DNA of 28,668 bases from a virus. Positions 1 to 28,668 of the stretch are shown in pieces (position 1 is the first letter of the stretch; each line of letters begins with the position of its first letter). Both the position numbers and the translations under genes were made by a program. The DNA lies in IMG/VR virus record IMGVR_UViG_3300030116_000212, positions 1-28,668 of that record. One strand, written 5' to 3'. The notes under the pieces were generated by a model. It was not told the DNA's origin, ran no database searches, and saw nothing but the letters and a program-made list of their open reading frames with translations.

Positions 1-1
1 T

Positions 2-1648
2 CAAGAGATGGCAGAAATTATTTTAAGGAGGTCTAGGTCAAGTTTAGACATTAGCCTTATTGCTGACGCAACTGCGTTGGATTTAGCAGTAGGTGATATA
101 GTAAATATAACTCATGCTACACCAAGTTTTTCAGCTAAACCATTTAGAGTACAAGGGTTAAATGTGAATAGTAATTATACAGTTACTATGCAATGCTCAG
201 AGCATCAAGATAGCTTTTACACTTTTGGAACACAGCAAGAGGTAGCAAGTATACCAAACACGACATTACCTAACCCTTTTGTAATACAACCCCCAGCAAG
301 TGTAACATTATCAGATCAACTCATAGAATATAATGATGGAACAGTTATTGTGGCTTTAGATGTTACTATAGGAGCATCACCAGACAACTTTATAGATTTT
401 TACCAAGTAGAATACAAACTTAGCACTGATTCAGATTTTATTATTTATGCTCAAGGCTCTGGATTAAATCATAGAGTGTTAAATGTGATTGATCAGCAAA
501 CTTATGATGTAAGAGTAAAAGCTGTAAATAGTGCTGGAGTATCTTCAACCTTTGTATCTGCTCAAAGAAAGATAGTAGGAGCAATAGCACCACCATCAGA
601 TATAACAGATTTCTCTTGTAATGTATCTGGTCAAGAAGCTCATTTGTCTTGGGAAGCTGTAACGGATTTAGATTTAGCTTTTTATAATTTAAGGTTCTCT
701 GAAGAAACTGACGGAACTGCCGACTGGCAAAACTCTGTGGCATTAGTAGAAAAAATATCTAGACCAGCTACATCAATATCCGTACCAGTAAGACAAGGCA
801 CATATTTAATTAAAGCAGTAGATAAACTAGGCAACTTTAGTTCTAACGCAACTGCAATTATATCTAATGTGACAAGTGCTATAAACTTTAACAATATCAC
901 CACACAAGCAGAACACCCTACTTTCGGAGGAACATTTACAGATACTATTTTAGTAGATAATGCTATTGAGTTAGATAGTACAGAATTATTTGATTCTGCT
1001 AGTGGCAACTTTGATGATGATACAGATAGATTTTTTGACCAAGGTGCAAGTAACTTTGATTTTGTATCAAGTGGTAACTATGAATTTGCAAATGTTATTG
1101 ATATAGGAGCAAAGCATACTGTAAGAATAACTGCATCAATGACACAAACTTCTGACAATCCAGATGATTTATTTGATGGAAGAACTGGTAATTTTGATGA
1201 TGCAAGTTCTAACTTTGACGGAGATACCCCAGCTAACTGTAATGCTCATTTAGAAATAGCAACTAGTGACGATAATGTAACATTTACAGACTTTAGAGGA
1301 TTTGTTATTGGTGAATATGAAGCAAGATATTTAAAATTTAGAGTTGTATTAATTTCAAGAGATAACGCATCAACCCCAGTTGTTTCAGCAGTTTCCGTTA
1401 CAGTTGATATGCAAGACAGAATATTTAGTGGCAATGATATCGTTTCTGGTACAAGTACTAAATCAATAGTATTTGACAAGCCATTTAAAACTGTTAATTA
1501 TGCTGTAGGTGTAACAGCACAAGGAATGGCAACTGGAGATTATTTTAATGTGAGCAATAAAGCTATTACTGGTTTTGACGTAGCGTTCTTTAATAGTTCT
1601 AACGCTGGAGTATCAAAAACATTTGATTTTATTGCAAAAGGATTTTAA
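2..1648 (+). CDS. Tail tip / host specificity protein (gpJ-like), C-terminal part, 5' partial
   Basis: The reading frame is open to the left edge, and the first in-window Met (position 8) has no ribosome binding site, so the gene starts outside the window. Counting from that Met, residues 1-75 look like the end of the gpJ base-of-tip domain (LRRSRS, LAVGDIVNITH, FRVQG). Residues about 94-190 and 193-290 resemble two fibronectin type III repeats. Residues about 324-407 carry repeated Asp/Phe/Asn motifs (SGNFDDD, SNFDF, TGNFDD, SNFDGD). Residues 470-546 resemble a C-terminal beta domain seen on other gpJ proteins (DIVSG, FDKPF, GDYFNVSNK, FDFIAKGF). The protein would sit at the tail tip and contact the host. 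The matching N-terminus appears to be at the right edge of the window. Family call confident; individual domain limits approximate. Confidence 0.85.
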   Translation, partial: QEMAEIILRRSRSSLDISLIADATALDLAVGDIVNITHATPSFSAKPFRVQGLNVNSNYTVTMQCSEHQDSFYTFGTQQEVASIPNTTLPNPFVIQPPASVTLSDQLIEYNDGTVIVALDVTIGASPDNFIDFYQVEYKLSTDSDFIIYAQGSGLNHRVLNVIDQQTYDVRVKAVNSAGVSSTFVSAQRKIVGAIAPPSDITDFSCNVSGQEAHLSWEAVTDLDLAFYNLRFSEETDGTADWQNSVALVEKISRPATSISVPVRQGTYLIKAVDKLGNFSSNATAIISNVTSAINFNNITTQAEHPTFGGTFTDTILVDNAIELDSTELFDSASGNFDDDTDRFFDQGASNFDFVSSGNYEFANVIDIGAKHTVRITASMTQTSDNPDDLFDGRTGNFDDASSNFDGDTPANCNAHLEIATSDDNVTFTDFRGFVIGEYEARYLKFRVVLISRDNASTPVVSAVSVTVDMQDRIFSGNDIVSGTSTKSIVFDKPFKTVNYAVGVTAQGMATGDYFNVSNKAITGFDVAFFNSSNAGVSKTFDFIAKGF

Positions 1649-1665
1649 AAGGAGTACAATTAATT

Positions 1666-2697
1666 ATGGCACAACACGATATGAACATAGCAAACCAATC
1701 ATTTCCTAGCTTTAGGAGTGATTTAAACAATTCATTATCTGCATTAAATTCTATGCATAGTGGAACTAATAGACCTAGTGGTGCAGTAGTAGGCACATTA
1801 TGGCTAGATACAACCAACTCAGCATCTAATTCACTTGAAATAAAATTTTTTGATGGGTCAGATGATATATCATTTGCAACTGTAGATACATCTGCAAATA
1901 CTATAAACTTTATAGATAGCACTAGCCAGTCAGATTTAGTAAATGATACAACACCACAGTTAGGGGGTGATTTAGATACAAATAGCAGAAATATACAATT
2001 TGATGATGCACATGGCATAAATGATGATGATGGAAACGAACTTATCATATTTCAAAAAACATCATCAGCAGTAAATCAATTTGACATTACTAATTCTGCT
2101 ACTGGTAATCCACCAAAGTTGAGTGCAACAGGTGGTGATAGTAATATTGACTTAGATATTGAAGCTAAAGGAACTGGTCATGTAACTGTTAGAGGAAACA
2201 CTAATTCTGGTGCAATACAGTTCAACTGCGAAAATAACTCACATGGTCAAATTGTGAAGGCACAACCACATTCAGCATCAGTAACAAATGAATTATTATT
2301 ACCAGACGGAGCAAATTCAACTCTAGTTTCTTTAGTATCTACTGGAACATTAAGTAATAAAGTAAATATTCCAAAAACAGAAACAGCAACTATTTCAACA
2401 AGCAAAACATTAGACTTTGATACAAATCAAAACTTTATTCTTACTTTAGGTTCTGGAGCAAATACTTTGGCACAACCTAGCACCGAAGCTGGGAACGTAG
2501 GACAAACTGGTATTATGGTATTTATACAGCCTTCAAGTGGAAGTGCTGGAACAGTTAGCCTACATGGTGATTATGAAACTGTTGGGGGTGCTGGTTTAAC
2601 TTTATCAAGTACAAATTCAGCTTATGATGTTGTTGCATATCTTATTAAAGCTGATAATAGTATTCTTTTATCGACACCACAACTGGCGTTTAGTTAA
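1666..2697 (+). CDS. Putative tail fibre / virion appendage protein
   Basis: This 343-residue protein is rich in Ser, Thr, Asn, Asp and Gly and has no predicted membrane segment. The N-terminus contains GTLWLDTTNS and the middle PQLGGDLDTNSRNIQ, followed by GTGHVTVRG; such motifs recur in marine phage fibre proteins. It sits directly after the tail tip gene and one base overlaps the next adhesin gene (TAATG). An AAAGGAG-type site precedes the ATG. A role in the distal tail or receptor binding is inferred from composition and position; no enzymatic motif is visible. It could equally be a chaperone-free structural decoration protein. Confidence 0.6.
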   Translation: MAQHDMNIANQSFPSFRSDLNNSLSALNSMHSGTNRPSGAVVGTLWLDTTNSASNSLEIKFFDGSDDISFATVDTSANTINFIDSTSQSDLVNDTTPQLGGDLDTNSRNIQFDDAHGINDDDGNELIIFQKTSSAVNQFDITNSATGNPPKLSATGGDSNIDLDIEAKGTGHVTVRGNTNSGAIQFNCENNSHGQIVKAQPHSASVTNELLLPDGANSTLVSLVSTGTLSNKVNIPKTETATISTSKTLDFDTNQNFILTLGSGANTLAQPSTEAGNVGQTGIMVFIQPSSGSAGTVSLHGDYETVGGAGLTLSSTNSAYDVVAYLIKADNSILLSTPQLAFS

Positions 2698-3494
2698 TGG
2701 TAGCTAATGAAAAATGGTTTAGTGCTAGTGCTAGTACTGGATTTTACCCACATCAAATTAGTCAAAGTCTAGTATTCGATAATAACACAACAAGTTATTT
2801 ATACAGAACACAAGGAACTGGCTCTTCACAAAAAACATGGACTTTTTCCACTTGGTTTAAAAAAAGTGGAAAGTTTATGTCAAGTGCTAATCAAAATCCA
2901 GTGTTTTTTGCTGGTTCTCAAGCTGGAGGTACTAACCATGGGGGTTTACTTTTTGATAGTTCAAAAGCTGGAGATATGCGACCTTTTAATTATACAAATA
3001 GTTTTGATTTTGATTTAAGAACAACAGCAGTTTTTCGTGATACGAATGGTTGGGGTCACGTGGTTATGAGAGTAGATACCACACAAAGCACATCAAGTGA
3101 TAGAGTAAGATTATATTTTAATGGTACACAAATAACAGCCTTTGATACAGAAAGTCAACCAAGTCAAAATTTTGATACTGCTTTTGGTATTAATAGTACA
3201 ATTATGTATATAGGAGATTCAAATGGTTCTACATCTTTTGATGGACTTTTAGCAGAAACAATATTTACAGATGGACAATCTTATGCTCCTACTGAATTTG
3301 GAGAAAGTGTAAATAATATTTGGATACCTAAAAACTTTTCTGGTTCTTACGGATATAATGGATTTAGGTTAACATATTCAAATGCAAGTTCAATTGGTGC
3401 AGATTCAAGTGGTAATGGTAATGATTTTACAGCAAGTGGGCTGACATCTGATCATATTACAATTGATACACCTACAAACGGAGTTGGGAGTTAA
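2697..3494 (+). CDS. LamG / concanavalin A-like lectin domain tail protein
   Basis: This 265-residue protein has the pattern of a LamG-type jelly-roll domain: WTFSTWFKKSG near residue 50, GWGHVVMRVDTTQ near 120, VRLYFNGTQI near 143, then MYIGDSNG and FDGLLAETIFTDG. The C-terminus reads SSGNGNDFTASGLTSDH, then DTPTNGVGS and stop. In related marine phage fibres this segment normally runs on into a [N]NYxxxNPL motif, and that continuation is found at the start of the next gene in another frame. The protein probably binds surface glycans at the tail tip. It overlaps the previous gene by one base, so translation is likely coupled. It may be the N-terminal half of one long fibre gene rather than a separate protein. 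Confidence 0.7.
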   Translation: MVANEKWFSASASTGFYPHQISQSLVFDNNTTSYLYRTQGTGSSQKTWTFSTWFKKSGKFMSSANQNPVFFAGSQAGGTNHGGLLFDSSKAGDMRPFNYTNSFDFDLRTTAVFRDTNGWGHVVMRVDTTQSTSSDRVRLYFNGTQITAFDTESQPSQNFDTAFGINSTIMYIGDSNGSTSFDGLLAETIFTDGQSYAPTEFGESVNNIWIPKNFSGSYGYNGFRLTYSNASSIGADSSGNGNDFTASGLTSDHITIDTPTNGVGS

Positions 3495-3496
3495 AT

Positions 3497-5209
3497 ATGA
3501 CAAATAATGCTAATTATCCAAGATGGTCACCTTTATTTAAAGATACTAATTTAAGTTCTTTAAAAAATGCAAACACAACTTTTGATGGCACTACTAATGG
3601 TACAAGTGCTTTAACTGATTTTGCTATACCTATAGGCACAAAATTTTATGCAGAAATTATAGCTAAGTTAGGTAGTAATTATTACAATATTTTTGGTATA
3701 GCACCACCAGATATGAATTTAGGAACTTATGCTAGAAATTTAGCTAATGTGTATGCTATAGAACAAAGGACTAATTCTGGTGCGTACACAATAAATTCAA
3801 TATCTAATACTACTGTTGGCTCTAATTCAAGTAGCCAAGGCGATTTAGATACACAAGTAATAACTTATGGAATAGCAGTAAATAGAGTAGATAACGAAGT
3901 AAAACTTTACTTAGATAATACTTTAAAATTTACATTAGCTATTCCTTCTACTGGAGTATTTCATTTTATGTGTAGCTTTACTGGTGGAAATAATGCGACA
4001 ACAGTACGTTATCATTTTAATGGAGGACACGATTCAACTGGAGCTGGTGATAAATCTGCTGGTACGTCAAGTGATGAAAATGGCTTTGGGGAATTTCAAT
4101 TCACACCTCCATCTGGTCATTTAGCGTGTGCTTCATCTAACTTGCCTACTTCAACAGATATAGACGCTGGAGGAGATGATGGAGCAGACGAAAACCCTAG
4201 TAAACAATTTGGAGTAGTTACTTATACTGGTACTGGTAGTGCTGTTACAATAAGTGGATTAGGTTTTCAACCAGATTTTATTTGGGCGAAAACAAGAAGC
4301 ACAGGCTCTAGGCATTATTTAGTAGATAGTAGCAGAGGTTTTACAAAATATTTACATTCTGAAGGTACATACACTGAGGGAACTAGTTCAACTGGTGTTA
4401 CTTCTGCTAACTCTGATGGTTTTGTGATAGGAGGTAGTTTAGATTATGTAAATTATAGTGGAAGAACTTATGTAGCTTGGTGCTGGAGAGCTAATGGAGG
4501 AACAACAGCTAGTAATTCAGATGGTTCAGTAACTTCTACAGTCCAGGTTAACACAAAATCGAAGTTTAGCGTAGTACAATGGAACGGAACTGGAAGTGCT
4601 GGAGCAACAGTAGGACACGGACTAAACGCAGTTCCAAAGTGGATAATAGTAAAAAATCGTGACACAGCCAAAAATTGGGCTTGTTACCACGTTGGTGATA
4701 ACAATAACGGAACAAAGGCTTTATTGCTTAATACTGGTGGAGTTGATGTCAGTAATTATTGGAATAGTACACAACCTACAAGTAGTGTATTTTCGTTAGG
4801 TGGTGAAACAGAGGTAAATCAATCAAGTAATTCTATAGTGGCATATTGCTGGGCTGATGTAGATGGTATGCAACGCTTTTCCAGTTATGTTGGAACAGGC
4901 TCATCAGAGCCAAAGTTTATTTATACTGGGTTTAGACCCAGAATGATATTTACAATGAGAACAGATAGTGCTAGTGGTTTTAGAGTAAGAGATACTGAAA
5001 GAAGTCCTAATAATCCAACTACTAGAATTTTATGGTGGACTTTTGAAAATCAAGAATATAATAGTGATGGGTCTGGTGGATATAATTTTGATATAGTTAA
5101 AAATGGGTTTGTTATACGTACATCATCTAGCGATTTTAATGCAAATGGTTCAACTTATGTTTATGGAGCTTGGGCTGACCAAAGTGCCAAGTACTCAAAC
5201 GCTTTCTGA
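3497..5209 (+). CDS. DUF7483-like repeat tail fibre protein, probably the C-terminal half of the preceding gene
   Basis: Residues 1-20 include NNANYPRWSPLF, the expected continuation of the upstream LamG protein. Residues about 20-200 look like a beta-sandwich adhesion domain. Residues about 230-570 hold three imperfect repeats with a shared pattern: GTGSAVTISGLGFQPDFIWAKTR ending in YVAWCWR; GTGSAGATVGHGLNAVPKWIIVK ending in IVAYCW; and a third with GTGSSEPKFIYTGFRPRMIFT ending in YVYGAWAD. This recalls the DUF7483-type repeats of phage fibres. A GGGAG at 3486-3490 could serve as a ribosome site six bases before the ATG, so separate translation is possible. The frame is also open upstream of the ATG (codons for SWELN), which supports a split gene. 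Receptor-binding role inferred. Confidence 0.65.
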   Translation: MTNNANYPRWSPLFKDTNLSSLKNANTTFDGTTNGTSALTDFAIPIGTKFYAEIIAKLGSNYYNIFGIAPPDMNLGTYARNLANVYAIEQRTNSGAYTINSISNTTVGSNSSSQGDLDTQVITYGIAVNRVDNEVKLYLDNTLKFTLAIPSTGVFHFMCSFTGGNNATTVRYHFNGGHDSTGAGDKSAGTSSDENGFGEFQFTPPSGHLACASSNLPTSTDIDAGGDDGADENPSKQFGVVTYTGTGSAVTISGLGFQPDFIWAKTRSTGSRHYLVDSSRGFTKYLHSEGTYTEGTSSTGVTSANSDGFVIGGSLDYVNYSGRTYVAWCWRANGGTTASNSDGSVTSTVQVNTKSKFSVVQWNGTGSAGATVGHGLNAVPKWIIVKNRDTAKNWACYHVGDNNNGTKALLLNTGGVDVSNYWNSTQPTSSVFSLGGETEVNQSSNSIVAYCWADVDGMQRFSSYVGTGSSEPKFIYTGFRPRMIFTMRTDSASGFRVRDTERSPNNPTTRILWWTFENQEYNSDGSGGYNFDIVKNGFVIRTSSSDFNANGSTYVYGAWADQSAKYSNAF

Positions 5210-5234
5210 TGATTAATATAACAAGGAGAATAAA

Positions 5235-5876
5235 ATGTGGGGATATGTAAAAGACAACAAAGTAGAGGAGATTATAAGATTTCCTAAAACAATAGTAATA
5301 GATAATATAAAACACCCAAGAGCAATTTTTAACACTTGGACTTGGGAACAACTTAACACAATAGGACTTTATGAAGTTGTAGATAGTGGAACTAAAGGAG
5401 ATGATAGGTTTGAACATACATCTCAAGCAACTTACACATTTAGTTCTAAAAATAAAAATATTACTACAAATTACACGATTCATGAAAAACTATTAGATGA
5501 TGAAAATGCTAAAAATGAAGATGGCTCTGATATGAAAGACCCTATAACAGGTGAACAAGTAATAAATTATGGTTTAAAAACATTAGCTATAGAGCAAACT
5601 AAAAGAACAGCAAATAGCTTTATAAGTCGTTTTAATTGGCTTGTAGAGAGATCAATATACGATAGCAGTAAAACCATACCAGATGCAGTTAAAACTTATG
5701 TAGCATCTATTAGAACCGATTGTGAAGAGATAGAAACAGCAATAAATGGTGCAACAACATTAAAAAAATTTAAAGCATTGTATCAAGACACTTATAAAGA
5801 AGATGGAAGTATTAATACAATAGCTAGAATAAATAGGTGGACAGATGATAAAACAGTTAAAGAATATCTTAGATAA
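5235..5876 (+). CDS. Hypothetical protein, possible tail fibre assembly (DUF4376-like)
   Basis: This 213-residue protein begins MWGYVKDNKVEEII, like the N-termini of several fibre assembly and DUF4376-type proteins that directly follow fibre genes. Its C-terminal half (residues about 130-210) is helical: RFNWLVERSIYD, VKTYVASIRTDCEEIETAI, TLKKFKALY. That is the shape expected of a fibre chaperone or attachment protein. AAGGAGAATAAA precedes the ATG. The final 32 bases overlap a small lysine-rich frame. The assignment rests on position and general resemblance only; no catalytic motif is visible. Confidence 0.5.
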   Translation: MWGYVKDNKVEEIIRFPKTIVIDNIKHPRAIFNTWTWEQLNTIGLYEVVDSGTKGDDRFEHTSQATYTFSSKNKNITTNYTIHEKLLDDENAKNEDGSDMKDPITGEQVINYGLKTLAIEQTKRTANSFISRFNWLVERSIYDSSKTIPDAVKTYVASIRTDCEEIETAINGATTLKKFKALYQDTYKEDGSINTIARINRWTDDKTVKEYLR

Positions 5877-5952
5877 GATAAAAAGTTTATTTAAAAAGAA
5901 AAAGAAAAATAAAAAAAAAAGAGGTAGACCCCCAAAGTTGAGGGGGTTTTAG
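5845..5952 (+). CDS. Tiny lysine-rich protein with an RGRPPK (AT-hook-like) C-terminus
   Basis: A 35-codon frame starts at the ATG inside the end of the preceding gene. It encodes MIKQLKNILDKIKSLF, then a stretch of ten residues that are all Lys except one Asn, then RGRPPKLRGF. The core RGRP resembles the minor-groove-binding AT-hook. The stop TAG overlaps the GTG of the next gene (TAGTG), the same arrangement seen at 8059-8063. The 3' end lies inside a terminator hairpin. The gene could be real, or could mainly be a carrier for translational coupling into the downstream gene. No upstream ribosome site is clear. Confidence 0.45.
   Translation: MIKQLKNILDKIKSLFKKKKKNKKKRGRPPKLRGF
5928..5950 (+). 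terminator. Rho-independent terminator after the fibre genes
   Basis: ACCCCC (5928-5933) pairs with GGGGGT (5942-5947) across an 8-base loop, followed by further T residues. An A-rich tract lies upstream. The hairpin overlaps the tiny lysine-rich frame and ends one base before the GTG of the next gene, so it would also mask the only purine-rich ribosome site for that GTG. Confidence 0.6.
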
Positions 5953-6188
5953 TGACTATTGACCCTTTTCTAGTTTGGAACATAGTACTATCTTTTATAG
6001 TAGTACCTTTTGGGTGGGCGTTTGGTAAAATGTTCTCTGAGGTAAAACGTTTACAAATATTGCTAAACAGAACCAGAGAGGATTATGCAACCAAGTCAGA
6101 ACTCAGAAATGAAACACAAGAAATAAAAGATTTAATTCTAAGAATAGAAAACAAGCTAGATAGGTTTATAGAAAAAAATAATGGTTGA
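5952..6188 (+). CDS. Small membrane protein with one TM segment and a coiled coil, lysis region
   Basis: This 78-residue protein has an N-terminal hydrophobic segment (residues about 5-25, FLVWNIVLSFIVVPFGWAF). A charged, probably coiled-coil tail follows, with TREDYATKSELRNE and IENKLDRFIEKN. Similar short proteins sit beside lysis genes in marine phages. It may be a holin partner, antiholin or spanin-like protein, but no lipobox or spanin pair is seen. The GTG start overlaps the stop of the 5845-5952 frame (TAGTG), and its ribosome site would be buried in the terminator stem, so expression probably depends on coupled translation. It overlaps the next gene by 8 bases. Confidence 0.7.
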   Translation: MTIDPFLVWNIVLSFIVVPFGWAFGKMFSEVKRLQILLNRTREDYATKSELRNETQEIKDLILRIENKLDRFIEKNNG

Positions 6189-6822
6189 ACCAGTTACTAT
6201 TCTTACTGGATTAGCATTAGTTAAAAAAAGTGTTGATTTCATTAAAACCAACATAGGCACAGTACAAGACGTTGGTGATATTATTGGTCATGTTGATAAA
6301 GCACTTAATGGTCAACAACAAGTTATAAAAGATAGAGATTCAAAAAACCTTGATCATTTTGCAACTGAAAATGTAGCCAAAGAAATAATAGATGCAAAAT
6401 TAGCACAAGAACAACTTTATGAAATGAAACAACTTATTGATCATAGGTTTGGTCATGGCACTTGGTCATATATTCTAGAAGAAAGAAAAAAAAGAATAGA
6501 CAAACATAAACAAGCTGTAAAAGAAGAAAAAGCTAGAAGGTTAAAGAAAAGACAAGAGATAGAAGAATATGTAAAATACGGATTTATAACTATAGCAGTA
6601 ATATTATTTTTAGCAGTTGCTATTGGTGTTACAGTTAAGTTTTTTGTATCAACTACAGAACCAGTTTATGCACATGAAATGGATTATGATGATGGAACTT
6701 GCCTTGTCTATAGTCCCAAATGGTTCATGGTATGCCTTAATGAGGGAAGGGAATATGCCGATACTGATTTATATTTAGAATATAAAAAAAGAGAAAATGA
6801 ATGGGTAACAGAAAATGATTGA
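6181..6822 (+). CDS. Hypothetical membrane-anchored protein, lysis region
   Basis: This 213-residue protein has a largely helical, charged N-terminal part (residues 1-135) ending in a basic coiled-coil stretch (EERKKRIDKHKQ, EEKARRLKKRQEIEEY). One strong transmembrane segment follows at about residues 138-160 (FITIAVILFLAVAIGV). A short acidic C-terminal domain comes after it, with Cys in TCLVYSPKWFMVCLNEG. Topology suggests a cytoplasmic N-terminus and a periplasmic C-terminus with a possible disulphide. It lies between a small TM protein and the endolysin, which suggests a role in lysis or envelope interaction, but I do not recognise the family. Confidence 0.65.
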   Translation: MVEPVTILTGLALVKKSVDFIKTNIGTVQDVGDIIGHVDKALNGQQQVIKDRDSKNLDHFATENVAKEIIDAKLAQEQLYEMKQLIDHRFGHGTWSYILEERKKRIDKHKQAVKEEKARRLKKRQEIEEYVKYGFITIAVILFLAVAIGVTVKFFVSTTEPVYAHEMDYDDGTCLVYSPKWFMVCLNEGREYADTDLYLEYKKRENEWVTEND

Positions 6823-6985
6823 ACACTTAGAGTATGCAACATATAATCATTGTGAGGTGAATACGCATCTCATTATTTGTTGCAACGAAAATGGGGGTTG
6901 TAATATTTATATCTGGTATAATTTATATGTACGACCCCCATATAAAAAGGAGAATAAATGGAACTATCTAAAAACTTTACACTAG
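6815..6985 (+). CDS. Possible small Cys-rich protein overlapping the endolysin start
   Basis: A 56-codon frame begins at an ATG overlapping the end of the previous gene (ATGATTGA) and runs 28 bases into the endolysin gene. It encodes MIEHLEYATYNHCEV, then HLIICCNENGGCNIYIWYN. The start overlap is typical of this phage, and a frame this long is somewhat unlikely by chance in AT-rich DNA. Against it, the same bases form two long inverted repeats and a promoter, there is no good ribosome site, and the frame ends in an unusual overlap. I treat it as undecided. Confidence 0.3.
   Translation: MIEHLEYATYNHCEVNTHLIICCNENGGCNIYIWYNLYVRPPYKKENKWNYLKTLH
6835..6884 (+). promoter_or_regulatory. Long RNA hairpin upstream of the endolysin
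   Basis: TGCAACA (6835-6841) pairs with TGTTGCA (6878-6884). After a T/T mismatch, ATAAT (6843-6847) pairs with ATTAT (6872-6876). After a 6-base bulge, GAGGTG (6854-6859) pairs with CATCTC (6866-6871) with one G-T wobble, closing a 6-base loop. No T-run follows, so it is not a standard terminator. It may be a regulatory RNA element or a processing site ahead of the lysis genes. Confidence 0.5.
6891..6941 (+). promoter_or_regulatory. Extended -10 promoter inside an inverted repeat, ahead of the endolysin
   Basis: TGGTATAAT (6914-6922) is a perfect extended -10 element (TGnTATAAT); no good -35 is present, as is usual for that class. The predicted start is near 6929. The promoter lies in the loop of a 12-pair inverted repeat: ATGGGGGTTGTA at 6891-6902 pairs with TACGACCCCCAT at 6930-6941, with one G-T pair. 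Read-through RNA would form the hairpin, whereas RNA starting at the promoter would carry only its right arm. The endolysin ribosome site AAGGAG follows at 6948. Confidence 0.5.
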
Positions 6986-7407
6986 CTGAGTTATGCAAAA
7001 GTCAAACAGCTACAAGGCATAATATTATTAATATTCCTACAGATCAGAATATTATTAATAATCTTATAGCTGTATCAAATAATATTTTACAACCTATAAG
7101 AGATAACTTTGGAATACCATTTTCTCCCAACTCTGGTTATAGGTCACCAGAATTAAATCAACTTCTAAAATCAAAACCTACTAGCCAACATTGTAAAGGT
7201 GAAGCTGTAGATATTGAAGTACCAACTATTAGTAATTTAGATTTAGCGAATTGGTGTAGTGTGCATTTAAATTATGATCAAATTATATTAGAATTTTATA
7301 ATGAGGGTGAGCCTACTTCTGGGTGGGTACATATATCTTTTAGCTTAGAGAATAATAGGAAAAAATATTTATCTTTCAACGGAAAACAATATAAGGAAAT
7401 GACATAA
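6958..7407 (+). CDS. Endolysin, M15-type D,D- or L,D-peptidase
   Basis: This 149-residue protein has the zinc peptidase pattern of family M15 (peptidase_M15_3 / VanY-like). SGYRSPELN is at residues 59-67; SQHCKGEAVDIE has H78 and D85; and WVHISF gives the third zinc ligand, H125. It would cleave the peptide stems of peptidoglycan at the end of infection. No signal peptide is seen, so it needs a holin to cross the membrane, and a 3TM-type holin follows directly with a one-base overlap. AAAAAGGAG precedes the ATG. Transcription is probably driven by the extended -10 promoter at 6914-6922. Confidence 0.88.
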   Translation: MELSKNFTLAELCKSQTATRHNIINIPTDQNIINNLIAVSNNILQPIRDNFGIPFSPNSGYRSPELNQLLKSKPTSQHCKGEAVDIEVPTISNLDLANWCSVHLNYDQIILEFYNEGEPTSGWVHISFSLENNRKKYLSFNGKQYKEMT

Positions 7408-7802
7408 TGGCAATAACATCTTTAATAGCACCAGCTACAAAACTAATATCTAAATTTGTAAAAGATAAAGATTTACAACAAAAATTAAGTCATGAAATAT
7501 CTACTATGGCAGAAAAACACGCACAACAACTAGCATTAGCACAAATAAAATTAAATACCGAAGAAGCTAAAGGCAACTGGTTTCAGTCGTCTTGGCGACC
7601 TTTGATTGGTTGGATTTGTGCAATATCTTTAGGTATAAATTTTATGATTGTGCCTATTTGTGCTGGATTTGGGATAACAATACCCCAAGCAGATATGTCA
7701 ATTATGATGCCACTATTATTAGGTATGTTAGGCATAGGGGGTTTGAGAACATTTGAAAAATATAAAAAAGTAGATACTAAAGGAAGTGTAGGTAAAAAAT
7801 AG
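7407..7802 (+). CDS. Holin (Holin_3TMs-like)
   Basis: The protein has 131 residues. Its N-terminal half is helical and charged (KFVKDKDLQQKLSHEISTM, AEKHAQQLALAQ). It is followed by the signature NWFQSSWRPLIGW near residues 57-69 and hydrophobic segments at about 66-88 and 95-112. This matches the 3TM holin family, which forms lethal holes in the inner membrane. It lies immediately after the endolysin (TAATG overlap). The stop follows GGT AAA AAA, and a further 52 codons are open in the -1 frame. The call is firm; whether a longer form is made is unknown. Confidence 0.85.
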   Translation: MAITSLIAPATKLISKFVKDKDLQQKLSHEISTMAEKHAQQLALAQIKLNTEEAKGNWFQSSWRPLIGWICAISLGINFMIVPICAGFGITIPQADMSIMMPLLLGMLGIGGLRTFEKYKKVDTKGSVGKK

Positions 7803-7957
7803 AAAAAGAAAAAAATGAACAATCGGATATATATGCAGATGAGGAACTGTTAGGTACAGACAACGCATGGACTGAAAAAGATAAACTAAAAACAAAAAAA
7901 GAAAATAAAAAAACTTTTTATAATGATTTCAATTATGTATACTATAATGAACAATAA
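7796..7957 (+). other. 52-codon frame without a start, -1 relative to the holin; possible frameshift extension
   Basis: Starting just before the holin stop, the -1 frame is open for 52 codons from the ATA at 7799 (IEKEKNEQSDIYADEELLGTD, then NAWTEKD, ending YNDFNYVYYNEQ). The composition looks protein-like. No ATG, GTG or TTG start exists in the frame; a TAA lies at 7793-7795. It could be reached by slippage on the A6 run 7794-7799, by an ATA start, or it may be a gene whose start was destroyed by a one-base deletion or sequence error. The heptamer T AAA AAA is not a canonical slippery site. Confidence 0.4.
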
Positions 7958-7968
7958 AGGAGGTTAAT

Positions 7969-8061
7969 ATGCCATATCATACTGGTAAAGGTACACATTC
8001 AAAAGGAATGAAGAAAAAAGGTAAGAAGAAGAAAAAGAAAATGGGTAAAAAGAAAAGATAG
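7969..8061 (+). CDS. Tiny extremely basic protein (30 aa)
   Basis: It encodes MPYHTGKGTHSKGMKKKGKK and then an almost pure Lys/Gly/Arg tail ending GKKKR. The ribosome site AAAGGAGG lies 7956-7963, the best match in the region, so expression is likely to be strong. The stop overlaps the GTG of the next gene (TAGTG). Similar MPYxxxK-type peptides occur in marine phages. Such a peptide would bind DNA or RNA; roles in packaged DNA condensation or host nucleoid effects are guesses. It is the first of three tiny basic genes ending at a terminator. Confidence 0.7.
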   Translation: MPYHTGKGTHSKGMKKKGKKKKKKMGKKKR

Positions 8062-8243
8062 TGGTTAAAGTTGCATCTATAAAAAAATTTACTCAAGACC
8101 TTACTCCAAGACAACGTAAAACTATGAATAGACATGCACGACACCATAGTTTAAAGCACATGCGTGAAATGGCTAAAGACTTAAGAAAAGGTAGGACATT
8201 CGCACAAGCACACGTTAGAGCAATGAGGTCAGTAGGAAAATGA
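8061..8243 (+). CDS. Small basic protein, conserved phage type
   Basis: The 60-residue protein has the pattern LTPRQRKTMNRHARHHS, then HMREMAKDLRKG, then TFAQAHVRAMRSVGK. Proteins with the same layout (RTMxxHxxHH, KHMxxMxxxMRxGxTFxxAHxxAMxxVGK) recur in marine and environmental phages and have no established function. It is helical, His/Arg/Lys-rich and has no Cys. The start is GTG, coupled to the previous stop. It overlaps the next gene by four bases (ATGA). It is probably nucleic-acid binding or virion-associated, by charge only. Confidence 0.7.
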   Translation: MVKVASIKKFTQDLTPRQRKTMNRHARHHSLKHMREMAKDLRKGRTFAQAHVRAMRSVGK

Positions 8244-8377
8244 GTGGATTTACTACAACTGCAACTATATCAGAACTAATTAATAAACGCCCTATAAGAA
8301 AAAGACGTAAGAGTTTCAAAGCAACAAATAAAAGAAAGAACCTAAGAGCTACCCAAAAGCTCTTAAAACTTTCATAA
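8240..8377 (+). CDS. Small basic hypothetical protein (45 aa)
   Basis: The ATG overlaps the previous stop (ATGA). It encodes MSGFTTTATISELINKRP, then a strongly basic stretch RKRRKSFKATNKRKN, ending QKLLKLS. It is the last gene before the terminator at 8395-8428 and so probably the last gene of the late transcript. I do not recognise it; the coupling and the shared basic character suggest a unit with the two genes before it. Confidence 0.6.
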   Translation: MSGFTTTATISELINKRPIRKRRKSFKATNKRKNLRATQKLLKLS

Positions 8378-8394
8378 TATTTCTCCTAATATAA

Positions 8395-8428
8395 AACCCT
8401 AGCTTGTCATAAGGCTAGGGTTCTCTTT
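8395..8428 (+). terminator. Strong rho-independent terminator ending the late transcript
   Basis: AACCCTAGC (8395-8403) pairs perfectly with GCTAGGGTT (8414-8422) over a 10-base loop, followed by CTCTTT. It lies 17 bases after the last late-type gene and upstream of the early promoter region, a natural boundary between the late and early blocks. Confidence 0.75.
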
Positions 8429-8498
8429 ATATATAAAAAACCTACTGTGTCATAAATATCACACTAAAAATTATTTTTTGTAATTATGAAAATAACTA

Positions 8499-8529
8499 TT
8501 GAATAACCTAAAAATTCTGCTAGGTTATT
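8499..8529 (+). promoter_or_regulatory. Promoter/operator unit 1 of the early region
   Basis: TTGAAT (8499-8504) lies 16 bases before TAGGTT (8521-8526). The same interval carries a perfect 9-base inverted repeat, AATAACCTA (8502-8510) and TAGGTTATT (8521-8529), separated by 10 bases. The arrangement is repeated at 9209-9237. A repressor or activator binding the palindrome would cover both promoter boxes. The -10 box is a weak match to TATAAT, so a phage-modified or activated promoter is possible. A role as an RNA hairpin is an alternative. Confidence 0.5.
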
Positions 8530-8569
8530 AATAATGAAGATATTTAATAATAATAATAATGAGGATAAA

Positions 8570-9163
8570 ATGAAAAAATTTAATTTCGAAAAAATAGATA
8601 CAACTTTCAAAAGTAAAAATTATACTGGAGATGAGATTGTAGTTAAAGATGCTATGAAATATGAGTATGAGTTTCTTAAAGATCATATTGAAGTAGACAA
8701 AATATATCTTACTGACCAAGAAAAAGAAATATGGTCAATGGTAAAAGATTACGTTGTTAATAAAAAACAAACAACACTTAGACATACTAGCCTTGCCGAT
8801 AAACTTAAAGATTATGTTTGGAAAACTATAGGTCATAGACAATCACCAAAAAATTATAGTTATGCTAATGAGAGTGGTTACTCTGATATGTACCCATACG
8901 AAATAGTAAAAGTAGTTAGTGAAAACACTATTGAGATTAGACCAATGGACACAGAAAGAGATGATTCAGTAGAGCTTAAATGGGTATCTGGTGGGTTTGC
9001 TGGTCATTGTGTTAATCAAGGTGAGCAGAAATGGTTTTATAAATCAAACCCAGACAATCCTGTTAAAAGAATCAGAAGAAGAAAAGATGGTTACTTTTAT
9101 AATCATTGTAATAGAGTTTATCTTGAGCAAGAGCCAAGAAAATTTCACGACTATAACTTTTAA
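8570..9163 (+). CDS. Early hypothetical protein with a GGFAGHCVNQ...FHDYNF domain
   Basis: I chose the ATG at 8570, preceded by AATGAGGATAAA; an in-frame ATG at 8534 would add an Asn-rich leader and has no ribosome site. From 8570 the protein is 197 residues. The N-terminal half is acidic and helical (DAMKYEYEFLKDHIEVDKIYL). The C-terminal half has ESGYSDMYPYEIVKVVSENT, then GGFAGHCVNQGEQKWFY, RIRRRKDGYFY and a terminal EPRKFHDYNF. A domain with this pattern is widespread in phages and marine bacteria without a known function. It is the first gene of the early block, followed by its own terminator, so it may act early against or on the host. Confidence 0.75.
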   Translation: MKKFNFEKIDTTFKSKNYTGDEIVVKDAMKYEYEFLKDHIEVDKIYLTDQEKEIWSMVKDYVVNKKQTTLRHTSLADKLKDYVWKTIGHRQSPKNYSYANESGYSDMYPYEIVKVVSENTIEIRPMDTERDDSVELKWVSGGFAGHCVNQGEQKWFYKSNPDNPVKRIRRRKDGYFYNHCNRVYLEQEPRKFHDYNF

Positions 9164-9166
9164 TAT

Positions 9167-9197
9167 AAGGGTGTTTAATCACACCCTTTCTTATTTT
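9167..9197 (+). terminator. Terminator after the first early gene
   Basis: AAGGGTGT (9167-9174) pairs with ACACCCTT (9181-9188) over a 6-base loop, followed by TCTTATTTT. It begins four bases after the stop codon and makes the first early gene a single-gene transcript ahead of the second promoter unit. Confidence 0.75.
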
Positions 9198-9208
9198 GTA
9201 TAAAGGGT

Positions 9209-9237
9209 TTGACAAAACCTAGAAAATAAATTAGGTT
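9209..9237 (+). promoter_or_regulatory. Promoter/operator unit 2 of the early region
   Basis: A consensus -35 TTGACA (9209-9214) lies 17 bases before TAGGTT (9232-9237). AACCTA (9216-9221) and TAGGTT form an inverted repeat with a 10-base spacer, matching the geometry at 8502-8529. The downstream 18 bases starting with TAGGTTATT are identical in both units (8521-8538 and 9232-9249). It probably drives the long early operon from 9275 onward. Confidence 0.6.
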
Positions 9238-9274
9238 ATTAATAATGAATAATAATAATAAAAAGGAGAAAATA

Positions 9275-9622
9275 ATGAAGAGAAGTTTTATGAATCAAGA
9301 TCAAAAGCATAGATATTTTACTAAGCAAGTTAAAAGAAGTAAAAGACAACTTTTAAAACAAAACTTTAAATATGATGCTACTAAAATTAATCCTATAAAG
9401 ATGCAATTTACTTTAGAAGAATTAGGACAGCTTGTATCAGCATTAGAAATTTCCATAAGTAAAGACAAAGTTTTAAATGGCAAAATAGAAATGCCAGAAG
9501 AGTTTGTTGATAATAGAAGAAAGTTTATGGAAACTTTACAATCTGAAATAGAAAACAAATGGAAAGAAGTTTACAGAAGCGAAGATCAAGACATAGTAAG
9601 AAAAAACAAGGAGAGTGCTTAA
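9275..9622 (+). CDS. Early hypothetical protein
   Basis: The ATG at 9275 follows AAAAAGGAGAAAATA; an upstream in-frame ATG at 9245 would add an Asn/Lys leader (MNNNNKKEKI) and is unlikely. The 115-residue protein has a basic N-terminus (KHRYFTKQVKRSKRQLLKQN), a helical middle (FTLEELGQLVSALEISIS) and an acidic helical end. No known motif is recognised. The stop codon lies in the loop of a hairpin at 9611-9632. Confidence 0.7.
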   Translation: MKRSFMNQDQKHRYFTKQVKRSKRQLLKQNFKYDATKINPIKMQFTLEELGQLVSALEISISKDKVLNGKIEMPEEFVDNRRKFMETLQSEIENKWKEVYRSEDQDIVRKNKESA

Positions 9623-9632
9623 CAGCACTTTC
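9611..9632 (+). terminator. Hairpin spanning a stop codon (attenuator or weak terminator)
   Basis: GAGAGTGCT (9611-9619) pairs with AGCACTTTC (9624-9632), nine pairs with one G-T wobble. The four-base loop starts with the TAA stop of the preceding gene. No strong T-run follows, so partial termination or 3'-end stabilisation is more likely than a complete stop. Confidence 0.45.
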
Positions 9633-9659
9633 CTACTTAATAATAATAAGGAGAAATAA

Positions 9660-9953
9660 ATGATAATAAACGGAATACAAAGAAAAGTATCTTTAACAAT
9701 GGCATTTAAAGAAAAGGTTGCTAGTGATATTAGAGTACTAATAGAAGCTGGTCATAATACTTTCGGTAGGCTTAGAAAGAAACTGCCACAGTATGAGGAC
9801 AATGAAATCAAATCAGCTTTACGATATGCAAAGACTAACGCTATCCAGTCAGCTAAATCAGTAGGCACTAGAATGAACTCAAGATTAGTTATAAGCAGTT
9901 ATTTAATTGTAAAACCAAAGAGCAAAAAAACTTATGAGGTAATAAAAGTATGA
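9660..9953 (+). CDS. Small basic early protein, possible winged-helix
   Basis: This 97-residue basic protein follows AAGGAGAAATAA. The middle (ASDIRVLIEAGHNTFGRLRK, then LPQYEDNEIKSALRYAKTN) looks like a three-helix DNA-binding fold with F-x2-L-x2-KL as the recognition region, followed by beta strands (LVISSYLIVKP). A transcription regulator is plausible but unproven; it is a candidate for the factor binding the AACCTA/TAGGTT palindromes. The stop overlaps the next start (ATGA). Confidence 0.6.
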   Translation: MIINGIQRKVSLTMAFKEKVASDIRVLIEAGHNTFGRLRKKLPQYEDNEIKSALRYAKTNAIQSAKSVGTRMNSRLVISSYLIVKPKSKKTYEVIKV

Positions 9954-10111
9954 TTGAAAAAAATATAAATATACAAGTTACCAATATTGAAGAAGCATTG
10001 AAGTGGATAAAGACTTGTCCATTTCAGTATGCAATATCTTCAATGCAAGGTGGGTTTTTACATATTAAAATATTTGTACCCAATGATAAAATAATAAATG
10101 AGGAGAAATAA
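9950..10111 (+). CDS. Small hypothetical protein (53 aa)
   Basis: The frame starts with an ATGA overlap and fills the gap to the next gene exactly. It encodes MIEKNINIQVTNIEEALKWI, then KTCPFQYAIS and GGFLHIKIFVPND. The alternating beta/alpha pattern looks like a small folded domain. The end of the gene contains the ribosome site (AGGAG) of the gene at 10112. No family recognised. Confidence 0.6.
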   Translation: MIEKNINIQVTNIEEALKWIKTCPFQYAISSMQGGFLHIKIFVPNDKIINEEK

Positions 10112-10402
10112 ATGACCACACAAACAGAACTACAAAGAGCAAGGCAAATAGTAGAACATAATAAAACTTTTATACTAGATGCTATTAGTCATAGATACGC
10201 AGAACTTTTTAAGTTTCTTTCAGACTATGACTATGTCCACCACAAAGGCACAGAAGAGGAAGAGCAAGAACTTTCAACTGCAATCAATTATCTTTTAGCA
10301 GAGCTACATATTAGCGAAGATGACGCAAAAAATATGTTTGAAGAATATCAAGTACAAGTTGATGACTGGAAAAACGCTTGTGGTGAAAGTGAGGATAATT
10401 AA
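10112..10402 (+). CDS. Acidic early hypothetical protein
   Basis: The 96-residue protein is strongly acidic and mostly helical (ELQRARQIVEHNKTFILDAI, then HRYAELFKFLSDYDY, then EEEEQELSTAINYLLAELHI). Small acidic early proteins in phages often inhibit host nucleic-acid enzymes or mimic DNA, but nothing here is specific. ATGAGGAGAAATAA precedes the start; the next gene begins immediately after the stop. Confidence 0.65.
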   Translation: MTTQTELQRARQIVEHNKTFILDAISHRYAELFKFLSDYDYVHHKGTEEEEQELSTAINYLLAELHISEDDAKNMFEEYQVQVDDWKNACGESEDN

Positions 10403-10564
10403 ATGAAAGAACTTAAATATTTTGATCATAATAGTACAGTTAGATTTAAAGTTATTTCTGATAATAAAATAACTTACTATTTTAAACTGCATCATATAGA
10501 TGACACTATCGGACTGTATGATAACGATATGAACTTAATAAAAGTAATAAAAGGAGAAATATAA
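10403..10564 (+). CDS. Small hypothetical protein (53 aa)
   Basis: The ATG follows the previous stop without a gap, with GAGGATAATTAA as ribosome site. It encodes MKELKYFDHNSTVRFKVISD, then KITYYFKLHHIDDTIGLYD, ending VIKGEI, a beta-rich pattern. The GGAG for the next gene lies within its last codons. No family recognised. Confidence 0.55.
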   Translation: MKELKYFDHNSTVRFKVISDNKITYYFKLHHIDDTIGLYDNDMNLIKVIKGEI

Positions 10565-10565
10565 A

Positions 10566-10766
10566 ATGAGTTCACAATTACCACAATACACGCTTAGATA
10601 TAAACTAGAGCAATTTAGATTACCAGCAATGTTAGAGTTTTTTAAAAAACACGAAGGCAAAGATTATGATAAAAAAATTGGTATTGAACAAGTTAATACA
10701 CAATATGGTCTTTACTTATATGGTCAAATAACTTTGATTGAAGAAATACTTAACAAAGAAATATAG
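10566..10766 (+). CDS. Small hypothetical protein (66 aa)
   Basis: It encodes a helical 66-residue protein (YTLRYKLEQFRLPAMLEFF, then GIEQVNTQYGLYLYGQITLI). AAAGGAGAAATATAAA precedes the ATG. No motif or membrane segment is visible. It sits in the run of small early genes and is followed after eight bases by the lipoprotein gene. Confidence 0.6.
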   Translation: MSSQLPQYTLRYKLEQFRLPAMLEFFKKHEGKDYDKKIGIEQVNTQYGLYLYGQITLIEEILNKEI

Positions 10767-10774
10767 GGGGTAAA

Positions 10775-11167
10775 ATGAACAAACACATTTTAAGACATAT
10801 TTTAAAAAGTACTCCTAAGAGGTACACATTTTGGAATACAAATATGCGTTTCAAAATATTAGTAATTTGCTTATCTGCTTTACTATTAATTTGTCTATCA
10901 AGTTGTAGTACAAAACCAATAGTAGACAGTAGAGGTAAATCACCAGCAAATATAGAGGGCGATCACAATCGCTTTCATGATGATTATTATACTTGCGTGG
11001 CTTTAGTCAAAGATCAAACCAATGTCATAGTAGATGCTGGAAAAGTAGTATATAATAATATACTAAGGATAAAAACATTATGGCTTACACCCAAGTTAGA
11101 TACCAGAAAAGATTATATAAATAATTGCCTAACTGGACGTGGCTATTCTGTACTTAATAAAAAATAA
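10775..11167 (+). CDS. Predicted lipoprotein encoded in the early region
   Basis: The 130-residue protein has a signal peptide at about residues 25-44 (RFKILVICLSALLLICLSSC) with lipobox LSSC; Cys 44 would be lipidated after signal peptidase II cleavage. The mature part is about 87 residues, with VDSRGKSPANIEGDHNRFHD and CLTGRGYSVL. An internal ATG (10844) gives a more typical short n-region, but AGGGGGTAAA supports the start at 10775. Its early rather than lysis position argues against an outer-membrane spanin. Superinfection exclusion or an acquired host envelope protein are alternatives. The call of lipoprotein is firm; function inferred. Confidence 0.75.
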   Translation: MNKHILRHILKSTPKRYTFWNTNMRFKILVICLSALLLICLSSCSTKPIVDSRGKSPANIEGDHNRFHDDYYTCVALVKDQTNVIVDAGKVVYNNILRIKTLWLTPKLDTRKDYINNCLTGRGYSVLNKK

Positions 11168-11184
11168 TAAAGGAGAAAAGTAGA

Positions 11185-11610
11185 ATGAAAGAAAACGGAA
11201 TAATAAACAAAATATATGACAATAGTGAAACGAATGACAAAGGGGTTTTTGTCAGTAATTTTACTATAGATTTAGTCAATGGTACTAGGTTGTATTGCAG
11301 AGAAAGTTTAAACCCTATGCCTTCATCTGGCGATAAAATAGGCTATGATGTAATCAACAGGAAAACTTCGGCACAGGGCAATCCATATACTAATGTGCAA
11401 AATTTAGTTGTACTAGGTGAAGGTGAAGGAGTTACCAACACACAACCAGCACCAACTACTAACGGAAATAAATCTGACAACAATAAAGACAGGTTGATTT
11501 ACGTTACAGGTATAGTTGGCAGAGCTATGTCTAGTGGTTCTTTTAGTGAAGAAAAGATTGACGTATTAACTGAAAGAGCAGTTGCATCTTTTAATAAGCA
11601 TCTTGGCTAA
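11185..11610 (+). CDS. Possible OB-fold single-strand DNA-binding type protein
   Basis: The 141-residue protein has a beta-rich N-terminus (GIINKIYDN, VFVSNFTIDLVNGTRLYCRE, GDKIGYDVI, NVQNLVVLG), the strand pattern of an OB fold. A disordered Pro/Thr/Asn linker follows at about residues 79-101. The helical tail is RLIYVTGIVGRAMSSGSFSE, then LTERAVASFNKHLG. It precedes HNH and nuclease genes, fitting a replication or recombination role. The acidic C-terminal tip typical of bacterial SSB is absent. TAAAGGAGAAAA precedes the ATG, and the stop overlaps the next ATG by one base. Confidence 0.5.
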   Translation: MKENGIINKIYDNSETNDKGVFVSNFTIDLVNGTRLYCRESLNPMPSSGDKIGYDVINRKTSAQGNPYTNVQNLVVLGEGEGVTNTQPAPTTNGNKSDNNKDRLIYVTGIVGRAMSSGSFSEEKIDVLTERAVASFNKHLG

Positions 11611-11885
11611 TGAAAGATTACAAAAAACTATTTAGCAGATATTGGGGGTATGAAGATCAGACCCCTATTTGCTGGGGTTGTAATCAAGCTGTAGGGGTGG
11701 ATATACACCATTTGATACCTAAGGGTATGGGTGGAGTAAAAAACAACAGATTAAACAGAATAGACAATTTATTTTTATTGTGCCGTCAATGTCATAATCA
11801 CGCCCATAAGAACAAAGCTATTAATGAAGAATATAAAAAAATATTATTAGAAAGAATAGAATTAAGGGAGAAGAATTTAATATGA
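11610..11885 (+). CDS. HNH endonuclease-like protein
   Basis: The 91-residue protein has the zinc-bound HNH layout: CWGC (C21, C24), DIHHLIPKGMGG (H33, H34), N53 in IDNLFLLC, and CRQCHNHAHKN (C58, C61, H62 and later His). It is short and has no extra DNA-recognition domain. In phages such proteins can be homing endonucleases or help packaging when next to terminase; here the terminase is about 3.7 kb downstream, so its role is open. It overlaps its neighbours by one base at the start and four at the end. Confidence 0.8.
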   Translation: MKDYKKLFSRYWGYEDQTPICWGCNQAVGVDIHHLIPKGMGGVKNNRLNRIDNLFLLCRQCHNHAHKNKAINEEYKKILLERIELREKNLI

Positions 11886-12052
11886 GCAAATACATAATAA
11901 ATTACAAAATGGAGTTTAAGACAAGACCAACTAAAGCAGAAGTAGAGAATAAATTGTTTGATTTATTAAAAGCTGGTTTTAGTTTAAGAACTGTAGAAGA
12001 ACAAGACGAATACATCAGAGCAAAAGAAATAAGAGAAAAGAAAAGTGCCTAA
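11882..12052 (+). CDS. Small hypothetical protein (56 aa)
   Basis: Starting with an ATGA overlap, it encodes MSKYIINYKMEFKTRPTKAE, then LFDLLKAGFSLRTVEEQDEY and a basic helical end. The beta strand plus helix pattern suggests a small compact domain. It overlaps the following GTG-started gene by eight bases. No family recognised. Confidence 0.6.
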   Translation: MSKYIINYKMEFKTRPTKAEVENKLFDLLKAGFSLRTVEEQDEYIRAKEIREKKSA

Positions 12053-12218
12053 AAAGAAAGAGGGTATAAAATTAATTTACAAAGCAGAGGAGTACTGGCG
12101 TAACTTCGTACATATGAAACGTTGTCATGTGTGCGGAGAAGTAGCAGAACATTATTACAAGTTTAAATTTTATTGTGAAAAACATTACAGAATAGAAAAA
12201 AATAAAAGAGGAGTATAA
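12045..12218 (+). CDS. Small zinc-finger protein (57 aa)
   Basis: This GTG-started frame overlaps the previous gene by eight bases and the next by one (TAATG). It encodes a basic N-terminus and then RCHVCGEVAEHYYKFKFYCEKHYRI. The CxxC (residues 27-30) and C44-x2-H47 pattern is a likely zinc-binding finger. It may bind nucleic acid or a partner protein. Its exact fit between its neighbours supports it as real. Confidence 0.6.
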   Translation: MPKKKEGIKLIYKAEEYWRNFVHMKRCHVCGEVAEHYYKFKFYCEKHYRIEKNKRGV

Positions 12219-12574
12219 TGACTGATATTTATAGCTTACAATTTGACCCACACAAATTATCACACCAACAAGAGCAGTTGGGTTTAGAGTATAGTGATAA
12301 CGACACAGCACTTGAGATATTAAAAAAGGAAGAAAAATTGATAGTAGCAGAATTAACACTTCACTATTCAAAAAACATAAAGTATAAAAATACAAGTGAA
12401 TTACAGAGTTATATACACTCTGACAAAAGATTTAGAGATTTTGTTGATAGATACAGCAAAACTTTAAAAGTTAGGAATCGTTCTAAAGTTAGATACGAAA
12501 CCTTTAAGACCTTCAGAGAAGATTTAAGGAGTAAATCTATCAATGAAGTACAACTGGCAAAACACAACATTTAA
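12218..12574 (+). CDS. Hypothetical early protein, helical
   Basis: The 118-residue protein is helical and rich in charged residues (NDTALEILKKEEKLIVAELT, then YKNTSELQSYIHSDKRF, then SKVRYETFKTFREDLRSKSI). It starts with a TAATG overlap and AAAGAGGAG upstream. It lies in the recombination/replication cluster two to three genes before the PD-(D/E)XK nuclease, so it may be a partner protein, but I do not recognise a family. Confidence 0.65.
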   Translation: MTDIYSLQFDPHKLSHQQEQLGLEYSDNDTALEILKKEEKLIVAELTLHYSKNIKYKNTSELQSYIHSDKRFRDFVDRYSKTLKVRNRSKVRYETFKTFREDLRSKSINEVQLAKHNI

Positions 12575-12590
12575 TAGAAAGGAGTATGTT

Positions 12591-12827
12591 ATGAGCCAAC
12601 CAAAAATAAAAAAACTATCACAGAAAGAAATGATATTACAACATTTGAAAGAAGGTAAAGGTATTACAAGTTTAGATGCCTTACGAAAATTCGGTTGCTT
12701 CAGATTAAGTGATAGAATATTTGTATTAAGAAAAGAAGGTAATGATATTACCACAAACTATATCACTAAAGGTGGTAAAACTTTTGCTGAATATATTTTA
12801 GAAGAAAATAAACAGGGAGAGTTTTAA
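12591..12827 (+). CDS. Helix-turn-helix protein (PF14090-like)
   Basis: The ATG at 12591 follows GAAAGGAG (12577-12584); an upstream in-frame ATG at 12543 lies inside the previous gene and lacks a site. The 78-residue protein reads LSQKEMILQHLKEGKGITSL, then DALRKFGCFRLSDRIFVLRK, then ITTNYITKGGKTFAEYIL. This fits a winged HTH of the kind common in phage early regions. It probably binds DNA as a regulator or replication accessory. It abuts the next gene without a gap. Confidence 0.75.
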   Translation: MSQPKIKKLSQKEMILQHLKEGKGITSLDALRKFGCFRLSDRIFVLRKEGNDITTNYITKGGKTFAEYILEENKQGEF

Positions 12828-13157
12828 ATGACAAAATTAACTGATGAAGAGTATTTAAATAAAGTTTGTAAAGAAAACAGATTTACTATTAAATTTAAAC
12901 AAGTCAAAACTGGTTCATCAAAAAAGAAATATGTAAATTGTATAGTGAATATGGAAGATTTAATTAAATGGAGGTTAAAATATGGTATTTCACAACAAGA
13001 TATGGTCACAATAGGTATGATGGGTATGAACCTTAGAAAGTTACAACAATTAGAGGAAAATGAAACTGCATTAATTGGTCACCAAGTTATGAGAAAAATA
13101 CGAATGAATAATTTAGTTGATGTAGAATTTATTGAAGAAGAAAATCAAAATGCGTGA
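12828..13157 (+). CDS. Early hypothetical protein
   Basis: The 109-residue protein is basic at the N-terminus and acidic at the end (DVEFIEEENQN). It has a short helical middle (MEDLIKWRLKYGISQQDMVT, then MGMNLRKLQQLEENETALI). The ISQQDMVTIG region loosely recalls a helix-turn-helix but is not convincing. The ribosome site GGGAG lies in the end of the previous gene. Function unknown. Confidence 0.65.
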   Translation: MTKLTDEEYLNKVCKENRFTIKFKQVKTGSSKKKYVNCIVNMEDLIKWRLKYGISQQDMVTIGMMGMNLRKLQQLEENETALIGHQVMRKIRMNNLVDVEFIEEENQNA

Positions 13158-13224
13158 GTATAGAGGTCTTATTATTGGGATAATTGTATTTGCAGTAGCG
13201 ATACAGTTATTTGGTGGCTTATGA
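13150..13224 (+). CDS. Single-TM micropeptide (24 aa)
   Basis: The frame encodes MREYRGLIIGIIVFAVAI and QLFGGL, a basic N-terminus followed by one hydrophobic helix. It overlaps the previous gene by eight bases and the next by four (ATGA). Tiny TM peptides like this are frequent in compact phage operons. Its precise fit between genes supports it, but length alone is not decisive. Confidence 0.45.
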   Translation: MREYRGLIIGIIVFAVAIQLFGGL

Positions 13225-14009
13225 TAGAGCATTTTAAAAAGTTTGATACTAAAGATAAAAAAAGTATTTTACCATTATCATTTAGTCAGCTAACAGAGTT
13301 TGCATTTAATAGAGAACGCTGGGCGTTGAGAAGAATATTTGGTTATGAGTTTGATACAAACCCAGCAATGCAAAGAGGAAGTGTTGTAGAAAGTGGCTTA
13401 AATATGTGGCTTAACGGAACAGATCAGAAAGAAGCAATAGATAAGATGCTTAATGAGTATGATGATAACTGTTCTGGTTTAGCTGGTGACAAGGTAGCTA
13501 GTGAAAGAGAAAACCTTGTTCCATTATTTAATGAAGGAGTACAAAGACTAACTAATTATGCTTTCAAATGGGATTTAATAGGTTATCAAAACAAAATAGA
13601 AATGGATATAGAAGGAATACCATTAGTAGGCTTTACAGATTTTCAATTTGAAGATAAGTCAACTAAAGAAAATTTTTACGTTGATCTAAAAACTACTTTG
13701 AGAAAACCAACTGGCATTTCATATTCTCACGCAATGCAACAAAGTATATACCACCAATGCACCAACGCAGAACAAAGATTATGGTATTTAGTTTGCAAAA
13801 AATCTGGCACAGAGTTTTATGAATACAGCTTAGACGACTACCAGAAACCTATGAAGATATGCAACCATATAGTCAAGGTAATGGGTTCATTTTTGCAAAA
13901 GGTAGATACCTTAGATGATGTTAAGAACTTGCTGATTCCAAACCCAGACGACTGGATATGGAAAGAGGAAGCAGTACATAAAGCTAGAGTTGAGGTATGG
14001 GGGTATTAA
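13221..14009 (+). CDS. PD-(D/E)XK nuclease (RecB/Cas4-type exonuclease)
   Basis: The 262-residue protein has the ordered motifs of the family: LSFSQLTEF near residue 19, QRGSVVES (R52, G53, E57), GFTDFQF (D140), FYVDLKTT (D155, K157) and the MQQSIY motif (Q173, Y177). It would degrade duplex DNA ends and act in recombination or replication repair, as phage exonucleases do. No Cys cluster for a Cas4 iron-sulphur centre is visible. The start is coupled to the micropeptide stop. The stop codon lies in the loop of a weak hairpin at 14000-14016. Confidence 0.85.
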   Translation: MIEHFKKFDTKDKKSILPLSFSQLTEFAFNRERWALRRIFGYEFDTNPAMQRGSVVESGLNMWLNGTDQKEAIDKMLNEYDDNCSGLAGDKVASERENLVPLFNEGVQRLTNYAFKWDLIGYQNKIEMDIEGIPLVGFTDFQFEDKSTKENFYVDLKTTLRKPTGISYSHAMQQSIYHQCTNAEQRLWYLVCKKSGTEFYEYSLDDYQKPMKICNHIVKVMGSFLQKVDTLDDVKNLLIPNPDDWIWKEEAVHKARVEVWGY

Positions 14010-14019
14010 TTACCCCTTT
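14000..14019 (+). terminator. Weak terminator or hairpin at the end of the nuclease gene
   Basis: GGGGTA (14000-14005) pairs with TACCCC (14011-14016) over the loop TTAAT, which contains the TAA stop; TTT follows. The short T-run suggests partial termination. It resembles the stop-in-loop hairpin at 9611-9632. Confidence 0.45.
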
Positions 14020-14046
14020 ACCAAAATCATTATTTAGGTTTAAAAT
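14018..14046 (+). promoter_or_regulatory. Possible promoter for the replication gene
   Basis: TTACCA (14018-14023) lies exactly 17 bases before TAAAAT (14041-14046), each one or two bases from consensus. It lies in the longest intergenic gap of this block and directly after a weak terminator. AT-rich DNA produces such matches often, so the call is tentative. Confidence 0.35.
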
Positions 14047-14063
14047 AATATAAGGAGAAAATT

Positions 14064-14903
14064 ATGACATTTATAAGTAAGGAAAGTAAACCACAAGAAA
14101 AACTAAAAGCATGGTATTTATTTACTGAAGATTTTGTTGCTGGAACAATGAGTAACACAGCAGTTGAAGTTGGGGTGTATATAAGATTGTTATGCTGGAA
14201 CTGGAACAAGAGATGCCAAGGTATACCAAAAGATAGCAACACATACTATAGAATAGCAAACTGTATCACAGAAGAAGAAAAAAAGGCTTGTGAAACAGTA
14301 TTGAAACAATTTTTTGTAGAGGTTCAAGATCATTACCAGAATGAAAGACAGCTACAAGAGTATTTATTTATCACTAAAAGAATAGAAGCATCTAAGATAA
14401 ATGGTAGGCTTGGTGGTAGACCAAAAAAACCTAGACAAAACCCCCCTACCCTAACCACTACCCCTACCATTAAACCTAAAACCAAAAAGAAAGATAATTT
14501 TCCTTTATTTTGGAATGATATATCAAATAAAGTCAGTAAGGGTATAGCAGAAAAGAATTACAAATCTTTAGATGCAGAATGGCAAAATAAACCAGTAGAA
14601 TTAGCAGAAATGTATAATAAGTATTACCACAGCATAGAAGACAAACGTTATGCCAAGCAACCAGCATACTGGATATCAGCTAAGAAGTATGAAGATCAAG
14701 AAGCTAAAATAGAAAACAAATCTGGAGAAGTATATCCTTTAAGATTAAAAATGTTTAAACAAGCAATAGAAGATAAAGATAAAAGTTCATTTATCACTAG
14801 TTTTGCAAACCAACATTTTCCAGATGTACAAAGAGCAATTAAGGAAGGAGAAATAACTAAAGAAGATGCAGTAAAGTATTTAAACATGGGTAACAGATTA
14901 TAA
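14064..14903 (+). CDS. DUF1376-type phage replication protein
   Basis: Residues about 12-115 match the DUF1376 pattern: KLKAWYLFTEDFVAGTMSNT, then EVGVYIRLLCWNW, then a helical stretch with VLKQFF. GRLGGRPKKPRQ and a Pro/Thr linker (residues about 124-142) follow. The C-terminal domain has FPLFWNDISNKVSKGIAEKN and KQPAYWISAKKYED, like other phage replication initiators of this type. It probably recognises the origin and loads host replication proteins, since no polymerase or helicase is encoded here. ATAAGGAGAAAATT precedes the ATG. The DNA of the linker holds C-rich repeats that could be origin iterons. Confidence 0.75.
   Translation: MTFISKESKPQEKLKAWYLFTEDFVAGTMSNTAVEVGVYIRLLCWNWNKRCQGIPKDSNTYYRIANCITEEEKKACETVLKQFFVEVQDHYQNERQLQEYLFITKRIEASKINGRLGGRPKKPRQNPPTLTTTPTIKPKTKKKDNFPLFWNDISNKVSKGIAEKNYKSLDAEWQNKPVELAEMYNKYYHSIEDKRYAKQPAYWISAKKYEDQEAKIENKSGEVYPLRLKMFKQAIEDKDKSSFITSFANQHFPDVQRAIKEGEITKEDAVKYLNMGNRL
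14443..14468 (+). repeat. C-rich short repeats in the replication gene linker
   Basis: CCCCTACC occurs at 14443-14450 and 14461-14468, with the variant CCCTAACC between them at 14449-14456. The patch is strikingly C-rich for this AT-rich genome. Iterons inside an initiator gene's linker would resemble the lambda O arrangement, but the codons for Pro and Thr could explain the bias on their own. Confidence 0.35.
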
Positions 14904-14906
14904 AAT

Positions 14907-15206
14907 ATGCTAGAGGTACAAACATACCTTGATAATGGTTTACCAGTACTGTATGCTCATTTAAACCAGACTAAAAATGGATTTACTATGGCAGATAGGT
15001 TCAAAGACGATAAAACAAAGCAAGATTACACTTTTTACAGTATGAGTAAAAAGACTGATAAAAAAATAAATATGACTAAATTTATGTATTGTATCAAATG
15101 TGCTAGTGAACCTATTATTGCTGTAGATAATGCAAAAGAATATATTTGTAATAAATGTATAGAAAAAACTTTATCTGAAAAATGGAATATCAGAAACAAA
15201 AAATAG
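14907..15206 (+). CDS. Hypothetical protein with a C-terminal zinc ribbon
   Basis: The 99-residue protein has a beta-rich N-terminus (MLEVQTYLDNGLPVLYAHLN) and a C-terminal four-cysteine finger: YCIKCASE, then EYICNKCIEK (C82, C85 and C99-like spacing, two CxxC knuckles about 15 residues apart). It probably binds nucleic acid or a partner. It starts three bases after the replication gene and overlaps the next small gene by 25 bases, so it may work with the initiator. Confidence 0.6.
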   Translation: MLEVQTYLDNGLPVLYAHLNQTKNGFTMADRFKDDKTKQDYTFYSMSKKTDKKINMTKFMYCIKCASEPIIAVDNAKEYICNKCIEKTLSEKWNIRNKK

Positions 15207-15313
15207 AATTGTTTAAAAAGCTAATATGTGAAATAGATATTAGCAAGTATGATCAAAAGGAGTTTAACAAAATAGTAAATCTTATTTATCAAGATATATT
15301 TAGAATAGAATAA
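15182..15313 (+). CDS. Small hypothetical protein (43 aa) before terS
   Basis: It encodes MEYQKQKIELFKKLICEIDI and then YDQKEFNKIVNLIYQDIFRIE, two amphipathic helices. It overlaps the previous gene by 25 bases and the terminase small subunit gene by one base (TAATG). The coupling suggests it is translated together with terS. No family recognised. Confidence 0.55.
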   Translation: MEYQKQKIELFKKLICEIDISKYDQKEFNKIVNLIYQDIFRIE

Positions 15314-15618
15314 TGGCTAGACCTAAAAAATATCATATAGATTTAGAACAACTACAAAAGTTAGCTAAATTTGGTTGTACAAACAAGGAGATGGCAGATT
15401 TCTTTGGGTGTTCAGCAGACTTACTTGAAAAGAGTTATTCGGATATTCTGACAAAAGGTAGAGCAGAGCAGAAGATGAGATTAAGACAGCTACAATGGAA
15501 GTCAGCAGAAAAAGGTAATGTAACTATGCAAATATTCTTAGGTAAGAACTTATTAGGTCAACAAGATAGAATAGAAGAGAACCAATTAGAAGAACCATTA
15601 GTATGGACTAATGATTGA
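15313..15618 (+). CDS. terS: Terminase small subunit
   Basis: The 101-residue protein has an N-terminal helix-turn-helix (DLEQLQKLAKFGCTNKEMAD, then FFGCSADLLEKSYSDIL). A helical oligomerisation region follows (RAEQKMRLRQLQWKSAEKGN) and then MQIFLGKNLLGQQD. This layout is typical of small DNA-binding terminase subunits, which recognise the packaging site and regulate the motor. It lies directly before the large subunit with a TGATG overlap. Confidence 0.85.
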   Translation: MARPKKYHIDLEQLQKLAKFGCTNKEMADFFGCSADLLEKSYSDILTKGRAEQKMRLRQLQWKSAEKGNVTMQIFLGKNLLGQQDRIEENQLEEPLVWTND

Positions 15619-16835
15619 TGCCATTAACTGAACCACAGAAAGCAGTCACTAATTCTAAAGCAAGGTTTAGAGTATTAATTACTGGAAGAAGGTTTGGTAA
15701 AACATATTTAGCAATAAACGAAATAGCCAAGTATTCAAGTCAACCTAATAAAAAGGTATGGTATGTAGCTCCTACTTACAGACAAGCAAAGGCAATATGC
15801 TGGAATGTATTAAAAGAAAAAATGTTAGCACATAGATGGGTAAAGACTATTAATCATAGTGATCTTACTATTACATTAAGAAATAACTCAACTATTACAT
15901 TGAGGGGGTCAGATAATGAATCAGCACTAAGAGGCGTAGGCTTGGACAAATTAATTATTGATGAATTTTCAGACGTAAACAAGACAGCTTGGTATGAAGT
16001 ACTTAGACCCACATTATCAGATACAAACGGACACGCATTATTTTGTGGCAGTCCTAGAGGGTTTGGTAACTGGTCTTATGAATTATTTAAGATGGGTGAA
16101 ACCAATAATGAATGGGAAAGTTTTAAATATACTACACTAGAAGGTCAGCAAGTAAGTGAAGATGAGATAGAACAAGCAAAACAGGATTTAGATTTAAGAA
16201 CATTTCAGCAAGAGTATGAAGCAACGTTTGTCAATTACTCTGGAATGATATACTATAATTTTAGTAGGGAAAAAAACATAGTTGAGAAATACAAAGATAA
16301 TAATTTGTTTTTGCATATAGGATTAGACTTTAACGTTGACCCTATGTGTGCTGTAGTAACTGTAATAGACAGAAACATAGTTACAGTAATAGATGAGATA
16401 CAGATATTTTCTTCTAACACGAATGAAATGTGTGAAGAGATAAAGAACAGATACAAGCATAAAAATATCATTGTGTACCCAGACCCTAGTGCAAGACAAA
16501 GAAAAACATCTGCTGGTGGCACTACAGATTTAGCCATATTAAAAAACTTTGGGTTTGATGTAAGATGCAAGAACACAGCACCATTAGTTAGAGATAGAAT
16601 AAATGCAGTAAACTCTAAGCTAAAAAATGTTGCTGGTAAAAGTAGTTTATTTGTTTTAAATACTTGTAAAAATGTTATAAAGAGTATAGAAAGACAGATA
16701 TACAAAGAAGGAACTCATATACCAGATAAGGATAGTGGGTACGACCATATGAATGATGCTTTGGGTTACTTGATAGAATACAACTATCCTATAAGAAGAA
16801 ATTTTGTACCAACTGAGCAAAAGAGGTGGAGTTAA
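15618..16835 (+). CDS. terL: Terminase large subunit
   Basis: I chose the ATG at 15618 (TGATG overlap) over the TTG three bases earlier. The 405-residue protein has Walker A GRRFGKT (residues 23-29), Walker B LIIDE (112-116) and coupling motif CGSPRG (143-148). The C-terminal RNase H-like nuclease follows: GLDFNVDP with D237, DEIQI with D259/E260, YPDPSAR, and DHMNDALGY with D376/D380. It packages DNA into proheads using ATP and cuts concatemers. The nuclease metal ligands all appear intact. The portal gene starts immediately after the stop. Confidence 0.95.
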   Translation: MPLTEPQKAVTNSKARFRVLITGRRFGKTYLAINEIAKYSSQPNKKVWYVAPTYRQAKAICWNVLKEKMLAHRWVKTINHSDLTITLRNNSTITLRGSDNESALRGVGLDKLIIDEFSDVNKTAWYEVLRPTLSDTNGHALFCGSPRGFGNWSYELFKMGETNNEWESFKYTTLEGQQVSEDEIEQAKQDLDLRTFQQEYEATFVNYSGMIYYNFSREKNIVEKYKDNNLFLHIGLDFNVDPMCAVVTVIDRNIVTVIDEIQIFSSNTNEMCEEIKNRYKHKNIIVYPDPSARQRKTSAGGTTDLAILKNFGFDVRCKNTAPLVRDRINAVNSKLKNVAGKSSLFVLNTCKNVIKSIERQIYKEGTHIPDKDSGYDHMNDALGYLIEYNYPIRRNFVPTEQKRWS

Positions 16836-18266
16836 ATGGAAAGAGAACAATTACAAGAGAAACATCATTTATGGAAAGCTAACATAGAGAACTGGGAGTT
16901 TTATATTCGCAGTTACTTAGGTGGCAACGATTACAAAAACGGATATTACTTGCACAGATACATATTGGAATCACCAGAGGAATATGATGCAAGAATAAGA
17001 CATACCCCATTAGACAATCATTGTAAAAATGTTGTGCAAATCTATACCAGCTTTTTATGGCGAGTTCCACCAACAAGAGATTATGGTAGCTTAGACGGAG
17101 ATGAGCAACTACAGTCATTTATTAAAGACGCTGATTTAGATGGTAGAAGTTTTAATACAGTTATGAGAGAGGTGCAAATGAACGCATCTATTTATGGTAA
17201 CTGCTGGGTAATTGTAGATAAACCTCAGACTAATGCAAAGACTAGAGCAGAAGAACTAGCTCAAGATATTAGACCTTATGTATCCATATATACTCCAGAG
17301 AACATTGTAAACTGGAATTACAGCAGAGCAAGTAGTGGTAGGTTTTATTTAGATTATTTAGTTATAGTAGAAGATATGACTTCTGAAAGAGCAATACTAA
17401 AAGTGTTTACAGAGGAAACTATCAGCACTTACGAAGTGGAAGAGTATGACAAAGAGTATGAAGAAGGAGATGTAAAGCTATTAGACGAAGTTCCTAATCC
17501 TATAGGAGTTATTCCAGCAGTAAATGTATACAACCTTAGAGGAAATAAAAGACCGATAGGTATAAGTGATCTATCAGATGTAGCTTACTTACAGCAATCT
17601 ATTTATAATGATTACTCAGAAAAAGAACAACTGATAAGACTAGCCAACCACCCCAGCTTAGTAAAAACCCCTAATGTAGAAGCATCTGCTGGGGCTGGTT
17701 CTATAATAGAAATACCCGAAGATATGGATAGTGCATTGAAACCCTATATTATTCAACCTAGTGGTCAAAACCTAGATGGTATAATGAAATGTATACAAAA
17801 CAAAGTAGATGCTATAGATAGAATAACACACATGGGGTCAGTAAGAGCTACTGGTACACAGATAGCTAGTGGAATAGCACTACAGACAGAGTTTCAGCTA
17901 CTAAATGCAAGATTATCAGAGAAAGCAGATTATTTAGAGAACGCTGAAGAGCATATATGGAGTTTATTTGCTAGATGGTTAGAAAAAGAGTTTGATGGTT
18001 CTGTAAACTACCCAGATACCTTTGATATTAGAGATTGGGCGAATGATATGCAGTATTTACAGATGGCTAAAGCTAGTGGCGTAAGGTCAGAAACATTTAA
18101 CAAAGAAATCGACAAACAAATCGCAGATACAGTTATAGACAACAATGACAAGATCAAAACAATAAATGAAGAGATTGACAACGCAAGAACTGTAAGAGGT
18201 CAATTCCAAACAACAAACGTAGAAGGAGTAACAGTTGGCGAAACAGAAGAGGAAACGAGTTCCTAA
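16836..18266 (+). CDS. Portal protein (DUF4055-like)
   Basis: The 476-residue protein fits a marine phage portal family: WEFYIRSYLGGNDY near residue 20, IRHTPLDNHCKNVVQIYTSF near 60, LWRVPPTRDYGSL, DADLDGRSFN, and a C-terminal helical crown region (THMGSVRATGTQIASGIALQ, then FQLLNARLSEKADYLENAEE). It would form the dodecameric ring at the packaging vertex. GGAG is located just before the ATG in the end of terL. Its last 32 bases overlap the TTG-started gene that follows. Confidence 0.9.
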   Translation: MEREQLQEKHHLWKANIENWEFYIRSYLGGNDYKNGYYLHRYILESPEEYDARIRHTPLDNHCKNVVQIYTSFLWRVPPTRDYGSLDGDEQLQSFIKDADLDGRSFNTVMREVQMNASIYGNCWVIVDKPQTNAKTRAEELAQDIRPYVSIYTPENIVNWNYSRASSGRFYLDYLVIVEDMTSERAILKVFTEETISTYEVEEYDKEYEEGDVKLLDEVPNPIGVIPAVNVYNLRGNKRPIGISDLSDVAYLQQSIYNDYSEKEQLIRLANHPSLVKTPNVEASAGAGSIIEIPEDMDSALKPYIIQPSGQNLDGIMKCIQNKVDAIDRITHMGSVRATGTQIASGIALQTEFQLLNARLSEKADYLENAEEHIWSLFARWLEKEFDGSVNYPDTFDIRDWANDMQYLQMAKASGVRSETFNKEIDKQIADTVIDNNDKIKTINEEIDNARTVRGQFQTTNVEGVTVGETEEETSS

Positions 18267-18420
18267 AGATAAAAAAACCAAGATACCTAAAAAGTATCTA
18301 TCTGGTTTAAAGGGGTCAAAACGCACCCTTAGAGCTAGTTTAATTAAGCAAGTTAGTGCATTGTATAAAAGTGGTGCAAGGATACCTAGATCATTATTAA
18401 AAAGGAGAACAAGGGTATAA
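18235..18420 (+). CDS. Small basic protein (61 aa) with a TTG start
   Basis: The TTG at 18235 is preceded by AGAAGGAG (18221-18228) at good spacing inside the portal gene, so I accept it. The protein reads KDKKTKIPKKYLSGLKGSKR, then TLRASLIKQVSALYKSGARI and a basic end KRRTRV. Proteins with PxKYLSGLxGxKR-type motifs occur in marine viruses without known function. It overlaps the following gene by one base (TAATG). It is likely a nucleic-acid-binding or head-internal protein, judged by charge and place. Confidence 0.7.
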   Translation: MAKQKRKRVPKDKKTKIPKKYLSGLKGSKRTLRASLIKQVSALYKSGARIPRSLLKRRTRV

Positions 18421-18686
18421 TGGCAGTAAAAAGAAAACCTTTATCAGCATCTACAATAAAAACACTTAAAGCAAAGGCAAAGAAGTCTAAATTATTTAAT
18501 TTAGCAGATTTAAAAGCTAGTTATCGTAGAGGGCAAGGTGCATTTCTTAGTTCTGGTAGTAGACCTAGAATGTCTATGAACGCATGGGCTATGGCTAGAG
18601 TAAACAAACTGATAAAAAGAGGGCGTTCTGGAACGTTTGATACAGATTTAATTAGAAGAGCAAGTAAAAGAAAGAGAAAAAAGTAA
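18420..18686 (+). CDS. Small basic protein with an RRGxGAxxSSGxRP...WAMARVN motif
   Basis: The 88-residue protein has LKASYRRGQGAFLSSGSRPR, then MSMNAWAMARVNKLIKRG and a Lys/Arg-rich tail KRKRKK. The same motif order (RRGxxA, RPxxS, WAMARVN) is found in small proteins of marine phages and large algal viruses, function unknown. It is coupled to its neighbours by one-base overlaps on both sides. Its position between portal and minor head protein suggests a structural or DNA-associated role. Confidence 0.7.
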   Translation: MAVKRKPLSASTIKTLKAKAKKSKLFNLADLKASYRRGQGAFLSSGSRPRMSMNAWAMARVNKLIKRGRSGTFDTDLIRRASKRKRKK

Positions 18687-18973
18687 TGGCAGAATATAGA
18701 GGTAAACAAGTTAAGCTAAATAAACCTTTTAGATTATCTGCTAGTGAATCAAAAAGAAAAAAGTTTGGTGTATATGTAAAAGAAAAGTCTACTGGTAAAA
18801 TTAAAAAAGTAACCTTTGGTGCAAGAGGTATGAGTATCAAGAAGAGTATACCAGCTAGGCAGAAGTCATTTCTAGCTAGAATGGGTGGTGTATTAAAAGA
18901 AGTAAAAGGTCAAAAGTCTTTATCACCAGCTTACTGGTCTATTAGAGCTTGGAAAAAGAACTTTCCGTTGTAA
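18686..18973 (+). CDS. Small basic head-region protein
   Basis: The 95-residue protein contains KFGVYVKEKSTGKIKKVTFG, then GMSIKKSIPARQKSFLARMG and YWSIRAWKKNFPL. The pattern (K-F-x-VYVK, V-x-FG, P-x-R-x-KSFxAR, YWSxxxW) resembles a domain seen attached to or near prohead proteases and core proteins in marine phages. The usual Cys residues of that domain are absent here. It is the third of three coupled basic genes. A role in the prohead core is inferred. Confidence 0.65.
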   Translation: MAEYRGKQVKLNKPFRLSASESKRKKFGVYVKEKSTGKIKKVTFGARGMSIKKSIPARQKSFLARMGGVLKEVKGQKSLSPAYWSIRAWKKNFPL

Positions 18974-18976
18974 TGA

Positions 18977-20674
18977 ATGTCAAGGATATTAGAAAAACTA
19001 GCTGATCAACACGAAGAACGTATGATCAATGTATTATACAAACTGGAAGAAGATGTTGTAAAAGAAGTTACAAGAGCCACTAAAGGACAACTAGTATCAC
19101 AAAGATTAGCAATACAATTAAGACCTAAAATAAAAGAGTTAGTAGAAAACAACTTTCTTAATGAAGCTGATCTAATAATAAATGAAGAATACAACAAAAT
19201 AGCAAAAGAGGTACTAGATACATTTGGTGAAATGCCTATACCCAACAAATTTAAAAGTCTTACAGAAGCAAACCTATCTACTATTAATGCACTAAAGTTT
19301 CAAAGTTATTCTGGCTTTGAAGATATAGGCGAAAGATTTATCAAGGTAATTAATGATGAGTTATACCAAAGTACAATAGCTGGTAGACCTTTTGAAGATA
19401 TGGTTAGCAATATTAGATCACATATCAATGGAGTGTATAAAAAATCAAATCAAAGAGAGATTAATGAGCTAGTAGATTTTATCAATGAGAATAAATATGA
19501 TAAGTTTAAAAAATCTCAAGTAGAAGAGGCTGTTAGAAAACTACATACTCAATATGCTAGTGATAGAGCTGGTAATAATTTAAGAAGATATGCTGGACAG
19601 ATAGCACACGATAGCGTAATGCAGTTTCACGGACAGTTTACCATAGCTAAAGCTAAAGAAAGTGGACTTACCCATTTTACTTATACTGGTACATTAGTAA
19701 GAGATAGCCGAGATTGGTGTAGAGGAATATTAGGTAAAACCTATACAGAAAAACAAATAAGAGAACTTTGGAACACTAGGTCTTGGAATGGAAAAGCAAA
19801 TGGCGACCCATTTATAGTAAGAGGTGGTTATAGATGCAGACATACTTGGATACCAACAGACCCAGCTTGGGGTGAAGAAACACTTGATGAATTACCACCA
19901 GAGGAAGATATAGAAGAAACAACACCAAAAGTATCACAGAATTTAGCATCAGTTGTAACAGCACCAAAAAGAAAATTTGGCAAATATAAAGGATTAACAG
20001 ACGAGCAAGTAAAAAAAGTAGTAGATAAAGATTTAAAAAGTCAGCTTACACCTACAACATTAAAAGTATTTAATAATGTTCCTTTAGTAAATGGAATTAC
20101 ACTTAATCAAAAAAGAGCATATTTTAGACCAGAAGAAGATACACTTGTAACTAATGCTAAAGCTGGAACACTAGCACACGAATATGGACATTATATAGAT
20201 TACAAAACTGGCAGTAGAAAAATAAGACAGTTTGAGCGTCAGCCTAAACCTTGGTCATTTGAAAATAAAAAATTTAGAGAAGCATTTGAAAAAGATGCAG
20301 AAAATTTTACATCAGATGCTACTAAAGGTTCAAATAAATTGCAAAAATATTTTGATGAATTAGTTGAAATTAGATATTACGAAAAAAAAGTAAGAGGAAA
20401 AATAAGAGAAACTGGTTATTATGAGGGAAAGTTAGAAGGAGATGATAGAATTACTGATATTATAGATGCTTTAGTAAATGGTAGATTTCACTCTCTTTAT
20501 AAAGCACCCGGACACGGACTTGACTATTACAGAAAAGTAGAACTCCGAATGACAGAAACATTTGCTAATTTATTTGCAGTACAAAACAATAAAAGAGCTT
20601 TAAATATTTTAAAAGATATAGTGCCTAACACTATGAAACAATTTGATGAAAGGATAAAAGAACTTGCTAAGTGA
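18977..20674 (+). CDS. MuF-like minor head protein fused to an HExxH metallopeptidase-like domain
   Basis: Residues 1-200 are helical. Residues about 205-295 are a MuF-type domain: GQIAHDSVMQFHGQFTIAKA, THFTYTGTLVRDSRDWCRGI (C248), GDPFIVRGGYRCRHTWIP (C287, H289). An acidic linker (about 298-325) leads to a C-terminal domain with AGTLAHEYGHYIDYKTG (H401, E402, H405) and a downstream MTETFANLF (E527). That is the ligand layout of a gluzincin-type zinc peptidase, as in toxin-like zincins. MuF proteins sit inside heads near the portal. The extra domain could be an ejected effector or a maturation protease. At 565 residues it is longer than MuF alone. Confidence 0.85.
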   Translation: MSRILEKLADQHEERMINVLYKLEEDVVKEVTRATKGQLVSQRLAIQLRPKIKELVENNFLNEADLIINEEYNKIAKEVLDTFGEMPIPNKFKSLTEANLSTINALKFQSYSGFEDIGERFIKVINDELYQSTIAGRPFEDMVSNIRSHINGVYKKSNQREINELVDFINENKYDKFKKSQVEEAVRKLHTQYASDRAGNNLRRYAGQIAHDSVMQFHGQFTIAKAKESGLTHFTYTGTLVRDSRDWCRGILGKTYTEKQIRELWNTRSWNGKANGDPFIVRGGYRCRHTWIPTDPAWGEETLDELPPEEDIEETTPKVSQNLASVVTAPKRKFGKYKGLTDEQVKKVVDKDLKSQLTPTTLKVFNNVPLVNGITLNQKRAYFRPEEDTLVTNAKAGTLAHEYGHYIDYKTGSRKIRQFERQPKPWSFENKKFREAFEKDAENFTSDATKGSNKLQKYFDELVEIRYYEKKVRGKIRETGYYEGKLEGDDRITDIIDALVNGRFHSLYKAPGHGLDYYRKVELRMTETFANLFAVQNNKRALNILKDIVPNTMKQFDERIKELAK

Positions 20675-20876
20675 TAAAGAAATAGATAAAAGACTTGATG
20701 AAGCTACATTACCAGAGGACTATGAAAAGTTATATATAGATATGTTTGGGGAAAAAGTGCCAACAAGGAGTGATACTTGGGGCGAGTTTCCAGTAGATAT
20801 GATTTTAGAAGCTATTGATAAAAAGAAACCAATAGAAAAAGAACAATTATATGAAGAAGGAAAAATAATCCTATAG
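20664..20876 (+). CDS. Small acidic protein downstream of the MuF-metallopeptidase
   Basis: This 70-residue acidic protein starts with TTG, overlapping the end of the MuF gene by 11 bases, with GAAAGGA at 20648-20654 as a distant site. It reads LSDKEIDKRLDEATLPEDYE, then IDMFGEKVPTRSDTWGEFPV and ILEAIDKKKPIEKEQLYEEG. No family recognised. The tight coupling to a toxin-like domain makes an inhibitor or immunity role conceivable; a structural accessory is equally possible. Confidence 0.6.
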   Translation: MLSDKEIDKRLDEATLPEDYEKLYIDMFGEKVPTRSDTWGEFPVDMILEAIDKKKPIEKEQLYEEGKIIL

Positions 20877-20908
20877 TTACAGATAATGTAGATTTTACTG
20901 TAAAACTT

Positions 20909-20917
20909 TGATATAAA
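20909..20917 (+). promoter_or_regulatory. Possible extended -10 promoter before the scaffold and capsid genes
   Basis: TGATATAAA fits TGnTATAAT with one mismatch and lies in the 66-base gap before the scaffold gene, the longest gap in the head block. No clear -35 is seen, as for the lysis promoter at 6914-6922. An adjacent TTTTACTGTAAAA is a short inverted repeat (20893-20905). Confidence 0.35.
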
Positions 20918-20942
20918 TAAATTACAACTGGAGAATATAAAC

Positions 20943-21659
20943 ATGGATAAACAACAAGAACAAAATCAAGTAGAACAAACTGCTCAAACTACTGAGGAAG
21001 TTCAAACACCGATAGTAGAGGAAAAAACAAAAGAAAAAACTTTTACTAAAGATGAGCTGAATGAAATAGTAGAAAGAAGATTATTAAAAGACCGATTAGC
21101 AATAAATAAAAGATTAGGAGTTGATGATATAGACACAGCAGTCAATATAGTGAAGGCACAAAAAGATACAGAGGAAAAACAAAAAATACAAAAGGGTGAG
21201 TTTGAGGAAATATTGAAAAATAAAAGTCAAGAATGGAACAAAGAAAAAGCTAACCTTGAAAGTCAACTTAGAGATATTAAAATAAATAAATCTTTATTAT
21301 CTTCAGCATCAAAGAACAGGGCAATAAATCCAGACCAAGTTGTAGAATTATTAAATAAAAATATTAAATTAAATGAAACTGGTAATGTAGAAATACTAGA
21401 CAAAAACGGAATTGCAAGATATAACAGCAATGGGGAACTCTTAACAACTGACGAGTTAGTGCAAGAGTTTTTAACACAGAACCCACACTTTGTTAGTGCT
21501 ACTCCTAGTGGCTCTGGCTCTGTGTCAAATGTGGATAGAGGAGAACTCAGCTCCGTATTTAAAATTGAGGATTTAGATATGAGTAACCCAAAGGATAGAG
21601 AGAAGTATGCTAAGTGGAAACAAAAGCGTAACTCTCAACCAAGGGTAATAAACTCATAA
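20943..21659 (+). CDS. Capsid scaffolding protein (GP20/DUF4355-like)
   Basis: This 238-residue protein has the usual scaffold profile: a disordered Gln/Glu/Thr-rich N-terminus (QQEQNQVEQTAQTTEEVQTP). It continues with FTKDELNEIVERRLLKDRLA and a long coiled coil (about 70-115, KQKIQKGEFEEILKNKSQEW). Later come SASKNRAINPDQVVELLNKN and a C-terminal basic stretch that could bind the coat protein. It lies directly before the major capsid gene. It would guide prohead assembly and be expelled or degraded, perhaps by the nearby metallopeptidase-like protein. Confidence 0.85.
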   Translation: MDKQQEQNQVEQTAQTTEEVQTPIVEEKTKEKTFTKDELNEIVERRLLKDRLAINKRLGVDDIDTAVNIVKAQKDTEEKQKIQKGEFEEILKNKSQEWNKEKANLESQLRDIKINKSLLSSASKNRAINPDQVVELLNKNIKLNETGNVEILDKNGIARYNSNGELLTTDELVQEFLTQNPHFVSATPSGSGSVSNVDRGELSSVFKIEDLDMSNPKDREKYAKWKQKRNSQPRVINS

Positions 21660-21690
21660 TTTTTAATTTTTTTAATTTAATGGAGTTAAC

Positions 21691-22533
21691 ATGGCAAACG
21701 AAACTACAAGTAGTACTATATCAGAACTCTATACTGAGATAGTAGCAGAAGCGTTATTTGTTGCTAATGAGCAATCAATAATGAGAAACTTGGTCAGAAA
21801 CTACACTATTGCTGGTGGAGGTAAATCAGTAGAAGTACCTATTTACGGAACTGTATCAGCATCAGCAGTCAATGAAGCAACTGACCTATCAAACACAGCA
21901 GTAAACCCAACATCTGTTACAATAACAGCAACAGAAAAAGGAATTATGACTACACTAACTGATTTAGCAAGAAACTCAGCATCAAGGAATGTTGCTGGAG
22001 ATATTGGTAAGTTATTCGGTGAAGCTATAGCAAAGAAGATGGATCAAGATTTAATAGCTTTATTTGATGGATTTTCTACTAGCATAGGTGGTGCTGGAAC
22101 TGAATTAACTATAGACAATATATTTAAAGCAGTTGCAACACTAAGACAAGCTAATGTTCCTATGCCTTATTATGGGGTATTCAATCCAAAAGTTATCTAT
22201 AATGTAAAGAAATCATTAACGAATACTTTTGTAAATCCTAATGGTGGTGATCTACAGAATGAAGCTATGAGAACTGGTTTTATTGGAACTATAGCTGGTG
22301 TTCAAATATTTGAATCTTCTAACGTAGATGGAACAACTGATACAGATAATTGTAAAGGTGGTATCTTTTCTCAAGATGCTTTAGGTTTAGCAATGATGCA
22401 AGACTTAAAACTTGAAACTCAAAGAGATGCGTCTTTAAGAGCTGACGAAATTGTAGCTACAGCAGTTTATGGAGTTGGAGAACTTCATGATAGTTATGGT
22501 ATCGAGATGCTTAACGAATCTGTTATTAACTAA
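21691..22533 (+). CDS. Major capsid protein
   Basis: The 280-residue protein has the features of an HK97-fold coat: a helical N-terminus (TISELYTEIVAEALFVANEQ). It continues with GGGKSVEVPIYGTVSAS and TITATEKGIMTTLTDLARNS, a long helix with KKMDQDLIALFDGF, and a C-terminal domain (ATLRQANVPMPYYGVFNPKV, GTIAGVQIFESSNV, ATAVYGVGELHD). It follows scaffold and is followed by a terminator, the usual place for a coat gene. GGAGTTAAC precedes the ATG. No N-terminal delta domain or protease site is evident. Confidence 0.88.
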   Translation: MANETTSSTISELYTEIVAEALFVANEQSIMRNLVRNYTIAGGGKSVEVPIYGTVSASAVNEATDLSNTAVNPTSVTITATEKGIMTTLTDLARNSASRNVAGDIGKLFGEAIAKKMDQDLIALFDGFSTSIGGAGTELTIDNIFKAVATLRQANVPMPYYGVFNPKVIYNVKKSLTNTFVNPNGGDLQNEAMRTGFIGTIAGVQIFESSNVDGTTDTDNCKGGIFSQDALGLAMMQDLKLETQRDASLRADEIVATAVYGVGELHDSYGIEMLNESVIN

Positions 22534-22541
22534 ATTTGATG

Positions 22542-22561
22542 GGGTGGGTAACCACCCTTTT
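22542..22561 (+). terminator. Terminator after the major capsid gene
   Basis: GGGTGG (22542-22547) pairs with CCACCC (22552-22557) over a GTAA tetraloop and is followed by TTTT. It lies eight bases after the capsid stop. A partly effective terminator here would raise coat protein over the following connector and tail genes. Confidence 0.65.
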
Positions 22562-22577
22562 CAATTAGGAGATTAAA

Positions 22578-22757
22578 ATGACTACAGTAAAATTAGTAAA
22601 AGATGGAAAAGTTATTGAAAGAAGTAAAGTTGATTATGAGTACAATCAAGGTAACTGGGAGATCAGAGGTTGGAGTTTATACGAAGGTAAACCAAAAGCA
22701 CAACCTAAACTAGTAGAAGAACCAAAAAAGGCTAAACCTAAAAAGAAAGGTAAATAA
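22578..22757 (+). CDS. Small protein with a lysine-rich tail (59 aa)
   Basis: It encodes MTTVKLVKDGKVIERSKVDY, then GNWEIRGWSLYEGK and a Pro/Lys tail (EEPKKAKPKKKGK). TTAGGAGATTAAA precedes the ATG and the stop overlaps the next ATG by one base. A small beta domain plus a charged tail follows the capsid gene in many marine phages. A decoration or connector role is a guess; no homologue is recognised by motif. Confidence 0.65.
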   Translation: MTTVKLVKDGKVIERSKVDYEYNQGNWEIRGWSLYEGKPKAQPKLVEEPKKAKPKKKGK

Positions 22758-23233
22758 TGGCTACTACAGAATTTAGCGTAGCAAATTCTAACTTACAAGC
22801 TATACAACCGGATATATTAGGTTTTGGTATAACAGACTTTGGCGACCAGTTACAATTTGCAGAAAATGACGTATTGAGAAGAGTAAGAGAAGAATGGTGG
22901 GAAAGATACAGACACACAGTTCGATATAAAGATATTACAAAAGTTACGTCTGTTGAAATGACCAACAGCAAACTAACAAATGCACAATGGACACAATCCG
23001 TAGTCTATTTAGCATTATGGAAATATGTTTATCCTATACTAACAAAATGGCGTGACCCAGATACAGGAGAAGGTAAAGACACTTTCCAAGTACAAATAGA
23101 CTTTTACAGAGATAGATATGAAGAGGAATTTCAAGCTGTTTTAAGAGATGGCGTTGAGTATGATGAGGATAGTTCTGGAGCAGTAAGTGATTCAGAAAAA
23201 GAACCAATTCATCATTTAAGGTTAGTAAGATAA
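22757..23233 (+). CDS. Head-tail connector (adaptor) protein
   Basis: The 158-residue helical protein has FGITDFGDQLQFAENDVLRR, then VREEWWERYRHTV, a hydrophobic helix VVYLALWKYVYPILTKW, and a C-terminal part with DTFQVQIDFYRDRYEEEFQA and DGVEYDEDSSG. This helical arrangement and its place after the capsid gene fit the first head-completion adaptor (gp6-type). It would dock beneath the portal. Overlaps on both sides are one base. The family assignment rests on position and pattern. Confidence 0.7.
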   Translation: MATTEFSVANSNLQAIQPDILGFGITDFGDQLQFAENDVLRRVREEWWERYRHTVRYKDITKVTSVEMTNSKLTNAQWTQSVVYLALWKYVYPILTKWRDPDTGEGKDTFQVQIDFYRDRYEEEFQAVLRDGVEYDEDSSGAVSDSEKEPIHHLRLVR

Positions 23234-23697
23234 TGGAAGTTAAGGTTGAAGTAAATACTATCAACGTTGTAAACGAACTCAAAAGAATGACCAGAAAACA
23301 AAAATCAGCAGTAGAAAAAGCATTAAACAGAGTTTCTAATATGGCAATATTTATGATTACCAAAAGAACTCAAAGTGGAAAGCTACCAGACGGAGGGCAA
23401 ATGAGAGCCTATGCACCAGCTACAGTAAAAAGCAGAAAGAAAAGAGGTAGGCAAACTGGATTTGTAGATTTAACTGATACTGGCAAAATGTTTAGAAGTT
23501 TAGACTTTAAGACTGGTGGATTAAAAAGTACTTTGTTTTTTTCTAATATGGAAAGAAATAAAATTGCATCATATCACGATACTTTCGGTGTAGGTAAAAG
23601 TAAAATCACTAGACCTTTTTTCTCCATTGGTAACAAAGAAGAAGATAAGATTAGGCAAGAGTTTACAAAAACTTATTTCAAAGAAATGAAAATATGA
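23233..23697 (+). CDS. Head-tail joining / tail completion protein (HK97 gp10-like)
   Basis: The 154-residue basic protein has an N-terminal helix (INVVNELKRMTRKQKSAVEK). It continues with ALNRVSNMAIFMITKRTQSG, a beta region with GFVDLTDTGKMFRSLDFKTG, and a C-terminal RPFFSIGNKEEDKIRQEFTK. The layout (helix, KRTxxGxxPDG loop, LxxTGxMxxSL, then xRPFFxI) matches gp10/virion-morphogenesis proteins, which join head and tail. It sits between the adaptor and the tail terminator, as in HK97. Confidence 0.75.
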   Translation: MEVKVEVNTINVVNELKRMTRKQKSAVEKALNRVSNMAIFMITKRTQSGKLPDGGQMRAYAPATVKSRKKRGRQTGFVDLTDTGKMFRSLDFKTGGLKSTLFFSNMERNKIASYHDTFGVGKSKITRPFFSIGNKEEDKIRQEFTKTYFKEMKI

Positions 23698-24137
23698 GTA
23701 AAAGAGAAAACATTGCTGGTGATATAATTACTAAACTTGATGCAGTTACCAGTCCTATAGAGTTCAAAAAAATAACAAGAGAACCATTTGAAGTAGAAGA
23801 ACTTTCAGACGCACAGTTTCCAGCTTTATTTGTGCAATCTGGTGACGAAACAAGAGAAGTATCTAGCATAGGTGATACTGGTGCTGGTAGTTATAGAGGT
23901 TCTATTGATTTCTTAATCGTGGCTTTTGGTAAAGGTACAGATAGCAATATAGATACAGTTAGAAACCAACTGATAGAAGTTGTTGAAGAAACACTAGATA
24001 ATGATATAACTAGGAATGGTAATGCTTTAGATACACAGATTGTTGAAGCATCAACAGATGAGGGAACTATATACCCTTATGGTGGTGTAAGAATAACTGC
24101 TAGAGTAATTTATGAATTTACAAGAGGGAGTGCATAA
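23694..24137 (+). CDS. Tail terminator protein (gpU-like)
   Basis: The 147-residue protein has an N-terminal helix (SKRENIAGDIITKLDAVTSP). It continues with FPALFVQSGDETREVSSIGD and an alpha/beta domain with GSIDFLIVAFGKGTDSNIDT and LIEVVEETLDND, ending PYGGVRITARVIYEFTRG. This is the size, fold pattern and order of tail terminator proteins, which cap the tail tube below the connector. It overlaps the previous gene by four bases and the next by one. Confidence 0.72.
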   Translation: MSKRENIAGDIITKLDAVTSPIEFKKITREPFEVEELSDAQFPALFVQSGDETREVSSIGDTGAGSYRGSIDFLIVAFGKGTDSNIDTVRNQLIEVVEETLDNDITRNGNALDTQIVEASTDEGTIYPYGGVRITARVIYEFTRGSA

Positions 24138-24298
24138 TGGCTAAACAAGTAACTATGAAGAAAGGCGAAGATATTATTAAATGTTCTGAAGATCATATAG
24201 AGCATTTTGAAAACAACGGATACACTTTAGAAGGTGAAAAAAAAGTTACCAAAAAAAGTGAAAAAGTGGTAAAACAAAAAGATAAAGAAGAAAAATAA
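24137..24298 (+). CDS. Small lysine-rich protein (53 aa)
   Basis: It encodes MAKQVTMKKGEDIIKCSEDH, then IEHFENNGYTLEGEKK and a Lys/Glu tail. The N-terminal part looks like a small folded unit (KxGEDxIxCSxxxxxxFxxxGY), a pattern common in short phage head-tail region proteins. Its start overlaps the previous stop (TAATG). Role unknown. Confidence 0.62.
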   Translation: MAKQVTMKKGEDIIKCSEDHIEHFENNGYTLEGEKKVTKKSEKVVKQKDKEEK

Positions 24299-24321
24299 CA
24301 AACTATAACAAGGAGGTATAA

Positions 24322-24708
24322 ATGGCGACACATCATGGAAAAGAAGGAGTTGTGACAATAGGTGGAACAACACTTGGCAATGCAACTGGATTTACAGTAG
24401 ATACAACACACGATACAGTAGAAGATACTGCATTAGGTGATTCAATGAAATCATTTTTAGTTGGTAGAGGTACATATACTGCTAGTATAGATATGAACTT
24501 TGATGAAACTGATAGTGGACAAACTACGTTAGTACAAGGTGCAGAATTAACATTTGCATTTTTACCAGAGGGCAATGAATCTGGTGATAGAAAATTCTCT
24601 GGAACTGGTATTGTTACTGGAATGTCAGTAGGTGTAACTTTAGATGGTGTCACTACAAGAACTGTATCAATACAGGGAACAGGTGGACTAACTATAGGTA
24701 CTGTGTAA
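24322..24708 (+). CDS. Major tail tube protein
   Basis: This 128-residue beta-rich protein starts MATHHGKEGVVTIGGTTLGN and continues with FTVDTTHDTVEDTALGDSMK, RGTYTASIDMNFDETDSG, LTFAFLPEG and GIVTGMSVGVTLDGVTTRTV. These features fit the tail tube family of siphophages (VEDTALGD loop and G-x-Y-x-x-S-I). AAGGAGGTATAA gives it one of the strongest ribosome sites in the window, as expected for a high-copy protein. It precedes the chaperone and tape measure genes. Confidence 0.82.
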   Translation: MATHHGKEGVVTIGGTTLGNATGFTVDTTHDTVEDTALGDSMKSFLVGRGTYTASIDMNFDETDSGQTTLVQGAELTFAFLPEGNESGDRKFSGTGIVTGMSVGVTLDGVTTRTVSIQGTGGLTIGTV

Positions 24709-24720
24709 CAGTAGTATAGT

Positions 24721-25074
24721 ATGACTGACAATAAAATTGATTATTTTGATGGCATAAGAGATCATTTTAGTGCATTAGATACTAAGATTATTGAAGTGCC
24801 AGAGTGGGGTTTAGTTGGTGATAAAGCTATCCATTGTAAACCATTTAATATGATGGAAAAGCAAAAGATTTTTAAAGGTGCTAGTAATACTGATCTATTA
24901 GTTTTGATAGATGTTATTATAGAAAAATCACTTACAAAAGATGGTAAAAAAATGTTTACTGCTCAAGATGTATTAGGTTTTAAGACAAAAGCAGACACAA
25001 ACATTATAGCTGAAGTTTCCACAAAAATAATGGGTACTGATAACAAAGATTTAGAGGACAATAAAAAAAACTAA
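24721..25074 (+). CDS. Tail assembly chaperone, short form (gpG-like)
   Basis: The 117-residue protein lies between tail tube and tape measure, the standard place for the short chaperone. It contains HFSALDTKIIEVPEWGLVGD and NMMEKQKIFKGASNTDLLVL, then DVIIEKSLTKDGKKMFT. It ends with DLEDNKKN and a stop. The last codons form A AAA AAC at 25065-25071, and the -1 frame continues to 25244. It would bind the tape measure protein and recruit tail tube subunits. Confidence 0.82.
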   Translation: MTDNKIDYFDGIRDHFSALDTKIIEVPEWGLVGDKAIHCKPFNMMEKQKIFKGASNTDLLVLIDVIIEKSLTKDGKKMFTAQDVLGFKTKADTNIIAEVSTKIMGTDNKDLEDNKKN

Positions 25075-25244
25075 AAAATAATGCTGAGTTGCATAATATC
25101 TTTGGGTTAGCAGAAAAACTACATAAAACAGTCGCCGAAATTTTAGAAATGTCAGTTGATGAATTTTACTTGTGGGTAGCATACTTTGAAATTCAAAATG
25201 AAGAAAGAGAAAGACAAGAACGATTAGAAAGGGCAAGGCGATAA
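24721..25244 (+). CDS. Tail assembly chaperone, long frameshift form (gpGT-like)
   Basis: A -1 shift at A AAA AAC (25065-25071) joins the 117-residue short form to 57 more residues read from 25071, giving about 174. The extension reads LKNNAELHNIFGLAEKLHKT, then VAEILEMSVDEFYLWVAYFE and a charged helix ending RARR. That is the usual gpT-type domain. The shifted frame stops at 25242-25244, directly before the GTG of the tape measure gene. TGCTGA (25082-25087) and TTAGCA (25107-25112) could form a small downstream stem, but it is weak. The arrangement is a well-known feature of siphophages. Confidence 0.85.
25065..25071 (+). promoter_or_regulatory. Programmed -1 frameshift site A AAA AAC
   Basis: In the reading frame of the short chaperone the codons are AAT AAA AAA AAC TAA, so the heptamer A AAA AAC is in exact register for tandem -1 slippage. 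It lies one codon before the stop. The -1 frame continues as a typical gpT domain. Confidence 0.85.
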
Positions 25245-27269
25245 GTGGCAACTAAACAAGTTAATATAGACATCATAGCTAAAGACAAGACACGCCAAGC
25301 TATGCAGTCTGCTACTAAAGGAATAAACAGAGTAAAAGATTCTGTTTTTAATTTACGCAACGCCTTACTAGGTTTAGGTGCTGGTTTTGTTGCTAAAGGG
25401 TTTCTTGATACTGCAAGAGAAGTAGAAAGATTAAGAGTACGATTTAAATTTTTATTTGCTGATGCAAAAGAAGGTGAGAAAGCATTTAAAGGTTTAATTA
25501 AGTTTGCTGGTCAAGTACCTTTTTCATTAGCTGAAATTCAAAGAGGTTCGGCAAATCTATCGGTGGTTTCTAAAGATGCTGACGAATTAAATGAAATACT
25601 AAAAATAACTGGTGATATAGCATCTGCATCTGGATTAGATTTCCAAACAACTGCTGAACAATTACAAAGGGTATTTAGTGCTGGTATTAACTCTGCTGAT
25701 TTATTTAGAGAAAGAGGGGTTAGAGAATTATTAGGTTTTGAAGCTGGGGTTCAAATGAGTGCAGAAAAATCTAAAGAACATATTATCAAAGCATTTAGAG
25801 AAGGTACACTATCAATAGTGGGAGCTAGTGAAGAAATGGCTAAAACTTTTGATGGTACTCTTTCAATGATAGGTGATAAATTTAATTTATTTCAAATGGC
25901 AGTAATGGACGGAAAACCTTTTATTGCCTTAAAAACAAGTGCAGAATTAGTTGAAAAATCTTTAGCAGATAATTTTGGAAGTATAGAAAAATTTGCAGAA
26001 AAAGTTGGAGATTCTATTACACAAGCTACATTAAAAGTTTTATTATTTGGTGCTGGTATCATAGACACATTTCAACCAGTATTTAATTTTATAGGAAAAT
26101 CTATAGCTAATCTTGTAAATTTTGTTAGAGGATTACCACAACCTATTGCAACTATTGGTGTTATAGGGTTTTTGGCTATGGGTTTAAAGGGAAGATTAGT
26201 TGTAGGTGTTATTGCTGGTGCTATTGACCATATAAGAGCAATGTTTGGTGGTTTGTTAGATAGTGTAGGATTTGTTCAAAGAAAAACAGCAGAATTATTT
26301 AAATCATTAGGTTTAATAAGTGATGAAAGATTTAAGATTATGATGGATAGTGCTGAAGGATTTAAGAACAAAGCAAGTGAATTAAAAACACCAATCAAAG
26401 AATTAGAAGAAGCAATGGAACAAGCTGGAGAATCATCAAAACTAGTATTTAGTGGTTTAGATATGAGTATTGACATTACCAATATGAAAGCTGGAGGGTT
26501 AAAAGAAAAAATAGTCAATATGATGAAAGAAATAAATAAAGCTATAATTCAAGCTAATGCAGAAGGACTTGTAACAGCAGAAAGCAAAGACAAAACAGTA
26601 GCAAATTTAAGTTTGATGGGAGAAGCAGTTAAAAATTTTAAAGATGGGTTTATGGAATCAGTCAATGCTCAAAAGACTGGTATGGAACAAATTAAAGATA
26701 TAGGAAAACAAACTTTTGGAGAATTAAAAAAAACATTATCAGATTTTGTAATGACTGGTAAATTAAACTTTCAAGACTTTGCAAGAACTATTGTTAGAAG
26801 TTTTGTAGAAATGCTAATAGGTCAAGCAGTTAAAATGGCTTTTGCTAAATCTTTAGCACTTTTTAAAGCAAATCAAGTAGCAAAAGCAACAATGAGTGCT
26901 ATAACAAGTGCTGTAAACACTTTAACTAGTATGCCATTTCCATTAAATGTTGCTCTGGGAGCAAGTGCTTTAGCTTTTGCTATGGGTTTTGTAAATAAAA
27001 TAAAAGCATTTGAGAAAGGTGGTAGACCCCCAGTAGGAAGAGCAAGTATAGTTGGTGAGAAAGGTGCTGAACTATTTGTGCCAGATCAAGCTGGAACTAT
27101 TGTGCCAAATGATAAACTTGGAATGATGGGTAAACCAGTAACAGTAAATTTTAATATTAATACAGTTGATGCTACTGGGTTTGAGGAACTATTAGTAAAT
27201 AGCAGAGGGGTGTTAATTAACCTAATTAATAGTGCAGTAAATGAAAAGGGTCAGAGGGCGATTATATGA
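25245..27269 (+). CDS. Tape measure protein
   Basis: The 674-residue protein begins with a GTG that directly follows the frameshifted chaperone stop. The N-terminal part is helical (KQVNIDIIAKDKTRQAMQSA). It continues with QVPFSLAEIQRGSANLSVVS, hydrophobic segments near residues 303-325 (ATIGVIGFLAMGL) and 565-590 (FPLNVALGASALAFAMGFVN), and the C-terminal signature KGGRPPVGRASIVGEKGAEL followed by VPDQAGTIVPN. It sets tail length; at about 1.5 angstrom per residue this predicts a tail near 100 nm. It overlaps the next gene by four bases. Confidence 0.92.
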   Translation: MATKQVNIDIIAKDKTRQAMQSATKGINRVKDSVFNLRNALLGLGAGFVAKGFLDTAREVERLRVRFKFLFADAKEGEKAFKGLIKFAGQVPFSLAEIQRGSANLSVVSKDADELNEILKITGDIASASGLDFQTTAEQLQRVFSAGINSADLFRERGVRELLGFEAGVQMSAEKSKEHIIKAFREGTLSIVGASEEMAKTFDGTLSMIGDKFNLFQMAVMDGKPFIALKTSAELVEKSLADNFGSIEKFAEKVGDSITQATLKVLLFGAGIIDTFQPVFNFIGKSIANLVNFVRGLPQPIATIGVIGFLAMGLKGRLVVGVIAGAIDHIRAMFGGLLDSVGFVQRKTAELFKSLGLISDERFKIMMDSAEGFKNKASELKTPIKELEEAMEQAGESSKLVFSGLDMSIDITNMKAGGLKEKIVNMMKEINKAIIQANAEGLVTAESKDKTVANLSLMGEAVKNFKDGFMESVNAQKTGMEQIKDIGKQTFGELKKTLSDFVMTGKLNFQDFARTIVRSFVEMLIGQAVKMAFAKSLALFKANQVAKATMSAITSAVNTLTSMPFPLNVALGASALAFAMGFVNKIKAFEKGGRPPVGRASIVGEKGAELFVPDQAGTIVPNDKLGMMGKPVTVNFNINTVDATGFEELLVNSRGVLINLINSAVNEKGQRAII

Positions 27270-27874
27270 GTGGCACATTACCAGATACAAGGTTTGAAGC
27301 AATCAATCTACAAAGCAATCAGAAAACTTTATTCTCAGAAACAGATAGTGGCAAGTCTTTTAGAAGGCAGATACAAGGTCAAAGGTTTAGTTTTACCATA
27401 AGCTATCCACCTATGAAAAGGTCAGACTTTGCACCAATAATGGCTTTCATAATGAAACAAAGAAACAGAAAAGAAGATTTTACTATTACTATGCCAAGTT
27501 ACTTAAATGCACAAGGTAATGAAACAGGAACACTTTTAGTTAATGGTTCTCATAGTGCATCTGATACAACTATAGCAATAGATGGTTTTGCTGGAGATGG
27601 AGCTGGTAGACTAAAAGCTGGTGATCTATTGAAGTTTGCACACGATAAAGTCTATATGGTTGTAGAAGATGTAACCAGTTCAAGTAACTCAGCAACAGTA
27701 ACTATAGAGCCACCACTAAGAACTGCATTAGCTGATAATAGTGGGGTAATTTATGATTCAGTACCTTTCAAAGTTCATTTAACAAGTGACGTACAAGAAT
27801 TTCAAACAAATGAAAATGATGCTGATGGTAATTTATTATTTACTTATGAGTTTGATGTTATAGAGAGTTTATAA
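27266..27874 (+). CDS. Distal / minor tail protein (gpM-like position)
   Basis: The 202-residue protein is beta-rich: TRFEAINLQSNQKTLFSETD, then RQIQGQRFSFTISYPPMKRS, FAPIMAFIMKQRNRKEDFTI, an inserted domain with GTLLVNGSHSASDTTIAIDG, GDLLKFAHDKVYMVVEDV, and a C-terminal FTYEFDVIESL. The core fits minor tail proteins that form a ring at the tube end between tape measure and tip. It follows the tape measure with an ATGA overlap. The exact lambda equivalent is uncertain. Confidence 0.72.
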   Translation: MSGTLPDTRFEAINLQSNQKTLFSETDSGKSFRRQIQGQRFSFTISYPPMKRSDFAPIMAFIMKQRNRKEDFTITMPSYLNAQGNETGTLLVNGSHSASDTTIAIDGFAGDGAGRLKAGDLLKFAHDKVYMVVEDVTSSSNSATVTIEPPLRTALADNSGVIYDSVPFKVHLTSDVQEFQTNENDADGNLLFTYEFDVIESL

Positions 27875-28440
27875 TGGCTAGGGGTTTAACAAGTGCAGTA
27901 AAAACCGAACTAGCAACAGGTAATATAGAGCCAGTATTATTATTAGAAATAGGTTTTAGTACTCCAGTATATTTAACAAATGCAAGTTTTGACATTACTT
28001 CTAGCGTTTCTGGAAGCTCAAGAACTTATTTATCAAATGGTCATTTGAAAAGTATTACAGATATAAGTGAAACAAACGTGCCTACAAAGAATACATTAAG
28101 TATAAGTTTATCTGGTGTAGACCAAACTTATATAAGTGTAGCACTAAATGAGAACATAATTAATGATGATGTTTATATCTACAGAGGTTTTTTAAATAGT
28201 AGTTTGGCTTTAATATCTGACCCTTACTTATCTTTTTTTGGAACAATAGACGAATATAATATAAAAGATGATACCAATACTGCGTCTTTAGTTTTGAGTG
28301 TAACTTCACATTGGGGAAACTTTAGCAAAGTAAATGGCAGAACTACTACAGATAATTCACAACAAAAGGTATTTAGTGGCGACAAAGGTATGGAGTTCTC
28401 TGCACTAACTGTTAAAGATATAAAGTGGGGTAGAGTGTAA
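27874..28440 (+). CDS. Minor tail protein (DUF2163 / gpL-like)
   Basis: The 188-residue beta-rich protein has ARGLTSAVKTELATGNIEPV, then LLLEIGFSTPVYLTNASFDI, SITDISETNVPTKNTLSISL and DDVYIYRGFLNS, followed by FFGTIDEYNIKDDTNTASLV and a final SHWGNFSKVNGR. This resembles the DUF2163 type of distal tail component placed just upstream of gpJ. No Cys cluster is present, so an iron-sulphur site as in lambda gpL is not supported. It overlaps the previous gene by one base and abuts the tail tip gene. Confidence 0.72.
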   Translation: MARGLTSAVKTELATGNIEPVLLLEIGFSTPVYLTNASFDITSSVSGSSRTYLSNGHLKSITDISETNVPTKNTLSISLSGVDQTYISVALNENIINDDVYIYRGFLNSSLALISDPYLSFFGTIDEYNIKDDTNTASLVLSVTSHWGNFSKVNGRTTTDNSQQKVFSGDKGMEFSALTVKDIKWGRV

Positions 28441-28668
28441 ATGGGTTTATTTAAATCTATAAAAAGAGCTGTATCTAAAACTTTTGATTTTGTTGGAGAT
28501 TTAGTAGGTGACGTAATAGGCTGGTTAGTACCAGAACCAGAGATACCAGATTTTGGACAAGACTTCTCTGATGAAAATAATAGAGGTGCATTAGTAAATA
28601 AATTTAATGCTAATGCTCATATTCCAATAGTATATGGCACAAGAAAAGTTGGTGGTAATGTTGTATTT
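28441..28668 (+). CDS. Tail tip protein (gpJ-like), N-terminal part, 3' partial
   Basis: The frame is open to the right edge for 76 codons. The N-terminus MGLFKSIKRAVSKTFDFVGD is amphipathic; then LVGDVIGWLVPEPEIPDFGQ and NANAHIPIVYGTRKVGGNVV, a typical start of gpJ-family hub proteins. The C-terminal part of such a protein is at the left edge of the window. The remaining middle region is not in the window. Start chosen as the ATG right after the previous stop. Confidence 0.8.
   Translation, partial: MGLFKSIKRAVSKTFDFVGDLVGDVIGWLVPEPEIPDFGQDFSDENNRGALVNKFNANAHIPIVYGTRKVGGNVVF

Follow-up and report, generated by a model that had tools for sequence, protein, structure and literature searches.

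Two similar promoter-operator units are found at positions 8499-8538 and 9209-9249 of the window, i.e., the whole stretch of 28,668 nt analysed here (IMG/VR virus record IMGVR_UViG_3300030116_000212), all main genes of which are on the + strand. The earlier note had described at these places a repeated set of elements in which a palindrome overlaps a promoter and an 18-nt stretch (TAGGTTATTAATAATGAA) is identical. Every element was recovered there, the palindrome at 8505-8526 and 9216-9237. The features of the two units and the candidate regulator are:

8395-8422, + strand: terminator-like hairpin (11-bp stem, T-rich tail) at the end of the late region that precedes unit 1
8499-8504, + strand: -35-like TTGAAT of unit 1; the best local promoter score is its pairing with TAGGTT over a 16-nt spacer
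8505-8526, + strand: operator 1, AACCTA-N10-TAGGTT, an exact match; present in relatives too
8518-8526, + strand: extended -10-like TGC-TAGGTT over the right arm of operator 1, from the promoter score
8545-8559, + strand: (TAA)5 leader of unit 1, read from the sequence
8570-9163, + strand: first early gene, 197 aa, match to phrog_19789, with a GAGG Shine-Dalgarno site at 8561-8564
9167-9188, + strand: predicted terminator-like hairpin 3' of the first early gene
9209-9214, + strand: perfect -35 TTGACA of unit 2, 17 nt before TAGGTT at 9232-9237
9216-9237, + strand: operator 2, AACCTA-N10-TAGGTT, whose TAGGTT (9232-9237) is both right arm and -10
9250-9261, + strand: (TAA)4 leader of unit 2, read from the sequence and followed by AAGGAG at 9263-9268
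9275-9622, + strand: second early gene, 115 aa, the first of a long early operon, with a Shine-Dalgarno-preceded start
12591-12827, + strand: winged-helix protein, PF14090 (HTH_39), candidate operator-binding regulator from co-occurrence and fold

AACCTA-N10-TAGGTT has exactly two perfect matches in the window, 711 bp apart. In 1000 dinucleotide shuffles of the window it occurs 0.005 times on average, and two copies are never reached. The symmetry of operator 1 extends to 9-bp arms (AATAACCTA/TAGGTTATT, spanning 8502-8529), and the shared 18-nt stretch, at 8521-8538 and 9232-9249, takes in the right arm of the palindrome. Among 28,598 + strand window positions, the promoter of unit 1 (TAGGTT at 8521-8526) ranks 40 and is mediocre taken alone, and that of unit 2 ranks 3. 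The mechanically called ORFs start at 8534 and 9245; the likely starts are 8570 and 9275, each of which follows a Shine-Dalgarno site. A terminator-like hairpin precedes each unit, so the gene at 8570-9163 seems to be transcribed as a unit of its own, with unit 2 opening the long early operon; no + strand terminator is predicted between 9188 and 16000. A third leader of the (TAA)n plus GGAG kind is found at 9638-9661, before gene 9660. It has no palindrome, so leader and operator can occur separately.

The terminase of the window is 53-56% identical to those of the pelagiphages HTVC111P, HTVC026P, HTVC112P, and HTVC202P and of the lake phage DSL-LC06, and terminase searches in IMG/VR gave hundreds of closer uncultured relatives. 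Within these uncultured, pelagiphage-like siphoviruses, which form a large clade, the palindrome marks early promoters. No match to PF00589 (tyrosine-type integrase) was found in the window or in 22 other records, so that the PF00589 search did not reveal in the window the integrase that would mark a temperate immunity system. Prophage relatives were not found among species-level genomes, where the terminase had no more than four matches in genome contigs, all of them distant. A long tail gene is cut by the start of the window (1-1648; 546 aa present vs. 961 aa in the G002 homologue, 18825-21710), and the gene preceding it is cut by the end (28440-28668), indicating a permuted genome that is nearly complete but lacks a short piece.

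The window was compared with relatives in a set of 46 records, consisting of 41 virus contigs found via window proteins and five phage isolates. The exact palindrome occurs in 18 of the 46, while the reversed control pattern occurs in none. Absence of the repeats from all close relatives had been named beforehand as grounds for giving up the proposal; the palindrome is in fact kept across relatives, and it persists in diverged ones despite different spacers, flanks, and downstream genes. Neither the exact palindrome nor PF14090 was found in the isolates HTVC111P, HTVC026P, HTVC112P, HTVC202P, and DSL-LC06. When whole contigs were read, the sites fell into three classes at syntenic positions. 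Class A is the head of the early region, as in the window units. Class B is upstream of the orthologue of gene 10775 (seen in four contigs by the upstream scan, plus one more case at a contig end). Class C is upstream of the replication gene 14064 and takes the form AACCAA- or TACCAA-N10-TAGGTT. In the window it consists of:

14019-14040, + strand: diverged operator TACCAA-N10-TAGGTT upstream of 14064; orthologues share the site
14017-14046, + strand: promoter-like TTTACC-18-TAAAAT over the class C site, rank 18 of 28,598
14064-14903, + strand: DUF1376/primosomal-type replication protein, probable third target

A class C site with two or fewer mismatches is found in 19 of 24 orthologues of 14064 (shuffled mean 4.4 mismatches, z = -15). 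Since just 30 shuffles underlie the z values, with related contigs counted as independent, and since the late gene 23233 also scored z = -8, only class C is relied on, given its large effect and fixed position. Gene 14064 is a probable third target of the regulon. In the window a hairpin (GGGGTATTAATTACCCC, 13999-14016) lies across the stop codon of the nuclease gene 13221 and directly abuts the class C site on its upstream side. In other relatives the hairpin is a different one, AACCCC...GGGGTT, at or just past the site. Class C sites thus overlap other hairpins as well as a stop codon, which may account for part of their conservation.

The relation of promoter and palindrome was scored in a non-redundant set of 53 class A contexts, which includes a few class C or chance matches that passed the same filter. 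The weight matrix approximates the E. coli sigma-70 consensus as generally known. The best sigma-70-type promoter has a mean score of 8.1 vs. 4.2 when flanks and spacer are shuffled, i.e., -35 and -10 elements at 16-18 nt spacing are present above chance. A promoter with a good score lies in the palindrome registers at 44/53 sites (shuffles: mean 1.9, maximum 7). Within the palindrome the -10 lies at one of three offsets: 9 in 12 sites, 11 in 23 sites, and 16 in 11 sites. At most class A sites the promoter that runs through the palindrome is an ordinary one, similar to TTGACA/TATAAT. The window units use register 16, in which TAGGTT is operator arm and -10 at once. An extended -10 (TGn) is found in 8 of the 11 sites of this register, and unit 1 of the window has TGC.

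The surroundings of the class A sites are also regular. TAATAATAA is found 3' of 42/53 class A sites but at only 42 of 9600 random places. Two tandem units exist in 16 contigs besides the window, and three in contig L130. These units bracket short genes of different families, several of which have a terminator before the next unit, and by sequence the window pair is one case of this general tandem-unit design. Each early accessory gene is a cassette made of a promoter-operator, a (TAA)n leader, a short gene, and often a terminator, a build in which different genes can be swapped under the same control. Note that the collection-wide palindrome scan mixes in unrelated contigs; from it only those showing the full architecture, at least about 40 contigs, were used, and these only qualitatively. 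In unrelated contigs of about 46-50% GC another arrangement was seen, in which AACCTAGGGGAAACCCTAGGTT is followed by CTAACAnnTGTTAG-like repeats, mostly just before a start codon (L109, L122, L139, L140 with two copies, L142, L147, L161, L166, L179, L190, and L221). As RNA it would fold into a 9-bp stem capped by a GAAA tetraloop, and it may be a leader element used by a different group of phages.

Two proteins, those of genes 9660 and 12591, had been proposed earlier as regulators, and the data favor the latter, whose family (PF14090) co-occurs with the site. The 12591-12827 protein matches PF14090 at 49.2 bits (curated cut-off 21.3). A homologue is found in 19/19 contigs with the exact palindrome, the window included, and a separate Pfam search found PF14090 in 14/14 records of the clade vs. 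0/9 others. It is the only recognised helix-turn-helix (HTH) protein common to all exact-palindrome contigs. The AlphaFold2 monomer model (mean pLDDT 84.8) is a winged helix of the order H-H-H-E-E (three helices, beta hairpin), and RLSxxIxxLR is conserved in what is likely the recognition-helix region. Fold matches to Stf76 and the MarR-type repressors ZitR and AdcR are weak (best E = 0.017), no solved relative was convincing by sequence, and a literature search turned up no papers on PF14090. The modelled fold and the co-occurrence make the 12591 protein the most likely regulator, as a best candidate rather than as proof. The early genes 11185, 11610, 12218, and 13221 travel with PF14090, so that shared ancestry confounds the co-occurrence, and the regulator could instead be among these genes. 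The 12591 gene of the window and its orthologues in G037, G039, and G041 are 51-83% identical, and those of the neighbouring 12218 gene 80-100%, suggesting that the winged-helix gene may be exchanged or faster-evolving than its neighbours.

The 9660 protein did not hold up as the regulator. It is present in only 6/19 exact-palindrome contigs and also in four unrelated contigs without the site; its AlphaFold model is of low confidence (pLDDT 64.7), and no match was found among phage records. It is 91-94% identical in L100 (a contig of 58,402 bases), G032, G034, G035, and G036, which have little else in common with the window phage. Such near-identity in otherwise dissimilar contigs suggests recent transfer between different marine phages. 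The 12828-13157 protein was also considered, on the idea that it is a repressor of the XRE type whose gene is syntenic with HTH genes in HTVC111P and its relatives, and was set aside: aligned identity is 18-26%, there is no HTH match, and the protein is present only in the window and two contigs.

From the observed sites, their conservation, the promoter overlap, and the cassette design, we infer repression, a regulator, and a timing. At a probability of roughly 0.6, both units serve as promoter-operators in a single early regulon that is phage-wide and under a phage-encoded repressor, most likely the 12591 protein. The host RNA polymerase would start early transcription at the sigma-70-type promoters, which are covered by the 22-bp dyad AACCTA(G)-N8-(C)TAGGTT. 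A putative dimeric phage protein, most likely 12591-12827, would bind the dyad and block the polymerase. Early genes, including that of the regulator, would be on at entry and then jointly shut down, and the replication gene 14064 would be adjusted through its weaker site. Since the 12591 gene is inside the early operon, its repressor role would be self-limiting, and since no integrase was detected, the repressor would serve shut-off rather than lysogeny. Such a shut-off role is plausible in this phage. The proposal that one regulator controls the two genes with which the early region opens gains support from the conservation of the site in relatives.

The same palindrome could be the site of an activator, a phage protein that recruits the host polymerase to weak promoters of the early or middle phase. 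The earlier note leaned this way, taking TAGGTT, far from the -10 consensus, as a hint of an activated promoter. The -10 of register 16 is indeed poor, and class C sites show no consistent promoter register. TAGGTT is, however, the fixed right arm of the operator across the clade, which explains the odd -10, and the weak boxes are predicted to be compensated by the extended -10 (unit 1) or the perfect -35 (unit 2), so the hint was probably wrong. Most class A promoters are near consensus, so that many sites need no activator, and the palindrome sits on the core promoter rather than upstream of it. The promoter also slides in three registers, and shifts of 2, 5, and 7 bp against a fixed palindrome break helical phase. 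This suits occlusion, and the registers would fit a polymerase-blocking protein but not a fixed-face activator. We consider activation unlikely. Nor does it seem probable that a host-encoded transcription factor reads the palindrome and lets the phage sense the state of the host. That the regulator is phage-encoded is itself something we infer, and the host regulator CtrA is reported to control gene expression in alphaproteobacterial phages (PMC9437464). On the other hand, presence of the palindrome tracks a phage gene (the PF14090 homologue), and a host regulon was rejected because the palindrome is not enriched in 289 sampled alphaproteobacterial genomes (14 exact sites, spread over 12 genomes and not exceeding the count for the reversed-pattern control), a sample which may omit the true host.

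An operator regulon as proposed, but with a different early protein inherited alongside as its reader (11185, 12218, or one not recognised), is likewise given a low probability. The 11185 and 12218 proteins share the presence pattern of PF14090 in nearly all contigs, but they match no DNA-binding family, while 12591 is the sole recognised common HTH. It is very improbable that the repeat acts in RNA or is a recently copied promoter cassette without a regulator. While the window units have the promoter, the arms, and 18 nt in common, as duplication would give, the persistence of the palindrome in diverged relatives speaks against copying, and transcription is expected to start at or past the right arm, so that the hairpin would not be transcribed. 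A repressor-operator regulon is the preferred reading.

The promoter-operator pair is probably real, conserved, and functional. It is ordinary in kind; what is new is the sequence, the clade, and the candidate regulator, and its scope is wider than first noted. More tentatively, a whole clade of uncultured marine phages may use one conserved operator, read by a PF14090 winged-helix protein, to run a plug-in early region of exchangeable host-takeover or anti-defence cassettes under constant control, and if so the operator could act as bait for such genes. In transcriptomes of two other pelagiphages, the early genes of one were all called unknown in function (PMC12753301). Little is known of gene timing in pelagiphages without their own RNA polymerase. 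A conserved operator points to a testable regulator and delimits early transcription units in many unannotated genomes, flagging short, exchangeable, first-expressed genes, where host-takeover and anti-defence functions are expected. It would also lend such PF14090 proteins a proposed function.

No description of the AACCTA-N10-TAGGTT operator was found in the literature searched, and several known systems resemble it in part. In systems of the lambda cI/Cro type, early lytic promoters are under repressor-operator control. As in these, a dyad lies over the sigma-70 promoter heading the early region (overlap with the core promoter at 44/53 sites), several operators serve several promoters per genome (two exact and one diverged in the window, tandem units in relatives), and a small HTH protein, here a candidate, is encoded within the controlled operon. 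Unlike lambda, no integrase was found, there is one operator per promoter, and the candidate is modelled as a PF14090 winged helix rather than a Cro/CI fold. Morons are independently transcribed accessory gene cassettes. The resemblance is a short gene with its own promoter and often its own terminator, such as 8570-9163 between the promoter at 8499-8526 and the hairpin at 9167-9188, with similar cases in L107, L130, L187, and L188. The units described here differ from morons in being in the early region, in a phage where no integrase was found, and in having an operator common to neighbours.

In an HTVC010P-type pelagiphage without its own polymerase, two regulators are reported, as are sigma-70 promoters close to the replication genes (PMC10504331). 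The SAS/ESAS elements of Cluster K mycobacteriophages, a 13-bp ribosome-site repeat with imperfect 17-bp inverted repeats, are similar in that an inverted repeat and a leader recur in front of several phage genes and are rare in host genomes (PMC3203893), but the arms here are short, perfect 6-bp arms over a promoter, a different arrangement from SAS/ESAS. The 17-bp dyad repeats of Cluster O share invariant arms, a variable centre, and a cluster-wide distribution; they are present in more than 30 copies per genome, many of them intragenic, while the operators here are few and promoter-tied (PMC4351075). Cluster A stoperators also have a phage repressor (a candidate here) with many sites, early promoters included. 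Those sites are asymmetric, monomer-bound, and genome-wide, and they terminate elongation (PMC9283540), whereas the window sites are symmetric, two of them exact and both promoter-proximal.
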